This document shows, piece after piece, positions 1 to 64,000 of a stretch of 64,000 nt of DNA. A program made the translations under genes and the position numbers. The stretch comes from a virus, in the IMG/VR virus record IMGVR_UViG_3300028133_000003, positions 1 through 64,000 of that record; one strand, 5' to 3'. Position 1 is the stretch's first letter, and each line of letters opens with the position of its first letter. A model generated the notes under the pieces. It saw nothing but the letters and a program-made list of their open reading frames with translations. It made no database searches and was not told where the DNA came from.

Positions 1-957
1 AGCTTTTTTACCTTCATTCAAAGATTCGTCAATGCTAAAACTTGTTAGTGATTTTAAATTTTTCATATTGTTATTTTCTTTTATTGGTTCTAATATATTT
101 TGTAATGGTTTATAAAAACTATGTATACTTTTAGGAGTCATTTTCTTAAAAGTCTTTTCATCATCTATCTTTAACGCATTACGAACTTTAGATGCTGAAA
201 TGTTATCATCAGTTCTAAAAATTTCATATCCTTTAAAGTCAGGATCTACACCTAGTTGATCTCGGTATGATTGTTTGTCAATCATTGCACCGTATGATTT
301 TTTTCTATCCGTTCCATATCCCCACATCACAGGTTCATAAGCAGGCCTTGCTGCTGCAAACATTGTATCAATTGAACCATTAGGAACTACTATAGCAGTT
401 TCTAAAAATGGATATTGTTTTGCCATCTTAGCAAACATTGCTTGTTGCATTTCTTCATCAAATGGTCTTTTCTCAGGATCATTGTTTTTTCCTCTAACTA
501 AAAATACAACTACAGGTTTTCCATTTTCTTTATACATTTTTTCAAATACTTTAACATGACCTAATGTAAAAGGTTGGAATCTACCAACAAACATATTAAC
601 CTTTTTCTTACCTTGTTCTTTATGAGGAACTTTTAAAGCTTCATTAAGTGGAGCAGTTGCAGTTCTTACTCTATGACCATAAGGAGATAAGGAATATCTC
701 TTAATCCCAGTCTCATCTTCACTGATATTAAATAATCCTACATTTCTTTTAAGCCATCTTTTGTGAGCCTTTATTTCAGATAAGATATTGTTAACCTCAT
801 CTTCAGTTAAATGTCCATCAGCAACAGCATCTAAAATAGCAGAACGAACTCTAGCAGCAGTAGATACATTTTTAGCTGGATGCTTTTCAGTATATCTCCT
901 CTTAACAGTAACTCTTTTTTCTGTTATAAAATCTTGTATGTTTTTTAGATTATCCAT
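1..957 (-). CDS. NMN-adenylyltransferase-like nucleotidyltransferase, 3' end outside window
   Basis: The reading frame starts at the ATG at 957 and stays open to base 1, so only the first 319 residues are visible. Residues 122-134 (MFVGRFQPFTLGH) carry the HxGH-type signature of nucleotidyl transferases, and residues 253-259 (ISASKVR) match the second ISSTxxR-like signature. Both are as in NadM/NadR-type NMN adenylyltransferases, which make NAD from NMN and ATP. The N-terminus (MDNLKNIQDFITEKR) resembles the capsid-targeting tag of T4 internal proteins. A second tag-like stretch begins in frame at Met298 (MKNLKSLTSF, then SLNEGKK). That could be an internal start, or a junction cut by the head protease. 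The family assignment is fairly firm. The substrate is inferred and could be another nucleotide. A promoter-like motif lies at 969-978. Confidence 0.75.
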   Translation of the reverse strand, partial: MDNLKNIQDFITEKRVTVKRRYTEKHPAKNVSTAARVRSAILDAVADGHLTEDEVNNILSEIKAHKRWLKRNVGLFNISEDETGIKRYSLSPYGHRVRTATAPLNEALKVPHKEQGKKKVNMFVGRFQPFTLGHVKVFEKMYKENGKPVVVFLVRGKNNDPEKRPFDEEMQQAMFAKMAKQYPFLETAIVVPNGSIDTMFAAARPAYEPVMWGYGTDRKKSYGAMIDKQSYRDQLGVDPDFKGYEIFRTDDNISASKVRNALKIDDEKTFKKMTPKSIHSFYKPLQNILEPIKENNNMKNLKSLTSFSIDESLNEGKKA

Positions 958-968
958 GTACACTTTTT

Positions 969-978
969 TTATTTATTC
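969..978 (-). promoter_or_regulatory. Promoter-like motif GAATAAATAA
   Basis: The minus strand reads GAATAAATAA, 11 bases before the start codon of the nucleotidyltransferase gene. It matches the GAATA(A/T)ATAA motif repeated at many gene starts here and resembles the T4 late promoter TATAAATA. A promoter role is inferred. Confidence 0.4.
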
Positions 979-996
979 ACTCTTATTAAATTAATA

Positions 997-3900
997 TTAA
1001 GAACCACCTATCCACTTATTTTTACCTGGGCATTTTTTAACAAAGGCCGCGTTTTTATTAGTAGGTCTACCCGTATCAGTAAAATCAGGCGTTGATTGAT
1101 ATGACATACATGCAAGTGATTCTATACCGTTAGTTTCTTCTCTAACTACTTTTTCTTTTCTTCTATATCTTTTTTCAGTTCCAGCTTTATTTGTTTCTGG
1201 TGTACCGTCAGGATTAAGAACGACTATAGGATTACCATTAGCATCTTTTATAATATTAGGATCTTTTTTAGCCTCTTCCTCTGACATTAAAGATTTACTA
1301 CGACTTTCAACTGGTTCTATATCTCTTGATATATTAGTAAAATTTTGTGACATCTGTTGTTTATTATTAATTTCAGCCATTAGATATCCATTTATATCTC
1401 GTGCATGAAACCTTTTAATCAATAATTCTTTTGCCTGTTCATCTGTTAATTCAATAGGAGGTTTCATTTTAGCATATTTTTCCTTTACTCCTTGAACTCT
1501 TATAGGCTTTGCCCTCTTCTCGTATTTTTTCATTTGTGCATCATATCCCTTAGAACCTTTAACTAAGCCTCTTTTTTCTAAGACATCAGATACTCCATAT
1601 CTTTCAGCTAATTTTAAACCATCTTCCATTGACTTTTCTAGAGTTGGGAATTTGTCATCTTTATCAGGTGCCTCTGGTGAATTCCAAATTTTATTATATC
1701 CGTCTTCTGTTAATTCAGTTAGGTCTTTTTTAATTTCTTCACCTTTAATAACCTTACCGTCTTTATCTGTATAGTCTGCGTAAGTAGTACCTTCTATTTT
1801 TGCACCTGAAGAACTTGCACCACCTTTACCTTCTTTAATTGAAGTGGCACCGCCTGAAACAGACATTAGTTGTACATATTCATTTATTTGCTCTGGTGTA
1901 GCATCAGCAGGTAATTCAGCAGAATCAAATGTTATTAAATCAGCTACTTTAAAATTAGCAGATGATGGGGATACAACAGATCTGCCGTTAGCTAAACCTT
2001 CTGCCATTAAAAGAGTCTCTTGTAAAAATGGACCCCCATAAGTACCTTGTGGATCATTTTTCAGTTCTATAAGTAAATTATCACCAGACTTTATAAATTC
2101 TTCTTTTGATATTTTTCCGCTAGAAAAATCTTCACCAGCCTTTTTATAATCATCTAATCCTTTTTGTAACTGAGGGCTCTTTTCATAACCAGGTGGATTA
2201 GAAAGAAGATCATCTATTCTATCAGTCATATTTTTTGCAATTATACCTACTCCTTCCTTTTTCCCTTCCTTTGTAAATAAGTTAACTTCGCTGCCATCCT
2301 CTCTAATAATAGGAGCAATTGTTAATTTACCAGATCTAATAGATTTTAGTTTATTATTATTCTGTACTCTAAATTCTTGATTAATCTCCATTAGATTATT
2401 TACTTCTTCATCTGTTCTTGTTGGGTCTGCTTTTTTAAATTTTTCTATTAAATCAGTTTTTTGTTTGTCAGTAAGAGGTGGAGTTTCTTTTATCACCAAA
2501 CCATCTTTACCGCCTAATTGAACACCCGGTGCTTCATAATCATCATCACCAGGTTTACCTTTACCTTCAATCTCTACAGTTTCTATTTTAGTTGGTTTTG
2601 CAGGTTTTCCGTTTTCGTCAACATGAATAGCATTAGGTGCCACACTTGCCCCTGACATTCTTTTAGCAGAAGCATTTAAAGGAAATTCAATACCTAGTCT
2701 TTCGGCTTCATCAAGAAGATTTTCCTGAAACTTACTTTTATCTCCACCTATAGTACCTTTATCTGGTAAACCAGTTCGTTTATTAATACCGTCTTTATCC
2801 GCATCCGTTGGTTGTCCTAAATAAATTTTATTTGTTTTTGTACCGGTGGCATTTCTATTAATACCAGCATCTTTTATTAGATTCTCTATTGCTTTCTTTT
2901 TATCTGCATCGGTTTCAGCAGTTTCATAATCATTTAATGATTTAGCTACCTTCTCTGCCTCTTTTCTTTGTTTAGGATCTTTTATTTTTTTTATTTTTTC
3001 AGCTAATTTAAATGTGCTAGGCGATTTCTTTTTATCAATTTTAGAAATATCAAAATCTTCAGTTTTCTCAGTAGGTTCTTTATCAACATCCTCTCTTCCG
3101 GTTTTTATCCACGATTGAGTCTGTTCTTTAGACTTAAATGTTTTTCTATCACCGTTAGCATCCTGCCCTCTAAACCCTGTTGAGGTTTTCCAAATTTCAC
3201 CACTCTTTCTATTATCTTCTACAATAACTTTACCTAAATTAATAAAGTTGTTATAGTCTAAAACTTTATCTTCAATTAATAGTTCTTCAGCATTAGGCAA
3301 AAGAGATTCATTAGTAGATTTAATTTTTAAGTAATCATCAAAAGTTTTAAATTTACCATCATCTTTTGTTTGAATTACATCAGTTACTTTATCTACCATT
3401 TTATTAAAATCTTCAATAACAGATGGCGTCATAATATTACCAGCATTCTTTCTTTTCTTTTTTAAAGAACCTAGTATTATTTTAAATAAGTCTTTTAGCT
3501 TAGGATTACTATTAAGGATATCTTTAGTTCTTTGGCTTGGTATTAATTCTACATTTAAATCAAATTCTTTACCTTTAGCAAACTCAGCTTTTTCAATATC
3601 AATCTTTGCAATATCTTTTCCTCTTTTAGTTACATAGTCATTAAATATATTTGAAACCAATTCTACGTATCTCATATCTTCACCATCCCCTAAAATCTCA
3701 TGCTTCTTAATCCCTCTTTCTTCTATGAATGCTAAAAGATCCAATAAAATAATTTCATTAATATCAGCAGGAGCCTTTTTCATATCTATAGGCTCCTTTT
3801 CTTTCATTAAATTAATTGTATAAGGATCTATTAACTTAGCAGCAATAACTTGTTTAGTACCAGATTTATAAAATTTAAATACAATAGATTCTATAGGCTT

Positions 3901-4521
3901 CTTAAGATCATTTTGTAAAGTAGTTGATTGAATATTAGGATTTAAAATTCTAAGTAAATATTCAGCAAATGAATTAGTGCTAAAAATCTCAGCATGATCT
4001 TCTTTTGGTGTTTCTAAAAATTCTTTAATCTTTTTCTTTTGATCTTCTGTCAAATAACCTTTAAATAATGGAAGCAGTGGAGTAACACCTAATGCATTTG
4101 CCCAGTCTCTAATTACTCTAGGATCTTCTATAACCTTTGTAACTTTACCGGCTGGTGTCATTACTTTAATATGAGTAAGCACTAAATTATTTTTAGGTAG
4201 CCTATCATAAGTAATAATACCAGGATTAGTATTTACGAAATATTGAAAACAGAACTTCCAATTCTCAGGAATAGAAGAAAGGTTTTTACTAGTTACAGAT
4301 TTTATAAAATTAATAGGCTTTTCATAATAAACCATTATAGTCCTATCAATTAAATTAATAGGCTTTTGGTTTCCACCTTTATAAAAAGTAATTCCTTCGC
4401 CGTCTTTTTTAAATGAAAATGAAGAACCTGATAGTTTTTCGGATACTACAAGATAGTCCTTAAAAAGATCTTCTATTAATTGTTGGCCTGCATCTTTATA
4501 AATTTGAGTTAACTCTTTCAT
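997..4521 (-). CDS. Large protein with degenerate ligase-type nucleotidyltransferase N-domain
   Basis: This 1174-aa protein begins with what looks like a covalent nucleotidyltransferase fold of the DNA/RNA ligase superfamily. Motif I is K29-L-S-G32 in SEKLSGSSF, a KxxG instead of the usual KxDG. A motif III-like stretch KFCFQYF is at 89-95, a motif IV-like ESIVFKF at 211-217, and a motif V-like AAKLID at 227-232. The remaining roughly 900 residues are lysine/glutamate rich, low in recognisable domains, and probably elongated. They end with a cysteine-containing tail (residues after about 1140). No N-terminal capsid tag is obvious, unlike its neighbours. It sits between the adenylyltransferase-like gene and another ligase-like gene, with its own promoter-like motif and a terminator upstream. 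The ligase-fold call is moderate. Activity is doubtful because of the altered motif I. Confidence 0.5.
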   Translation of the reverse strand: MKELTQIYKDAGQQLIEDLFKDYLVVSEKLSGSSFSFKKDGEGITFYKGGNQKPINLIDRTIMVYYEKPINFIKSVTSKNLSSIPENWKFCFQYFVNTNPGIITYDRLPKNNLVLTHIKVMTPAGKVTKVIEDPRVIRDWANALGVTPLLPLFKGYLTEDQKKKIKEFLETPKEDHAEIFSTNSFAEYLLRILNPNIQSTTLQNDLKKPIESIVFKFYKSGTKQVIAAKLIDPYTINLMKEKEPIDMKKAPADINEIILLDLLAFIEERGIKKHEILGDGEDMRYVELVSNIFNDYVTKRGKDIAKIDIEKAEFAKGKEFDLNVELIPSQRTKDILNSNPKLKDLFKIILGSLKKKRKNAGNIMTPSVIEDFNKMVDKVTDVIQTKDDGKFKTFDDYLKIKSTNESLLPNAEELLIEDKVLDYNNFINLGKVIVEDNRKSGEIWKTSTGFRGQDANGDRKTFKSKEQTQSWIKTGREDVDKEPTEKTEDFDISKIDKKKSPSTFKLAEKIKKIKDPKQRKEAEKVAKSLNDYETAETDADKKKAIENLIKDAGINRNATGTKTNKIYLGQPTDADKDGINKRTGLPDKGTIGGDKSKFQENLLDEAERLGIEFPLNASAKRMSGASVAPNAIHVDENGKPAKPTKIETVEIEGKGKPGDDDYEAPGVQLGGKDGLVIKETPPLTDKQKTDLIEKFKKADPTRTDEEVNNLMEINQEFRVQNNNKLKSIRSGKLTIAPIIREDGSEVNLFTKEGKKEGVGIIAKNMTDRIDDLLSNPPGYEKSPQLQKGLDDYKKAGEDFSSGKISKEEFIKSGDNLLIELKNDPQGTYGGPFLQETLLMAEGLANGRSVVSPSSANFKVADLITFDSAELPADATPEQINEYVQLMSVSGGATSIKEGKGGASSSGAKIEGTTYADYTDKDGKVIKGEEIKKDLTELTEDGYNKIWNSPEAPDKDDKFPTLEKSMEDGLKLAERYGVSDVLEKRGLVKGSKGYDAQMKKYEKRAKPIRVQGVKEKYAKMKPPIELTDEQAKELLIKRFHARDINGYLMAEINNKQQMSQNFTNISRDIEPVESRSKSLMSEEEAKKDPNIIKDANGNPIVVLNPDGTPETNKAGTEKRYRRKEKVVREETNGIESLACMSYQSTPDFTDTGRPTNKNAAFVKKCPGKNKWIGGS

Positions 4522-4543
4522 TTGCTTATTTTATATTGTCAAT

Positions 4544-4553
4544 TTATATATTC
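4544..4553 (-). promoter_or_regulatory. Promoter-like motif GAATATATAA
   Basis: The minus strand reads GAATATATAA, 22 bases before the start codon of the 1174-aa gene. It lies just after a terminator hairpin at 4570-4601, as expected for a new transcript start. Confidence 0.5.
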
Positions 4554-4569
4554 TTTGATTAAATAGCTA

Positions 4570-4601
4570 TATAAAAAAAGGATAGTATATACCTATCCTT
4601 T
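4570..4601 (-). terminator. Rho-independent terminator
   Basis: On the minus strand a 9-bp stem AAAGGATAG / CTATCCTTT (4593-4601 and 4577-4585) with a 7-base loop runs into a T tract. It lies after the ligase-like gene that ends at 4689 and before the promoter-like motif of the next gene. Confidence 0.65.
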
Positions 4602-4604
4602 ATC

Positions 4605-4627
4605 ATACTCTGTACTAATCAGAGTAT
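4605..4627. other. Second hairpin upstream of the terminator
   Basis: An 8-bp perfect inverted repeat ATACTCTG / CAGAGTAT with a 7-base loop sits 3 bases from the terminator hairpin. It has no T tract. It may help termination or protect the 3' end of the message from the ligase-like gene. Confidence 0.4.
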
Positions 4628-4688
4628 ATACAAATACCGTAAATGTTATCTCTTAATACAGGTGAACTATATAAGTGTATCTTCTATT

Positions 4689-5960
4689 TTACCTACCGAA
4701 CTTAATGATACCTAATAGTTGATTAATTGCAGCAAATGTACCAGTAAGTTTATAAATCTTTCCCTTGTATTTAAATACTATTCCTTCAGTTGGAAATATA
4801 GATTCTATTCCACCAATTCTATCAAGCCTTGCTAGTTCAGCTTCTACCTTTCTTACTTGGTCAGCACCACCAGTCTTTTTAATTTTACTTCCTGCTGTTT
4901 GTATTTGAGCTCTTAGTCTTTGTGCTTCATCGGATGGATTAGCTGCTAAAAAGTCAGATGCATTTTTGAGAATCACAGATCCTAATTCTAAGAACAGATC
5001 TTCAAAAGGTCTAATGTTTTCTTTATACTTTTTAGCAACATCTTCTTTGTCAAACTTTTTAACCATCGCAGCTTCTTTAGGTCCAATTTGTTTAGCAAGA
5101 GATCTCATATTTAAACTCTTCTTATCGCCATACGCCCATCTCTTAAGTAAACCTTCTTTTACATCTTGAGATAATGCAGGGAATTGTTTATCAATTAATT
5201 CTCGCCACCACATTTCGTGATATTTAGCAACTTCATCACTATCAGTTAAACCATATCTTTTTTCTAAAGCGTTGACTTGATTTATAAATCTTTTCTTGTT
5301 TGTGGTAAAATCTAAATCTTTTTGTAATTTAATAACTCTAGGTGGAATTATTTTAAAAGTTTTACCAATATCTGATTGTACCTTTTTAAGTATATTTGCA
5401 ATTTCTTTTGCAGGTTTATTATTAGTACCTGTAATATTACCATTACCATCCGTTTCCTTTATACCATGAAATTGAATAACATCTGTATCATAATGGATAA
5501 CATTAGGGTTTTGTGAATAGATTAACTCCATGTTCATAAAGTCTTTTCCATTCTTAAAATATTTTTCTTGGTCAGCTGGAGAAAGAGCCATTAGCAACCT
5601 AGCTAAATCCTGTGCAGCAAATTGAAAAGTATCTTGTACTAATTTACTAGGATGCCCTTCAAATTTATTCTTAAATTCAGAAAGAGTCATTGGATTCTTT
5701 AACTCTGTTTTGTTTCTTGCAAATTTAACTTCACCGTCTTGGATAGTAGCAAATGCATTTTGGCCATCGGTCTTTTCAGTAGCATCTTCTTCAAAGTTTA
5801 ATTCACCTCTAAGACCAGCATCTATCATTGCCTTAAAATCACCAAAGGTTAAATCTTTATCGTCAAATGGATGGGCCATGTGACCAGCGGCACCTCCTTC
5901 AAAAAGAAATGGCTGGCTTTTGTCGGCCAGCCATTGTTCAAACAATTTTATATGTTTCAT
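4689..5960 (-). CDS. Capsid-tagged ligase-family nucleotidyltransferase
   Basis: This 423-aa protein shows the core motifs of ATP-dependent nucleic acid ligases. Motif I is K63-T-D-G66 in TEKTDGQN, followed by ARNK (81-84, motif Ia-like Arg82), an acidic motif III-like FMNMELIY (141-148), EGIVFKY (392-398, motif IV) and YKLTG (403-407, motif V). A roughly 240-residue helical insertion separates motifs III and IV, so it is not a standard T4 RNA ligase 1 or 2. The N-terminus, MKHIKLFEQWLADK followed by FLFEGG, fits a capsid-targeting tag with an LxE-G cleavage site. After the tag comes a GHMAHP motif. It probably ligates or caps nucleic acid, and by analogy with T4 Alt may be packaged and injected. 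Ligase fold is well supported; substrate is unknown. Confidence 0.65.
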   Translation of the reverse strand: MKHIKLFEQWLADKSQPFLFEGGAAGHMAHPFDDKDLTFGDFKAMIDAGLRGELNFEEDATEKTDGQNAFATIQDGEVKFARNKTELKNPMTLSEFKNKFEGHPSKLVQDTFQFAAQDLARLLMALSPADQEKYFKNGKDFMNMELIYSQNPNVIHYDTDVIQFHGIKETDGNGNITGTNNKPAKEIANILKKVQSDIGKTFKIIPPRVIKLQKDLDFTTNKKRFINQVNALEKRYGLTDSDEVAKYHEMWWRELIDKQFPALSQDVKEGLLKRWAYGDKKSLNMRSLAKQIGPKEAAMVKKFDKEDVAKKYKENIRPFEDLFLELGSVILKNASDFLAANPSDEAQRLRAQIQTAGSKIKKTGGADQVRKVEAELARLDRIGGIESIFPTEGIVFKYKGKIYKLTGTFAAINQLLGIIKFGR

Positions 5961-5968
5961 GTTTATGT

Positions 5969-6403
5969 TTATTTAAGGTTTCCTCTAGAATCAACCGCAG
6001 CGTATGCATAACCATTTTCTCCATTAATATCTTGAAGTATAATTACTTTTACATCGCCTAGCATTCCTTTATAAGCAGCTGTGTATGGTGATGGATCCAT
6101 TCCTTTCCCTCTATCATTACCAAGAAGGTTGGAACCTTTCATTTGAGGTTCAATAACATCATACAGTTCATCATCATCATTAGTAGTTGAAACCATTCCC
6201 ATATCAGAAATAGATCTTACTCCTAAATATTTTAAAGCTGGTTGGTAATTTTTATTAATATCCGCTACTGTCATTCCATCAAGATCAATATTACCTGTAA
6301 TATCTTTGAGGGAGTCATAAGGACCGCCTTCAACCCATGATGGTAATTCAGCTTCATTTAAGTTTTCATTTACGAAATCCGCAAACTTTTTTATATTACT
6401 CAT
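5969..6403 (-). CDS. Small capsid-tagged protein, unknown function
   Basis: This 144-aa protein is not recognised. The start MSNIKKFADFVNENLNEAELP contains the shared tag and a candidate cleavage site (LNE before AE). A second candidate is WVE before GG at residue 26. The rest is a small acidic, probably globular domain with an aspartate/asparagine-rich middle and a beta-rich end (VKVIILQDINGENGYAYAAV). It sits 8 bases upstream of the ligase-like gene and is probably co-transcribed with it. Because of the tag it is a candidate internal head protein. Confidence 0.6.
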   Translation of the reverse strand: MSNIKKFADFVNENLNEAELPSWVEGGPYDSLKDITGNIDLDGMTVADINKNYQPALKYLGVRSISDMGMVSTTNDDDELYDVIEPQMKGSNLLGNDRGKGMDPSPYTAAYKGMLGDVKVIILQDINGENGYAYAAVDSRGNLK

Positions 6404-6414
6404 ATCTTTAGTTT

Positions 6415-6870
6415 TTATTTGCTACTTTTTATAAAATCCTTTACCTCATCAATATCAGATTTAATTTTATCTAAGTCAGCTTGAGCTTCTTCTAACTCTT
6501 CTTCCTTTTCTTCTAATTGTTCTTTAGCCATTTCAGCCATGTCTTCATCACCATCAGAAATATCACTTTTTAAATCTGCTATCTCGGATCTAATATCTTT
6601 CATCTCATCAGCTTTTTCAGAATAGTCATCTTGAAGTTCTTTTAATTCAGCCTGAGCTTCTTTCATCTCATCAGATCCACTATCATCAGATCCACCTTTT
6701 AGTTGATCTTCTTTTGCTTTAACCTTTTTATACATAGGGTTGTCAGGATCTCCTAAAATTGTCTTAACAGTAACTTCTCTACCAGATTTAGGATTCTTAA
6801 TCTTAGTGTTATAAAATTTATCTAAATCGGATTCTAATAAAAATTGCTCAAATAATTTAATATGTTTCAT
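6415..6870 (-). CDS. Capsid-tagged coiled-coil protein
   Basis: The 151-aa product starts MKHIKLFEQFLLESDL, nearly identical over the first nine residues to the ligase-like protein two genes downstream (MKHIKLFEQ), with LLE before S as a possible cleavage point. Residues about 60-150 are a continuous, highly charged coiled coil rich in E, D, K and A. It resembles scaffold or prohead core proteins in composition, but no specific family is recognised. It lies between the acidic repeat protein and the 144-aa tagged protein, which suggests an internal head or core role. Confidence 0.6.
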   Translation of the reverse strand: MKHIKLFEQFLLESDLDKFYNTKIKNPKSGREVTVKTILGDPDNPMYKKVKAKEDQLKGGSDDSGSDEMKEAQAELKELQDDYSEKADEMKDIRSEIADLKSDISDGDEDMAEMAKEQLEEKEEELEEAQADLDKIKSDIDEVKDFIKSSK

Positions 6871-6895
6871 TTTCTTGTTTGTTTATTTATAATTA

Positions 6896-8434
6896 TTATG
6901 ATCCCATAGTAGATTGTAAAGCTCCGACCATTGCGCCGTAATCTTCACCATACTTCTTAAGTAATCCTTCAGCAGTTTCAGTTGCTTTAGTTTCGTCAAA
7001 ATCATCTCCGAATGCATCTTTTAGAATTGCCATTGCATATTCTTTAAATTCATCTGCAGATTTAATTTCTTTTTCAGTAATCTTAGCTTCTCCAACTAAT
7101 GCTTCACCTTTTGCTTCAGGTTGTACTTTTACTTTACCCATATTCATTACATCACCAGCAATACCTGCGGCAGATTCAGAACCGTCTCCCATTTCTGCAG
7201 GAACTTCAGTAGCATCCTTAAGATCATCAGCTTCACCTTTTACTTCGGTTGTAATATTTTGATCTTTAGTAACTAATTCTTCTCCTTTTGATTCAGGTTG
7301 TACTTTTACTTTACCCATATCCATTATATCACCAGCAATACCAGCAGCGGTTTCAGAACCGTCGCCTTTTTCTGCAGGAATAGCAAGACCATCATCGCCT
7401 GCTTCTTCATCAGCAACCTCATCACCTGTAACTTTAGTAATTACTTCACCAACACCTTCTTCTACAGCTTCTTCTTCCTCAGCTTCTATTTCTTCTTCAT
7501 CTACTTCTTCATCATTGTAAGATTCTGTTACAAAATTTGAAAAAGACATAATTCTTGATTCAGCTTTCTTTTCTTCTTCCTCATCATATTCAACATCTTT
7601 CTTTAATGCATCAATCTCGGAGTCATCAGATTTTACAGCTCCTTTATAATGGTCAGCCTTTTCTTTGTCATCTTCAGAATCAACTTTCTTATCACCTTTA
7701 TCTTCTAGCTCATCACCTTCCTTTTCATCATCCATACCTTCAGCTTCATCATCTTCACCAATAGCATCCGCAGATGCAACAACAACAGAATAGTCTTCAG
7801 GCTCTTCAGCATCATCAGCATATTTCACGTTCTTATTTACAGTAACTTCCTTTTCTTTAATGAAATCCTCAAAAGCCATAATTCTTTTAGTAGCAGCTGG
7901 AGTTTCTTCTTCTTCAGCAGCAACATCAACGCCGTCATTATCTTCAACTTCATCAGCCTCAGCAGGAACCTCATCAGTAATTTCAGGATCATCAGATATC
8001 TTATCGCCTGCCTTGTCTTCCAAATCCTTAGGTTCTCCCTTAGCGGATACTTCAGCTTCAATATCATCAGATGCATCTTCTTCTACATCATCAGTTTCAG
8101 CAACTTCACCAGCGGCTCCAGTTTCTTTATCTTCTTCCTTTTCACCTTCATCACCTTCTAATGATTTAGGTTCTCCTTTTTTATTAACATCATCAGCTAT
8201 ATCCTCGGCTCTATCTTCTTCTAAATCTTCTTCAGATATATCTTGTTTTGGAGAAACATCTTTTAGTAAACCTTCTAATTTACTTAATAGATTTTTTTCT
8301 TTCTTTAATTCTTCTACACTTTCGTAACCCATCTTTTTTACTAGATCCATTACGGCATCATGATTAGCGTCTACCGATTCATTAATTGAACCATCGGCTT
8401 TAGACATCATTGAAAACTTTTTAATTGGTTTCAT
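6896..8434 (-). CDS. Acidic repeat protein with three tag-like segments
   Basis: This 512-aa protein is extremely rich in Glu, Asp and Ala, with long disordered stretches. It starts MKPIKKFSMMSKADGSINES. Two further tag-like segments occur inside, RIMAFEDFIKEK (about 184-195) and RIMSFSNFVTES (about 294-305), so it reads like three modules each opened by the same peptide. Near the C-terminus a 36-residue sequence with the core AAGIAGD and GKVKVQPE is repeated at 59-residue spacing. The last about 60 residues (LKDAFGDDF, LLKKYGEDYGAM) look helical and globular. It may be a prohead core/scaffold or an internal polyprotein cut by the head protease. The function is inferred from composition and tag only. 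Confidence 0.6.
   Translation of the reverse strand: MKPIKKFSMMSKADGSINESVDANHDAVMDLVKKMGYESVEELKKEKNLLSKLEGLLKDVSPKQDISEEDLEEDRAEDIADDVNKKGEPKSLEGDEGEKEEDKETGAAGEVAETDDVEEDASDDIEAEVSAKGEPKDLEDKAGDKISDDPEITDEVPAEADEVEDNDGVDVAAEEEETPAATKRIMAFEDFIKEKEVTVNKNVKYADDAEEPEDYSVVVASADAIGEDDEAEGMDDEKEGDELEDKGDKKVDSEDDKEKADHYKGAVKSDDSEIDALKKDVEYDEEEEKKAESRIMSFSNFVTESYNDEEVDEEEIEAEEEEAVEEGVGEVITKVTGDEVADEEAGDDGLAIPAEKGDGSETAAGIAGDIMDMGKVKVQPESKGEELVTKDQNITTEVKGEADDLKDATEVPAEMGDGSESAAGIAGDVMNMGKVKVQPEAKGEALVGEAKITEKEIKSADEFKEYAMAILKDAFGDDFDETKATETAEGLLKKYGEDYGAMVGALQSTMGS
7094..7380 (-). repeat. Two-copy direct repeat, 177-base period
   Basis: Bases 7094-7203 and 7271-7380 are near-identical copies inside the acidic protein gene. 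Both encode a 36-residue unit with GDGSE(T/S)AAGIAGD and MGKVKVQPE. The differences are mostly silent or conservative, pointing to an old in-frame duplication. Confidence 0.75.
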
Positions 8435-8462
8435 TCTATTTTATCTTTTTTTGATTCTTTTT

Positions 8463-8472
8463 TTATATATCC
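8463..8472 (-). promoter_or_regulatory. Promoter-like motif GGATATATAA
   Basis: The minus strand reads GGATATATAA, followed by an A tract, 28 bases upstream of the acidic protein gene, in the gap after uvsW. It differs from GAATATATAA by one base. Confidence 0.4.
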
Positions 8473-8496
8473 ATCTCTCATGAGAAAGATATTATA

Positions 8497-9999
8497 TTAG
8501 TATCTAACATTTTGTACCTCGAATGGAAATTTTTCTTCTTTATAAATTTTCCTTCTTTCCATACCATGCCTGTAAATATAATTTACCCAATCATGATCAT
8601 CTACTTTATATCTAAAATCATCAATAAAATCATATATCTTTACAACATCTTTGGCTTCATGTTTTCTTAGACCTCTACCAATTGATTGTCTAATAATTAC
8701 TTCAGACTTAAATGATTCAGTAAAAAATATGTTATGTATATTTTTAATAGATATACCAGTTGAAAAAGTACCGTATGATGCTACAATAATAACATCATCA
8801 TTCTTTTCCATTCTCTTTTTAAACTCCTCTCTAAAATCAGACTTAACAGAGCCATCTACATAATAAACCTTTTTGTCTGTTATTGTTCTAAGTTTTTTGT
8901 AGATCTTTTCACCGTATGCAATTTTATGAAATAATATTAAAGAATTAGATTTTGATTTTTTAATTACTTGACAAATAAAATCTAGTCTCTTTTCACTTTC
9001 ATTAATAAAGTTCTGTTCTAAACTAAATAGCTTTTGTCTATCATACGGGTTTTTAGATAATGATGAGAATGCTTCTTTTTGTGCATCGGTTGCATATTCC
9101 ATGTGGATCTGTAATACTTTACATTTTGCAATATGGCCTTCTTCTTGTAAATGAGCAGCCTTTACTTGTGTTACTAATGGGCCCATTGCCGACATTAAAC
9201 TAAGTCTATTTACAGTCCCTCGTTTAGGAATAGTTCCACTTAAACCAAATCTATAATCACAGTGCCAGCATTTATCCATTATCTTCTGAATTGAATTTGC
9301 TTTTGCTTTATGAGTTTCATCAACAAAGACTGCGTCAAATTGACTAAAATATTCTTCATCCTTTTTAGTTAAAGATTGATAAGTACCTATAACTATGTTA
9401 GAACTCTTTCGTAATTTTACACCTGCATAAATCTGTTGAATCTTAATAGGTACTCTTCCTTTATTGTATTCTTCAAAATCTCCGCTTGCTTGAACTACTA
9501 AACTTACATTAGGTACAATCATTAGGATTTTCTTTTTACCTAATTGCTCCATCATATAAGCAACCACCATAAAAGAAATTAAAGTTTTACCTGCAGACGT
9601 TGCTAATTCAGCCAAACACCTTCTGTATTTTAAAATTTTGATTGCAGCATCAATCTGATAGTCTCTAGGTTTAATTTCAGAGTTGGCAAAAAATTCATCT
9701 GCCCATGTCTTAAAAGTTTCCTCATCTATTGAGGTATCAAAAATATCAGTAATTCCGTTTAGTGTAAATTGATAATCATACTCTTTGCATATATCAATCA
9801 CTTCTTTCCATAAACCTGCTGGAATTTTATTTCTTTTAATAAATGAAATGTTACCATCCCATACCTTCTTCTTTACCAAAGGATGGAATCTCCACCCTTC
9901 TATTTTCTTAGTAAGGCTAGATTTTAATTGTTCATATTCCAATTCGGTACATGAATCAATTACTAAAAACTTTTTATTTTCTGAGAGAGATAGCTCCAT
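8497..9999 (-). CDS. uvsW: UvsW-type recombination DNA/RNA helicase
   Basis: The 500-aa length is close to T4 UvsW (about 500 aa). Superfamily 2 helicase motifs are in order: Q-motif region PRDYQIDAA (111-119), Walker A ATSAGKT (133-139), motif II VDETH (226-230), a motif III-like GLSGTIP, and motif VI QSIGRGLRK near residue 435. The first about 100 residues form the small N-terminal domain seen in UvsW. UvsW unwinds D-loops, R-loops and branched DNA, and moves phage replication from origin to recombination mode. The gene overlaps the uvsY stop by one base, so the two are translated together, matching the T4 uvsW-uvsY neighbourhood. Confidence 0.92.
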   Translation of the reverse strand: MELSLSENKKFLVIDSCTELEYEQLKSSLTKKIEGWRFHPLVKKKVWDGNISFIKRNKIPAGLWKEVIDICKEYDYQFTLNGITDIFDTSIDEETFKTWADEFFANSEIKPRDYQIDAAIKILKYRRCLAELATSAGKTLISFMVVAYMMEQLGKKKILMIVPNVSLVVQASGDFEEYNKGRVPIKIQQIYAGVKLRKSSNIVIGTYQSLTKKDEEYFSQFDAVFVDETHKAKANSIQKIMDKCWHCDYRFGLSGTIPKRGTVNRLSLMSAMGPLVTQVKAAHLQEEGHIAKCKVLQIHMEYATDAQKEAFSSLSKNPYDRQKLFSLEQNFINESEKRLDFICQVIKKSKSNSLILFHKIAYGEKIYKKLRTITDKKVYYVDGSVKSDFREEFKKRMEKNDDVIIVASYGTFSTGISIKNIHNIFFTESFKSEVIIRQSIGRGLRKHEAKDVVKIYDFIDDFRYKVDDHDWVNYIYRHGMERRKIYKEEKFPFEVQNVRY

Positions 10000-10448
10000 T
10001 AAAATTCTTTATCATCTAAGTTTATTCTGTTTCTTATTGCAAATGCCATGTTATCTAATGTCTTAATACATTCATAGTAATAATCTATATGAGACTGTAG
10101 CATGTCAATCTGAGTTTTTAAAGAAGACAGATCGGCTTTTATAAATTGATGCTTTTCGCCATTCGTTAGTTTAACATCGTAATTAATTGAATACTCTCGG
10201 TACTGATTCTTATAGTACCTGTCCCAAGTAGCATTCCTTTTATATATTGTAGTTTTAAAATCAGTTACTTTATCTAATAAAATTTGCCTATATGATAACA
10301 TTCTTACTTGACATTCAGCAAGTTCATTCATGCTTTTTAATTTAGAAACAAGATCTTTAATCTTTGTTTTCCAATCATCCCTATCTGAGCTTAATCTAAT
10401 TTCTAATTGTTCGTTAGCTTCCTTTATTTGTGTATCATCAAATGCCAT
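9999..10448 (-). CDS. uvsY: UvsY-like recombination mediator
   Basis: The 149-aa protein sits directly upstream of uvsW with a one-base stop/start overlap. It has the all-helical layout of UvsY. Its C-terminal half (WDRYYKNQY, then FIKADLSSLKTQI, then MAFAIRNRI) lines up well with the T4 UvsY segment ending in GFAIKHIQDMRAF. UvsY loads UvsX recombinase onto gp32-coated single-stranded DNA. The assignment rests on this similarity recalled by eye plus gene order. UvsX itself is not in the window. Confidence 0.75.
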   Translation of the reverse strand: MAFDDTQIKEANEQLEIRLSSDRDDWKTKIKDLVSKLKSMNELAECQVRMLSYRQILLDKVTDFKTTIYKRNATWDRYYKNQYREYSINYDVKLTNGEKHQFIKADLSSLKTQIDMLQSHIDYYYECIKTLDNMAFAIRNRINLDDKEF

Positions 10449-10663
10449 TAAAATATTCCTTTATCGTTATTAATCTTTTTGTAACTTTTTACTTTTGGTT
10501 GAAATTTCTTTTTAGGTTGAGGTAACGAAAAGTTACTTTTTACACTATCAGTTTCAATCTTTTTAAACTTAGTAAATAATTTAAGCTTTTTCTTAGACGT
10601 TTCTAAGTCATTATAAAAATCCTCGAACTGTTCAGCCACGAATTCATTATATTTTTTTATCAT
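10448..10663 (-). CDS. Small basic protein with capsid-tag-like N-terminus
   Basis: This 71-aa protein is not recognised. Its start MIKKYNEFVAEQFEDFY is the closest match in the window to the T4 capsid-targeting sequence MKTYQEFIAEA. The rest is lysine-rich and probably unstructured (KKKLKLF, QPKKKFQPKVKSYKK), so it could bind DNA. It overlaps the primase stop by four bases and the uvsY start by one, which embeds it in the replication operon. It is either a DNA-condensing internal protein or a small replication accessory. Confidence 0.55.
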   Translation of the reverse strand: MIKKYNEFVAEQFEDFYNDLETSKKKLKLFTKFKKIETDSVKSNFSLPQPKKKFQPKVKSYKKINNDKGIF

Positions 10664-11733
10664 AAGAAAATTAAATCTAAATGATTGTTTGTAAAATATT
10701 TATCCAACTCATTTAAACAGCCAGTTCTATTTTTAAATTCATATTTAACTAGATCGTTTAAATCTTTTACCTTTTTCTTAGGTATACTAAAATCCTTTAA
10801 ATATTTATCCCACATGAAAACCGTTTGCCCTTTCTTTAGCTTTTGGATCATTTTAGCTTTACCTTCATAATCATTATCAAACATATATCGCGCAGTTGGT
10901 ATTTCATCAAAATCTAATATTTGTTTTTTAACACCGGTTAATCCTAATGTATTTGACATAAAGAAAGAATCTATAGGACCTTCAAATATTGTAAATGTTC
11001 TACCTAAATCAACGGTTAAGATACCGAATATCATTGAAATTTTATTTAAAGAATCAAGTTCATCTTCAGATACTTTTAGCGGTTTCTTTAACCTATCATA
11101 TATTCTTTCTATATTCCATGTTTTGTATTTAGGACCACCTGTATTTTCTAAAGCTCTAACCTGAAACCCTATTATCTTACCTTTCTTATTTAGATTAAAA
11201 ACATATAATTCTTTTCTTCTTGGATCATAACCGAATTTTTCTGTTTTATGATGGAGCAACCTACTCTTAAGATATGGGTATGCTCTGTATGTTAAAGAGT
11301 TAATAGGATATACATTAAACCCTAACGCAATTTCATCAAATGATAATGCTAATTTATTTGCAGTTTCAAATAAATGAAATTCTAAAGTTTCACCTAAAGA
11401 AAAGTTTTTTCGATTTTCTTTAATAAAATTAATTACATCTATACGGTCTTCGCCTTCGAAGTTTACATTATGATCTTTTAGAAATACATCTAAACTCTCA
11501 TGAGCCGAACAATTGTAACAGTGGAATTGTAAATTTTTCCAATAAAGATTACCTCTTTTCTTTCTTACTGAATCTGTTGAATCACCGCAATAAGGGCATG
11601 CAAAATTTAGCCTTTCCTTACTTTCTAGCATCCTCCTTTTTTCTGGGTGAGAATGATTAAGGTGAAGAACTCGGACCACCTTATCGATGATCCGAGCTTT
11701 CATTTCAGAAGATATTAATACTTCTGTTCCCAT
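10660..11733 (-). CDS. 61: DNA primase, T4 gp61-like
   Basis: The 357-aa length is near T4 gp61 (342 aa). A zinc-binding motif comes first (C46-P-Y-C49 and C72-Y-N-C75). A TOPRIM domain follows with the catalytic glutamate in IFEGPID (E251) and an acidic pair in FDNDYEG (D286, D288). The enzyme would make RNA primers for lagging-strand synthesis with a gp41-type helicase, which is not in the window. It lies between gp32 and the uvsY/uvsW pair. Four bases separate it from gp32. Confidence 0.9.
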   Translation of the reverse strand: MGTEVLISSEMKARIIDKVVRVLHLNHSHPEKRRMLESKERLNFACPYCGDSTDSVRKKRGNLYWKNLQFHCYNCSAHESLDVFLKDHNVNFEGEDRIDVINFIKENRKNFSLGETLEFHLFETANKLALSFDEIALGFNVYPINSLTYRAYPYLKSRLLHHKTEKFGYDPRRKELYVFNLNKKGKIIGFQVRALENTGGPKYKTWNIERIYDRLKKPLKVSEDELDSLNKISMIFGILTVDLGRTFTIFEGPIDSFFMSNTLGLTGVKKQILDFDEIPTARYMFDNDYEGKAKMIQKLKKGQTVFMWDKYLKDFSIPKKKVKDLNDLVKYEFKNRTGCLNELDKYFTNNHLDLIFL

Positions 11734-11737
11734 ATCA

Positions 11738-12661
11738 TTAAAGATCTAATCCATTAATGAAATCATCAAAATCATCTCCCTTAGAAGAATCTTCAGTTTT
11801 GGTTGCAGTAGCTGTTGTAGTTGGTGCAGAGGTTTCAGTTACCTTAGCAGCCGCAGCTTTAGTTGCAGCCGGCGCAGCCGGTGCTTGTCTTGCAGTAACA
11901 GTATCAATAGAAGTTCCAGGATTACTAAATTGAGATAGTACACCCATTACTTTATTTCTCTGTTCATCTGTCCATGGTCTGTAGTCAAAGTTTCCTAAGT
12001 CTGGTGCATCCTTAATAAAATCAAGAATTGCAGTTCTTCCTGCATCATCAGACGTTACATCTTCGCCGCCAATCGACATCGGAGATCTACTTCCTTGGAA
12101 TTTACATGAATCATAATTTGGATAACCACCTTTCTTTGAAATTACCAATTCAAAATTCTTTCCTTCGAATGGATCGAATACTTGTGTTGGTTCATCAAAT
12201 TGTGGATTTAACTCCTCATCAATTTTAGTCTTGATCTTATAACCAAATTTCATTACTTTAATTTGACCTTCAAGATCTCTGTTTTGTGGATCTTTTACGA
12301 TTTGTACTAATGCATAAAATACTTCTCTACGCTTAAGTCCTTCTGACATCTTTTTGTCTACAGCAGATTCAGAGTTTCTAAGTTTAAAGAACATGTCCTG
12401 TACAGCACATTTGTCTCCAACCGTTGAAGGTGAGTCTGCGTAAAAGCCGTTGCCATCTCTGTCTTCTAACCAGTAGACATATTTACGAACGAAAGGTTTG
12501 CGTGGATTTTTTACATTAGGTAGAAACCTAATTAGTGAACGGTAAGTACCGTCTGAACCTTGATCAGGTTTTGGTGTGTAAAGATCGCTTGTTGTTTGCG
12601 GTCTGTCTCCAGTGTCTAGGTCCTTGACGCTAACACTGAAAATGTCGAATTCATTTGCCAT
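11738..12661 (-). CDS. 32: Single-stranded DNA-binding protein, T4 gp32-like
   Basis: The 307-aa protein aligns with T4 gp32 (301 aa). It has an N-terminal cooperativity region, an OB-fold core with RSLIRFLP, a VKDPQN-EGQIKVMKFG segment like T4 VKDPAAPENEGKVFKYRFG, an alanine/threonine-rich linker, and an acidic tail ending DDFDDFINGLDL. Tails of this type recruit partner replication proteins. The zinc ligands of T4 gp32 (one His, three Cys) are not conserved: only Cys and Asp/Lys remain in STVGDKCAVQD, so the zinc site seems lost. A 193-base leader precedes the gene, unusually long here, and could carry self-regulation as in T4. Confidence 0.9.
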   Translation of the reverse strand: MANEFDIFSVSVKDLDTGDRPQTTSDLYTPKPDQGSDGTYRSLIRFLPNVKNPRKPFVRKYVYWLEDRDGNGFYADSPSTVGDKCAVQDMFFKLRNSESAVDKKMSEGLKRREVFYALVQIVKDPQNRDLEGQIKVMKFGYKIKTKIDEELNPQFDEPTQVFDPFEGKNFELVISKKGGYPNYDSCKFQGSRSPMSIGGEDVTSDDAGRTAILDFIKDAPDLGNFDYRPWTDEQRNKVMGVLSQFSNPGTSIDTVTARQAPAAPAATKAAAAKVTETSAPTTTATATKTEDSSKGDDFDDFINGLDL

Positions 12662-12808
12662 TTTAATTGCCTTTTTATTTTACTTTGTTATTAATTGTGG
12701 ATATAACGCAGCTCTGCCTATTTTTAATTTGCCCGGGTATTGCCAATATACTTTGCCTTGTTATATGCCTGTTTATAAGTAACCGAATAATATCAGTTCC
12801 TTTGTTTA

Positions 12809-12818
12809 TTATATATTC
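12809..12818 (-). promoter_or_regulatory. Promoter-like motif GAATATATAA
   Basis: The minus strand reads GAATATATAA, then TAAACAAAG, inside the gene 32 leader, 147 bases before the start codon. It matches the shared motif, but the distance is far greater than at the other genes. Confidence 0.4.
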
Positions 12819-12823
12819 ATATC

Positions 12824-12848
12824 TCTATTTAGTTTCAGTCTAAATAGA
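12824..12848. terminator. AT-rich hairpin after the GroES-like gene
   Basis: A perfect 9-bp stem TCTATTTAG / CTAAATAGA with a 7-base loop starts 6 bases after the GroES-like stop codon. A T tract follows it only on the plus strand, so on the minus strand it is a weak terminator or an mRNA end protector. Confidence 0.35.
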
Positions 12849-12854
12849 ACTTTT

Positions 12855-13121
12855 TTATTGCATAATAGCGGTTACATCGTTTTCTCTAATGCTGAATATA
12901 GTATCGCCATTATATTTAAACTCTGTACCTGCTAAATCATGAAATAGTACTCGTGATCCTACTTTATAATCTGAATCCTCTATGTCATTACCTACAGATA
13001 TGATTGTACCTGAGTATGGTGGAGCATACTGACCTTCGGTTTTTGGTACATATATACTACCAATTTTTTCTGGTAGTTCATCTTTTTTAATAAATATTCT
13101 ATTTTTTATTGCTTTTATCAT
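12855..13121 (-). CDS. GroES-like co-chaperonin
   Basis: The 88-aa protein has the layout of Cpn10/GroES: an N-terminal strand IKNRIFIKKDE, a mobile-loop region after GSIYVPKTEGQ, then GTIISVGN and VGSRVLFHDLAGTEF, ending SIRENDVTAIMQ. Its sequence is closer to bacterial GroES than to T4 gp31, which has the same fold but little identity. It would cap the host GroEL and help fold phage capsid or tail proteins. No GroEL is present in the window. Confidence 0.85.
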   Translation of the reverse strand: MIKAIKNRIFIKKDELPEKIGSIYVPKTEGQYAPPYSGTIISVGNDIEDSDYKVGSRVLFHDLAGTEFKYNGDTIFSIRENDVTAIMQ

Positions 13122-13226
13122 AATATTCTGAAACTAAGTTATAATTGCTATATATAAAATATAACTAATTAAAGAAAGAGAAGTATGTAATTACTAGACT
13201 TAAAGTATTTAGTGGTTTTCTATGTA

Positions 13227-13901
13227 TTAAGTATTTAATGACCACCCTTTTTCTTTATTAGCATTTAATATGAAATATGAATCTACTAAGTCATCAATTG
13301 GTTTAGGGATCTTTTCTGTAAAGTCTTTACCTTGAGTCCATTTCCATAAATCTGTTTTCCTTAAATCTTTATCATTAAAAACGTCGTCTTGGAACGCCTT
13401 TACCATGTAATGTTTATTTGCATTACCTTTACCTGCTAATTTCTTAACATGGGAGGGTTGGTAAATTGAAATGTTTTCTACGCCCCAAGCATTAACAATT
13501 TCATTTCGTAAAAAGGTATTATACTGAACAATGTCAATAAATGAGTTTCCTTTTGAACCATAAGAGAATCCTTCTAATGCAATCTTATGGTTTTGAGTAC
13601 CAAATAAGGTTATTAAAATATTTGAAATTAAATCAGCTATGTTTTGGCCGTCTGTGAGTTTTTCCCTTTCCCTAAGTAAAAAGTCTTTATCTTTTACTTG
13701 TCTATAATAAGGAAATCCTAATATTGATTTATCATCCATTAGTTCTTTATGGACCGAGAATGACTTTGGGATTTTTCTACCTTCTTCATCCCATATTCGA
13801 TTACCGTAATTAAAGAATGTAATAAACGTGTATTTGCCTTTGCTATCCTGAGTACATGTACCTGGACTATTAAGAGAAAAATCTATACCTGTGTAAATCA
13901 A
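13227..13901 (-). CDS. RuvC-like Holliday junction nuclease
   Basis: The 224-aa protein shows the RNase H-like fold pattern of RuvC: first acidic residue D7 in TGIDFSLNSPG, a central glutamate E110 in IALEGFSYG, a conserved PSHVKKLAGKGNANK segment (149-163, like the RuvC PxxVK...G.G.A.K motif), and C-terminal acidic residues in PIDDLVDSYF (D203, D204, D207). It would cut branched recombination intermediates before packaging, a job done in T4 by the unrelated endonuclease VII. The 105-base gap to the GroES-like gene holds no gene that I can see. Confidence 0.75.
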   Translation of the reverse strand: MIYTGIDFSLNSPGTCTQDSKGKYTFITFFNYGNRIWDEEGRKIPKSFSVHKELMDDKSILGFPYYRQVKDKDFLLREREKLTDGQNIADLISNILITLFGTQNHKIALEGFSYGSKGNSFIDIVQYNTFLRNEIVNAWGVENISIYQPSHVKKLAGKGNANKHYMVKAFQDDVFNDKDLRKTDLWKWTQGKDFTEKIPKPIDDLVDSYFILNANKEKGWSLNT

Positions 13902-13911
13902 TTATAATGAA

Positions 13912-14268
13912 TTAAAGCTTCTTACCTAGTACTGCTCCTAATGCAGCACCAATTAATCGACTGGTTAGTAAATCATACAAGGCACCTTTTTGAATACCTA
14001 ATACTTTCGCGATAGCCTTTCCTACAGATTTACCTAAAGCAAATCCAGTAAGTCCACCTAAAACAGATCCTAATATACCTTCGTTAATTATTTCCTCCAT
14101 AATAACCTCTAAGTCTTTTCCGTTATTGTGCTCCTCCATAATTCTATCAACTGCATTATCAATTGCAGTTTCTTGCTCCTCGGTTAAATCATAAGATTCA
14201 TTTAATAGATTTTGTATATCTATAGAATCATCATGATCTTCTGTAAGATAATCTTTGAATGTTTTCAT
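13912..14268 (-). CDS. Capsid-tagged glycine-zipper membrane peptide precursor
   Basis: The 118-aa protein starts MKTFKDYLTEDHDD, very like the T4 capsid tag. An acidic helical stretch follows to about residue 66. A candidate protease site INE before GILGSVLGG (about 67-70) leads into two glycine-zipper membrane helices (GSVLGGLTGFALGKSVG and LIGAALGAVLGKK). Cleavage would release a roughly 50-residue hydrophobic, membrane-inserting peptide. Such helices are typical of pore-forming proteins and of ejected virion proteins. The gene lies between the RuvC-like nuclease and the first tail gene. Function is inferred. Confidence 0.65.
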   Translation of the reverse strand: MKTFKDYLTEDHDDSIDIQNLLNESYDLTEEQETAIDNAVDRIMEEHNNGKDLEVIMEEIINEGILGSVLGGLTGFALGKSVGKAIAKVLGIQKGALYDLLTSRLIGAALGAVLGKKL

Positions 14269-14290
14269 TGCTTTTGTATTTGTTTATATA

Positions 14291-14845
14291 TTAGGTTAGA
14301 TTAATTTTAGTTTCTAAAGCGTTGTATGTAAAATTAATATCAAAGGTTTGGAATTCTATCGTATTACTCGAGAAGTTTAAATCTAATGCACTAACCCCAG
14401 TCATTATCATATCTTTTAGTTGACAAGTTACAAAGATGTTACCTTCTCCATCTATCATTTGCAATCCTATACCTTCAGGCACAAACGGATCTTTACCACT
14501 CTGCTTATAATAAAAATCAAAAACTTCTACAGCCATCCAATAATTTACCCAACCGTCAAAAGCCTGCATAGTTACAGTTAATTGTTTATCAAATAATTCT
14601 TGTGTAGGTAAACTAGTTCTAAATCTTCTAGTATTTCCAGGAAAGTCATTTTGTGTAACTGGATCAAAACTAGGCCCAGGTAGATTCATTGATTGTATTC
14701 CATAATTAAAATAATCAATAGGTTCTTTTATCATAGACCCAGGCATCCTATTTAAGTATGGTTTATACTTATCCGAAATTTCCTTAGGAATAAAGTTTCT
14801 AGGAAATTCAAATTTAAATTGATTATTTCTTGCACTTAATATCAT
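14291..14845 (-). CDS. Tail-tube-like protein
   Basis: The 184-aa protein has the size of T4 tail tube gp19 (163 aa). It has beta-rich segments typical of tube-fold proteins: an IQSMNLPGPSF stretch, a central QLTVTMQAFDGWVNYWM, and a paired strand region near the end (SALDLNFSSNTIEFQTFDI). It may be the tail tube or a baseplate-proximal tube protein such as gp48 or gp54. It starts the long tail gene block, 8 bases from the next gene. No single motif proves the family. Confidence 0.45.
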   Translation of the reverse strand: MILSARNNQFKFEFPRNFIPKEISDKYKPYLNRMPGSMIKEPIDYFNYGIQSMNLPGPSFDPVTQNDFPGNTRRFRTSLPTQELFDKQLTVTMQAFDGWVNYWMAVEVFDFYYKQSGKDPFVPEGIGLQMIDGEGNIFVTCQLKDMIMTGVSALDLNFSSNTIEFQTFDINFTYNALETKINLT

Positions 14846-14852
14846 ATCTTAA

Positions 14853-15857
14853 TTATCTTCTTCTAAATAGATTTCTTCTCTGACGACCTGCTAAATCTTT
14901 AATAGTTCTTATACTATCTATATCTTCTATTGGTCCTTGCCTTGTTGTAAATTCCTGGTTTAACTTGCTTGCCTGTTTAAAATACTTTTTAACCTTTTTA
15001 TTGTTTGGCGCAGTTTTAGTCTTTTTAGTAATGGCTTGTATTTGTTGCCTTTTCTTTTTATTTTGCTCTGCTAATAATTGAGCATTCTTAGCTTCTTCTA
15101 ATATAAGCTCGGATTGCGCATCACCTAACTGAGCCGAAAGCTCAGCTACCTGATCTGTTAGAGATAAATTTGAAGCCTCTAAAGCTTTTATTGTAGCAAT
15201 TTGATCTTCATCTAAAGATAGCATTTCGGCTAACTCTCTGTTGAGCCTTTCTATTTCGCTCTGTAGTTTTGCCAATTCTTTAGCATACTGTAAAGATATT
15301 CTTTTTAATTTAGCTGTCATTGATTCTTCCGCAGCATCCTTTATTCCTAAAAATGTACCGGTGTATAAAACACTCTCATCACTAATACCATTTTCATCTA
15401 CCATTCTCGTGGATATGTAAAAGTTATTGTTGTCTAAAGATAAAATCTTTTTAGAGCTTTCTTTATCAATTTTAAATAAAACCTGACCTTGTGAAAGATC
15501 AACTTCTTTTACCTTAGTCCAATTAGGAATTCTTATTTCATCGTTCTCTCCAATAAATACTAAATTTAATGTACCTACATTACTAAGGTCTATAGGTGTA
15601 TCCGCTAAATCTCCATTTTGACCAGTCTCATCATATAAAGTAAAAATAATATAATCATCAAAAGGTGATATTCTTATTACACCATCGCCTTGTGGCAAAG
15701 GCTCAGCTGTAGGGTTTAAAGTTGTAAACTTAGTATAATATTCTTTCTCTTTTCGTGTTACTGATATTCCTGTGCTGATGCCTAATGGCGTAGCCGTTCT
15801 TCTAGGTCTATTAAAAAAAGATCTAGATTTACTTTCTGATTTATTCTCCTGTTCCAT
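14853..15857 (-). CDS. Structural protein with beta domain and long coiled coil
   Basis: The 334-aa protein has a basic N-terminal arm (residues 1-40, SRSFFNRPRR), a beta-rich domain (about 45-170) and a coiled coil (about 180-270, LQSEIERLNRELAEML and similar heptads). A basic tail follows, ending RRQRRNLFRRR-like. I do not recognise a family. It overlaps the upstream 455-aa gene by 17 bases, so both are probably co-translated tail or baseplate parts. Confidence 0.5.
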   Translation of the reverse strand: MEQENKSESKSRSFFNRPRRTATPLGISTGISVTRKEKEYYTKFTTLNPTAEPLPQGDGVIRISPFDDYIIFTLYDETGQNGDLADTPIDLSNVGTLNLVFIGENDEIRIPNWTKVKEVDLSQGQVLFKIDKESSKKILSLDNNNFYISTRMVDENGISDESVLYTGTFLGIKDAAEESMTAKLKRISLQYAKELAKLQSEIERLNRELAEMLSLDEDQIATIKALEASNLSLTDQVAELSAQLGDAQSELILEEAKNAQLLAEQNKKKRQQIQAITKKTKTAPNNKKVKKYFKQASKLNQEFTTRQGPIEDIDSIRTIKDLAGRQRRNLFRRR

Positions 15858-17208
15858 TGTCTGTTTCTGTTATTGTTTGTATTTTAGCTGGAGATATCGA
15901 TGCCTTAACATTTAATCTATCTCTAAAAGAAGTAACATATTTAGTTTTTACTACCAACTGCTCGACAATTTGATCTGATGTTTGCCCAGGCTTGTCTATA
16001 TTTCCATTTGTTACAATTATACTCGCGCCATCGTCAGGGGCTATCTTATTATATACATTTGCAACTGTTGGTACAACACCTAAATTTATTTTCATTAATC
16101 TTCTTCCGTATTTCTTAACATCAAACGAAGTCAGTTTAGCTTGTTTAATTATTTGAGTATTATCACCACGATTATAAATTCTCAGTAAATAGTTAATTGA
16201 AAAAGATGCGGCAACTGCGCTATTTAAAATAATTGGTCTAAATAATATAGGATCATCAAAGTTAGTAGTTTGCGTAAATACCTGCGTACTTGTTTTAACA
16301 AACGAAGTGTTTATTTGTTCACTTACATTAATTTCATGAAAGACTACCCAAGATGAACCTAGGCTAGCCATAAAGTTAGAAAATGTAGATCCTGTAACTT
16401 CACCAGTTAATTCAAAATAATCTCCACCGTCTGATTGAGTTACACTTGCATATAAGTTATCATAAATATCTCTATTAGGTAAAGTTACCGAATTAATTTC
16501 CTCAACATTGTAATAATCATAACCGTTATCAATTATAGTTTCATATATACCTGTTGCCTTAAATGTTATAGTTGGAGTACTTAAGAATCCTTGCCCTTCG
16601 GTTAATTTAAATCCTAGACCATTTGCAACAGCAGGATTAAAACTATTATTCATAAAATAAAGAGAAGGTATTCTCCACTCTATATATGATGCATATAAGT
16701 TATCATTAATAAGTACCGGGTCAGGATTAAATACTGGCGTATCATTCTTTAAAAAATTTATCGATGATAAGTTTAAAAGTAAACCATCCCTACGAGGAGC
16801 TAATGCTTCAAAAATAATACCGTCATATCCTGTGAATGAAAACCCTGAAATAAAATGTATTCTTATTTTATCATATTCAATGTTTAACTCTGGCGAGAAT
16901 GTTTGCAATAAATTAGCAGAGTCAGTTAGCTTCGGGTCAAAATCATTATAAGGTACACCTATGTCAGTATCTAAATAAGCATATTGAGTCTTATTCTTAC
17001 TTATAGAGGCAGCAGATATATCTCGGTAATTACCCATTTCGCTTGAGACGTTTTCTGTGTTAAAAAGATAGCTGCCACCAGTATACTCATCTCTCATTAT
17101 CTCTATTTGATGAGTTGCTGTGTTAAATTCGGTAGGATCTGATTGACTAGTGTATATGTACTCTAGCAATATTCCATCCGATAATTGTATAAACTTTGAT
17201 GATTCCAT
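15841..17208 (-). CDS. Tail/baseplate structural protein, unknown family
   Basis: This 455-aa protein is rich in beta strands, Asn, Thr and Ser, with no transmembrane helix and no enzymatic motif. Repeated aromatic-rich stretches (YDGIIFEAL, NGYDYYNVEE) fit a virion surface or baseplate protein. The start at 17208 comes shortly after an AAATAAATAAAAAG leader. Its C-terminus overlaps the coiled-coil protein gene. Function is inferred from composition and position in the tail block. Confidence 0.5.
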   Translation of the reverse strand: MESSKFIQLSDGILLEYIYTSQSDPTEFNTATHQIEIMRDEYTGGSYLFNTENVSSEMGNYRDISAASISKNKTQYAYLDTDIGVPYNDFDPKLTDSANLLQTFSPELNIEYDKIRIHFISGFSFTGYDGIIFEALAPRRDGLLLNLSSINFLKNDTPVFNPDPVLINDNLYASYIEWRIPSLYFMNNSFNPAVANGLGFKLTEGQGFLSTPTITFKATGIYETIIDNGYDYYNVEEINSVTLPNRDIYDNLYASVTQSDGGDYFELTGEVTGSTFSNFMASLGSSWVVFHEINVSEQINTSFVKTSTQVFTQTTNFDDPILFRPIILNSAVAASFSINYLLRIYNRGDNTQIIKQAKLTSFDVKKYGRRLMKINLGVVPTVANVYNKIAPDDGASIIVTNGNIDKPGQTSDQIVEQLVVKTKYVTSFRDRLNVKASISPAKIQTITETDNGTGE

Positions 17209-17221
17209 TCTTTTTATTTAT

Positions 17222-17992
17222 TTACCACTGTAAAAATTTTGGTGTATAATTTAAACCTATTCCTACATAAGGCGCAAACCCATTACCGCTAAATCCCATT
17301 CCTAATTGTAATCCTAGCCCTAAGGTTTTTCTGTTTTGATATTGTAAACTTTTAAATGCATTACTATTCTGGTCAATTAAAATACCTTCGGCACTATTAA
17401 AAGTTGTACCAGGATAATCAGTTAAAAGGTTTACAAATAATTCTTTAGTTATAACATCTCTTGTTAATGAAGCAGATAGAAATATGTTTTGTTTTAAATC
17501 AATATTAGCGCTTCCAAAATTTAAAGTACTATCTAAAGTTTGGTAAGGTACAAAAACATTTATGTCTCTAAAACTTTTCCCCCATGTTTCTTTATCTGAA
17601 ATTGTTAATGCAGAATTAAAATTATTAAAAAGTGTATCAACAATAGTCACAGGTACTTCTACGATAACTTCCTTTATTACCGTTTCTGTTTTAATAACCG
17701 TTACTGGCGGCTTTCCCTTTTCAAATTCTAATTTGCCTTCAATTTCTTCTAATGTTAAATTAAGGGCTCTTATTTCGGCAACTGCATTTCCATTTTTATC
17801 AATATAGTTTTCAAGTGTATCTAAAGAAGCTTTCCAATTATTGCTAATCTTAGTGGCTTCACTCTTTGCTACTTCTGTTTGTTCACATTGCCTAAATAGT
17901 AAAATACATAACACTATAATACCACCTAATAAAAACATTCTTGTATTTTTAGGATCGGTAATAATTGCAATTATGTTTCTTAATATTATCAT
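17222..17992 (-). CDS. Membrane-anchored protein with periplasmic coiled coil
   Basis: The 256-aa protein has one N-terminal transmembrane helix (about residues 19-36, MFLLGGIIVLCILLF). A charged coiled coil follows, then a VTVIKTETVIKEVIVEVPVT strand, then a C-terminal beta region with alternating glycines (LGLGLQLGMGF, YVGIGLNY). The layout suits a protein anchored in the inner membrane that spans the periplasm, as in spanins. A tail role is also possible because it sits in the tail block. It overlaps the upstream 80-aa gene by four bases (ATGA). Confidence 0.5.
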   Translation of the reverse strand: MIILRNIIAIITDPKNTRMFLLGGIIVLCILLFRQCEQTEVAKSEATKISNNWKASLDTLENYIDKNGNAVAEIRALNLTLEEIEGKLEFEKGKPPVTVIKTETVIKEVIVEVPVTIVDTLFNNFNSALTISDKETWGKSFRDINVFVPYQTLDSTLNFGSANIDLKQNIFLSASLTRDVITKELFVNLLTDYPGTTFNSAEGILIDQNSNAFKSLQYQNRKTLGLGLQLGMGFSGNGFAPYVGIGLNYTPKFLQW

Positions 17993-18231
17993 ATGCCTTC
18001 TTCATAGATTTTCATTAACTTATATGGAGTAACATTGCTCTCTCCATATTTTTTAATTAAATCATCCATAAACTTTTTTTCTTTACCTTTCATAGAATCA
18101 AGTTCTTCAAAAAGACCATCACGTTTTTCAGCTAAACTCTGTATACTCTTTTGCATAAGGTCTATCGAAGTTTCAATTTCTTTATACCTATCTACAAATC
18201 CTGCTAATTCTTTTCTTTCTTTTTTTGTCAT
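17989..18231 (-). CDS. Small coiled-coil protein
   Basis: The 80-aa product is one charged helical hairpin or coiled coil (residues 1-60) with a short end NVTPYKLMKIYEEGI. It overlaps the start of the membrane-anchored protein by four bases, which suggests translational coupling and perhaps a physical partnership. No family is recognised. Confidence 0.5.
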   Translation of the reverse strand: MTKKERKELAGFVDRYKEIETSIDLMQKSIQSLAEKRDGLFEELDSMKGKEKKFMDDLIKKYGESNVTPYKLMKIYEEGI

Positions 18232-18248
18232 TTTTCTAGTTTAAAATA

Positions 18249-20831
18249 TTAATAAATAAATGTATGTTGTTGTAATGTAACTCCTTTTACAACAAGACTA
18301 CCAAGGTTATGAGCTCCTGCTACATTATTCCACCCTTTTTGTATAATCTTTCCACTCTGACTGCCATTACCACTATTATAAAAAGGGGTTGGTCCTTGGC
18401 CGCTAAACATAAATGTAAAAGTTTTCTGAGAGTGAGTAATTAGATAGTTGGCGCCTTGTTTTTCAATATCATCATCAGTTTCAACTTCAAGAACTCCTTG
18501 TTGAGCAGTATAATATGTTTGAGTGGTTCCAGTTCCTTCTTTCCAATATTGAGCAGATATAAAGGCTCGACCACCTTGATTAATGAAAGGATTAAATCCA
18601 GTTCCAGTTTGGGCACCTGGGACGTCGGATGCTCTAAACTCGGATGGTGCCCAATAAAGCTCAACTACAACAGTTTGACCATAAGCCATGAGCGAATTGT
18701 CAAAACTTAGTATAAATTCTGGGAAAAACACATTTTTACCACCATTTAATTTTGTAGACCAAAAATCATAAGTATTCGCATCTATTTCACTTGTGCTACC
18801 TATTTGAATTCTAATATAAGGTTTAGTAACTGGGATAATTACCGATATTGCAATAGGGCTTACATCTTGCCAATCTATAAAAGGATCATAATAATACTCT
18901 TGGATGTTATTCTCTCCGCCTAAAATTAATTTATTACTTATCTTAGTAACTTCTTTATCAACCCTAAACATTTCCGAAGCAGGATTCATATTATTACTTG
19001 CTCCAGTATCAAACTGTGTTGGTATCGTTTCCGTAGGCCCTTCATTTACAAATATCCCTACACTATCATCAACATTTGTAGCTTGATTATACTTAGGAAT
19101 ACCTATTACTACCTGCGAATATTGACCATCATTAAATTGCTGAAATTGTGTAGTTGGAATTGTTAAATAATCACCATTGCTTGGGTCACCAAATTGTTGG
19201 ACAACTCTGTTCTGATTAGAAAAATTCGTATTATACCGTTGATATACACTAGGATCAGTAATTTGAGGTGTACTATCGGTAATTGACCATGATTGATAAC
19301 TAACAAACTCTGTGTGTGGTATGCTAACACCAGATTCAGCGTATTTAAGATTTATCCTAGGAACGATAGTCCCTGGGGCGATGTTAAGCTGACCTAATCT
19401 TATTTCGCCTCTACCTTGAATGTTAATATCTGAATTAACACCTTCTCCTTTTATATTAACTTCTGCACCATCTTGCCTAGCGCGTAAATCAACCTTATTT
19501 GGTAAAACATTAATTAAAGATGGAAGTGCTGGATTTACTCCGCCTTTACCGATCAAAGAGATACCTTGATTGGACAATACATTTACTTCTCCATTCACAC
19601 CTATGTTTTCTATAGTTATTATACCATCTTCTGACTGCAGAGCAATTGGACTAGCTCCACTGGCATTAGCTACTATATCAGTAGTTGATACCGTAAAGGC
19701 ATTAGATCCTGCAGTCATACCGGCTTTAAAATTTGATCTTATCTTTAACTCATCATTTGATTGTATAACTATTTCACCTGCCTCGGCAAGAATCTTACCA
19801 TCTAATACAGGGATTGAGCCAGGGACGGTTATATTTCCACCTACCTTTAAGTTTGCTTGTGCACCGGCACCAAGAACCTGTAAATCAAACTTAGCTTCTC
19901 CTGCACCATCTAACGGAGTAAAACTGTTTAATTCAATTTTAAAATCAGATGACCCAAATGAAGTATATGGATTTGTACCCATAGTACCACTAGTAAAGTT
20001 AAATCCTGTACCTGCTCTAAAATTTTGTCCTCTTTTGACCGTCTCATTAATAATTCCATAAGTATCAGCAATAGATAATGGAGAGGTTGATTGCTTAGGT
20101 ACAGAAATAGCTAATATATCATCAGGTAATAAACTAATATTACTAAGTAGTGATAATTGATCTTGTGTATAATTTTCAAAACCGTCACCACCCATAAATC
20201 TAATAGCCTGGGCCCCACTATTTTTTTGGTGTACTAACATACTAGTATTTTCTGATGATAGTTGCCCAGCCATTACCGTAGATAATTGATATGCACCAGT
20301 TAAAGGTATGCCAGGGTAATCTGCGTCATCAGGTCCAGCAATACCTACCGCGAATGTAGGAACACCTTCATTACTAGCATTAATAGTAGTATCAGTTGCT
20401 GGAATAAGAGAAGGGTAAGAAACATTTTTTGCAGCTGCTGAATAGTTACTTATCCCTGGTATTGGGGCATAACCAAACTGAGACAATCCTACCGAAGATC
20501 CAGTACTACCTTGTGGTCCTTGTAAATTTATTAAAGTGTTAACCCACGGTCCTCCTGGTTGATAAACCCAAACATCACCATTACTCTGCAAGTAATAATC
20601 ATTTGCTAATGGTGTTAATGTTGGTGGTGTTACAATAGGACTATCAGTCCCTTCGTACCATTCAGTACCTCTTTCCCCTCTCCCTCCAATAGGACCAGGT
20701 AAACCGGAAGGTCCTAGAGGTCCTATGGGACCACCACCATTCAATAATAGTTGATCAAAGTTAAAATTTATTTTATCAACTACTTGACTAACGGTATCAG
20801 AAGAAAGTAATTCTTGTATGGTTAATGCCAT
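18249..20831 (-). CDS. Fibre-like protein with short collagen stretch
   Basis: The 860-aa protein opens with an anchor-like segment (MALTIQELLSSDTVS, then KINFNFDQLL) that resembles the start of the 212-aa protein at 31615-32253. A proline-containing collagen-like stretch follows (GPIGPLGPSGLPGPIGG, about 33-55) and a second GPQGSTGSS site near 125. The long middle is rich in beta-solenoid-like Asn/Gly/Ile repeats (VNIKGEGVNSDINIQGRG), and a beta-rich end finishes the chain. This is the pattern of a trimeric tail or baseplate fibre. Receptor binding is plausible but unproved. Confidence 0.6.
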   Translation of the reverse strand: MALTIQELLSSDTVSQVVDKINFNFDQLLLNGGGPIGPLGPSGLPGPIGGRGERGTEWYEGTDSPIVTPPTLTPLANDYYLQSNGDVWVYQPGGPWVNTLINLQGPQGSTGSSVGLSQFGYAPIPGISNYSAAAKNVSYPSLIPATDTTINASNEGVPTFAVGIAGPDDADYPGIPLTGAYQLSTVMAGQLSSENTSMLVHQKNSGAQAIRFMGGDGFENYTQDQLSLLSNISLLPDDILAISVPKQSTSPLSIADTYGIINETVKRGQNFRAGTGFNFTSGTMGTNPYTSFGSSDFKIELNSFTPLDGAGEAKFDLQVLGAGAQANLKVGGNITVPGSIPVLDGKILAEAGEIVIQSNDELKIRSNFKAGMTAGSNAFTVSTTDIVANASGASPIALQSEDGIITIENIGVNGEVNVLSNQGISLIGKGGVNPALPSLINVLPNKVDLRARQDGAEVNIKGEGVNSDINIQGRGEIRLGQLNIAPGTIVPRINLKYAESGVSIPHTEFVSYQSWSITDSTPQITDPSVYQRYNTNFSNQNRVVQQFGDPSNGDYLTIPTTQFQQFNDGQYSQVVIGIPKYNQATNVDDSVGIFVNEGPTETIPTQFDTGASNNMNPASEMFRVDKEVTKISNKLILGGENNIQEYYYDPFIDWQDVSPIAISVIIPVTKPYIRIQIGSTSEIDANTYDFWSTKLNGGKNVFFPEFILSFDNSLMAYGQTVVVELYWAPSEFRASDVPGAQTGTGFNPFINQGGRAFISAQYWKEGTGTTQTYYTAQQGVLEVETDDDIEKQGANYLITHSQKTFTFMFSGQGPTPFYNSGNGSQSGKIIQKGWNNVAGAHNLGSLVVKGVTLQQHTFIY

Positions 20832-20838
20832 CGTATTT

Positions 20839-23800
20839 CTATTTTTTAATTATGGTAATACTAAAACCAAACGATTCAGTAAAACCACTCCTTTTGTTAT
20901 ATATTAGGCCGAGATCAAATTGATTTGTATTTAATAATTTTGATCCTATTGCATCGTTAATACTTAAACCGCTTGATAATTTTTCAGAATTAGTTAGAGA
21001 TGCTGTGTTAAAGTTGTTTAATGCTCTTTGCCTAGTTGCATTAACATAAAAATCAACATTAGATACTTTATAAAGCTGTAAAATATTTTGTTTAATATAT
21101 CTTTCTACATCATCATCTAAAGTCTTAATATCACCAAAGCTAAATTCTGGTTTAATATACTTTTTAAATTGCTCTTTTATAGGTTCAAATAAAAATTCAA
21201 TTAATCTTTTTTGAATAAAGAGATAAAATTTAATAGATGTTTTATTTTCAGTTTTCATAAATGTCCCATCTATTAAAGAAGGTTGCTTAATTGCATCCTT
21301 AATAAATTCAGGAGAATATAAAAAAGTTTCAAGCTCTATTTGTTCTGGTACCTTTAAGTATTTAGATCCAAAGAATGATTTTCTTTCTGTCATTGCTTTT
21401 GTACCTATTATAGATTCAATTAAAGATTTATCAATACTCTTCCTAAAATAAGCAGGTTCCCAGTTAGAAGAAAATGTATAAAAATCTCTACTAGCAATTC
21501 CTACCTCATTAATAAGTGGGTATAAGCTTAAGAATGCACTATCCCTAGAAAGTTCTAATACTGTTGATGGATCCTCCTCGTTTACTTTATGATAAAACAA
21601 ATTCTTTATTATCCCAAAGTTGTCTACATCACTACTATTAAACTGAGTATTTGAATATCTACATAATTCCATTACCTTAAATTTATATAGCTCATCGGTT
21701 ATAGATCCACCAGTAGACCCAGTAACATTATCAAAATCAATTCCAATATAAGGATCTCTAAAATAAAAAATATCCAAGGCAGTAGGTTTATAGTACCCAG
21801 CATGTCTACCTATTGGAGTTACTCTAGGTTTTGTTTGTAGAGATAAATCATAACCGATAATATCAGTTAAATTAAATACGGTTGGTTTTGCAGGATCAGG
21901 TAATCTTCCAATATATACAGATTTTAAAATGTCTTCTTGTGCTCTTAATTCTATTGAAAACGTTTGGGCCATATTACCATCAGAATCTAAAACCCTATTA
22001 CCTTCTTTATCTATAGTTTCATAAATAATATCAGGCGCGCCTTGATTAACATTTTTTAATATAGTAGCAAAACCTACATCAGATAGTCTTGATGTGTATG
22101 TATTAAATCCACCATTTACTGTAAAATAATCAGCAGCCTGTAAATCTATAATAGATGGTACAGAACCACCTGGTACAAATGGAACCCCATTGGCAGTAAT
22201 AGTTTTTGCAAAAAATTGATTATTAGATACAACTCTTACTATTCCACCTATTTCATAAACAACATTATTAATTTCAAAACTAACCGGATTAAAATTACCA
22301 TTACTACCAATAGTTATATCTCTTAAGAATCTAGGATTATTACCGTTAACATCATTTATACCTTGAACTAAATAAGCATTAACCGTAGGATTAAAACTAG
22401 TTCCAACAAATGATATTGCACCTTGTACTATACCTTCCTTGTAAAAATAATTACCTTCTTCTCCTGTGACTTCTGATTGTATCGGTTCACAACTGTTAAA
22501 AGATTGTGTATGAACTTTATAATCACTTTCATATGAATACAAAGTAGTTCTATCAATACTTTGGTTGCCATCATTTATACATTCATTATCTAAAGTTAAA
22601 AAAACCATCATTACAACAGTCTTCCATTTATCATTCTTAATAAACTTAATCTCGGTCTCAGGTTTATTTGGTGCATTCGGCACAAGTATAGTAGAAAATC
22701 TATAATCATTAAATCTGCCATCATTAACATATTTTAATGACCTCGCATTAAAGTTAGGTTTTGTGGCTATATCAGCTTTAGGTTTTGCTACTATTCTAAC
22801 ACCTCTTAAAAATGCTTCAGCAAAATTCTTTTCATCACCACCACTGAATCTACCGTATCTTAACTGCCTATCTATTAAATTTATTATACCTCCGGTTGTA
22901 AACTTATCAACAATAAAATAATCATTAAAATAATCTTTATTAATATCCTGGAATGTACCTGGGGTATACACAGTACCAGTTATAGGGTTGCTTTCTATTG
23001 TATCTGTTGGCGCTTTATCTATATAACTCCACGAAGACTTAATTGCTTCGTTATTAAAATAATAAGGAAACTCACTTAAGTAGTACCATTCATGTGTAAA
23101 TCCTGTGGCATCTTGGCCGATAGTCCATTTAGACGGTGCAAAGTTATTGGTACCAAATGATTCATTTACATTTAAACTATATGGTAAGTTTCTTACGTTC
23201 TTACCATCATTAATCCATGACCACTTATTTATATAAGGAATTACTCTAGATGCGACTGCCTGTTGTTTTAAATAGTTTTCTTCTAACCTATCATATTCTG
23301 ATTCAATAAAAGTATCAAAATCAACATCAGGATCTGCATTTTTTAATAAACCTATTAACTCAGAAAAACCGCCATCATCATAAAATCTTCTTATGTCAGG
23401 GTTTGCACTAACGTTAACATATTCACCATCTATTTCTTGGTTATAATGATCTACTTCATAATTAAGCTCCCCTAGTCTACTATACATAGTACTATAAAAG
23501 TCATAATCAAAATCTCTAACAGGAAATATTGAAAATCTACCAAAAGAAGGTCTATAGTCAGAATATAAAGCAACCTGCCCACTATTAGTAACAGTTATCT
23601 GATTATCATTTAATGTTATTATTACATATTCATCAATCTCATTATATCCTATGATATCACCAGTGCCATTTATAATAGGACTTTCTAAATATGGTACCCA
23701 ATCACCGATAGTTGCCCACCCATCATTAGATTGGACATAATTACCAGGAATGAATCTATCTTGATCCCCGTTTGCAACCTTAAGTAAAGAATTAGTAACA

Positions 23801-25473
23801 TCATTACCCCCAACAAAATATTTGTTAGAATCTAATAATGAAGTTTCTGGATAAGTTGTTATATTATTTACCTCTGTTGGATACTCTATATAATTAATTT
23901 TGAAATTAAGCCTGTTAAATCTACTACCGCTAAATCTTGATTGAACATATACAGTATCATTATTATAAGAAGCCTCAAAGAATCTTTTTTCTATAGGTAT
24001 TCCTTCATTAATTGCAGAAGTTAACGCTTTTGCTATTTCTTGGACAGTTCCGTTAGGGCAAAAGAACTGAAAGGTGTTTGATCCTGGTATAGGTGCCTCT
24101 ATATTTGTAGCAGCTACTTCACCTACTAAATCAAAACCATCATAAAAAGTAATTTTTAAACCATTAGTTAATTCATTATTGATTTTAAATGAACTTATTG
24201 CTTTACCCTTTCTTTCTATTATGCTTGCATTTGTAAATGTATCAGGTTCTTTAAAGCCAGTAAGAGTTGATATGTCAATTTTAGTATCAAAAAGTCTTAT
24301 TTGGTTATTACCCCAAATAGAACCTTTCTTAACAGTATGAAAATTGTTATTTTTATCTTTAACATAAAAAATAGACTCCACTTCATTTACTCTACTTGGC
24401 GTAGGTACTCCTGTGATAGCTGTTGTTTTTGCAGGATCAAGATACAATAAAACTCCACTAGTGTTAGTAATTTCAAAAGGTTTGTTTAATTGCTCAGATA
24501 CTTCATTAATAGTAGTAATGTTAGGCAATTGAGTTTTTTCGGTGTTTCTATAAAACCCTTCCCCTGATATATCAAATAAACCTTCCTCGACTTCATTTAC
24601 GTATAAACCAAAATATCTATTAATTGAATAAGGATCCGCACCTTCATCAGTAAATAAAAATTCCATATTAATTAAATTTGCTAATAGCACGTTATTACGC
24701 TGAAACCCTTCAGTAAAAAAGAATTCGTTTTCTATTATAGTGGCATCTTTAGCTATTATGTCATCATATGAAAAACTTCCTGATTGTGTAAAACCCCCTT
24801 TACGATAATTAATACCATTCCATTGAATAGGTTCATCTCTCCTCCATGAAATATTAAGTGGGACCTCAGGAAATGATTCTTGGTTTCTATAATTTCTAAT
24901 ATAGGAACCTAGCAAGCTATTATCAGTTAAATCAAAAGTTTTAATTGCAGTACAGTTTTCCAAAACATTTTTAGAAAATGCTTGTGAAGTTTGTGCATCT
25001 AGGTAATTTTCATTCTGTAATGTTTCATTTATATTATTTACAGCAGCAGGATTATCTATTCTAAATATAACAAAGTTACTTGGCATTTGTTCGTTTAGCC
25101 AAAGCGGTGCCAACATACCTAGTTCTTCTGAATATGCGTTTGATGCAATTGATCTGGTACCTGCAGAGTAAAACATTTCAAACTGGTTTTGGTACTGTGA
25201 AAGGACAGAAACATCTTGGAATTCTTGAAAAACTTCATATGCCAGTTTTGGTGGGAACCTACCTCCTTGGAAAAATTTCCAAACGTCTCTATCATAGGTA
25301 TCTTCCCCACTTATTTTAAATGCTTTAAATGTAGAAGAAGATAGCTCAGTATTTGCACTAAATGATTCTAGGTATAAATCTAAACCATTACTAACAAGTT
25401 TAACATTACCTGTTAATTTAGGGTTAGTCCTAACTATACTATAAGAAGCTTTATCGAAAAGTTTTTCGGTCAT
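20839..25473 (-). CDS. Very large virion structural protein
   Basis: At 1544 aa this is the largest protein of the window. It is beta-rich with many Asn, Asp, Tyr and Phe, and has no signal peptide, transmembrane segment or enzymatic motif that I can find. It sits in the baseplate/fibre block after the gp6/gp7-like wedge genes, where T4 keeps its gp10-gp12 genes. It is therefore probably a baseplate-peripheral or fibre protein. A promoter-like motif lies 16 bases before its start. Confidence 0.5.
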   Translation of the reverse strand: MTEKLFDKASYSIVRTNPKLTGNVKLVSNGLDLYLESFSANTELSSSTFKAFKISGEDTYDRDVWKFFQGGRFPPKLAYEVFQEFQDVSVLSQYQNQFEMFYSAGTRSIASNAYSEELGMLAPLWLNEQMPSNFVIFRIDNPAAVNNINETLQNENYLDAQTSQAFSKNVLENCTAIKTFDLTDNSLLGSYIRNYRNQESFPEVPLNISWRRDEPIQWNGINYRKGGFTQSGSFSYDDIIAKDATIIENEFFFTEGFQRNNVLLANLINMEFLFTDEGADPYSINRYFGLYVNEVEEGLFDISGEGFYRNTEKTQLPNITTINEVSEQLNKPFEITNTSGVLLYLDPAKTTAITGVPTPSRVNEVESIFYVKDKNNNFHTVKKGSIWGNNQIRLFDTKIDISTLTGFKEPDTFTNASIIERKGKAISSFKINNELTNGLKITFYDGFDLVGEVAATNIEAPIPGSNTFQFFCPNGTVQEIAKALTSAINEGIPIEKRFFEASYNNDTVYVQSRFSGSRFNRLNFKINYIEYPTEVNNITTYPETSLLDSNKYFVGGNDVTNSLLKVANGDQDRFIPGNYVQSNDGWATIGDWVPYLESPIINGTGDIIGYNEIDEYVIITLNDNQITVTNSGQVALYSDYRPSFGRFSIFPVRDFDYDFYSTMYSRLGELNYEVDHYNQEIDGEYVNVSANPDIRRFYDDGGFSELIGLLKNADPDVDFDTFIESEYDRLEENYLKQQAVASRVIPYINKWSWINDGKNVRNLPYSLNVNESFGTNNFAPSKWTIGQDATGFTHEWYYLSEFPYYFNNEAIKSSWSYIDKAPTDTIESNPITGTVYTPGTFQDINKDYFNDYFIVDKFTTGGIINLIDRQLRYGRFSGGDEKNFAEAFLRGVRIVAKPKADIATKPNFNARSLKYVNDGRFNDYRFSTILVPNAPNKPETEIKFIKNDKWKTVVMMVFLTLDNECINDGNQSIDRTTLYSYESDYKVHTQSFNSCEPIQSEVTGEEGNYFYKEGIVQGAISFVGTSFNPTVNAYLVQGINDVNGNNPRFLRDITIGSNGNFNPVSFEINNVVYEIGGIVRVVSNNQFFAKTITANGVPFVPGGSVPSIIDLQAADYFTVNGGFNTYTSRLSDVGFATILKNVNQGAPDIIYETIDKEGNRVLDSDGNMAQTFSIELRAQEDILKSVYIGRLPDPAKPTVFNLTDIIGYDLSLQTKPRVTPIGRHAGYYKPTALDIFYFRDPYIGIDFDNVTGSTGGSITDELYKFKVMELCRYSNTQFNSSDVDNFGIIKNLFYHKVNEEDPSTVLELSRDSAFLSLYPLINEVGIASRDFYTFSSNWEPAYFRKSIDKSLIESIIGTKAMTERKSFFGSKYLKVPEQIELETFLYSPEFIKDAIKQPSLIDGTFMKTENKTSIKFYLFIQKRLIEFLFEPIKEQFKKYIKPEFSFGDIKTLDDDVERYIKQNILQLYKVSNVDFYVNATRQRALNNFNTASLTNSEKLSSGLSINDAIGSKLLNTNQFDLGLIYNKRSGFTESFGFSITIIKK

Positions 25474-25489
25474 TTAATTTTCACTTTTT

Positions 25490-25499
25490 TTATTTATTC
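25490..25499 (-). promoter_or_regulatory. Promoter-like motif GAATAAATAA
   Basis: The minus strand reads GAATAAATAAAAAAAG, with 16 bases between the motif and the start codon of the 1544-aa gene, in a 62-base gap that holds nothing else. Confidence 0.45.
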
Positions 25500-25535
25500 A
25501 CCAAACGGTTAGTGAAAATTAAAAATCAACAGTTA

Positions 25536-28500
25536 TCAAAGTACATTACCGTTAAAATTGTTGTCTTCGGTGAAAATGCCTTTAAACACACCTCGGTTAG
25601 ACCCTGTTCCTCCGCCGCCTCTTACAATATCATTTACCCTGGTTGATGTAACCGAAGGGCTAAGCTTTGTTAGAACTTTTTCAAGATCATTAAGACTTTT
25701 TGTAACCGTCTTACTAGGTATTACATCTATATTCAGATTGTTAGTTCTATATTTTGCAAAAACTTCAATATCATATTGAAAAGGGTCAGCATTATTAGGC
25801 CATATATCAAATCCAATTTTTTTAGAATATGTTATATTTGTAGTTGCTCCACTGTTATCACCACCAATATTTCCTATACCACCATCAGCTCCACTTCCGG
25901 CCCCAAAATAATCAGTCATCCTATATTGAAATACCATAGGAACATTAATCGAATTCTGTTGACCAAACTGTACTACGGTAGCCGATTGAGAAGAATCTCC
26001 GCCTACTTGAATACTTTGATGATCATCAGTAGACATAAACAAATAAGATCCACAGCTTTCTTTACCTAGGGTATATTGGTCAAAAGTTTCAAAAGAATTT
26101 TTTACATTTCTACTATATCCTGCGCCATCATTAACTACATTAGGATCTGCTGCGTCACTTAAAGGTGCAATTGCAGATATAGTAGGGCTAACTTGTAAAG
26201 TTTGACCAGTTGTAAAAGTTTGACCTGCAAATGTACCACTTATAGCTAACTCTCTTAACTGTATAGCGTTTTCATTTAAATAAATTGCTTGTTGTTTACC
26301 TAATAATTCAGTTGATGATAAAGGGGAAAATTTAGATTGTCTAAACAAAATATTTGCAGTACCGTTTCCTGCCGTTGTGCAATCTATGTTACCGGATAAA
26401 CCGTTTGGTAGCGTAGCAGTATCACCAGTCATTGATTCATAGGCTGATTTAAATGCAGCGTAGCTTCTAACCCACGGGTGAGTGATTTGAACTTCTAATG
26501 TATTATCCCCAAGTGATAATGTATAATTACCTGCGGTAGTAGGATTACCAGATCCATCAAAACCTCCACCCCAAATAAATTCACCAGGATTAGAACTGGC
26601 AGTATCAGCATCTCTCCCATAGAAATTCTCACAGGTATCTAAATTAAATGTATATTCATCTATAGGATTTATATAGCTATAAAAATTGTTCTCAGAAGAA
26701 ACATCACTAAATCTACTACTAATGTATTGGTTTTTATTTTGTGTTGATTGAAATGGTGCTAACGAAGTAACTTGGCCAAAATTATCCCTAGCATTAATAG
26801 TAGGATTAGTTAAAAGCAAAGGTGTTAAATCATATTTTCTTGTTGTATTATAATCAGCATCATCTGCCGTATATGTAGGTCTACTATTACTCTGATTTGT
26901 TGCGCTGTTATCTAGCCATGAATATGTAGCAGGCAGTATAGTAGTACCGTTCAATGCCTCAGCAATAGCATATCCAGGATTCTCTGATTGTTTAACCATT
27001 CTTTCTCTATTACCGGCTATCCTTGATACTAATCTTAATCCAGACTGTTCACTGTTTGCTAAGTTTATAAAGAATGTTTTAGATATAATAGCACCTCTAG
27101 GATCATCAAGATTAGTTACTTCACTAGAATAAAAACCAGCAAATATTTTTGTAACCGAGTTTCTTTTTAGGTTAGTGACATTACCTTGATCATCTATTAT
27201 TGTTACAACCAATTCTCCTTTAGCATTTGCAAGTATTTCAGCAAATAAATCTAATTGATTCTGCATCTGTGTTAACTTTGTAAACAAATCAATAGGTGTT
27301 TGATTTTCTGATAAAAATCCTGATGCAATTACTGGACTAGAATGAGCAAAATAAGTTTCGTTTGCAGTAAAAGAACTACTTAGATGTTGTTGAACACCTA
27401 ACTCGTTTAAATCCTCTTCTAGCGCAACCTTTGCTATGTCTTGTTGGTTTTGATTAATTATAGCTTCAGTAGCATTATCAGAACTAAGATCCGGTGGGAA
27501 TGGTATTATGATAGCATCAGACCAATCACTTTCTAATGGATTACTTGGCCACCCAGCTTCACTAATAGATTTTACCTGAACCTCAACTTGCTCACCTTTT
27601 CTTAAAGGTACATCTAATTGATTAATATTAACAGCGTCAGCATTATCAGTATTTATTGCAACCCACTCATATACACCAGTTAGTGGATTTTTTAATCTAG
27701 GTCTTAATGTACTTTCTACAATATTATAATTTGAAAACGCCCCTTGGCTTTCACCACTACCATCAGTAAATTTAAATTGATCAACTGGGTTAGCAGCACC
27801 ATCATTTGATAGATATCGGTATCTAACTTTAAATTTAACAATTGATTGAGCTCCCGTTGCTGGCGTTGACTTTTCTTTAGGCATCGCCCAAAACCCTCTT
27901 GCTCTATATTTAGGAGTTATACTAGAAACTGAGTTATCTTTAGCTTTTGCATCTATTTCTTTAACAACCGATGCATATAATTCTGCCTGTGATGACCTTT
28001 CTGTAATCAATCCTTGTAAAGAGTTAATGTCAGCATCTCTCTCAACTTCGGTTTGATAATTAGTGGTTTGTATTTTTGTTCTACTTTGAATTATTGCTCC
28101 ATCTAATTCCTTTAATGTAGCTTCAATAGTATTCTTTTGATTATTTAAATCGGTTAATTCTACAATTGATGGCGACTTACTAACTTGTGCATTAATAACT
28201 TTAACACCAAAATCACCATCATTTAATACTGGTGCATCAGGAGTAACACCTTCTCTGGTAGTAGGTATCTTATCATCAGCAAAAGAAAGTAGCATTGCCC
28301 CAAAATCAATAGCACTTTGCTGGTAATATTCAGCTAATGTCTGTTCGGTTCCTGCTTCATTTACAGTTGTTAATGTATTTGTATAAAATGCACTACCTGG
28401 TGACCAATTCACTGAAGGTATTTTAGAATCTGGATCTATAGGTTTAACAAAGGTAACACATCTTTCATTAAATCCTACCGTTACATCAACTTGTACATTA

Positions 28501-29441
28501 TCCTCTAGTGAAGAAGAAATCTTTAATACATCAGCGCCTATTCGTATTGGATCTGAACCTTCTACTAATTCTAAGACAACTGAGTTAGTACTTGAATCAA
28601 CCTTAATGATTCTATATTTAGTATTAATAGATTCTGAAATAACCTCTAAGCTATCACCTACCGCAAGCTGTATAGTGTCATCAAAATCAGCCTCTGAGTC
28701 AGTATAAAATAACTTATTTAGTTTATATTGTTTTCTTTGTGAAGTAACGTTAACACCGTTTATCTCCTCAGTAACCGTAGCATCTGATATTCTAAGTATA
28801 CTAAAATCACCAGTATATCTTTTTACTCTAGGTGGTAGATCAACTACAGCTTCATCTAATACATATGAAATATTTCTTTCAACGATTTGCTGTAGAAAAT
28901 CATCATAGTTTATATCAGATCGCCCAAGGTAATTATTGTTAAAAAAGTTTACCTTAGTTTGTGTATTGGTATTTAAAATAAATCTTTGGATAATAGAACG
29001 CTCAGTATCAATTGGTACCTGCCCTGTTAAGTCAAATGAAATATAAAGTAATGGATTAATTAATTCTTCAAAAAACCAATTAGGCTTTATGTTAAAGTTT
29101 TCAACGGTATTAATAGAATTTAAATCCTGTGCTTCTGTTGGTAATTTTGAAAGAACTAATTTTCTAAATGTACCATCGGATAATCTGATTGAACTGTTTG
29201 AACCATTTATATTGGTAATGGTATCAATATTATTCTGTAGCCTATCTACCGAATTCTTTAAAAAACCAAAACTAGGAATGGTTACTCTTGAATTGGTACC
29301 ATCATTATTCTGAATGTTTACTGTAACTGATTCATTACTAGAAGTTATGGCCTGATTAACTTTCTCAAAACTTTCTAATGAATTATTAAAAAGTCTAAGA
29401 AGCTCCGGAAGCATTGTCGATATTGAATTGTTTTCAGCCAT
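25536..29441 (-). CDS. Large baseplate/fibre protein with fibronectin-like segment
   Basis: The 1301-aa protein has a helical N-terminus (LRLFNNSLESFEKVNQA) and a beta-rich region. A coiled-coil stretch near 430-500 (LNNQKNTIEATLKELDGAI) is followed by a fibronectin-III-like domain (about 515-640), with IVKFKVRYRYLS, then VEVQVKSISEAGWPS, then SDWSDAIIIPF. The C-terminal half is low in recognisable domains and rich in Asn and Ser. Its place beside the wedge genes suggests a baseplate or long fibre component. The fibronectin-like call is by pattern only. Confidence 0.5.
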   Translation of the reverse strand: MAENNSISTMLPELLRLFNNSLESFEKVNQAITSSNESVTVNIQNNDGTNSRVTIPSFGFLKNSVDRLQNNIDTITNINGSNSSIRLSDGTFRKLVLSKLPTEAQDLNSINTVENFNIKPNWFFEELINPLLYISFDLTGQVPIDTERSIIQRFILNTNTQTKVNFFNNNYLGRSDINYDDFLQQIVERNISYVLDEAVVDLPPRVKRYTGDFSILRISDATVTEEINGVNVTSQRKQYKLNKLFYTDSEADFDDTIQLAVGDSLEVISESINTKYRIIKVDSSTNSVVLELVEGSDPIRIGADVLKISSSLEDNVQVDVTVGFNERCVTFVKPIDPDSKIPSVNWSPGSAFYTNTLTTVNEAGTEQTLAEYYQQSAIDFGAMLLSFADDKIPTTREGVTPDAPVLNDGDFGVKVINAQVSKSPSIVELTDLNNQKNTIEATLKELDGAIIQSRTKIQTTNYQTEVERDADINSLQGLITERSSQAELYASVVKEIDAKAKDNSVSSITPKYRARGFWAMPKEKSTPATGAQSIVKFKVRYRYLSNDGAANPVDQFKFTDGSGESQGAFSNYNIVESTLRPRLKNPLTGVYEWVAINTDNADAVNINQLDVPLRKGEQVEVQVKSISEAGWPSNPLESDWSDAIIIPFPPDLSSDNATEAIINQNQQDIAKVALEEDLNELGVQQHLSSSFTANETYFAHSSPVIASGFLSENQTPIDLFTKLTQMQNQLDLFAEILANAKGELVVTIIDDQGNVTNLKRNSVTKIFAGFYSSEVTNLDDPRGAIISKTFFINLANSEQSGLRLVSRIAGNRERMVKQSENPGYAIAEALNGTTILPATYSWLDNSATNQSNSRPTYTADDADYNTTRKYDLTPLLLTNPTINARDNFGQVTSLAPFQSTQNKNQYISSRFSDVSSENNFYSYINPIDEYTFNLDTCENFYGRDADTASSNPGEFIWGGGFDGSGNPTTAGNYTLSLGDNTLEVQITHPWVRSYAAFKSAYESMTGDTATLPNGLSGNIDCTTAGNGTANILFRQSKFSPLSSTELLGKQQAIYLNENAIQLRELAISGTFAGQTFTTGQTLQVSPTISAIAPLSDAADPNVVNDGAGYSRNVKNSFETFDQYTLGKESCGSYLFMSTDDHQSIQVGGDSSQSATVVQFGQQNSINVPMVFQYRMTDYFGAGSGADGGIGNIGGDNSGATTNITYSKKIGFDIWPNNADPFQYDIEVFAKYRTNNLNIDVIPSKTVTKSLNDLEKVLTKLSPSVTSTRVNDIVRGGGGTGSNRGVFKGIFTEDNNFNGNVL

Positions 29442-29466
29442 TTATTTTTATTCTTTCTTTTATTAT

Positions 29467-31596
29467 TTATTTAATCACGTCATACACAAAATCTAAAATA
29501 CCTTCTTGTGTACATATAAATTCTATAATCGGTTTTTCTGAAATATCAGCATTAGTTATTACTCCCATTGATTGACCAAATAAACCATTATTTAATCTAC
29601 CTGGTGCATCGGTCCATACCCTAATATTTCTTGAACCTATATTCAGATTATTATTAAAGGTTAGTCTTAGTGTTTGTCCAGTTTTCCATTGTATAGTAGT
29701 ATCATCTATATAAATATTTAAATCTCCACCTGCTTCATTGACAGTATCTAATCTTAACATGTTTGTGTAAGTTTGTAATTCTGTAAATACTTGAGGTACT
29801 GCCTGGTTTAAATTTAATGGGTTAGTAGAATTAATTACAACCTCACTACTATTAAAAGGTATCATAAAATTATATTCCTGTGTAGCTAATGACACAGTAA
29901 TAACATTAGGTACATTAGTATCTACTGTAATTCCAGTACCTTGTCTAACTACATCAGTATTATATTGTAAGGTAACAGGTACGTTCCCGTTTGCTAAACC
30001 TTGTATTTCATCTGAGTTTTTAGCAATTAGATCTAATAAAACTGTATCATTTGCAAAAGCTAAATTTGCATTATCTAATTGATCCTGTACACTTGTGATC
30101 TGAGCTTGTAATGAAGTTACATCAGCTACATTAGTAATTTGGTTTTCTAAGTTTTGGACCTTTTGGTCTAAGCTAGAAATTTCTAATTGTTGTGTTTGGA
30201 ATATTTTAGCTGATTCCTGTAGCTGTGCAGTCGCTTCACTGAAGAGCTGCATTGAAAATGTATTATAGTCATTAACGATTGTGTCGATGCCGGCCGTTCC
30301 TGGTGAAGCATCAAATCGTAAATTAATTTTAAATCCATAACTGTTTCCATTTTGCCCTGTGACTTTATTAGGTTTATATTTAGGGTATCTTTGAATGTAA
30401 CCACCGTCTGTTGTTGGAGTAATATTATCTACTAATAATATTCCATAAAGGTTTGTTACAGTATTAGAGGTATTGCTTGTATCAACTAAATCATAATAAA
30501 CTAATACTGCATTAAATTCAAATGTACTTGCCAAATCAGTTCCATTAAACTGAGGGATTGTAGATATAGTAGGATCTGTTATAATCTGTTCATAATCATT
30601 AGCATTAAAATCAACCGAAATACCATCCAACTGCGATCTAACATAAGCAGAGCCAGTAAAACCAGCAGGACTTCCATAATCAGCAGGATATTTTCTAATG
30701 TTTATACTTTCTGGGTTAGTAAATGTATTAGGTTCAGTAAAATAAGAATCTGTTGTAGTAGGAGGCGTTGGCTCATTCATCCAATTCGCATTAGGATCAG
30801 TATACCCTGCAGGCCCTGCACCTTGTAAAACCTGATCATAATCATAAAATGCCTTAAAGTCTAAACCTTGTGGGTGAACCGTTGATGCGTTTCTTCCGAG
30901 TATAAATTCAGAGTTAGGCCCGGTGCCTTGTATCTTTAAGCTTGGCTGATAATTATTATCTGAAATAGCATCAAACAAAATAGTTGGAGTACCACCTACT
31001 TCAGTTGGTACATTAATATAAAGTTCTGTATATGCTTCACCTGCTTTATCTACATTATTTACAATATCAATATCGCCTACATATTTTACAACTCTGTTAT
31101 ATTGTTGTGTTGCTGTATTAATAGAATCTTCTTCAACGAATAGTGGCTTAGCTACACCTGGATTTTTTTCTAATGCAGTTGCTTCACGAAACCTCATTGC
31201 ACCAGTCTCTTTCATCCATTTAAAAAATACTCTTTCTGCAACTGACCTTTGTATTGTGTTATCATAAGAGGCATCACTAATAATCATCTCCTCTATATTC
31301 AGCGCGTAATTCTGAAGACTTTCGGTAAAGTTAACATTAGGATCTCCTTTTAAACCTCCACTGGCAATCATACCATCAATAGTATCAAATTGCATATAAT
31401 TAGGTTCAGTGAGTGTACCTGTAGTATTAGGATCTAATTTATCAAAGTCTGGTATATTTAAAAGCACAAACTTAGAAAAGACCAACTTAAGCTCATCATT
31501 GTTAAGGGTCTTTGATAGATCTCTCGCAGAGGAAGAGAAGGTATAAAATGTACCTCCATCCGCTTGCGGTGTTTTAATTAAAGGCGTAGTTGCCAT
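29467..31596 (-). CDS. Baseplate/fibre protein with central coiled coil
   Basis: The 709-aa protein has an N-terminal domain with a conserved-looking stretch (SVAERVFFKWMKETGAMRF, about 118-136) that may contact the baseplate. A beta-rich middle follows, then a coiled coil around 465-530 (LEISSLDQKVQNLENQI, then LQAQITSVQDQL), then a C-terminal jelly-roll-like beta domain. This order (anchor, shaft, coiled-coil trimeriser, head) fits a trimeric short fibre or gp10-like protein. No firm homologue is recognised. Confidence 0.5.
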   Translation of the reverse strand: MATTPLIKTPQADGGTFYTFSSSARDLSKTLNNDELKLVFSKFVLLNIPDFDKLDPNTTGTLTEPNYMQFDTIDGMIASGGLKGDPNVNFTESLQNYALNIEEMIISDASYDNTIQRSVAERVFFKWMKETGAMRFREATALEKNPGVAKPLFVEEDSINTATQQYNRVVKYVGDIDIVNNVDKAGEAYTELYINVPTEVGGTPTILFDAISDNNYQPSLKIQGTGPNSEFILGRNASTVHPQGLDFKAFYDYDQVLQGAGPAGYTDPNANWMNEPTPPTTTDSYFTEPNTFTNPESINIRKYPADYGSPAGFTGSAYVRSQLDGISVDFNANDYEQIITDPTISTIPQFNGTDLASTFEFNAVLVYYDLVDTSNTSNTVTNLYGILLVDNITPTTDGGYIQRYPKYKPNKVTGQNGNSYGFKINLRFDASPGTAGIDTIVNDYNTFSMQLFSEATAQLQESAKIFQTQQLEISSLDQKVQNLENQITNVADVTSLQAQITSVQDQLDNANLAFANDTVLLDLIAKNSDEIQGLANGNVPVTLQYNTDVVRQGTGITVDTNVPNVITVSLATQEYNFMIPFNSSEVVINSTNPLNLNQAVPQVFTELQTYTNMLRLDTVNEAGGDLNIYIDDTTIQWKTGQTLRLTFNNNLNIGSRNIRVWTDAPGRLNNGLFGQSMGVITNADISEKPIIEFICTQEGILDFVYDVIK

Positions 31597-31614
31597 GTAT
31601 CTTATTTCTTTTTA

Positions 31615-32253
31615 TTAAACTATTGAATATCCAGTTCCACCTACTAAGAACCAAACACCATTTCCTAATCCATCATTAACACACAGTAAGTGAGCAGTCT
31701 GCCCTTGCGCATTTAACTCAATACTAGTACCACCTGGTAATACTAACGGAGTAACTGCACCGGATATACTTATAACACCAGTTTGTGCCTCAGAATAAAC
31801 AAAGAATATTTCTTGACCTATTGAACCATCATTTAGTTGAATAGTTACTGGAGTGACGGTACTATTTCCAACCCTTTCCACTGTGTATGGTGGTATCGCT
31901 GTACTTGTACCAACTGTAATTACTCCAGCTGTTGCAAAAACATCATCCAATGTTTGTGGGTCTATATCATTCCTAAATAAACCTCCGTTATTTAAACTTA
32001 GGTTTCCGCTCATTTCTACATTAGTTAAAATATCAAATGTAGATGCATTAATGTCTAATAAGACTGTACTTAACCCTACTCTTAATGATTCTGTTTTTAA
32101 ATCGTTAAGATTAGTGATAGTACCAGCAGTAGGATTGATGTAAACCTCCATTGCATTAATTTCACTTGTCAAGATATTGAAGTTATCATTCAATACTAGT
32201 CTGGATCCTGATAAAGAATCTGTTCCAAGAATTTCTGTTACGCTAATTGCCAT
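31615..32253 (-). CDS. Small fibre/baseplate protein sharing an anchor with the 860-aa fibre
   Basis: The 212-aa protein starts MAISVTEILGTDSLS followed by LNDNFNIL, matching the 860-aa protein start in pattern (MA-x-x-x-x-E-x-L-x-x-D-x-x-S ... N-x-NF). The shared piece may dock both to the same site. The remainder is beta-rich (IQLNDGSIGQEIFFVY, then GVISISGAVTPLVLPGG) and looks like a compact trimeric head domain. It lies 7 bases downstream of the gp7-like gene. Confidence 0.5.
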   Translation of the reverse strand: MAISVTEILGTDSLSGSRLVLNDNFNILTSEINAMEVYINPTAGTITNLNDLKTESLRVGLSTVLLDINASTFDILTNVEMSGNLSLNNGGLFRNDIDPQTLDDVFATAGVITVGTSTAIPPYTVERVGNSTVTPVTIQLNDGSIGQEIFFVYSEAQTGVISISGAVTPLVLPGGTSIELNAQGQTAHLLCVNDGLGNGVWFLVGGTGYSIV

Positions 32254-32260
32254 TTCTTTT

Positions 32261-35200
32261 CTATTTTATTACTAGGATATTTCTTCCCTTTTTATATTTA
32301 TTCCCATTCGTATCTGTAAGTTCAAGTGTGATCTCGTATTTACCAGGCACCTTAAACAGATATGTTAAGTATTTACTCTCAAAATATATATCGGCCATGT
32401 TTGAGTTAGTTGTATTCTTAATAATCCATCTAGGCTCAGCCTTTCCTGGAATCTTACATTTATCATAAACAAACATTAACCAAGTCATTTTAGGTAATGT
32501 TTTTCCATTATTTATAAACTTAGCTGTATTCCATGTTGCATTACTAGATTTACTTAAGCCTTTTCTATAAATTAAGCTAGGGCAATCATCACTGGTTGGC
32601 CACGGTGAACCTGTTCCAGTAGATGGACATACTCTATCGCCATTAGCATATACAATATCAATATATTTCCAATCGCCATGTACACCAAAATATCTACATA
32701 CTGCTTGAATAAACTTTTGATTATATGTAGCATCATACACAACATTGTAAACATACTTGTTAATTATTCTATTTGTACTAACATTTAAACTAGCAGCAGC
32801 ATCAGCTAATGTACTAATGGTTGAATCAAAATAATGTTCTGCAGTAATACCATTTTCATCAATTATTTTTAGATAAGTATCTGGTGCAACTTCTTTAAAC
32901 TGAAAGAATGCTGGAGTATCACCGGTCGTACTAGTCATATCCCACCATAAATGATAAGTATCATTCCAACCGCCAACATCTAAATTATCCCATCTATAAG
33001 GTCCACTAAAACTAGCCTTACCATCATCCTGGTAATTTAATAGTTGAAAATCTGGAGAAGCACCTAATCCAAAATTATTAAGTATAGCATTAACTCTATC
33101 TAATGATTCATATAAACTTGGGGTCTCTTCATCCCATGTCATTACAGGTTCAATTGGTAAATTCCATAAAGATCCATAATCCTTCCATTTAAACTTACCC
33201 TCGCTTGACCATGTATAGTTTTCCTTTCTTGCTTGGTACCATCCTGAATATTCTACTTCTCTACTATCTACACAAATAAAATTAGTTTTAACATTAGACG
33301 AAATGTTATTAAATAGATCGTATAGTTTCATTTCTACACTATATGTACCAACATACGGTAATATTATAGGTAATTTATTATACTGTGAGATTGGGCCTCT
33401 AAACACTTTAAAATATGCCGGTGAAATATCAGTTGCATCTTTATAAACCGTCCATTCTATTTCATCAAAATTACCTCTTTCAATTGCACCCCAAGTAAAT
33501 AAAGTTTCACCAGGAAGTTGATTAAATAGTAATTGAGAATTAACTACAGATTCACAACCTACAACTAATCTATCCACATTTTGACCGAACAACCTAATAA
33601 CAGCTCCGGTAACAACCGTCTCTTTAGTTATATCCCAAAATAGCCATGGGTCTGTAAATGATGTTTTTAATGCAATCAATTGATTATATAATGCATCTCT
33701 TACTTCAATATCAGTATCACCAACCAAGGCAGTATATGTAGCTCCCGTATTACTAATTGGATCAGTGATGCTAAAAATATCACCAGGATTAACTCCTTGT
33801 GGATCAATGTCAAATGAAAAGAATTTATTTGCATCATCTAGTTGATTCCAAGTAGAGTCTATATTATTCCATGTAACATTAGAAAAAGAAGTATTTTCCA
33901 AAACTGTCATGGCACCTACTGGTATACCCGGTTTATCTGGTAAATAATAAGATGACTCACCGTCAGGCCATGCACCAACTTTATTTTGGTTTGGGGCATA
34001 TCTTGTAAAGTATGCTAAAAACGCATCACTTAGTCCTGCTATAGTAACATTAGATCCATCATAAGGGTAACCAAAGGGGCCATTAAGATCAGGTCCTATG
34101 GGTGATGGTGGAAAAATTGTACTGGCTGATATAGGCCCAGGGATTAAATTTCTACCTATTGCGTTAGCTGATGAAAGAGGAGCTATGTATGCGTTACAAA
34201 AATTTATTACAGCTTCATCTACAATTGCTTCTGATGCTATACAAAATGATGTAAAGGATCGCAAGTCTTCCATGTATATACAATCATCAGTAGATAATTT
34301 AAAGCTTGCATCTATACCTGCAGTAATTTCCTTTTTGTCGTTTCTACTTAATGTATTAACAACTTCAAGTAATCCGAAAAAATCGGCTTCACCAGTAATA
34401 TCTTTAATATGAGCGTTAAGTGGTAAAAATTCATTCTCTAGTTTTTTCTTTAAACCGAATAACTTAATAAGTATTTCTTCAATTGTAAAGTCATAATTCT
34501 CGGTAGTGATAGGTAAATCTTCACTGTCAAATTTATCAGGTTCAATATTATTAATTCTATAAATTAAACTAAATAAACTAGTCTTTCTAAATTTCTTATT
34601 AGGTAAAGTTATTTTTTTATCATTTAGCTGAACCGTTGGATCAAAAACATCGATGTTATTACTCTGAATGTATTTTCCAAACTGTGGAGAATTTGCATCA
34701 ACATTTTTCCAAAACTCTCTTACCTTTAAAGTATCATAACCAAAAAATTTAATTGCATTTACTAAAGCCTTATATGAACCTATCCAAGGATATATGTTAG
34801 ATCCTTCCAACATAATTTCCTTTCTCTTGATATTTACTTCAGCAAAATTAGGTAAAAGTTCTTTAATGTTTGTATCTCTAAATACACTACTATCAGATTC
34901 TAAAATATTATAACCCATATTCTGAGTCATAACCCTTAACCTTTCGTCTTCACCTAAAGTTTCACCCCAAACTAATATTCTAGCAATTACCTTATCAGTA
35001 CAATCGTCTTTAATAAGTAAGGTTCTTTTAAATGTATTTTCTACTTCAGATCTTATCGCTAAATTAATTTGTAAAGCTTCAGATCTAATTTTATCTGTTA
35101 CTGTATAACCTAAAGGATCAACCGTTTCACTAGGATCTGAATCTAATGCAATATCTAATTCTGTTAAAATTTCTAAATCTGGTCCATCATCTTCTTGTAC

Positions 35201-35545
35201 TAATGCACTTTGTGTACCTGTATTAAAATCCATATTAAACTGAAATAATAAAATCTCAGTAGGATCTGATGTCTCCCATTCAGCAATCCAATTACATACT
35301 CCGTTTGTAGATCCAGTAGTACCTGTTGAAACTTCAAGGCCATGAGGAAACCCAAACTGTTTTAAATTATTATTTTTATTTACAAACTCTTCAAGTATAA
35401 AAAGTTGACCTACTTCAAATAAACCTATAGACACTTTAGGCAAGTACATAGTTCCTGACCATGAATCCGTTGATGAATCATAATCAAAATTAAGATACTT
35501 TCCGTTCTTATCAAAGAAATTTAAATATTTCCAGTTATTAATCAT
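32261..35545 (-). CDS. Baseplate wedge protein, gp7-like
   Basis: The 1094-aa length is near T4 gp7 (1032 aa), and the gene follows gp6 with only one small gene between, as gp7 follows gp6 in T4. Residues about 265-300 (YPWIGSYKALVNAIKFFGY) resemble the tail protein I-like helical domain found in gp7-type wedge proteins. The rest is beta-rich with many Trp and Tyr. In T4, gp7 joins gp6 and gp25 to the outer baseplate and drives its shape change. The call relies on gene order and length more than on motifs. Confidence 0.5.
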   Translation of the reverse strand: MINNWKYLNFFDKNGKYLNFDYDSSTDSWSGTMYLPKVSIGLFEVGQLFILEEFVNKNNNLKQFGFPHGLEVSTGTTGSTNGVCNWIAEWETSDPTEILLFQFNMDFNTGTQSALVQEDDGPDLEILTELDIALDSDPSETVDPLGYTVTDKIRSEALQINLAIRSEVENTFKRTLLIKDDCTDKVIARILVWGETLGEDERLRVMTQNMGYNILESDSSVFRDTNIKELLPNFAEVNIKRKEIMLEGSNIYPWIGSYKALVNAIKFFGYDTLKVREFWKNVDANSPQFGKYIQSNNIDVFDPTVQLNDKKITLPNKKFRKTSLFSLIYRINNIEPDKFDSEDLPITTENYDFTIEEILIKLFGLKKKLENEFLPLNAHIKDITGEADFFGLLEVVNTLSRNDKKEITAGIDASFKLSTDDCIYMEDLRSFTSFCIASEAIVDEAVINFCNAYIAPLSSANAIGRNLIPGPISASTIFPPSPIGPDLNGPFGYPYDGSNVTIAGLSDAFLAYFTRYAPNQNKVGAWPDGESSYYLPDKPGIPVGAMTVLENTSFSNVTWNNIDSTWNQLDDANKFFSFDIDPQGVNPGDIFSITDPISNTGATYTALVGDTDIEVRDALYNQLIALKTSFTDPWLFWDITKETVVTGAVIRLFGQNVDRLVVGCESVVNSQLLFNQLPGETLFTWGAIERGNFDEIEWTVYKDATDISPAYFKVFRGPISQYNKLPIILPYVGTYSVEMKLYDLFNNISSNVKTNFICVDSREVEYSGWYQARKENYTWSSEGKFKWKDYGSLWNLPIEPVMTWDEETPSLYESLDRVNAILNNFGLGASPDFQLLNYQDDGKASFSGPYRWDNLDVGGWNDTYHLWWDMTSTTGDTPAFFQFKEVAPDTYLKIIDENGITAEHYFDSTISTLADAAASLNVSTNRIINKYVYNVVYDATYNQKFIQAVCRYFGVHGDWKYIDIVYANGDRVCPSTGTGSPWPTSDDCPSLIYRKGLSKSSNATWNTAKFINNGKTLPKMTWLMFVYDKCKIPGKAEPRWIIKNTTNSNMADIYFESKYLTYLFKVPGKYEITLELTDTNGNKYKKGRNILVIK

Positions 35546-35546
35546 C

Positions 35547-35816
35547 TTAGTTTATTTTTTGATAATCTTTAGGTACCCCAAAGTTGTAATATATTCTAAG
35601 ATACTTAACCTTATTAATCCAAAATATCATTATAGGACCAAGATGATCTTCTATAAAGGCCCTAAGTCTTTCATTCCTAAACATATAATTAGAAAATGAA
35701 TTTTTCATAAGGTTAGAAGCATAATCATTACCTTCATTCTTTAGTTCCCACCCTTCCTCGTAAGTAGCTTTATATACACTTGGCATTCCTTTTCTTCTTT
35801 CTGTAAACTTGTTCAT
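35547..35816 (-). CDS. Small protein between wedge genes
   Basis: The 89-aa protein has an aromatic and basic composition with a helical middle (YASNLMKNSFSNYMFRNERLRAF). It fills the gap between the gp6-like and gp7-like genes with one-base spacing, so it is co-expressed with the wedge and probably a minor wedge part or assembly factor. Not recognised. Confidence 0.5.
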   Translation of the reverse strand: MNKFTERRKGMPSVYKATYEEGWELKNEGNDYASNLMKNSFSNYMFRNERLRAFIEDHLGPIMIFWINKVKYLRIYYNFGVPKDYQKIN

Positions 35817-35817
35817 A

Positions 35818-37674
35818 TTACTTTCCCTTTATTGCTTTTAGTGCAGGATTATCTTGTAGTCTTCCTGTATTTGTACTTCTAGAATTACGTGATGTTGCAA
35901 TAGTAGTTCCTCTAGTTCTCTTAAGATCATTAAACTTAGCTTGTTGAGTTTTATTGTAAAGATTATTAGGTATAGTTCCTTTGAAGAATATGTTAAGAGA
36001 ACTTATACCTTGTTTATTAGGTATTTCTTCAAACTCGGTACCATTCCTATCTTCCCATCCACCTCTTATGATAGCTAAATCCTCAGGTCCAATAACTATA
36101 TCACCAAAGCTATCTAATCCTAACTGAGGATCTTCACCTTCTTTAATTTCTACCTTTTTAGTTTCAATCAATACTCTTTGATCTGTTATAGGATCTGTTC
36201 CATAAGTAGGTACTTCATAAAAACCTTCTCTTATAGCTTTCTCGTTTTCTTCAGAGATAAAAAATACATTTACAGAATCTACACCATCAACATTTTCAAT
36301 AATTGAAATTATATCTGATCTAGGAATTCTATCTCTTCTATTTATATATGTAAAGTACGTACTTAATTGTTCTCTAACACTTGAATGAATTGCTTCTTTA
36401 TCAAAACCTTCAACATATCGTAGTATAATATTTAAAGCATATTTTTTAATTATAGGATCATTAATTCTAACCTCAGCTGTTATAATTTGCCTTCCACTTT
36501 TATTAAGTATTTCATAAACCATTTCCTTTTCATCAGGATTTAAAGTAAACTCATCTTGTGGTACACTAAAGTAATCCTGGTCACTAGTTATTTTCTTAGC
36601 AACATCAGGTATTAAGAAAAGGTAAACTATATTATCATCATCTAAGTATTGGTCATCTTTAGTGTTATATGCATCTATAAAAGAAAAGTAATCATACTTA
36701 CTTAAATAGTAAATGTAATTATTAGGATTAGCTAAAACAAATGAATTACTTTGGTAAGGTGCAATTAATCTTGTAAACTGTGGATCTTCACTATCAGAAC
36801 CGAACATAGGATTTCGTACAATGTTTAATGATAGTACTTCATTAAGATCAACCTCATTACCTTGTGAGTCCGTTCCAGGATCTTTAAATTTAATATCTAA
36901 ATTTTTGCCACCAATATTACCAGCAGATCCTCTAGTCTTTACGTATGTTACTTTAATAATTGATCCTAATGCCGGTGGTTGGCCGAACTGATTATTACCA
37001 AAGAATATAGTTAACCCACCATTAACACTAGTCTTAACCATGACAGCCTCTTCTCCATTATTCATATCATACAAGGAATTTGCATTCTTCCATAGCTTAC
37101 CATCAACGTAGACATCCACCATATATTGATCTGTTGGATCTTTTGTAGTTAAATTATAGCTTTGTAAAGGTTCTCCAGTTCCAGTAAATGTTTGATCTTC
37201 AATTTCTCCTTGTATTAATTGAACATTAGAAAATGCCGTTGTGCTTTTTTCTAATCTTATATAATCACTATCAAACTTTATAAAATAACTTAAACTGTTT
37301 TGCCCTACTTCAAGAGCTACATAATTTAGTATTTGTACAAAATCACCATCAACTGAAACAGCTGCAGAAGTGTTTAATCTTAATCCAATTATACCTTGTG
37401 CTGATATACCTCTAGTAGGATCATGGCCAGTTAATCTGGATAATCCATAAATAGATTCAATATTTCTAGCTCTACTAATGTTAAGTTCGGTGGCAACAGC
37501 TTCGATATAAAATAAAATAAGTTCTCCTAAATTAGCAACCACGGTTAAAATTTGACCAAATGGAGATGCCGGTGTAAACACTTCACCTGCCTGATCATAC
37601 TGTCGTTGTAAGTACTGAAATGCATCAAAGAATAACTCTGTTGCTTTTATTCTGGTTTTGCTAAAAAATGACAT
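35818..37674 (-). CDS. 6: Baseplate wedge protein gp6 (J-like)
   Basis: The 618-aa protein is close to T4 gp6 (660 aa). The N-terminal helical part (AFQYLQRQYDQAGEVFTPAS, then VVANLGELILFYIEAVATEL) and the region VKTSVNGGLTIFFGNNQFGQ with KVTYVKTRGSAGNI are characteristic of the baseplate J/gp6 family. The C-terminal domain has the DIISIIENVDGVDSVNVFF pattern common to J-like proteins. Gp6 forms the inner baseplate ring that holds wedges together and triggers sheath contraction. The gp25-like gene lies just upstream, as in most contractile systems. Confidence 0.85.
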   Translation of the reverse strand: MSFFSKTRIKATELFFDAFQYLQRQYDQAGEVFTPASPFGQILTVVANLGELILFYIEAVATELNISRARNIESIYGLSRLTGHDPTRGISAQGIIGLRLNTSAAVSVDGDFVQILNYVALEVGQNSLSYFIKFDSDYIRLEKSTTAFSNVQLIQGEIEDQTFTGTGEPLQSYNLTTKDPTDQYMVDVYVDGKLWKNANSLYDMNNGEEAVMVKTSVNGGLTIFFGNNQFGQPPALGSIIKVTYVKTRGSAGNIGGKNLDIKFKDPGTDSQGNEVDLNEVLSLNIVRNPMFGSDSEDPQFTRLIAPYQSNSFVLANPNNYIYYLSKYDYFSFIDAYNTKDDQYLDDDNIVYLFLIPDVAKKITSDQDYFSVPQDEFTLNPDEKEMVYEILNKSGRQIITAEVRINDPIIKKYALNIILRYVEGFDKEAIHSSVREQLSTYFTYINRRDRIPRSDIISIIENVDGVDSVNVFFISEENEKAIREGFYEVPTYGTDPITDQRVLIETKKVEIKEGEDPQLGLDSFGDIVIGPEDLAIIRGGWEDRNGTEFEEIPNKQGISSLNIFFKGTIPNNLYNKTQQAKFNDLKRTRGTTIATSRNSRSTNTGRLQDNPALKAIKGK

Positions 37675-37693
37675 TAACTATTTTATTTTTATT

Positions 37694-38059
37694 TTAAAAT
37701 AAAGCCCCTATGACTCTTTCCTCATTTATGAAAATATCAACTAAACAACCGTTTCTTTCTACTGTGCTGTAAAATTGTACTCTCGTATCAACACCAAAAG
37801 CATTACTACTGCTGTTTAAACAATATGATTGAATCTGACTTGTAATTCTCTGTGCAATAACAGATTCATTTAAAACTAAAGAAAAGACAAGATCATCTAA
37901 GTTACATCCAATATTTGGAGCCCCTAGTACCTCACCTTGTCTAGTGAATAAACAATTTTCTATTTTAAGGATAAGTTGTTGCAACTGATCTGTTACTTCA
38001 ATTACATCATCATTGTACTTAGGTGCTTCTATGTCTCTACTGTATATTTCCTTTATCAT
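37694..38059 (-). CDS. 25: Baseplate wedge protein gp25
   Basis: The 121-aa protein fits the gp25/GpW-lysozyme-like family (T4 gp25 132 aa). The pattern IENCLFTRQGEVLGAPNIG, then LDDLVFSLVLNE, then a C-terminal strand pair (VQFYSTVERNGCLVDIFI), is typical. The family's usual EPR-like core motif is not obvious. Gp25 forms the inner wedge with gp6 and gp53 and is where the sheath starts to polymerise. A promoter-like motif lies 16 bases before the start. Confidence 0.8.
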   Translation of the reverse strand: MIKEIYSRDIEAPKYNDDVIEVTDQLQQLILKIENCLFTRQGEVLGAPNIGCNLDDLVFSLVLNESVIAQRITSQIQSYCLNSSSNAFGVDTRVQFYSTVERNGCLVDIFINEERVIGALF

Positions 38060-38075
38060 TGAGAATATTCTTTTA

Positions 38076-38085
38076 TTATATATTC
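38076..38085 (-). promoter_or_regulatory. Promoter-like motif GAATATATAA
   Basis: The minus strand reads GAATATATAATAAAAG, 16 bases before the gp25 start codon, in a 57-base gap. It is one of the best matches to the shared motif. Confidence 0.5.
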
Positions 38086-38116
38086 TCTACATTTTTTGTG
38101 GGTCTTAGATTATATT

Positions 38117-38983
38117 TTATCCAGTGAAAAAGTAATCAACACCTTCATCTCCTTTTATTTCTTCCACTATGGCATCAACTTCCTCTCTACCTTCACCAGA
38201 GATTAAATCGTAATTAATAGTAATATTACCTGGTAAGTTAAACTGAAATGTACCTACTATTCTAGCTAATTGAATTTTAGCCATACCGCAACAATATCTA
38301 ATGAATGCTTCATCTTGAAAAAGATCACAGTCAGGTATAGTATTATAAACTTGGAAAATACATGCTCCATTTTTTGGTAGCTCACCCATAAATCTAAACT
38401 TCTTAGTTAACCTATTATAGTTATATGATATTTGAGCCTGTAGAGCTTGCCTTGCATTATCAATAAACTTAGAATTAATTACATAATACATAAGCTCTTC
38501 AGAACCAATACCTGCACCATATACATCAGAGTAAATAAATTTGTCTAATGAAAAATCAGGATCACCTGCTGAAAATGAATTATCGCCAAATCCACCATCT
38601 TCGCCAGAAAAACCATTTATTTGAAATACATTATTAACTGCGTAAACCGTTGGGGGCATTTTTACAACCCCTCTAGGATTATTAACATCCTTCTCTGTTA
38701 ATACATTAGGATTAGCTCCCGATGTTGAGCTATGGCTTATACCTTGTTTAAAGTCGTTTTCTTGCCAAGCAGATCTAGGTAATGCAATAAACATTTCCTC
38801 AACACTATCTTCATATATTTTATAAAAGTAATCTTTTGCCCTACTAATAATATGAGCAAGTTCTTTCTTAGGTACTGTAAAAGGTATTTGGCAACCTACT
38901 GTGAGGTCATCATTTATCTCTTTAATAAGAGCATCCAAACATTCTTGGTTATCTGGGTTACACCAACTTTTATTCCTAGCCAT
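38117..38983 (-). CDS. Virion structural protein, unknown family
   Basis: The 288-aa protein has a helical N-terminus with two cysteines (SWCNPDNQECLDALIKEI), an internal helix (IISRAKDYFYKIYEDSVEEM), and a conserved-looking C-terminal region with a Cys pair (FIRYCCGMAKIQLARIVG) followed by strands (FNLPGNITINYDLI). It sits between gp25 and the amidoligase-like gene. This resembles the size and mixed fold of connector or tail-completion proteins, but I cannot name it. Confidence 0.5.
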   Translation of the reverse strand: MARNKSWCNPDNQECLDALIKEINDDLTVGCQIPFTVPKKELAHIISRAKDYFYKIYEDSVEEMFIALPRSAWQENDFKQGISHSSTSGANPNVLTEKDVNNPRGVVKMPPTVYAVNNVFQINGFSGEDGGFGDNSFSAGDPDFSLDKFIYSDVYGAGIGSEELMYYVINSKFIDNARQALQAQISYNYNRLTKKFRFMGELPKNGACIFQVYNTIPDCDLFQDEAFIRYCCGMAKIQLARIVGTFQFNLPGNITINYDLISGEGREEVDAIVEEIKGDEGVDYFFTG

Positions 38984-38987
38984 ATCT

Positions 38988-40286
38988 TTACTTAATTTTT
39001 TCTATTTCTATTACTTCAGTTTTATCGCCAAACTTAGCAAGAGGTGTTGCTCTACCTTGTCTAAATATACCTCCAATCATCTCACCACTAAATACACCTC
39101 TTTTACCAAATACATAACTGTCTTCACAAATTACATTTTTGCTAACATATGATTCTTCTATTTTACAATCTTCTACTACGGTAGCACCAAATAAGTTAGA
39201 TTCAAATACTGATGCATTCTTAAGGTCACATCCAAAGATATCACAATTAACTATATTTCCTTGAATAACTGAATCAACAATATCAACACCGCTTATTTCA
39301 AAACATCTCATTAGTTTAGCATCTTTAATTTGTATTCTTCCGGTATCACTATCATAATTAATTAAACCTTCATTCATATCAGCCCTAGTAATTAAATCAA
39401 AAATCTTTTCTCTAATTTTAGGGTAATACATTTCAACAATTTGATCATATGTTTTTAGATCAATCATTAAATGAACATTCGGAAATTTTTCTTTAAATGA
39501 AGAATAGGTTCGATAAGATTCAACAACAGTTTTATGTTTTTCTAAAATCTTATCTAAAACTTTTAAGTCAGATTCATTGTATTGTGGATTAACCAAAGTT
39601 TCATACAATGAAGTAATAAAATGTTCGGTCATTGAAAGTATTGTAGAATACCTCTTTTCATAATCGGCACCACCAAGATACCTAAATTCAATATAACCTT
39701 TTTGTAACTTTTCAAAATTAATGCCATAATACTTCTCTTTGACAAACATATAGTTTTTCCAAAGATTTTTTTCCGGGGAAGGTTGAGTCATACCACTTAA
39801 AGGTACAATAAACTTTATAGATTTTGCATAAACAGAATCTCTTCTATTTGGAAAGGCTTCATATACTTTGTTTTCATCAAAGTTAAGTACAAATTTACCT
39901 ACATCTAATTTAGACATATTAACAATAGGTCCTAGTTTCTTTCCATCAAATGCAATGTTAACATGAATCGAGCATCTTTCATTAGTCTTACCGTTTTCTC
40001 TAATCCATTTTAATGTTTTAGCCATAACCAACTTAGCCTCAACAAAAGGTAGTGGGCCGGTTACTAGCTCAATCATTCCAGTACCACCAGAGTTATCCGG
40101 TTCTAGTTTAAAAATATCTTGAGTAGGAGTAAAATCGCTATGCGCCTTTTCCTCTACTCTAATTGTCTTGTTTAAAGTTTGTGCTAAGTTATCTTTAGTA
40201 GCATCAAGGTTTTCGTTTGAAAAGAATTCAAACTCAAAACCTATCTTTGAAGAATGTATAGCATTTAATTGTTCGTTAGAATACAT
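38988..40286 (-). CDS. Amidoligase-like enzyme fused to a beta-helix
   Basis: The 432-aa protein shows the signature of the COOH-NH2 ligase (amidoligase) family: IGFEFEFFS (15-23, E18 and E20), MIELVTGPL (71-79), CSIHVNIAF (105-113, H108 and N110) and YIEFRYLGG (198-206, E200 and R202). These match the metal and ATP-binding residues of glutamine-synthetase-like amidoligases, which join carboxyl and amino groups in peptides or peptidoglycan-like substrates. From about 310 to 425 a pentapeptide-like, right-angled beta-helix follows (VDIVDSVIQG, NCDIFGCDLK, ASVFESNLFG). It lies inside the baseplate block with its own promoter-like motif. The target is unknown. Confidence 0.65.
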   Translation of the reverse strand: MYSNEQLNAIHSSKIGFEFEFFSNENLDATKDNLAQTLNKTIRVEEKAHSDFTPTQDIFKLEPDNSGGTGMIELVTGPLPFVEAKLVMAKTLKWIRENGKTNERCSIHVNIAFDGKKLGPIVNMSKLDVGKFVLNFDENKVYEAFPNRRDSVYAKSIKFIVPLSGMTQPSPEKNLWKNYMFVKEKYYGINFEKLQKGYIEFRYLGGADYEKRYSTILSMTEHFITSLYETLVNPQYNESDLKVLDKILEKHKTVVESYRTYSSFKEKFPNVHLMIDLKTYDQIVEMYYPKIREKIFDLITRADMNEGLINYDSDTGRIQIKDAKLMRCFEISGVDIVDSVIQGNIVNCDIFGCDLKNASVFESNLFGATVVEDCKIEESYVSKNVICEDSYVFGKRGVFSGEMIGGIFRQGRATPLAKFGDKTEVIEIEKIK

Positions 40287-40290
40287 AGTT

Positions 40291-40323
40291 ATCCTGATTT
40301 GTTTATATATTCCAAACCAGGAT
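40291..40323. other. Hairpin enclosing a promoter-like motif
   Basis: An 11-bp inverted repeat (ATCCTGGTTTG / CAAATCAGGAT on the minus strand, one G-T pair) has GAATATATAAA as its loop. It fills the gap between the S1-domain gene and the amidoligase gene. It has no T tract. Confidence 0.5.
40303..40312 (-). promoter_or_regulatory. Promoter-like motif GAATATATAA
   Basis: The minus strand reads GAATATATAA, 16 bases before the amidoligase start codon and within the loop of the hairpin at 40291-40323. Confidence 0.5.
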
Positions 40324-40328
40324 AGAGG

Positions 40329-41501
40329 TTATACTAAGTTCATAGTAATCTTGCGATCACTAACATTTACACTTCCAATTTTAATATTAACAATATCACC
40401 TTTGGTAAGCTCTGTATTTTTTAACTTTGTTTTATGAATAAGACCACTTATGCCTTTTTCTAATTCTACGAATGCACCATACTTAGTTACTTTTGTAACT
40501 TTACCTTCTGTAACCATCATAGGTTTATATTTATCATCAGCACCATCCCATAAGTCAATCTTAGGACCTTCTTGGCTTAGGATAATTTTTCTATCTGATA
40601 TGATTTCCTTTGTCCAGAAATTAATTTCATCTCCTGGTTTAATATTTCTATTATCAAATTCTTTTAATGTAGATTCATCTAATTCATTTTTAGGAATAAG
40701 ACCAGTTAGAGATTCATTAAACTCAGCAAATATTCCAAACTTAGTTGTACCTGTTACAAACCCAGTGATATGTTCTTTAATATTTTCTCTAAGATTTTCT
40801 ACTGCAGTAGGAATCATGGTTCTTAAATATTCTCTATGAGATACTACAATAGTTTGTTTTTCATTTGAATATGTAATAGGCATTACGATTAATTCTTTAC
40901 CTACTATAGCTTCAAAATTATGTAATTTATTTAGTCCTCCTAATGAACCTGGCATAAAGCATTGTACTCCACCAACTTCAACCCAATAACCGCCATGTAT
41001 AAGTTCTTTTACTTTACCTTTAAATCCAATTCCTTTATCACCTATGGCATTGTAAATTTCATTACGCTTAACTTCATCCATTGCATCACTTATAGAAGCA
41101 TAAAGAGTACCTTGTTTATAACTCTTAACCTTTATATCAACAGACATTCCTACTTCTAATTGATCAACAATTTCTTTAGGTTCTTTTTCTAAATTACAAA
41201 CTGCCGTATTCTTTTTTGAAATATCAACTAATGCTTCTATCTTAACTTCGATATCTTCACCGTCAACATTTCGTATTTCTTTTTTGATATATGCTATCTC
41301 GCCTTCAGTAATATAATTTGTACTTTCTTCAGATTTCTGTACCTTCTCAGCTTCTTCATCTGCCATATCATATAAAGCCATTGCTTCGGCTGCATACATT
41401 TCGGTGCTCATTAACTTAGTTCCTTTAGGTACTTTAACTTTAACTACTTTAGTGTCAAATGGATCATCACTTAATTGGATTGTGATTTCTTGTTCTGTCA
41501 T
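40329..41501 (-). CDS. S1-domain RNA-binding protein
   Basis: The 390-aa protein carries three clear S1 OB-fold domains and a possible partial one. One is at about 155-225 (FKGKVKELIHGGYWVEVGG), one at about 245-305 (HITGFVTGTTKFGIFAEF, then TGLIPKNEL), and one at about 330-388 (TEGKVTKVTKYGAFVELE, then GLIHKTKL). It is shorter than bacterial ribosomal protein S1, which has four to six domains. It could bind mRNA and the 30S subunit and steer initiation, or act as a general RNA-binding factor. The N-terminal 60 residues are acidic and unlike S1. It sits in the tail gene block, an odd place for an RNA-binding protein. Confidence 0.85.
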   Translation of the reverse strand: MTEQEITIQLSDDPFDTKVVKVKVPKGTKLMSTEMYAAEAMALYDMADEEAEKVQKSEESTNYITEGEIAYIKKEIRNVDGEDIEVKIEALVDISKKNTAVCNLEKEPKEIVDQLEVGMSVDIKVKSYKQGTLYASISDAMDEVKRNEIYNAIGDKGIGFKGKVKELIHGGYWVEVGGVQCFMPGSLGGLNKLHNFEAIVGKELIVMPITYSNEKQTIVVSHREYLRTMIPTAVENLRENIKEHITGFVTGTTKFGIFAEFNESLTGLIPKNELDESTLKEFDNRNIKPGDEINFWTKEIISDRKIILSQEGPKIDLWDGADDKYKPMMVTEGKVTKVTKYGAFVELEKGISGLIHKTKLKNTELTKGDIVNIKIGSVNVSDRKITMNLV

Positions 41502-41530
41502 TATTTTTTTATTAAGAGTGTTATTATAGA

Positions 41531-41540
41531 TTATATATTA
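41531..41540 (-). promoter_or_regulatory. Promoter-like motif TAATATATAA
   Basis: The minus strand reads GTAATATATAATC about 29 bases before the S1-domain start codon, in an 88-base gap with no gene. It lacks the leading GA of the best matches. Confidence 0.3.
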
Positions 41541-41589
41541 CTCGGTTTAGATTTAATTATTATACTTTTAAAAATGTAATAGTTTAAGA

Positions 41590-41868
41590 TTAGACTATAA
41601 CTCCTGGACCAGTTGTGGCACCAGTTTGAGCAGCAGGGGAACCTGCGGTAGCAACAGGAATTCCAGGAACCACGGTTGCTGATTGAATATATGTAGTAAT
41701 TGCCGGTCCAGCAACAGCAGCAAACGCAGCTGCACCTGCGGCAATCACAGTACCTTTATCATTTTGTTGAGTTCCTTCCGCTCCGGTAGAATATGAAGCC
41801 ATGGCTTCCATCCCTGCGACGAATGCAGCATCCATAGCTGCGGTAATTACTGGTGGTACTAAAGGCAT
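41590..41868 (-). CDS. Small alanine/glycine-rich structural protein
   Basis: The 92-aa protein is rich in Ala, Gly, Thr and Val, with a helical start (VITAAMDAAFVAGMEAMAS), a hydrophobic middle (VIAAGAAAFAAVAGPAITT) and a flexible Pro/Gly end. It lies next to the gp5-like spike gene and could be a spike-tip or hub-associated component, or a membrane-interacting virion protein. Not recognised. Confidence 0.5.
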   Translation of the reverse strand: MPLVPPVITAAMDAAFVAGMEAMASYSTGAEGTQQNDKGTVIAAGAAAFAAVAGPAITTYIQSATVVPGIPVATAGSPAAQTGATTGPGVIV

Positions 41869-41898
41869 AATTTATTGTTTTAATTTATAATTTATATA

Positions 41899-42813
41899 TC
41901 AGTCAGTTGTATTCTTAGCACTTAGTGCTGGTGCGGTAACTTTATTAGGCGGACTAGTAGGAGCACCTAAATTACCAATATGATAATGTGAATCAAATAT
42001 TCCTGCAAAAGTATCTCCCTTTATAACGGCCTCGGCTGCTGCCTCACCTAATTTAATTCTTGGGGAGTTAATATGTGTTTCACCTGTTGCAGTTACCACT
42101 GCGTTAACACAATTAATAAGAGTATCTGTTGTAGCATTAATTACGGTATCAGCTCCACTATTAATTGTAAACTGAGCAGAATGAGTAAAGGTTATATTTC
42201 CATCATTAAGCATTACCATAGAATCTCCATTAGCATTAATTATATGAACCGAGTTATCAGGTTTTACGTTAATTGTAGTTGGTCCTTCTGTAGTGGTATA
42301 ATCCATCATCAGACCTTTTTCTTCTGTAAAGAAAACTTTAATATGCTCACCTTCTCTTTCGTTAGTAACCGCAGGATCTCCAGATTGTAAATCACCAGTT
42401 AGACCAAATGCCGTATCATATATTAGTACATGTGAATTAGGGTAAGCGGCCTCTACCTCTGCCTTAGTCTCATCAGAAGGGTATAGTGACTCATGATATA
42501 CTGGAGCATAATAATTACCGTTATCAAAACTTACTCTTAATACAGTGCCTATTTTAGGGAATGAGAATGTTCCACTTCCTGTGTTACTTCCACCGGACGA
42601 AGCCACTGATGGTCTTGCCCAAGGTAATGATTCAGTTGGCATAATGTAAGCACTTGCCGGATCTTCAGGATCTGTTCTTTGATCCATCTTACCAAAGACC
42701 CTAACTTTACACCGTCCTTCAAAAATATCATCTGCATTATCTTCAACGATACCTATCCATTGCGTACCTTGTAAGTTATCATCCTTTAAATCTTTTGTTG
42801 TTAATTTTCCCAT
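41899..42813 (-). CDS. Baseplate spike protein, gp5/VgrG-like without lysozyme
   Basis: The 304-aa protein has an N-terminal OB-fold (QWIGIVEDNADDIFEGRCKVRV, with GTVLRVSFDNGNYYAPVY) and a C-terminal repeated beta-strand shaft (NVKPDNSVHIINANGDSMVM, FTHSAQFTINSGADTVIN). It ends near SHYHIGNLGAPTSPP, a shape common to gp5/VgrG and phage gp45 spikes. The lysozyme domain of T4 gp5 is absent, so cell-wall cutting must be done elsewhere. It would sit at the tail tip and pierce the outer membrane. The hub protein gene is two genes upstream. Confidence 0.75.
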   Translation of the reverse strand: MGKLTTKDLKDDNLQGTQWIGIVEDNADDIFEGRCKVRVFGKMDQRTDPEDPASAYIMPTESLPWARPSVASSGGSNTGSGTFSFPKIGTVLRVSFDNGNYYAPVYHESLYPSDETKAEVEAAYPNSHVLIYDTAFGLTGDLQSGDPAVTNEREGEHIKVFFTEEKGLMMDYTTTEGPTTINVKPDNSVHIINANGDSMVMLNDGNITFTHSAQFTINSGADTVINATTDTLINCVNAVVTATGETHINSPRIKLGEAAAEAVIKGDTFAGIFDSHYHIGNLGAPTSPPNKVTAPALSAKNTTD

Positions 42814-42818
42814 TATTA

Positions 42819-44225
42819 TTATTGATCAAAAATGTTAGTACTTGTGAATCCTCCACCTGGGCCTGATGGCCCACTACCAAATATATTTTCTGCACCGCTT
42901 AAGTCATCTCCGCTAGCAGAAGGTATCTGGCCAGAGAAAATGTTATCATCTATCGATTGATTTATACCTTGGGCAGCTTGCCCAGTTAATGCTTGTATAG
43001 CCGCACCGTTTAAAGATTGAATTAAAGATTGTGGATTGCTAATTGCACCAATCAATTGATTTCTTAAACCAAATACATTTCCAAATGCTAAGCCTTGTGT
43101 AAATGCATTAATTCTACTCTGGGCAAAATTAGTAGCTCCTTTTATAAGATTATCCTTAAGGCCAGTTAACTTACCTTCTATCTGATCCATTATTTGGTCT
43201 TTATCCCAAACCTTATTCTGTAAATTAAGTTTACCATTAATACCACTCGGTTGTAATCTACCCGTGTCTTTTAATGTAGAGTCATATCCTGCAAACTGAG
43301 ACTCCATCTCTATTGCCCCATATCCCCATTTCATAGATGATATTGCAAATTCAGTACCACCTCCACTAACATTTGTTACCGATTTAAACACTTCACTGGA
43401 CGCAGTAGGATCAAACGTACAATCACTGAATCTAAAAGTTAATCTAGAAGTATTATTATTTACAAATTTTGTTAAATCATTTTCTGGTGAATTAGCATTC
43501 CCTGCAGTTGCAGCCTTTCTTACACTATGAAATTTTCTAATTTCTAATACATCAATATCAACATTAAAAAATCTCAAATTAGACGGTAAAATATTTCTTC
43601 TGTATTTTACATCGTAACAGGCCATTTTATATAAGTTAAATAATGCAGTCATTTTTAAATCTATAGCTTCTAATAAACCTATAACAATACCTTCACCTTC
43701 AGCTGAGCCTGCAAAAGGATCTGTCATATCCATTGTTTTATTATATGCCTCAATCAAGCCTTCAATTGTCTGAAAGTAATAAGGCCTTTCACGCTGAACT
43801 TGTAAAATCCCTTGGCAAAACGCTCTTAAGTAATTAGCTCGCGTAACTTCACCTATCGTTTCTAAATAACCAACTGCAGTTTCACCAGCAGGATGAGAGC
43901 TCACGCTATTAGATAGCTCAGTTTGATCTTCCGCGTTATTACCAGGTGATGGTGCTATAGCACCACCAGTATCGCCAACGGTAGCTCCATTAAATAGTGG
44001 GCTCATTATATCAAATCTAATATTAAATCCTAAATAAGTAGGGTCATCTAATGTAGTAACACCATTACTTCCACCGGATGAATTAGTAGAAGGTGTAACA
44101 AATGTTTTTGCAAAATCATATGCAGTCGGAAACTGTCCTGTTAAATTACCTAACTTATCTGCACTCAAATAATTAAGAGGTGTACCTGCTGGATCAAGAG
44201 GATTATATAATTCAATTTTAGGCAT
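42819..44225 (-). CDS. Baseplate tube-like structural protein
   Basis: The 468-aa protein has a proline/asparagine-rich start, a helical core (YFQTIEGLIEAYNKTMDM, then LLEAIDLKMTALFNLYKMA), a beta region (NLRFFNVDIDVLEIRKF, TSRLTFRFSDCTFD), and a glycine/serine-rich end. This mix of tube-like strands and helices, next to the spike and hub genes, suggests a gp48/gp54-type tube initiator, enlarged relative to T4. The family is not certain. Confidence 0.45.
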   Translation of the reverse strand: MPKIELYNPLDPAGTPLNYLSADKLGNLTGQFPTAYDFAKTFVTPSTNSSGGSNGVTTLDDPTYLGFNIRFDIMSPLFNGATVGDTGGAIAPSPGNNAEDQTELSNSVSSHPAGETAVGYLETIGEVTRANYLRAFCQGILQVQRERPYYFQTIEGLIEAYNKTMDMTDPFAGSAEGEGIVIGLLEAIDLKMTALFNLYKMACYDVKYRRNILPSNLRFFNVDIDVLEIRKFHSVRKAATAGNANSPENDLTKFVNNNTSRLTFRFSDCTFDPTASSEVFKSVTNVSGGGTEFAISSMKWGYGAIEMESQFAGYDSTLKDTGRLQPSGINGKLNLQNKVWDKDQIMDQIEGKLTGLKDNLIKGATNFAQSRINAFTQGLAFGNVFGLRNQLIGAISNPQSLIQSLNGAAIQALTGQAAQGINQSIDDNIFSGQIPSASGDDLSGAENIFGSGPSGPGGGFTSTNIFDQ

Positions 44226-44237
44226 ATAGAATTTATT

Positions 44238-44247
44238 TTATTTATTC
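44238..44247 (-). promoter_or_regulatory. Promoter-like motif GAATAAATAA
   Basis: The minus strand reads GAATAAATAAAATAAA, 12 bases before the start of the 468-aa tube-like gene. It overlaps the end of the upstream hub gene only by proximity, in a 23-base gap. Confidence 0.4.
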
Positions 44248-44248
44248 A

Positions 44249-45745
44249 TTATGTAGAAGGTACTACTTCTCTTCTACGTAAATGTAATCTCTGTTTTAAT
44301 CCGGCGCCACCAGGTTGCGGACCTTTAGTTAAAAAATATTCCATCCCTGTTATAACATAAAAACCAGAAAGATATTCATTAATAACCCCAAATTGATTGT
44401 CAACATCACTACCTGCATTATCTGGGGTTTCTGCTCGACGAACTGAATCATTAGGTGCATTCTCATCATTCTCAGGTGCAGTTAAAACACCCTTTACCAT
44501 CTGAGCAGTTTCCATCATATGACAATAAATTCTACTATATCTTAATATAGCAGGATTAACCGTATCTAATTCTATAGTCATACCTAATTTATTGATCTCT
44601 GCAAGATTTTGAAAATTTTGTATAGATGCATAATAATAATTATCATGTACATTATCACCTTGTGTTCCTAGGAATTTAAATTTAACCTGTTCGTTTCTAG
44701 GTCCTTCTACTTCACCATTAATAGTTCTACCTTTTGTAACTGGTATCATTCCTTCTGTGTCGTTAGTTAAAGGATCAACAAATTCACTTATAAATTCTTT
44801 TGCATTTAAATCCCAATATTGAGTATATCTTTTGTAGCCATTATTTTTACTAATCCTACCACTGTTGTTAACCTGTTGATATTTAGATATGTATCTGGCA
44901 GTACCTTGAAAATCTAATTGGTTACTTAGCATATTAGGAAATGTGGTTTCACTATCTTCTTCATCTCCACTTCCCATAGTGTCCATTGCATTTTGTTGAA
45001 ACATTTGGCTAGTTTCTAAATCGTCTTCTTGTCCGAAAAATTTATTAGCATCAACAAATGTTAAATAATAGTAAGGATCAATATATGCAGTAAAAAATGA
45101 GTCATCACTTAAATATGAATTTGATGTTATATCTTCTATAAATTTTTGAGCAGTGTCATATGGGTTTGTCCAAATTTGCTGATCTGCAGTATCTTCAACA
45201 TTAGATGCATATCCTAATTTTAATTCTTCTGCTATTGCTTGTAAAGAATTCCAACTTGTATTATCCTGAAATTGTACCTTTTCCGTAAATAGGTTTGGGA
45301 CATGCATTCTACCTTCAACCATTAATTCTGGTGATGTATCCGTTGCACCCCCACCACCAAGAGGTGTTATTTTTTCAACAGTAAAATCAATTCTTATCGG
45401 CTTAAATGTAGTTTCATTACCTTGTGATCTAATATACAATTGAATAATATCCCCATCCTTTGGGAAAAATCTTGCAGTAAACATTCCATCTCTATCAAAA
45501 AAACTAAATCTACATGTTGGATAAAAACCTGTACAATTTAATTGGAACATTTCCAATCTATCACCTTGTACTTCATAGGAGTTAACTCTTATTAGAGGTA
45601 TCATTGTAGAAAACTTACTAGGCTTTTCCTTCATAGTAACACCATCAGAATTTTCGGTACCACTTTCTACGTCAGCCATTTCTAATTCATCAAGTTCAAT
45701 ACTAGGTTCTATTACTGTTAAAATATTTCTTTCTACTGCTGACAT
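44249..45745 (-). CDS. Baseplate hub protein, gp27/GpD-like
   Basis: The 498-aa protein shows the layout of tail hub proteins: an N-terminal beta domain with VNSYEVQGDRLEMFQLNCTG, FRF and DIIQLYIRSQ strands, then a helical insert (NSLQAIAEELKLGYASN, then DTAQKFIEDIT), then a second tube-like domain (FFTAYIDPYYYLTFVDANKFF). In T4, gp27 forms the trimeric hub that holds the gp5 spike. The spike gene is just downstream, which supports the call. Confidence 0.65.
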   Translation of the reverse strand: MSAVERNILTVIEPSIELDELEMADVESGTENSDGVTMKEKPSKFSTMIPLIRVNSYEVQGDRLEMFQLNCTGFYPTCRFSFFDRDGMFTARFFPKDGDIIQLYIRSQGNETTFKPIRIDFTVEKITPLGGGGATDTSPELMVEGRMHVPNLFTEKVQFQDNTSWNSLQAIAEELKLGYASNVEDTADQQIWTNPYDTAQKFIEDITSNSYLSDDSFFTAYIDPYYYLTFVDANKFFGQEDDLETSQMFQQNAMDTMGSGDEEDSETTFPNMLSNQLDFQGTARYISKYQQVNNSGRISKNNGYKRYTQYWDLNAKEFISEFVDPLTNDTEGMIPVTKGRTINGEVEGPRNEQVKFKFLGTQGDNVHDNYYYASIQNFQNLAEINKLGMTIELDTVNPAILRYSRIYCHMMETAQMVKGVLTAPENDENAPNDSVRRAETPDNAGSDVDNQFGVINEYLSGFYVITGMEYFLTKGPQPGGAGLKQRLHLRRREVVPST

Positions 45746-45746
45746 G

Positions 45747-46289
45747 TTAATTTGATTGTTTAGTAGTTCTACTTGGCAAGTTAGTTCCTAATTGAATTTT
45801 ACCACCGCTATATGTTTTAGCTTCTTGTCCTGGTTGTAGCATATTAGGTGGCATTGGTTGCTTTACACCATTTTCACTGCTCTTGGCTTTTTCTATTAAC
45901 CTTTGCATTCTTGCTTGATCCTTTTCACTCTGTCTACCAGTATCAACATAAGCCTCTTGTGTTGCATTAGGTCTTGATGCAGGATTAGGTCTTTTGTAAA
46001 CTAAATCTTTTCTACTTAAATTTGGGATAACTAAAATATCACCTTCACTAACAGTAAAAGGGTTAAATATATTGTTAACCACACATATAGCATCTATGAA
46101 CTCCCCACTTCCAAAATAAAGATTAGATATTTTATCAATCCTACCAATCTGATCAGGCTGAACATAATGTAAAGCTCTCACGCCTAAATCGGAATCATAA
46201 ACAAATGAAGGTGCGGTAAGATCCCAATAACCTTCACCAGTTTCATCTATGATTAATCTATTTTTTAATGTTAATGATTTTATTTCCAT
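45747..46289 (-). CDS. Baseplate wedge protein, gp53/LysM-like
   Basis: The 180-aa protein has a LysM-like segment (about 45-90): GRIDKISNLYFGSGEFID, then VNNIFNPFTVSEGDILVIP. T4 gp53 (196 aa) also has a LysM-like fold and clamps wedges in the inner baseplate. The C-terminal 80 residues are Gln/Arg/Lys-rich and likely flexible. It is one base from the hub gene. Gp53-type is the best fit. A generic tail LysM protein is the alternative. Confidence 0.6.
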   Translation of the reverse strand: MEIKSLTLKNRLIIDETGEGYWDLTAPSFVYDSDLGVRALHYVQPDQIGRIDKISNLYFGSGEFIDAICVVNNIFNPFTVSEGDILVIPNLSRKDLVYKRPNPASRPNATQEAYVDTGRQSEKDQARMQRLIEKAKSSENGVKQPMPPNMLQPGQEAKTYSGGKIQLGTNLPSRTTKQSN

Positions 46290-46303
46290 TTCCTATTAAT
46301 TTA

Positions 46304-48091
46304 TTATGAGTCAATAGTCATACTAACTAAATTAGAAATATATTCCGCTGTGTCAGTAGTTGATTGTTTATTAACGTTACTAATTTGATCATTCTTTGCA
46401 GCTCCACCAGGAGTACCTTGTGTGGCTTGTGTATTTGTTTTTCCAGCCTTAACAGAACCATAGGTAGCAACATCTAATCCTGCTAGATTTAAAATATCTG
46501 CCTCACCTTTAGCCGATGCATAAATTCTACCACGACCTGCATTAAACATATTTTCTATATCACCTTTGTCTCTAGGTTTACCATGTTTAAGATCTATTTC
46601 AAATTTAACCTCCATTGGAAAATCATCATAACCTAAACCATTACCTAAAGTCATTACCGAATTATCACAATACATATTACCCATCGTTACAATAGGATTA
46701 AGTGGATTACCAATGGTAACATGCCAATCACCAGTAGGTTCAGCACTTATTAAAGCTTTAGATGCCTGTGTACCGGAAACCGCTCCAACGTTCTCACTTA
46801 AAAAACCACCTAACATATTACCTAGCATTGTCTTACCAACCTTAAGTAATCCTTCAATTCCGTTTTCTAAATTAAATTCACCAGTTCCTCCACCAAACAC
46901 ATTCTTAAATCCAGTTTCAACATCGGTAACTACACTTCCTATATAACCACTGAAGTCACCTTGTTTCAATTTATTAATATCTCCAAATTGACTAGCAACA
47001 GCTCCAGCACTACCATAGTATCTTTGACCTCCTCCGAAGAATTGACCATTATTATAAGTCATGGTTAACATATTACTTATAATATCAATCATAGCAATTT
47101 TAGGATTAACATAACTTAAAGATTTAAGTTCATATTCAAAATTTAATTTCATGTCCTGGCTAAAACTCATACCACGATCTCTAACCTGAGTTTGGTTAAT
47201 AACATTAACAGGTCCTATTACAAAGTTGGCATACGTAGTACCTAGCTTATCACCAGTAGACATATTTTGTGCTGCAAACTTTTGTCTTGAACTGATTCCT
47301 TTAAATGCATCAGCAGTTGCTCTACCAACACCACCTATCTTAGAATAAAATGGCTGAGATGTATATCCACCATCGCCACTACTAATACTTTCCATTTCAG
47401 ATTTAACTTCCTTATAATTTAAGCCATAAGAAAACTTAAGTAAATCATCTAATTTATTTCCAGCCTTTTCACCCATGTAAGTAATAGCAGTAACACCTGC
47501 AGTTTGAGTAGCATCTACATCACTAGCAGCTCTCGGTGTTTTAGGATCCTTTCCTGCAACATCCATTTTTAAATCAAAAATGTTATCATTAACTGGTGTT
47601 GGAAATCTTCTCAATGTTATTAAGTGATTAACAGGAATTTGTTTATAGTATTTACAATATAAAAAATCTTGGGCAGAGTAGCCTATTCTTGCATAGTTGT
47701 CATTAAAGTATTCAATTATTTTACCAATAGAAACTTGCTTGGAATTTGTACCGCCCATTGCAGGATTATTTGGAGAATCACGAAATCCGTTAAAAACATC
47801 GCCACCCGTTAACCCGCCATACATTCCTCTAAAATTAAACAGAGCATATTTATTAAATATAGATCTAGGGATAGGTGCATCCATACCTACAGCAACACCG
47901 AATTGATCAGCAACAGACTTTTGAGAATAAAATGATTGAGCATATAAAGTTTCAACACCATGAGCAAACCCAGTAGATTCTCCACCAAAAACACCTAACC
48001 TTTCTGCTGTTGATGAATTGGGGTTGGGTGCAGTATTATCATTTACACTGCTGTTACTTCCTATTGTTGTTTGATCTAATCCGCCTGGCAT
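46304..48091 (-). CDS. Baseplate/tail-tube structural protein
   Basis: The 595-aa protein has a flexible Asn/Thr-rich start, a middle with helices and strands (FLYCKYYKQIPVNHLITLRR), glycine-rich linkers, and a C-terminal tube-like domain (GDWHVTIGNPLNPIVTMGN, then FPMEVKFEIDLKHGKPRD). The end looks like the strand pattern of tube proteins gp48/gp54. It probably caps or starts the tail tube. A promoter-like motif precedes it by 18 bases. Confidence 0.5.
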   Translation of the reverse strand: MPGGLDQTTIGSNSSVNDNTAPNPNSSTAERLGVFGGESTGFAHGVETLYAQSFYSQKSVADQFGVAVGMDAPIPRSIFNKYALFNFRGMYGGLTGGDVFNGFRDSPNNPAMGGTNSKQVSIGKIIEYFNDNYARIGYSAQDFLYCKYYKQIPVNHLITLRRFPTPVNDNIFDLKMDVAGKDPKTPRAASDVDATQTAGVTAITYMGEKAGNKLDDLLKFSYGLNYKEVKSEMESISSGDGGYTSQPFYSKIGGVGRATADAFKGISSRQKFAAQNMSTGDKLGTTYANFVIGPVNVINQTQVRDRGMSFSQDMKLNFEYELKSLSYVNPKIAMIDIISNMLTMTYNNGQFFGGGQRYYGSAGAVASQFGDINKLKQGDFSGYIGSVVTDVETGFKNVFGGGTGEFNLENGIEGLLKVGKTMLGNMLGGFLSENVGAVSGTQASKALISAEPTGDWHVTIGNPLNPIVTMGNMYCDNSVMTLGNGLGYDDFPMEVKFEIDLKHGKPRDKGDIENMFNAGRGRIYASAKGEADILNLAGLDVATYGSVKAGKTNTQATQGTPGGAAKNDQISNVNKQSTTDTAEYISNLVSMTIDS

Positions 48092-48109
48092 ATAAGTAGT
48101 CTATTTTTA

Positions 48110-48119
48110 GTATATATTC
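48110..48119 (-). promoter_or_regulatory. Promoter-like motif GAATATATAC
   Basis: The minus strand reads TGAATATATACTAAAAATAG. Its TGA is the stop codon of the upstream 187-aa gene, and the motif ends 18 bases before the next start codon. Confidence 0.4.
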
Positions 48120-48681
48120 AGCTTAAGCTGTTGAGATACTTGTCAATGTCAATATCTCCCTTTTGGAATTTATCTACCCAGCCTTTTTTAAACCTAATAT
48201 TAAACTCCTGTGAGCTATCAGTAGAAAGAGAACCTTTAAAAAATGGTCTTGATGATATATCTCTTATTTCTTTTAGGTTTTTTGATATTATATAAAACTG
48301 AACTTTTTCAAATAAACCCCGTAGATCATTTTTTGTTTTCTTGCACATAACAGATTCTACAATTACATACAATCGTTCTCTATCACTTTCATCAAATCTG
48401 CTTTCTAATGATTTTACATTTTTAAAGTCTTCTTTTTTAATAGGCATTTTTCTAGCTCTATTATTAAATTCATACTTAAAGTTCATATCAAAAAAATGAG
48501 ACTTAAGATATTTCATATTATCATACATTTTAATAATACGAATTTGGTAAAGAGGGTTAATAGGATCCCATTGCGTATCTACAATAAGCCCTTTTACTGG
48601 CAATAAAACATTAGGCCTACTAAAAGATGATAGTAGGCAATATACGGTTTGTCCTTTAGTAAATATTCTGTGTGCTTTCAT
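48118..48681 (-). CDS. Hypothetical protein, 187 aa
   Basis: The protein has a beta-rich start (IFTKGQTVYCLLSSF, then VLLPVKGLIVDTQW), like a small barrel, and a basic helical second half (RFDESDRERLYVIVESVMC). No enzymatic motif or membrane segment is visible. It overlaps the upstream 129-aa gene by four bases, starting a four-gene run with overlapping ends (48118-49748), perhaps baseplate-hub assembly factors such as T4 gp26, gp28 and gp51. That role is inferred from position only. Confidence 0.45.
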   Translation of the reverse strand: MKAHRIFTKGQTVYCLLSSFSRPNVLLPVKGLIVDTQWDPINPLYQIRIIKMYDNMKYLKSHFFDMNFKYEFNNRARKMPIKKEDFKNVKSLESRFDESDRERLYVIVESVMCKKTKNDLRGLFEKVQFYIISKNLKEIRDISSRPFFKGSLSTDSSQEFNIRFKKGWVDKFQKGDIDIDKYLNSLS

Positions 48682-49067
48682 TCAAACTCTACAACGTTTT
48701 CAAATAGTCTAGCAGTACCGTTTACATTAATGTCAGGAGAATGATATATGTTATATTGAAATTCTTTATCGGATAAGGATTCTACATATTTTTTAATTCC
48801 TTCAACCGTAGGTTCATTTAAATTACCTAATACATAGAATATAGATGTTGTTGTACTTCTGTCCAAAATGGTTTGGAGCTGTTTCATGAGATAAGACGAT
48901 ACTACAGCATCAGACGGCTCAAATTGATAAAAGTCATTTTTAGTTAACTTGTTAAAAATATCCATGTAATTAATACATTCAATATTTCTAGGCACGTTCC
49001 CTAAGAATGCCTTTACTCTTACCGCATCTTTAGAATATATGAAATTAAATTCTATGTTTGTTTCCAT
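48678..49067 (-). CDS. Hypothetical protein, 129 aa
   Basis: The protein is mixed alpha/beta with a hydrophobic strand (TTSIFYVLGNLNEP) and helices before and after. It overlaps both neighbours (4 and 16 bases), so it is part of a tight translational chain. No family is recognised. Confidence 0.45.
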   Translation of the reverse strand: METNIEFNFIYSKDAVRVKAFLGNVPRNIECINYMDIFNKLTKNDFYQFEPSDAVVSSYLMKQLQTILDRSTTTSIFYVLGNLNEPTVEGIKKYVESLSDKEFQYNIYHSPDINVNGTARLFENVVEFE

Positions 49068-49381
49068 TCAGTTAATAAATCGATCTCTGCCTGGAGCTCT
49101 TTTATTTTGCTTTCTATTTCCTTCTTATTAGGTTCATAGTGTGTACCCCATTCCTTTCCAATTTTTAGTACATCTTTTTCAAATTTATTACCGCACTCTA
49201 ATCCGAGATCTTCACAAAGCTCCCAAAAGAATTTCATAATATATTCAAATTTATTTCTATGGTCATCATTGGATTCAAATACATCTGTTGAAGTCCACTG
49301 CTCTTTACCACCTCCATGATTATCATCAATCACTCTTTTGATTACACCATTTCTTGCAGGTTCTAAAACAATCTTAATCAT
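49052..49381 (-). CDS. Hypothetical protein, 109 aa
   Basis: The protein starts with a beta pair (IKIVLEPARNGVIKRVIDDN) followed by a glycine-rich turn (NHGGG), then helices (EYIMKFFWELCEDLG), and ends in a short coiled coil (KEIESKIKELQAEIDLL). It overlaps neighbours by 16 and 8 bases. Not recognised, though the compact layout suggests a conserved assembly factor. Confidence 0.45.
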   Translation of the reverse strand: MIKIVLEPARNGVIKRVIDDNHGGGKEQWTSTDVFESNDDHRNKFEYIMKFFWELCEDLGLECGNKFEKDVLKIGKEWGTHYEPNKKEIESKIKELQAEIDLLTEWKQT

Positions 49382-49748
49382 TAAGTCTCTTATTTAAAGA
49401 TTCTCTTGCATCTTTCATTAATTGTCTAGCTTCCTTTTTATCAGCCTTCCAAGTTTCTTTATCTTTTACACTTAAGATTGCATTGGCTTCTCTTAGCATT
49501 TTAATTTCAGTTTCATTATACCCAACTTCTTTCCATGCTATTATTTGCCTTTCTTCAATACTTTCTAGTCTTTCAGCTATCCCTTTCTCAACTGCATCAG
49601 TAGTAGCTGCATGTAATTCTTTACCTCTTTGTAAATTTTCTCTGGTCACCTCCATCCACTTATGGAATGGTAATTTACTTTTTGCTTTTAGAAGTCCTTG
49701 GTACTTCATCGCTAATCTTCTCTGTCTTCTATTTGGTGCTTGTGTCAT
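49374..49748 (-). CDS. Basic helical protein, 124 aa
   Basis: The protein is almost entirely helical and highly charged (RRQRRLAMKYQGLL, then ADKKEARQLMKDARESL), which suits a nucleic-acid-binding or assembly chaperone role. It opens the overlapping four-gene run and has an AT-rich TAATATATAATAAAA leader at about 49756-49772. No family is recognised. Confidence 0.45.
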   Translation of the reverse strand: MTQAPNRRQRRLAMKYQGLLKAKSKLPFHKWMEVTRENLQRGKELHAATTDAVEKGIAERLESIEERQIIAWKEVGYNETEIKMLREANAILSVKDKETWKADKKEARQLMKDARESLNKRLND

Positions 49749-49784
49749 ATGATTAATTTTATTATATATTATACCTTAAATTGC

Positions 49785-50276
49785 TTAGTCTATTTTATAC
49801 CTAGACTTAATTAATTCTTTAATGCTATCAAAAAGGCTATCTAAAATTAAGTCTTCTGATATTTGATTTTTAATAAAAGATTCTAATTCATCATTTACTT
49901 CTTCACTATCAAATGAAGAACTTATAATTTCATATATGGCTTTTTTAGGAACTTCTATCGGAAAGGTAAGATTCAGTTTTACTTTATCATTCTTTTTCTG
50001 TTTATCAAAAAGAGTTCTTATTGGGGATGAGGTTTCTTTTTTAGGTGGTAATTTTTCTTTATATACCTCGGCTGCTTTTGTTAATGCCGGTGTAGGCGGA
50101 TTAAAATCTAAAGGTTCACCGTTTAGCGGTTCTAAAAATTCACTAAGTAAATTTGTTGCTATCCTACCACCACCTTCAAAAGTAGTCCATTCACCTTCAG
50201 TACCTTTAATAGTTTCAACTGAACCAAACTTATCGCCTTTAATCCACTGTAGTCTTTCTTGTTCTATACTTTCCAT
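49785..50276 (-). CDS. Hypothetical protein, 163 aa
   Basis: The protein is acidic, with a beta start (WIKGDKFGSVETIKGTEGEW), a proline-rich linker (FNPPTPALTKAAEVYKEKLPP), and a helical end (ELESFIKNQISEDLIL). It lies between the collagen-like fibre and the helical protein. It could be a hub or head assembly factor. Not recognised. Confidence 0.45.
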   Translation of the reverse strand: MESIEQERLQWIKGDKFGSVETIKGTEGEWTTFEGGGRIATNLLSEFLEPLNGEPLDFNPPTPALTKAAEVYKEKLPPKKETSSPIRTLFDKQKKNDKVKLNLTFPIEVPKKAIYEIISSSFDSEEVNDELESFIKNQISEDLILDSLFDSIKELIKSRYKID

Positions 50277-50328
50277 ACTTTTATCCCTTTATAGTTATTA
50301 TACTCTGAAAAAGAAATTTGTTTACGGA

Positions 50329-53300
50329 TTACTCTTCCTTTGGAACTTTGAATATTCCCCATGAACATTTAAGTTCTGCGTATACAGGTGTACCATCATC
50401 ACTGGCAGTAGTTGGGAGACCACTAAAGCCAATAATTAACCTTTCTGTAATTGCATCAACGGCTACCCCAGATTTAAAGACAAAATCAAAACATAAATCA
50501 GCAACTGCATTTTCCTTGGTTCCTAATGCGTAAATATTAAATAGGGACGATTCTTTCGCATCATCTAATGCTTTAGGTATTTTATCCCCAGCAGTATCAC
50601 TTGTACATGGTAAGCTCCATACCGCGCCCCATACTGAACCGTTCTGCGCCCAGTTCAAACCGGTTTGTAGATTCTTTGCCGCAAATGAAACTCTAAGTAC
50701 AAGGGCATCATCAATATTAATATCTTCTTGTAAAACAATACCCATTGAAGTAATATCATACGTGCTATACGCATTCCCCCCAAACTTAATTATCGCAGGA
50801 TCCTGCCCTTTAGCACCGGTCCAATTTGACGATGACCAGCCAGCAGACTTAGCAGCTGTACTAAAAGAATGCCCTATAATAAAGTTAGAGTTGGTCTGAT
50901 CCAATGGATTAAATGTTGGTAACCCATCTCCTATAAACATTGAACTTTCTGCAATTTTTTCAGGTAATCCTGTGTCAAAAGTTCCTTCTAAACCTTGTAC
51001 ACCTTGTAAACCTTGTACACCTTGTAACCCTTGTAATCCTGTAGTTCCTTGTAAACCTTGTGTTCCTTGAGTTCCTTGTAAACCTTGTGTTCCTTGTAAA
51101 CCATCGGTTCCTTGTGTTCCTTGTAATCCTGTAGTTCCTTGTAATCCTGTAGTTCCTTGTAAACCTTGTAAACCTTGAGTTCCTTGTAAACCTTGTAATC
51201 CTGTAGTTCCTTGTAAACCTTGTGTTCCTTGAGTTCCTTGTAAACCTTGTGTTCCTGTAGTTCCTTGTAAACCTGTAGTTCCTTGTAAACCTTGTAAACC
51301 TTGTAATCCTGTAGTTCCTTGTAAACCTTGTAAACCTTGAGTTCCTTGTAAACCTTGTAATCCTGTAGTTCCTTGTAAACCTTGTAAACCTTGGGTTCCT
51401 TGTAAACCTAATCCGTCATTTCCTTGTAAACCTTGTAAACCTTGAGTTCCTTGTAAACCATTACCGACAACTTTAGTTAATGAAAAAGATACATTATTCA
51501 TTGTTATAGTAGATGTAGATACATTATCAGTTTTAAATCTAACATCTATCACATCACCAGCGGCAAATGTTTCTAAACCGTTTATTGAAAAAGATCCACT
51601 TGTATTATTAGCAAACGCTCTACTTGTTTCTGTTTGTGCAATAATAACACCATTCTTAAATACTCCTACTGTTATTTCACGATTAGCACCAGATGTAATA
51701 GTATAGATACCACTCATTTTATAAACTCCGCCTTCACCTGCATCAATAACTAAAGTATCACCCTGTGCACCTCCACCAGACGAGACATATGACATTTGGC
51801 TTATTTCACCTACTGCTGAAGTATCCCAGCCATTAAAAACATTATTCCATCCTGCTATTGGGGTAGAACTTAATTCATACATTTCACCGTATGCAATAGA
51901 TCCACTTATCACACCAGGTTGACCAGTAGTACCTTGTGTTCCTTGCGTCCCAGTACCAGTAGTACCTTGTAAACCTGTAGTTCCTTGTAAACCTAATCCT
52001 GTTGTTCCTTGTGTCCCAATACCGGTAGTACCTTGTAAACCAATAGTTCCTTGTAAGCCTTGTGTTCCTTGTAAACCTGTAGTTCCTTGTAAACCAATAG
52101 TTCCTTGTAAGCCTTGTGTTCCTTGTAAACCTGTAGTTCCTTGTAAACCTAATCCTGTTATACCTTGTGTTCCTTGTGAACCTAATCCTTGTATTCCTTG
52201 TGTTCCTTGAGTTCCAATACCGGTGGTACCTTGTGTTCCTTGAGTTCCTTGTAAACCTAATCCTGTTGCACCTTGAGTTCCTGCTTGACCGGTAACTACA
52301 AACGATACTAAAACATCCTCGTCCATAGTGAACGGTGAATTTTCGGTAGAAGCAACTGGCTGTACGTCTAATTCCCACCAATCAGTTTGATCTTGTAATC
52401 CGTCAATTTGCCAAAGAATAAATTCGCTAGGATCTGCTTTAGCTGATATTCTAACGTGTCCTTTTATAATAGCCGGGTTAGATGCAATAGTTAATAAAAA
52501 GTTTGATATATCGATACCAGTTACACCAAAGTCATGTATTGACATAATAGTAGCAGTATTCTGAGTTGCATTATTTACAGCAACATAACTAAATCCTGGA
52601 TTCTGAACCGAGGTAGATGTATTAAATTCATAATCAAATGTTGCTCCGCCAAACCCACCATCAGTACCAGAAGTACCTTGTGTACCACCTAAGCCTTGTG
52701 TACCTTGGGCTCCCTGTGCACCAGAACCTGTAGTACCTTGAACACCGAAACCTTGGGTTCCTTGAATTCCAAATTGCCCAGAAATTCCTTGTGTTCCTAA
52801 TAAACCTTGAACACCTTGGACACCTTGTAAACCAAATCCGTCATTTCCTTGAACACCTTGTGTTCCTAATAAACCTTGAACACCTTGGACACCTTGTAAA
52901 CCAAATCCGTCATTTCCTTGAGTTCCTTGTAAGCCTTGTGTTCCAGTTGTACCTTGTGCTCCAGATAGACCTGCAGATGAAGGTGCTATTGATTGCCAAA
53001 TAGTACCATTATATTGTAATATGTCAGATGATGAAGCACTACCGGATGAAACGTCAGATAACATATCCAATGTTGGTGCCCCACTATTCAGTGTTGCTAA
53101 ATCAACATTTCCTGAATCAAAGTTATAATTAATATTCTTATTAGCAGTGTCAGTAGCAACACTTAAGGCATTACCTAATGCTACATCTGAATTGGATGAA
53201 CTAAAACCTCTAAACTCTAAAGTAGTTCCATTCATTCCACCAAAAACGTTTTGTCCACCTATACCTATATTAGTACCTTGGTTTATTTCTCCACCGGCAG

Positions 53301-53781
53301 ATGTATTAATAAGTTTAACGGCATTAACTGTGGTATCATATTGTAATTGGACGCCATCTCCTGCAATTAATCTAAAGGTATCATTTGCTATTGTAGAATT
53401 TAATAATACATCATTAGCAGCTCCTAGGCTAGGTGTGACTCCAGTATAATTAACAATAATCTTACCATAACTATTTGATGCTCCTACTGTAACATCTCCG
53501 GTTCCAATACCACCAATGACATCCCATTCACTAGTTACAAATGTACCTTGTGTAGTTCTTTTATTTGCTCTCCACCAAACTAAAGTTTCTGTTACTATAC
53601 TAGTACTTCCGGTAGGATCAGTTACTTCTACTGGGTGATATATGATATGCCCTGTGTTATATGTTCTATTGTCTACCCAAGGGTTAGCTACCGCTTTAAA
53701 GTTTTCATCTACCTCACCATTAAAAAGTTCTCTTTTAACTTCATTTCTATAGATGATGTATTCTGTCAGATTGAATGCCAT
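50329..53781 (-). CDS. Collagen-like tail fibre, almost proline-free
   Basis: The 1150-aa protein has an N-terminal attachment region (1-265), then three collagen-like G-x-x blocks (about 270-374, 497-625 and 774-932). These are separated by two globular beta domains (about 375-495 and 630-770), and the chain ends in a C-terminal globular domain (933-1150). The triplets are GTQ, GLQ, GTT and GVQ, with Gln and Thr where animal collagen has proline. The middle domain (about 630-765) has a jelly-roll look ([16 protein letters not shown]). This is the pattern of a long, trimeric receptor-binding fibre. A promoter-like motif precedes it by 16 bases. Confidence 0.75.
50985..51460 (-). repeat. Collagen-coding repeat block 3 (9-base unit)
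   Basis: The plus strand is a near-continuous run of 9-base units (CCTTGTAAA, CCTTGTAAT, CCTTGAGTT, CTGTAGTTC types) encoding Gly-x-Gln and Gly-x-Thr triplets. Many units are identical, so slippage or recombination could change the block length. Confidence 0.7.
51905..52290 (-). repeat. Collagen-coding repeat block 2
   Basis: This is the second run of 9-base Gly-x-x units. A 54-base segment starting at 52031 recurs at 52085 with the same order of units (18 residues), a recent in-frame duplication. Confidence 0.7.
52660..52970 (-). repeat. Collagen-coding repeat block 1 with 69-base duplication
   Basis: This is the third run of Gly-x-x units. The segment starting at 52787 is repeated without visible change from 52856, a 69-base (23-residue) tandem duplication, the most recent-looking repeat in the window. 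Confidence 0.75.
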
Positions 53782-53797
53782 TTATACTAGTCTTTTT

Positions 53798-53807
53798 TTA
53801 TTTATTC
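53798..53807 (-). promoter_or_regulatory. Promoter-like motif GAATAAATAA
   Basis: The minus strand reads TGAATAAATAAAAAAAG, 16 bases before the fibre start codon. Its TGA is the stop codon of the upstream 193-aa gene. Confidence 0.45.
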
Positions 53808-54383
53808 AGGAGGTTCATTAATAATGTTAACATCATCATACGGAAATTCAGATGTGTCACGTTGTGCAATAAAAGCTTCTCTTAGTTGGTTTAGATACCA
53901 TGTTCCTTCAGACCATCCAGGTATAGCATAACACGGTGAATAAATCCCTGAAGTATATATCCTATTAATCTCACTCCAATAACCTTTATAATCATTGACT
54001 GATTTATTTATGAATTCTATTTGTCTATTAACTAACACTGACCTTTGTGCATTTCTTTGTATATCAAAAGAAGACCCCGAAGTTAATTTAAAGTCACCAG
54101 TTAGATCTGATGCCCTGTACTCTGTAACAAATTCATATAAAGAACTACCTCCTAAAAACAATTGTATACTTGCTAAGTCGCCTACATAGCATGGATCAAA
54201 TGGTACATAATTAGTTTGATAAAATAATTCCATTTCAGCAACACTATTAAAATCAGTGTACTCTGATTTACCTGCAGCCTGATCATAAAATCCTATTCGG
54301 ATTTTAGTCACATCTATTTTATACTTTTTAAGATAAGTAAAAAAGTCAAGGGATAGTTTAAATGTTAGAGCTTCGACGACCAA
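53802..54383 (-). CDS. Probable fibre-associated protein, TTG start
   Basis: The 193-aa frame has no ATG near its front. The only usable start is TTG at 54383, because a TAG lies four codons upstream and the next ATG is far inside. The product is mixed alpha/beta and aromatic (FFTYLKKYKIDVTKIRIGFY, then LNQLREAFIAQRDTS). It is 20 bases upstream of the collagen-like fibre and may be its adaptor or chaperone, which is inferred from position only. Confidence 0.5.
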   Translation of the reverse strand: MVVEALTFKLSLDFFTYLKKYKIDVTKIRIGFYDQAAGKSEYTDFNSVAEMELFYQTNYVPFDPCYVGDLASIQLFLGGSSLYEFVTEYRASDLTGDFKLTSGSSFDIQRNAQRSVLVNRQIEFINKSVNDYKGYWSEINRIYTSGIYSPCYAIPGWSEGTWYLNQLREAFIAQRDTSEFPYDDVNIINEPPE

Positions 54384-54401
54384 GAGGTTATACTATTTTT
54401 T

Positions 54402-54411
54402 GTATATATTC
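54402..54411 (-). promoter_or_regulatory. Promoter-like motif GAATATATAC
   Basis: The minus strand reads GAATATATACAAAAAATAG, 18 bases before the TTG start of the 193-aa gene. It overlaps the end of the deaminase gene. Confidence 0.4.
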
Positions 54412-54883
54412 AGCTCTTTATTGTGTGGTAGTCATTTAATAGGTTAGAAATTTTACCGTGTGTCACATTACATTCATTAAAAATCTGAAGATGTTCAGTA
54501 TCTCTGTAGTCTTGTATCCAATAAACATGCTTAAAACCAGCATTAACTAAAATTTTAGTACACATTTTACAAGGTGATAGAGTTAGAAGTATTATGTAAT
54601 TTTGTGGATCGTATTCTTGGAACTTGGCAATCATATTTACCTCAGCATGAATAAAGCCACTTTCTCCTGGTGTTAAAGAATCTTCTTCAGTTCCAGTATC
54701 ATTATTAGTTTCAGCTCCGCTGTAAGAACCATTATAACCAAAACTTGCTATTTTACTAAAATCCTTTTTTAAAGCCATACACCCAACCTTAGTAGTAGAA
54801 GAATTTGAAAGATCTCTAATACTTAATAAAATATTAGTGAATGCTTTTAGTTTTATTTGAAGTCGCTGAAGTTTGGGATCCAT
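54410..54883 (-). CDS. dCMP deaminase
   Basis: The 157-aa protein has the zinc-dependent deaminase signature: H79-A80-E81 in IHAEVNMIAKF and P104-C105-K-M-C108. It converts dCMP to dUMP, feeding thymidylate synthesis for phage DNA. It is shorter than T4 Cd (193 aa). The start at 54883 overlaps the end of the HAD gene by 31 bases, so the pair is co-translated. Confidence 0.88.
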   Translation of the reverse strand: MDPKLQRLQIKLKAFTNILLSIRDLSNSSTTKVGCMALKKDFSKIASFGYNGSYSGAETNNDTGTEEDSLTPGESGFIHAEVNMIAKFQEYDPQNYIILLTLSPCKMCTKILVNAGFKHVYWIQDYRDTEHLQIFNECNVTHGKISNLLNDYHTIKS

Positions 54884-55443
54884 TTTTGTTTAATTAAAGT
54901 AGCTTTCATTTTTACCTCAGACAAATCTTTGTTAAGACTGTTTGCAATTCTTATGTTTTCTTTATCGTCATCAAAGAATTTAAAATTTCTAAATCCCATT
55001 TGAACAAATTTCATAAAGGCATCCTTTTTCTTTTGTGCAGTAGAGCCAGTGAATCCTAAGTTAGGATCATTGATTGCGAATATAAAATCAGGATTAACAT
55101 CTACACCGTTATGCATTAGAAAATCATAAATAAGTTTTGAGTCATCTCTCGCAGTAATAATTCCAACTGCAGTACCTTTTGCAATTGTTCTTTTAAGTAT
55201 TTTGAAAACCCAGTCAATTATTTTACCAGCCTTAAGAATTTCTAAATCTCTAAAGTCATTAAAATCAAACTCATCATGCGGCTTGGTTTTAAATGTATTA
55301 AATTCCTGTGGAGTAAGATCAATTTCATATCCTGTTTTTGGATTAAAAACTTTAATTTTACTTTTGGTTACAATTAAAGTATCATCAACATCAAAGACAG
55401 TTATATCTTTCCCCCACTTTCTATACTTCTCAAATAAATCCAT
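54853..55443 (-). CDS. HAD-superfamily phosphatase
   Basis: The 196-aa protein has HAD motif I DVDDTLIV (19-26, both Asp), motif II in VGIITARDD, and motif III/IV near NFKFFDDDKENI. It probably removes a phosphate from a nucleotide or nucleic acid end. The size and cap region are not those of the T4 PseT phosphatase, which has its own homologue at 61907-62377. Overlap with the dCMP deaminase hints at nucleotide metabolism. Confidence 0.7.
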   Translation of the reverse strand: MDLFEKYRKWGKDITVFDVDDTLIVTKSKIKVFNPKTGYEIDLTPQEFNTFKTKPHDEFDFNDFRDLEILKAGKIIDWVFKILKRTIAKGTAVGIITARDDSKLIYDFLMHNGVDVNPDFIFAINDPNLGFTGSTAQKKKDAFMKFVQMGFRNFKFFDDDKENIRIANSLNKDLSEVKMKATLIKQKWIPNFSDFK

Positions 55444-55502
55444 ACAATATATATCAGTTAATTTCTTTTACTTTACTACAGGTGAGATATGGAACGGGTA
55501 CA

Positions 55503-56825
55503 TTAACAATTTCTCCCATTCTCATATATATGTTTTACTACCGGAAACCTTAATGAATATCCACCGTTTTGATTTTGGCTTTCTTCAAAATATTGAACAG
55601 TTACAGTTTTACCGATTAGTTCATTATGATTGTTGAGGTAGTGTTCTCTTTGTTCTTTAGAAAATCCAGATCCTACACTTACACGGTTACCTTTATGTTC
55701 AATAATAATATTACTTAAACCTTCCTTTTCAACTTGTTTTCCATTTTCTGTCCATCGCATTGTACCGTTCATACATTCTAGGATTGTATATTCAGCATCA
55801 TGGAATTTTTTAACCTTTAGAAGATTATGGCTTCTTTTACCTTCATAGCCGATATTCTTTCTAACCATGATTCCTTCAAATCCAGCATCTTCGGCTTCTT
55901 TTGCCATCTCAGTAAATTGTTCCTCTGTGGTTAGTTGATCCTGTGGTAAGAATTCTAACATAGAAGAGTTAATTCCTTCTGGTAAAATATCATAACCATT
56001 CTTAAGTCTTTCAGTAAGCGGTGTAGTTCCAGTCTTATTATCAAATTCATCTAAAGTTAAATAATCAAATACAAAGAATTTAGGATTTTCAATTTGATGG
56101 TCCTTCTTTCTGATTTGTTTCATAATTCCTTGGAAGTCTTCATTACCATCTTTATCTACCATACAGATTTCTCCATCTAAAATAAAGTCTCCACCTATTT
56201 TAGAAATTTCATTTTCTAAATTACCTAAGGTTGTAAATTCTTTACCGTTCCTTGAAAAGAATGTTACAGTATTCATTTCTTTTCTACAGATACATCTTAC
56301 ACCATCCAATTTTCTGGATCCGTACCATTCTCCACTTTGAAAATCCACTCTCTTAGGATTATATGCATTTGCTAAAGCGACCTTAAAGGTTGGAATTAAA
56401 TCTGGGTGGATTGCCTTATTAATAGAAGTAGTACCACATCCCATATTAAGGTCTCGGTTTAGCATATAGTAAATAATATCTTCCCATTGCTTATTCTCTA
56501 GGACGAATCTATTTACATTTGCAATTGCCGTATGACCGGTACATACCCTATTTCTTAAATCATCCAATAAGGTAAAGATACTACCGTATGTATTTGGGTG
56601 ACCTAGTAAATCTGAATTCTTTTTGCAATTCCTAGGAGTTACATTATATTTGAAATAAGGATTGTAAGTATAGAAGAAAACTTTCTGTAAGAATTCTCTA
56701 TCAGAATTTTCAACAGAGTTATCAGCATACTTTTTAAGAGTTGCAATTTTATGATTCCCTGATGAGGAAGAGCGCATTTCATCCAAGAAGGATTGTAGAT
56801 AAGTAAGGTTTGTGTATTCAGTCAT
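55503..56825 (-). CDS. ATP-dependent DNA ligase
   Basis: The 440-aa protein carries motif I with the adenylated lysine in SRKLDGVRC (about 170-178), motif Ia-like FSRNGKEF, motif III FILDGEICMVD, motif IIIa-like FFVFDYL, motif IV GFEGIMVRK and motif V LLKVKKF. An N-terminal DNA-binding region (1-150) precedes, and a C-terminal OB-fold follows (ERVSVGSGF-like strands). It seals nicks in phage DNA, the job of T4 gene 30. There is a 59-base gap to the HAD gene. Confidence 0.92.
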   Translation of the reverse strand: MTEYTNLTYLQSFLDEMRSSSSGNHKIATLKKYADNSVENSDREFLQKVFFYTYNPYFKYNVTPRNCKKNSDLLGHPNTYGSIFTLLDDLRNRVCTGHTAIANVNRFVLENKQWEDIIYYMLNRDLNMGCGTTSINKAIHPDLIPTFKVALANAYNPKRVDFQSGEWYGSRKLDGVRCICRKEMNTVTFFSRNGKEFTTLGNLENEISKIGGDFILDGEICMVDKDGNEDFQGIMKQIRKKDHQIENPKFFVFDYLTLDEFDNKTGTTPLTERLKNGYDILPEGINSSMLEFLPQDQLTTEEQFTEMAKEAEDAGFEGIMVRKNIGYEGKRSHNLLKVKKFHDAEYTILECMNGTMRWTENGKQVEKEGLSNIIIEHKGNRVSVGSGFSKEQREHYLNNHNELIGKTVTVQYFEESQNQNGGYSLRFPVVKHIYENGRNC

Positions 56826-56908
56826 ATTCCGTTTATTTAATTATATTATAAATATAATCAATTTAATTGGGAATTGAAAATTTTTCTAGGACTTTTTTCT
56901 AAAAGTTA
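56826..56908. other. AT-rich gap between DNA ligase and the UVR-like gene
   Basis: This 83-base gap is strongly AT-rich, with overlapping inverted repeats around TATAATATAATTA. I see no gene, no clear terminator and no good match to the promoter-like motif in it. Confidence 0.3.
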
Positions 56909-57160
56909 TTAACAATTTTTTATTCTGTCCTGTATAGATTTTAACTTTGCACATTTTTCAAAATCTTCTTTTTCTTCAAAGTGTAGCATTATCTTACTTA
57001 AGCTTTTAATTTTATGCTTTGCTGTTTTCTCATCATAGTGAAGTACTTGATCAGGAAACATTATTATTGTGTTATAACATAGGTTCATATATTGATCCCA
57101 ACTAGTATTTTCTAATTGGTCTAGTAATGACCTCATAAATTCATCATTATCAAATTCCAT
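56909..57160 (-). CDS. Small UVR-motif-like protein
   Basis: The 83-aa protein is acidic and helical. Its C-terminal IKSLSKIMLHFEEKEDFEKCAKL resembles the UVR motif of UvrB/UvrC and Clp-associated adaptors (helical hairpin with FExAAxLRD-like spacing). The start overlaps the DnaJ stop by 11 bases, suggesting coupled translation with the chaperone. It could be a chaperone or protease adaptor. The motif match is partial. Confidence 0.5.
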   Translation of the reverse strand: MEFDNDEFMRSLLDQLENTSWDQYMNLCYNTIIMFPDQVLHYDEKTAKHKIKSLSKIMLHFEEKEDFEKCAKLKSIQDRIKNC

Positions 57161-57983
57161 TTTCTAAGTCTTTCATTTTCTTAATTAGTAATTCTTGTTC
57201 ATCACTTAATTCACTTGGCAAGTTAACTAATATATTTATAAAAAAATCTCCATACATACTTGGATTGTTATAAGCAGGAAACCCTTTACCTTTTATTCTT
57301 AGCATAGTACCATTCTTAACACATTTCGGTATAGTGTAAGTTATAGTTTTATCAAATACCGTCGCCTCACCCTTACCGCCTAATAATGCATCATATAAAT
57401 CTATATGCTTTATCGTATGCAACCCTTTTTGGTCTAAATAAAAATTAGGATCATCTTGTATAAGTACTGTTAATACAAGATCTCCGTTTTGATCTTCTGT
57501 CATTCCTCTCTGCCCTAGTCCTTTAAGTCTCATTCTCTGACCAGGCTTTACTCCAGCTTTAATGTCTACACTAACAACTTTTGTCCCAACTCTAATTTCT
57601 TTACTGCATCCATAATAAGCTTGCTCTAATGTTATGTAAACTTGTGCAGTTATATTTCCACCCTTTGTACTAAAGCCATGTCTTCCACTAAATCCACCAA
57701 AGCTAGGATTACCAAAGCCACCTCCACCATTCCTTATAAAATCTTCAAAGATATCATCCATAGATCCACCAAATGGATTGCTGCCTCTTTGATCGTATTG
57801 TGCCTTCTTATTAGGATCACCTAGAGTTTCATATGCATCAGCTATTTCTTTAAATCTTTCCTCGTTACCTGAAGATTTATCTGGATGGTATTCTTTTGCT
57901 AATTTTCTATAAGCCTTTTTAATCTCAACGTCAGTAGAGTTTTTATCTACACCTAGTATGTTGTAGGGATCTTTCATTTCCAA
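57150..57983 (-). CDS. DnaJ-family co-chaperone without zinc finger
   Basis: The 277-aa protein has a J domain (6-70) with the essential HPD at 33-35 (YHPDK), and a Gly/Phe-rich region (75-105, GGSMDDIFEDF and GGGGFGNPS). C-terminal peptide-binding domains of the CbpA type follow (RVGTKVVSVDIKAGVKPGQR, then VFDKTITYTIP). The four CxxCxGxG zinc repeats of true DnaJ are absent. It would recruit host DnaK to phage proteins or to the replication complex. Confidence 0.9.
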   Translation of the reverse strand: MEMKDPYNILGVDKNSTDVEIKKAYRKLAKEYHPDKSSGNEERFKEIADAYETLGDPNKKAQYDQRGSNPFGGSMDDIFEDFIRNGGGGFGNPSFGGFSGRHGFSTKGGNITAQVYITLEQAYYGCSKEIRVGTKVVSVDIKAGVKPGQRMRLKGLGQRGMTEDQNGDLVLTVLIQDDPNFYLDQKGLHTIKHIDLYDALLGGKGEATVFDKTITYTIPKCVKNGTMLRIKGKGFPAYNNPSMYGDFFINILVNLPSELSDEQELLIKKMKDLENGI

Positions 57984-58318
57984 AATAACTGTATACCTAT
58001 AAGACTACAAGCTAGGCATAATGATACTATTGTTTTTGTAGTAATTCCTTCATCTAGAAAATACCAAGTTAAAAAAGTAAATGAAATAATACCTGATCCG
58101 AATGCAATAAATCTACCTGGCCACAAAAGACCATCATAATACTCCACTATAAAGCGCGTACCATAAATTAAAATATAACTTATTACAGTTCCGAATGTTA
58201 GGGATACTATAAAAGGATTCTTTTTAAACCAAGGCCATACAAATTGACCGTTTGTTTGAAACCATATTGCCGATTGTCCTAAGAAGAACAATAAAAATGC
58301 TAAAATTAACTTATTCAT
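57974..58318 (-). CDS. Small four-helix membrane protein
   Basis: The 114-aa protein is largely hydrophobic with about four transmembrane segments (LILAFLLFFLGQSAIWF, FIVSLTFGTVISYILIYG, FGSGIISFTFLTWYFL, TIVSLCLACSLIGIQLFW). The form recalls a half-size DMT-type protein. It overlaps DnaJ by 10 bases and the 88-aa gene by 8 bases. Its role is unknown; it might be a holin or transporter. Confidence 0.6.
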   Translation of the reverse strand: MNKLILAFLLFFLGQSAIWFQTNGQFVWPWFKKNPFIVSLTFGTVISYILIYGTRFIVEYYDGLLWPGRFIAFGSGIISFTFLTWYFLDEGITTKTIVSLCLACSLIGIQLFWK

Positions 58319-58577
58319 TTATATAATATTTATAACCCATTCTAACCATGTGATCCATGTGATGTTCCATTTGCTTTGCTGTTATCCATACTGAAGGTTC
58401 AATAATTACCTTACCGTCTTCTCTCTTATCGTATGCTTTATTAAGAAACCATTTTTCTCGTTTTGATTCCCACCAAAACCAGACCTTTTGCCATGATCTA
58501 GGTTTTTTCATATAAACTTTATTGCCTTTATCCATGTGAGCAATAAATTGTTTATATGTAATGTCTTTATCTGCCAT
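58311..58577 (-). CDS. Small aromatic-rich protein, 88 aa
   Basis: The protein has a cluster of Trp, Lys and Tyr (RSWQKVWFWWESKREKWFL) and a C-terminal helix with repeated His-Met (MEHHMDHMVRMGYKYY). It is fully soluble in appearance. It overlaps both neighbours (8 and 11 bases), so it is translated with the membrane protein. Not recognised. Confidence 0.5.
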   Translation of the reverse strand: MADKDITYKQFIAHMDKGNKVYMKKPRSWQKVWFWWESKREKWFLNKAYDKREDGKVIIEPSVWITAKQMEHHMDHMVRMGYKYYINE

Positions 58578-58755
58578 TCTGGTTTGCTTCTTTTATTGCA
58601 ATTCTATGTAGCTTTTCTTCTAGTGCAAATTTCTTTTCATCTAATTTGTTTGCTATTTCTAGTTGATTAGCAATTCTCTCTAGTACCGATGTTAGTTTTG
58701 GAATGTCTTTTTCCAATAATTTACGACCCATACCTGTTCTTAAAAATTCTGACAT
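58567..58755 (-). CDS. Small coiled-coil protein, 62 aa
   Basis: The protein is one charged helix (VLERIANQLEIANKLDEKKF). It starts a chain of overlapping minus-strand genes running to DNA ligase and opens opposite the plus-strand cluster at 58827. Not recognised. Confidence 0.45.
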   Translation of the reverse strand: MSEFLRTGMGRKLLEKDIPKLTSVLERIANQLEIANKLDEKKFALEEKLHRIAIKEANQNGR

Positions 58756-58800
58756 AATAAGTTGTTTATTTTTATATGCAAAAATGCGACTTAGTTTTAT

Positions 58801-58810
58801 GAATATATAA
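58801..58810 (+). promoter_or_regulatory. Promoter-like motif GAATATATAA, plus strand
   Basis: The plus strand reads GAATATATAATCAAAATAAC, 16 bases before the start of the first plus-strand gene. It is the only copy facing this way, and matches the only plus-strand cluster. Confidence 0.55.
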
Positions 58811-58826
58811 TCAAAATAACAATATT

Positions 58827-59330
58827 ATGAAAAAGGTACCTTTATTTGAAGATTTTGTCCCTGCTGGCTTTGCCGCAAATAATGCAGCTCAATTTTCTCT
58901 TGGTGGAGTTAACAACACCGAAACAGGATATAACATGGATGCAATAGTTGGGCCAGTTGAACAATGCTCAAACCATGTAGCTGAACAAGCTAACAGTTAC
59001 GAATCAAATGATAATGCTGAGCATACCGCAGAAGCATACATTAAAGAGGCTAAGAAACATATTAATGATAAGATAGACGAAGCATGCGAAAGCTATTCTG
59101 CTATGTCTGAATCTACTCTTAATGAAGGAACTGATATTAGTTCTTGGAATCAAGCCGGTATTAAAGGCGATGCTAATGCACAGATAACTACCTTTGTCGG
59201 ACCTAAGGATATTGAAGATTTTGGCCTAGGTAGAAAATGTATGCAAATAAACATAGGAAGAAATTACGTTCAATTAAATCCTGCTGATATTGTAGAATTA
59301 AAGGACCTCCTTAAAAACTATAAAGTATAA
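58827..59330 (+). CDS. Capsid-tagged protein, first gene of plus-strand cluster
   Basis: The 167-aa protein starts MKKVPLFEDFVPAGFAANNA, a clear tag (LFEDFV). An acidic helical middle (EHTAEAYIKEAKKHINDKI) leads to a second candidate cleavage site (TLNE before GTDIS, about residue 96), then a beta/alpha domain (DANAQITTFVGP, then PADIVELKDLLKNY). It may be cut twice by a head protease. It is one base from the next gene. Confidence 0.6.
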   Translation: MKKVPLFEDFVPAGFAANNAAQFSLGGVNNTETGYNMDAIVGPVEQCSNHVAEQANSYESNDNAEHTAEAYIKEAKKHINDKIDEACESYSAMSESTLNEGTDISSWNQAGIKGDANAQITTFVGPKDIEDFGLGRKCMQINIGRNYVQLNPADIVELKDLLKNYKV

Positions 59331-59331
59331 T

Positions 59332-59577
59332 ATGATACCTAAATTTGAAAACTATTTAAATGAAGCTTCTGATTATGAATTTAATCCTAATGAAGCAGCG
59401 AGAAGATTAAAGGATAGAGAAAAAGAAAACATCCAAAGGTATAGGGCTGCACAAGAGCGTGGTGATAATTATGCCGTTGAGTTATATGAACTAAAAATCA
59501 AAATGGATAAAATTGACCTTGAAGGGTTAAAGGTACAAACCGCAATTCACCAACTTAAACAAAAGAATGGAAAGTAA
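59332..59577 (+). CDS. Capsid-tagged helical protein, 81 aa
   Basis: The protein starts MIPKFENYLNEASDYEF, a tag with an LNE-A cleavage pattern. The rest is charged helices (EAARRLKDREKENIQRYRAA). It overlaps the next gene by one base. Not recognised beyond the tag. Confidence 0.6.
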   Translation: MIPKFENYLNEASDYEFNPNEAARRLKDREKENIQRYRAAQERGDNYAVELYELKIKMDKIDLEGLKVQTAIHQLKQKNGK

Positions 59578-59897
59578 TGATAGGTAAGTTTGATGAATTC
59601 TTAAATGAAAAAAACTTTATGGTAGCAACAGCTGATACTGCTGTTAAATATAGACTATCACACATGCCTATGTCAGGTTATATTGTAGCAATGGCAGCAA
59701 GCGGTAAAGAATTAGATAAAGAAATAAAATCAGGATTTTCTAAAACTGCAATTGCTAAAGATATAGAAGATATGTTAAATGATCAATTAAAAAAGTATAG
59801 ACAGTTTATTACTGTAAGTGTTGATAATACTTATAAAGGGGCAGGTTATGCATTTACGATTGACATGGATGAATTACTAAAAACATTAAACAGATAA
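59577..59897 (+). CDS. Capsid-tagged protein, 106 aa
   Basis: The protein starts MIGKFDEFLNEKNFMV. It continues with a mixed alpha/beta part (LSHMPMSGYIVAMAASG, then QFITVSVDNTYKGAGYAF). The LNE before K is a weaker cleavage site. It overlaps both neighbours by one base. Its function is unknown. Confidence 0.6.
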   Translation: MIGKFDEFLNEKNFMVATADTAVKYRLSHMPMSGYIVAMAASGKELDKEIKSGFSKTAIAKDIEDMLNDQLKKYRQFITVSVDNTYKGAGYAFTIDMDELLKTLNR

Positions 59898-60115
59898 TGG
59901 AAAATAACCAAGAAAGGGCAGACTTAAGTAAAATCCGCCACTATAAAGGAACAGTAAAAGATTTTAAAAATTACTGGGATGAAATGGCTGGAACTGAAAC
60001 TAATGCATTTGGTACTCCAGAATATCAAGGTTTTAATAATGTACACCCTACTCGCGGTGAAGGTGATAGTGAACATTGGAAAACATCAAATGTAACTAAA
60101 AGTAAACAAAAATAA
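59897..60115 (+). CDS. Small hydrophilic protein, 72 aa
   Basis: The protein is hydrophilic with a helix near residues 20-32 (KDFKNYWDEM) and a flexible Gly/Asn/Ser end. It has no tag of its own, although it sits between tagged genes and is translated with them. Not recognised. Confidence 0.5.
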   Translation: MENNQERADLSKIRHYKGTVKDFKNYWDEMAGTETNAFGTPEYQGFNNVHPTRGEGDSEHWKTSNVTKSKQK

Positions 60116-60125
60116 ATAATTTAAA

Positions 60126-60392
60126 ATGAAAAAACATATACCACTATTCGAAGACTTCAATTTAAATGAAGGAAGAACCACAGATGGTTTAAGTAAAGAT
60201 GGAATGAAAATCTTTTTGGATTTACAAGATCTTGTAGGATTTGAAAAAGGTGATACTATTACAAATTACAATAAGATTGATCCAGCTATAAAAGATCATA
60301 AGCTATATAAAAAGATATCCCCTAGAGATATGAGAATCTTAGGTAATGCATTAGGTAACTTAATGAGGATAGCAATTAGAATGGAGAGATAA
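60126..60392 (+). CDS. Capsid-tagged protein, 88 aa
   Basis: The protein starts MKKHIPLFEDFNLNEGRTTD: tag plus NLNE-G cleavage site. The remainder is a small alpha-helical domain (KDGMKIFLDLQDLVGFEK, then ILGNALGNLMRIA). It is the last gene of the plus-strand cluster, followed by a two-way terminator. Its role inside the head is inferred. Confidence 0.6.
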   Translation: MKKHIPLFEDFNLNEGRTTDGLSKDGMKIFLDLQDLVGFEKGDTITNYNKIDPAIKDHKLYKKISPRDMRILGNALGNLMRIAIRMER

Positions 60393-60412
60393 TTTCTATT
60401 TACATACAAACT

Positions 60413-60442
60413 AAAAAAGACCACTCTATGAGTGGCTTTTTA
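60413..60442. terminator. Two-way rho-independent terminator
   Basis: A 12-bp stem (AAAAAG-CCACTC / GAGTGG-CTTTTT, one bulged A) with a 3-base loop lies between converging genes (60392 plus, 60455 minus). A tracts on one side and T tracts on the other make it work in both directions. Confidence 0.8.
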
Positions 60443-60454
60443 GTCTTATAGCTT

Positions 60455-61051
60455 TTATTGTAATTCAATGAACCCATTAGCAACTGACCAGGGTTCTTCA
60501 GCCCAAAGGTTAATTGCAATAGCGCCTCTTCTCCCTTCAGTTACAGGTGACACACAGTGTGCGACATCACCAGGATTAAATATTACTAATCGGTTAGGTT
60601 TAGTTTTTATTACCTCTGGTGATTTATCTTCGCCATCAGTATAAATCAAAAGATCACCACCAGTAAATTCAAATCCCTCTGGGTAATATACACAACCTAA
60701 AACCGGCTTAAGAGGTATACCATCATAATCTTTGTTTTCTTTTCGATAAGCAACATCATCGTCAAAATGCATTTCTAAATTATCTTTAAAAACTACATCA
60801 TCTTCATGGTTGCCTGTAGCTTCTTGTATACCAGTCCAATATTCAAAACCATCTAATTCTAGATTTATTCTTAAAGGAAGTTTTTCATTGAAGATGTAAT
60901 TTGCTAATTCTTGTTTAATATTACATGGCTCTTTATCCCACCAACCCTTCCAATACTTATATACTCCTGGGTCATCAAAAAATGTTTTGTCATTTTTTAT
61001 TTTATCTAATAAAGTTTGGTCTTTTATAAAATCGTCAAATACAGCTATCAT
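60455..61051 (-). CDS. 2OG-Fe(II) dioxygenase (prolyl hydroxylase-like)
   Basis: The 198-aa protein has the iron-binding triad H95-x-D97 (MHFDDDVAY) and H165 (GDVAHCVSP), with R175 in GRRGAIAINLW for 2-oxoglutarate. The N-terminus is that of a compact double-stranded beta-helix enzyme of the prolyl-4-hydroxylase type. Possible substrates are proline or other residues in fibres, ribosomal proteins or nucleotides. The substrate is not visible. Its proximity to the lysis group is probably incidental. Confidence 0.8.
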   Translation of the reverse strand: MIAVFDDFIKDQTLLDKIKNDKTFFDDPGVYKYWKGWWDKEPCNIKQELANYIFNEKLPLRINLELDGFEYWTGIQEATGNHEDDVVFKDNLEMHFDDDVAYRKENKDYDGIPLKPVLGCVYYPEGFEFTGGDLLIYTDGEDKSPEVIKTKPNRLVIFNPGDVAHCVSPVTEGRRGAIAINLWAEEPWSVANGFIELQ

Positions 61052-61054
61052 AAT

Positions 61055-61627
61055 TTATTTAAATAATTTTTCAAGGTCATTTTTCTTAATTACTTGTTTA
61101 AGCATCTTAACATAGTTTTTTGCTTCTGCGTAACTCGCTCCTAAATATTCAAAGTATTCATCTTCTGAATCTAACTTACTTAAGTACCTACATTGGTAAA
61201 ATGCATAGTCATATACTGATTCTCTCCAATGATTATAATATGCATGGTTTCTATTTGTGCCTTCTGCTGTTGTAATTCTACGCCTGGCCTGTTTCATACC
61301 GAAGAGGTTATGATTCTCTAGAAAGATATCACTTTTCCAATGCCCAGTTTCTAATATAGATTGTGCCATGACTATATGTGGGTAATCTACATTAAGATCT
61401 GTTAACATTGACACTAACTTAGTTTGTGAAAAGGTATCTACTTCAGCAATAAAAATCTGTGTTTCACCTTCTTGTAAATTTTCAATGATTACTTCCTTTG
61501 CAGTGTTTCTACCAAATAAAAAACCAACTAAGGAAACCGCCATTAAAATTCCTAAGCAATATAGAACCCATGTTCTAATGCATATTTTGTTGTAGAGTAA
61601 TAAATTCTTATCGTATTTAAAAAACAT
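61055..61627 (-). CDS. Membrane-anchored glucosaminidase (endolysin)
   Basis: The 190-aa protein has a short basic start and an N-terminal membrane helix (about 20-38, WVLYCLGILMAVSLVGFLF). A glucosaminidase domain follows, with E93 in QSILETGHW, then NHNLFGMKQ and YNHWRESVYDYAFYQ. This domain cuts the glycan strands of peptidoglycan. A signal-anchor form would let it wait at the membrane until lysis. It is 9 bases downstream of a tiny membrane peptide gene. It could also be a virion murein enzyme, but the membrane anchor favours lysis. Confidence 0.78.
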   Translation of the reverse strand: MFFKYDKNLLLYNKICIRTWVLYCLGILMAVSLVGFLFGRNTAKEVIIENLQEGETQIFIAEVDTFSQTKLVSMLTDLNVDYPHIVMAQSILETGHWKSDIFLENHNLFGMKQARRRITTAEGTNRNHAYYNHWRESVYDYAFYQCRYLSKLDSEDEYFEYLGASYAEAKNYVKMLKQVIKKNDLEKLFK

Positions 61628-61636
61628 ATATTAAAT

Positions 61637-61729
61637 TTAAGTTAAACAAAATAACATTAAAGAAAAATACCCTAATGCTATAATTAGAAAAATATCTATT
61701 GATTCTAATTCGGTTAAAAATCTTTTCAT
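61637..61729 (-). CDS. Tiny single-span membrane peptide, 30 aa
   Basis: The peptide MKRFLTELESIDIFLIIALG ... FCLT (30 aa) has one membrane helix and a charged start. Its ATG overlaps the TGA stop of the PspC-like gene (ATGA), a hallmark of coupled translation, and it runs almost into the glucosaminidase start. It could be a mini-holin or regulator. The size makes the call tentative. Confidence 0.45.
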   Translation of the reverse strand: MKRFLTELESIDIFLIIALGYFSLMLFCLT

Positions 61730-61896
61730 AATTCTTTAGATAAAAACATCCATAGTACTATGTATACCCAGAATGCTGCAGGTATAAAAAATAGAAATCC
61801 AACCCTCCATAAAATAGAAGGCAATCCTGACCAATTTCCTAACCCTTGGCATACGCCGCCGATATATCCATTTCCTCTGTGTAGTTTATTTGTCAT
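61726..61896 (-). CDS. PspC-like membrane protein, 56 aa
   Basis: The 56-aa protein has the PspC pattern RGNGYIGGVCQGLGNW followed by a membrane helix (LWRVGFLFFIPAAFWVYIVL). Host PspC senses envelope stress from pores or phage proteins. A phage copy next to a membrane-anchored lysin could quiet that response or act as a small holin-like factor. It lies 10 bases downstream of the phosphatase gene. Confidence 0.7.
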   Translation of the reverse strand: MTNKLHRGNGYIGGVCQGLGNWSGLPSILWRVGFLFFIPAAFWVYIVLWMFLSKEL

Positions 61897-61906
61897 AGGT
61901 TTATTT

Positions 61907-62377
61907 TTAAAAGTTACCGTCAGCTACTTGGAAACAGCTGATTCCATTATTTCTCCACATCTGAACTACCTTATCTCTATCGTCAAATACACATAGTATA
62001 TCATCAGTGTTTGGAAATAAATCGTCAAGCCATTTCTTTTTTAACACATCATCTTTCATCCATTTAAAACCACCACCAGTTGGTCGCATCTTTAAAATGT
62101 CAAATGGAATATCAAGATCGTTTAACCAATCTTTCGTTGCGTCTTTAGTAGCTTTAGATCTTCCACTAAAAATTACAATTCTATGACCAGCATTTTTGAG
62201 AGTTTGGGCCATGAGTATTACTGGCCAATTAGGCTTGTCTAATTTAATGTTTGCAGGATCAAAGAATTTATCCCAATCCATATTACCGTTATCTTTTGTG
62301 GAGATTGCTCGCCTATCATCGATTAGTGCAAGTGTTCCATCCAAATCAAAGATTACTGTTTTCTTTCTATTGCTCAT
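61907..62377 (-). CDS. Polynucleotide 3'-phosphatase (PseT C-domain-like)
   Basis: The 156-aa protein matches the phosphatase half of T4 polynucleotide kinase: motif I VIFDLDGTL (8-16, D11 and D13), motif II VIFSGRSKATKD, then DDVLKKKW, and motif IV FDDRDKVVQMWRNNG ending CFQVADGNF. In T4 the end reads [26 protein letters not shown]. The N-terminal kinase half is absent. It removes 3'-phosphates from DNA or RNA so that ligases can act. RNA ligase-like proteins at 997-5960 may be partners. Confidence 0.88.
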   Translation of the reverse strand: MSNRKKTVIFDLDGTLALIDDRRAISTKDNGNMDWDKFFDPANIKLDKPNWPVILMAQTLKNAGHRIVIFSGRSKATKDATKDWLNDLDIPFDILKMRPTGGGFKWMKDDVLKKKWLDDLFPNTDDILCVFDDRDKVVQMWRNNGISCFQVADGNF

Positions 62378-62433
62378 ATTTATTTATTTTTATAATTTAA
62401 ATATAACAAGAAAACAATAAATCTGAAAGAATA

Positions 62434-62634
62434 CTACAGATCTTTTTGTTCTTTATCTCTAAGACTTTGTATATAGGTGGCTTTAATCTTTTGGGCCCTT
62501 TTCTTTACTGAAGGTTTTACAAATTCTTTACCTTCCTTAATCTTTCTAACTTGTTTAGTTTTCTTTAGCTTTTGCTTATATCTTTTAAGCATCTTATCTA
62601 TAGAATCCCTTTCGTTCTTTTTAATTATTATCAT
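62434..62634 (-). CDS. rpsU: Ribosomal protein bS21, Bacteroidota type
   Basis: The 66-aa protein aligns with bS21 of the Bacteroidota: IDKMLKRYKQKLKKTK and FVKPSVKKRAQKIKATYIQ, the last two pieces close to the pattern FIKPSVVKRAQIQKAAYIQ that I recall for these bacteria. bS21 sits at the mRNA exit of the 30S subunit, next to the anti-Shine-Dalgarno end of 16S rRNA. A phage copy could replace the host protein on ribosomes and favour phage messages. The start is at a clean ATG after an A-rich leader. Confidence 0.88.
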   Translation of the reverse strand: MIIIKKNERDSIDKMLKRYKQKLKKTKQVRKIKEGKEFVKPSVKKRAQKIKATYIQSLRDKEQKDL

Positions 62635-62649
62635 GCCTTATATATTTTG

Positions 62650-62722
62650 TTGTGCCGCAGGGGATCGAACCCCGACTCTTCGGTACCAAAAACCGACGTG
62701 TTGCCAATTACACCACAGCACA
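62650..62722 (-). tRNA. tRNA-Gln (anticodon UUG)
   Basis: The minus strand folds into a full cloverleaf: acceptor stem TGTGCTG / CGGCACA (7 bp), D stem GTGT / ACAC, anticodon stem TCGGT / ACCGA with loop TTTTGGT (anticodon TTG), T stem CGGGG / CCCTG with loop TTCGATC. The U1-A72 first pair is typical of tRNA-Gln. The CCA end is not encoded. The discriminator base appears to be A. Confidence 0.92.
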
Positions 62723-62732
62723 GGGTAATTGC

Positions 62733-63077
62733 TTACCTATTTTCATTTACTATTAACCTAGCAATAGTACCTTCCAATTGTTCTAATCTTTTATTAATAT
62801 GATTATCATATTTGTCAAATCTTGAATCAATCATTTTACCAAGCTCATTAGATTCTTGCCTGAATTCATTATCAAGTCTCTCAATTTCATCCTCACAGTG
62901 GGAATGCAATTTTTCTAACTCATCAGAAAAATCATCAGCAGTATCGCCAATGTAATCTTCGATGTCATCTTTAAAAATTTCAATTTCTGAAATTCTACGC
63001 CAAACCTTAACCATACCAAAAATCCCTAAAGTAATAAGAACCGATAATACACCTAAAGTATAATAAAATATTTCCAT
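62733..63077 (-). CDS. Small membrane-anchored coiled-coil protein
   Basis: I place the start at Met 63077 (MEIFYYTLGVLSVLITLG), because the upstream part of the frame (63078-63155) is hydrophilic and lies in the promoter/leader region. The 114-aa product has one N-terminal membrane helix and a long acidic coiled coil (DDFSDELEKLHSHCEDEIERL). It could be a structural or membrane-remodelling protein. Not recognised. GGTATATAAT at 63121-63130 is a weak promoter-like motif before it. Confidence 0.55.
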   Translation of the reverse strand: MEIFYYTLGVLSVLITLGIFGMVKVWRRISEIEIFKDDIEDYIGDTADDFSDELEKLHSHCEDEIERLDNEFRQESNELGKMIDSRFDKYDNHINKRLEQLEGTIARLIVNENR

Positions 63078-63152
63078 TTGTTGTTTGTTTTTACAAAATA
63101 AAGTTAAATCCTTATTTATTATTATATACCTAAATGATAAATTGTTTAAGCA

Positions 63153-63184
63153 CAAAAAAACCCTAGGGTTTAAATCCTAAGGTT
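63153..63184 (-). terminator. Rho-independent terminator
   Basis: On the minus strand the stem AACCTTAGG / CCTAGGGTT (9 bp, one mismatch) with an 8-base loop is followed by a run of T. It lies just after the beta-helix gene that ends at 63212. Confidence 0.75.
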
Positions 63185-63211
63185 TGAAGTCATGTAAATT
63201 TGTTTCAGATA

Positions 63212-63700
63212 TTACACCGTTGCCCCAAGAGTAGGTAAATATACCCTTCCTTTATATACTAATGTACCTGATTGTAAATAATAATTGTCCGGTAAAATAG
63301 AACCTTCCATGATAGTACAGTTATCTTCTATAGTTACACCATTACCAATTTCTGCATCTAAATCAATAACGCAGTTTGAACCAATATAAACCTGATTGCC
63401 TAAAGTGACACCTGGTCTAATTAATGTACTAGGACCTACAGTTAAGCCTGAACCAACCGTCACATCATTTAAATTGTTATCACCTTCAAAAAGAGTGGCA
63501 AAAGTTAATCCACTTAATTCATTGTTTGCAATAGAAATTCTACTATCTCCGTTTTCTACTGCAATAATCCAATCGTTAGTAGGTGCAGTTTGATAATTAG
63601 TTTCATTATATTCAGTATACTCGCTAGGATCTAATAAGGAAGTTATTTTTCTCTCCCATGCATTATTACCAGTAGCAATACTTACAAATACGTTTAGCAT
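63212..63700 (-). CDS. NeuD/PglD-like left-handed beta-helix protein
   Basis: The 162-aa protein has an N-terminal small domain and a hexapeptide-repeat beta-helix (about 80-150: VGPSTLIRPGVTLGNQVYIG, IDLDAEIGNGVTIEDNCTI). The layout fits sugar acyltransferases of the NeuD/PglD type, with a start like MLNVFVSIATGNN. Where those enzymes have a catalytic His-Asp, this one reads LD in CVIDLDAEIG, and no histidine is seen in the helix. It may be inactive, or have a structural or sugar-binding role. A paralogue lies directly upstream at 63718. Confidence 0.65.
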   Translation of the reverse strand: MLNVFVSIATGNNAWERKITSLLDPSEYTEYNETNYQTAPTNDWIIAVENGDSRISIANNELSGLTFATLFEGDNNLNDVTVGSGLTVGPSTLIRPGVTLGNQVYIGSNCVIDLDAEIGNGVTIEDNCTIMEGSILPDNYYLQSGTLVYKGRVYLPTLGATV

Positions 63701-63717
63701 AATATAATTATTTTATT

Positions 63718-64000
63718 TTAATCATTATCAATTTGAACAACCGAGCCTGATGGTATAATAGTATTGGTAGGAATTGTTACACCTTCATTAATAGTTACGT
63801 TATCTCCAATGGTTACTCCATCACCTATATTACAATTGTTATCAATAATAGTCCCGGCCCCAATATAAACTTGGTCACCTATAACACTCCCGGGTCTAAT
63901 TAATGAACAGCAGCCAACGATTAAACCTTCACCCACACTCACACCATTTAGGTTATTACATCCTTTAAAAAATGTATGTATAATAGACTCCTTTAATTCT
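63718..64000 (-). CDS. Second NeuD/PglD-like protein, 5' end outside window
   Basis: The frame is open to the window end, so the true start is beyond 64000. The GTG at 63942 is not the start, because residues before it (TFFKGCNNLNG) align with the neighbour's LFEGDNNLND. The visible part is a left-handed beta-helix (GCCSLIRPGSVIGDQVYIG, IDNNCNIGDGVTIGDN). NN replaces the catalytic His-Asp. Tandem paralogue of 63212-63700, about 17 bases away. Confidence 0.65.
   Translation of the reverse strand, partial: ELKESIIHTFFKGCNNLNGVSVGEGLIVGCCSLIRPGSVIGDQVYIGAGTIIDNNCNIGDGVTIGDNVTINEGVTIPTNTIIPSGSVVQIDND

Follow-up and report, generated by a model that had tools for sequence, protein, structure and literature searches.

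A conserved 118-residue protein of giant T4-like phages as a possible internal head protein releasing a glycine-zipper peptide

A small gene in the window (the 64,000-nucleotide stretch of DNA analyzed here, part of a 68,218-base virus record of a marine, T4-like giant phage) encodes a 118-residue protein that may belong with the internal head proteins (IPs) of T4 and release a membrane-acting peptide that is used at DNA entry. We assign this reading a probability of roughly 0.5. Packaging plus cleavage is probable on the sequence comparisons described below, and membrane action at entry, which is read from the physical chemistry of the peptide, is plausible at a little under an even chance. 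The reading frame is exactly where the original prediction had placed it, with MKTFKDYLTED at residues 1-11, INE at residues 61-63 and GILGSVLGG from residue 64, the two motifs lying about 50 residues apart (Table 1).

Table 1. Coordinates of the precursor gene, its predicted parts and other tag-bearing proteins in the window
Feature	Position	Strand	Basis
Precursor gene, 118 aa, ATG start	13912..14268	minus	ORF, relatives and selection
Capsid-targeting-type N-terminus MKTFKDYLTE, residues 1-10; putative cut after E10	14239..14268	minus	T4 IP match, conservation
Acidic spacer, residues 11-63, with second conserved LNE site at 22-24	14080..14238	minus	
I-N-E (61-63), putative prohead-protease site E63↓G64	14080..14088	minus	Invariance, dN/dS 0.05
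Predicted mature peptide, residues 64-118	13915..14079	minus	55 aa, net +6, pI 10.4
Candidate cargo, N-terminus MSNIKKFADFVNE	5969..6403	minus	Tag-type N-terminus
Candidate cargo, N-terminus MKHIKLFEQFLLE	6415..6870	minus	Tag-type N-terminus
Candidate cargo, N-terminus MIKKYNEFVAE	10448..10663	minus	Tag-type N-terminus
Candidate cargo, N-terminus MIPKFENYLNE	59332..59577	plus	Tag-type N-terminus
Candidate cargo, N-terminus MIGKFDEFLNE	59577..59897	plus	Tag-type N-terminus
Acidic protein, 512 aa, internal tag motifs RIMAFEDFIKE and RIMSFSNFVTE	6896..8434	minus	p = 0.005 for both

The 118-residue ORF is a real gene. Purifying selection acts on it among its IMG/VR relatives (overall dN/dS 0.13), with the lowest value in the capsid-targeting sequence (CTS; 0.04), followed by residues 61-64 (0.05) and the peptide at residues 65-118 (0.10). 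It lies between a tail-tube gene (14291-14845) and a RuvC-like gene (13227-13901), and this order is fixed in non-redundant IMG/VR loci: the tail-tube gene precedes it in 77/78 and the RuvC-like gene follows it in 80/80. T4-like genes in the window encode UvsW, UvsY, primase, gp32, a GroES-like gp31, the RuvC-like resolvase, tail-tube and baseplate proteins. Counting against a head protein, the neighbours of the 118-residue gene in the window have tail and replication functions instead of head functions. Scans for sigma-70 promoters gave results at or below chance level. Also in the tail region, a protein encoded at 18249-20831 on the minus strand has a collagen-like GPIGPLGPSGLPGP segment close to its N-terminus.

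A first scan of IMG/VR viral contigs confirmed 301 relatives of the protein. The 462-kb uncultured phage LR756500 carries a copy that is 51% identical and lies in the same gene order, and copies with 37-41% identity are found in 15 of 15 records of Prevotella Lak megaphages. The Lak-C1 homolog (152855-153181, 108 aa) is alignable over most of its length and retains both the invariant E-G site and the KG-x-L-x-x-LLTSRLV core, but differs in its N-terminus, MSEKYNNLFE↓G (arrows mark putative cuts), and has fewer zipper glycines. As no homolog was detectable in PAU, PTm1 or MA9V-1 (nor in T4), the glycine-zipper peptide does not extend to every member of the wider phage group. Among 84,980 genomes of bacteria and archaea no relative was confirmed, which gives no sign of a cellular origin. 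Judged by the portal protein of a close relative, PAU, PTm1 and MA9V-1 are the nearest phages in culture, all of which infect Bacteroidota (PTm1 infects Tenacibaculum, MA9V-1 infects Chryseobacterium and the PAU host has been reclassified as Sphingobacterium (PMC3738902)), so the host of the window phage is likely also a member of this phylum. Two PHROG families whose function is not known, 5453 and 22557, were matched at E-values of ~2e-4 (14 and 18 of 21 members), while a PDB sequence search with the family profile returned nothing (best E-value: 0.16). Matches to glycine-zipper and E492-microcin families in Pfam and NCBIfam were sub-threshold only and were treated as a matter of composition.

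The first ten residues closely resemble the CTS of the T4 internal proteins, which in the T4 record reads MKTYQEFIAE in ipII and ipIII and begins MKTFKEF in ipI. Experiments with the T4 sequence assign targeting to residues 4 and 7 and processing to residues 8 and 10, and Asp at position 10 prevents processing (PMC9026906). When column conservation was determined over 71 distinct relatives, Lak included, position 4 was fixed as F except for one gap (the Lak copy), position 7 was Y or F, position 8 was aliphatic in 69/71 and position 10 was Glu in 68/71, with K in one relative (L066); positions 5, 6 and 9 were variable. The protein accordingly has the features of a T4 IP tag (aromatic residues at 4 and 7, an aliphatic residue at 8 and Glu at 10), and in this alignment the frozen positions are those that matter experimentally in T4.

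T4 gp21 cleaves after L/I-x-E (PMC9026906). Three conserved L/I/V-x-E sites are found in the 118-residue protein, at residues 8-10, 22-24 and 61-63. Because the spacer is rich in Glu, such sites are common there and their presence alone proves little. E63-G64 is invariant in 71/71 distinct sequences, Lak included, so that an I/V-N-E↓G site stands ahead of the mature part as in the T4 IPs; the V found at P3 in 29/71 sequences is a mild departure from the strict L/I of T4. Asp replaces Glu in 0/209 cases at the three L/I/V-x-E sites versus 58/466 at other conserved Glu columns, an informal comparison given that the sequences are related. Both a T4-type prohead protease and a gp23 capsid protein are encoded by LR756500, by Lak and by a close relative, G011 (IMG/VR 3300031519_006853); the evidence for these partners comes via relatives, the 68-kb record of the window being a fragment without them. 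The Lak homolog is situated ~4.3 kb from the prohead protease gene in Lak-C1 and ~3 kb from it in Lak-B8. An L-x-E sequence also occurs near the start of the mature capsid domain in G011 (HNLNE↓SV), LR756500 (HELYE↓NA) and Lak (AKLNE↓DA), where the cuts are inferred. For PAU, N-terminal sequencing gave a mature capsid protein of 520 of 585 residues (PMC5646251), and this published size is within one residue of that expected for a cut after A-L-M-E64. The packaging and cleavage proposed in the original prediction are thus supported by the CTS match, the frozen functional positions and the invariant E63-G64, as well as by the T4-type protease of more complete relatives, the linkage in Lak and the tagged proteins in head clusters described below.

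Cleavage after E63 would give a 55-residue peptide of 5.35 kDa. Net charge is -16 for residues 1-63 and +6 for residues 64-118. Glycines spaced at i+4 occur at 67/71/75/79/83 and 107/111/115, and with 91/95 there are seven GxxxG pairs, against an expectation of 2.3 when the residues are shuffled (p = 0.0007). AlphaFold2 predicts, with modest confidence, helices at 65-90 and 96-117 in the 55-mer (mean pLDDT 68), and confidence for the whole precursor is low (62). Lys 80, 84 and 88 would form one face next to Gly 75, 79 and 83, as read from the sequence. The glycine-zipper peptide of about 50 residues with two helices that had been claimed is therefore confirmed at the level of sequence features, with a length of 55 residues and two predicted helices. 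On the Wimley-White octanol scale, none of the 19-residue windows had a favourable transfer energy (the best ones were slightly unfavourable, by 0.7-0.9 kcal/mol), and the peptide is consequently not a classical transmembrane helix. Its sequence is amphipathic and borderline in hydrophobicity and, for this reason, the modelled peptide resembles a pair of helices that could work in a membrane only by oligomerization or in an interfacial mode, unlike a classical two-span protein. Foldseek comparison of the 55-mer with viral structures gave no match at E ≤ 0.001, and the Pfam cut-offs for glycine zippers were not reached (PF05433, 16.5 versus 24.2 bits; PF13488, 13.6 versus 25).

These features suggest a four-step pathway. 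The first ten residues would anchor the precursor to the prohead's scaffold core, a step for which the comparative evidence is strong. The T4-type prohead protease would then cleave after E10, and probably after E24, to remove the tag, and further cleavage after E63 would remove the acidic spacer; for these cleavages, too, the comparison with relatives and T4 is strong evidence. A 55-residue cationic helix-loop-helix peptide with glycine zippers would remain with the packaged DNA; before cleavage, the acidic spacer may hold this peptide soluble and inert. At infection, the peptide would exit with the DNA, insert in or lie on the host inner membrane and oligomerize via its GxxxG faces, either helping DNA or cargo to cross or sealing the membrane. 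For this last step the original prediction, which is supported in part, had proposed a channel that may form in the inner membrane as DNA enters.

The tag is not confined to this protein. When the beginnings of ORFs were scanned for [FY]xx[FYW][LIVM]xE, matches were found in 6/62 ORFs of the window (0.25 expected, p = 2e-7) and in 21/619 ORFs of LR756500 (2.2 expected, p = 2e-14), the latter mostly of the form MKYIxxYEEFLxE. Other phages have dialects of their own: 19 PAU proteins, including two with the annotation "internal capsid protein", have starts like MKTLTKLYE (p = 1e-24), and eight Lak proteins have L[FLM]E[SGA] (p = 3.5e-5). All of these p-values, those for the window and LR756500 included, are optimistic, as the motifs were picked after examples had been seen. 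Within each related phage, one kind of tag is common to many otherwise unrelated proteins, and the N-terminus of the glycine-zipper protein is in whichever dialect its phage uses, being of the T4 type in the window group and in LR756500 (there at residues 14-24, after a short extension) and LFE↓G in Lak. Tagged genes also occur among head genes: in G011, the product encoded at 22041, immediately after gp23, begins MAKLKTYSEFLNEG, and in Chryseobacterium phage MA9V-1, gp150 (MKTFTCFINEA) lies between the portal and protease genes.

Several further observations concern such N-termini. In PAU (JQ362498.1), 19 small proteins encoded at 100248-113735 and elsewhere begin like MKTLTKLYEAKLNE, many around the portal, protease and capsid genes, and from their sequences they are predicted to be head cargo of an isolated phage. 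Lak-C1 (MK250029.1) has several proteins with the Lak-specific N-terminus MNKxIKKL[LM]E[SN]LFDD (for example, those at 142601-143299, 151442-152827 and 269360-270277). At least 12 LR756500.1 proteins (L355-L374 and L386-L388) combine an N-terminal MKYIxxYEEF tag with a C-terminal NADDFGFFDN tag, as at 13446-14282 and 198758-199531, with several being leucine-rich-repeat-like between the tags; they look like a cargo or sorting system. In the window, a run of short genes on the plus strand (58827-60392) includes four tag-like N-termini (MKKVPLFEDFV, MIPKFENYLNE, MIGKFDEFLNE and MKKHIPLFEDFNLNE). A 423-residue protein encoded on the minus strand (4689-5960) has the near-tag N-terminus MKHIKLFEQWL, and its LR756500 homolog has the full tag MKFLKSYEEFLNE. 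It has no match in Pfam, PHROG or NCBIfam; a TDGQ segment in its sequence suggests a nucleotidyltransferase- or ligase-like enzyme, possibly a packaged one.

Tag motifs are also present inside putative scaffold or core proteins. The G011 gene at 18182-19903 (L292) encodes a fusion of the prohead protease with a long tail in which 14-residue repeats occur (...YSEYLGENLTKSIKYSEYIAEN...). Seven internal T4-type tag motifs occur in this protease/scaffold polypeptide (p = 3e-10), and its tail is likely a built-in scaffold with repeats that resemble the cargo tag. The acidic 512-residue protein of the window is possibly a head-core component. Because internal motifs occur in both proteins (seven and two, respectively), a simple motif count suggests that the tag imitates the scaffold repeat. 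Scoring with a 14-column matrix built from the scaffold repeats of G011 and LR756500 did not single out the tagged N-termini. A broader proposal, which we regard as tentative and rather doubtful, is that the heads of giant T4-like Bacteroidota phages are loaded with many interchangeable proteins, each labelled at its N-terminus in a dialect that is particular to the phage and imitates a repeat of its own scaffold. One conserved member of this set would be a pro-peptide from which the prohead protease makes a glycine-zipper peptide that inserts into the membrane at DNA entry.

The main rival to a role at entry accepts packaging and cleavage but has the peptide act inside the particle, either as a head-core or assembly part (for example, tethering the prohead core to the inner membrane, the site of T4-type prohead assembly) or as a cationic DNA-condensing peptide. 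The precursor may indeed be a true core member, given that the tag motif recurs in the putative gp21 scaffold region of G011 and in the acidic 512-residue protein, and a peptide with a charge of +6 is strongly cationic. Core components are usually degraded, however, whereas the C-terminal peptide is strongly conserved to its very end, and a glycine zipper would be an atypical design for binding DNA; we consider this rival unlikely, if worth serious attention. The remaining readings are less likely still. One that questions the tag itself, and that we judge improbable, takes the shared N-termini as a signal other than capsid targeting, such as localization within the infected cell. In LR756500, the head cluster is distant from most of the tagged genes, leucine-rich-repeat-like products are encoded by several of them and the C-terminal NADDFGFFDN is present in many, but the T4 ip genes are likewise scattered among unrelated genes, the motif equals the experimentally defined CTS and ends in L/I-x-E, and head clusters do include tagged genes.

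Gene position could instead point to the tail or neck, where the protein might be an accessory of the tube lumen or the tape measure and be expressed together with the neighbouring tail-tube gene, which the 118-residue gene follows in 77/78 loci; there is also a weak PHROG match to a tape-measure profile (E-value: 0.096). A tail protein would have no use for a T4-type CTS or an invariant protease site, and the Lak gene lies apart from the tail-tube gene and near the prohead protease, so this assignment is about as improbable as that of a non-capsid signal. Lowest of all we place a small inner-membrane protein made during infection, whether a lysis factor of the holin/antiholin type or one for superinfection exclusion. 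Its small size and glycine-zipper C-terminus would fit, and several of the non-significant Foldseek matches are holins (E > 4), but the protein has no classical transmembrane segment, while a holin is expected to have at least one clear transmembrane helix. Such a role also gives no reason for the frozen CTS residues or E63-G64, and the N-terminus varies with the tag dialect of the phage.

Little is understood of how contractile-tailed phages get their DNA through the inner membrane. A conserved peptide synthesized in an inert form, packed into the head and switched on by prohead proteolysis would offer a clean and testable candidate for a part in DNA entry, and its carriers include abundant marine phages as well as Lak megaphages. 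The dialects would provide a simple sequence rule for predicting the head cargo of giant Bacteroidota phages; such cargo is now known only where virion proteomes exist, and none was found for a carrier phage in the open-access literature.

Several known systems share parts of this proposal. Glycine-zipper domains (PF05433 and PF13488) and effectors such as Tde1 have repeated GxxxG in short helices and an expected membrane association in common with the peptide, but it scores well under the Pfam cut-offs and does not share their domain architecture. Ejection (pilot) proteins of podoviruses (P22 gp7, gp16 and gp20; T7 gp14-16) are internal, accompany the DNA out of the particle and work at the envelope, as is proposed here; those proteins are large and show no homology, whereas a 55-residue peptide would here arise by prohead proteolysis in a phage with a T4-like contractile-tail gene set. 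The head proteins of ϕKZ and SPN3US are also packaged cargo of giant phages from which a gp21-related protease removes propeptides C-terminal to Glu, but there the motif is S/A-x-E and the propeptides are unrelated, in contrast to the L/I/V-x-E sites and T4-type tag found here. The tag, the protease and the motif are already known from T4; the open-access papers searched describe neither phage-specific tag dialects nor a pro-peptide, common to marine phages and Lak megaphages, in which an additional invariant cut site would free a glycine-zipper peptide. The closest likeness is to T4 ipI, ipII and ipIII, small proteins with no other recognized domain that have a nearly identical tag, the same key residues and Glu at P1 of L/I-x-E. 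This similarity is seen in the tag only, and the window protein differs from the T4 IPs in having another invariant cut site, 53 residues beyond the first, and a mature part that is a cationic glycine-zipper peptide.
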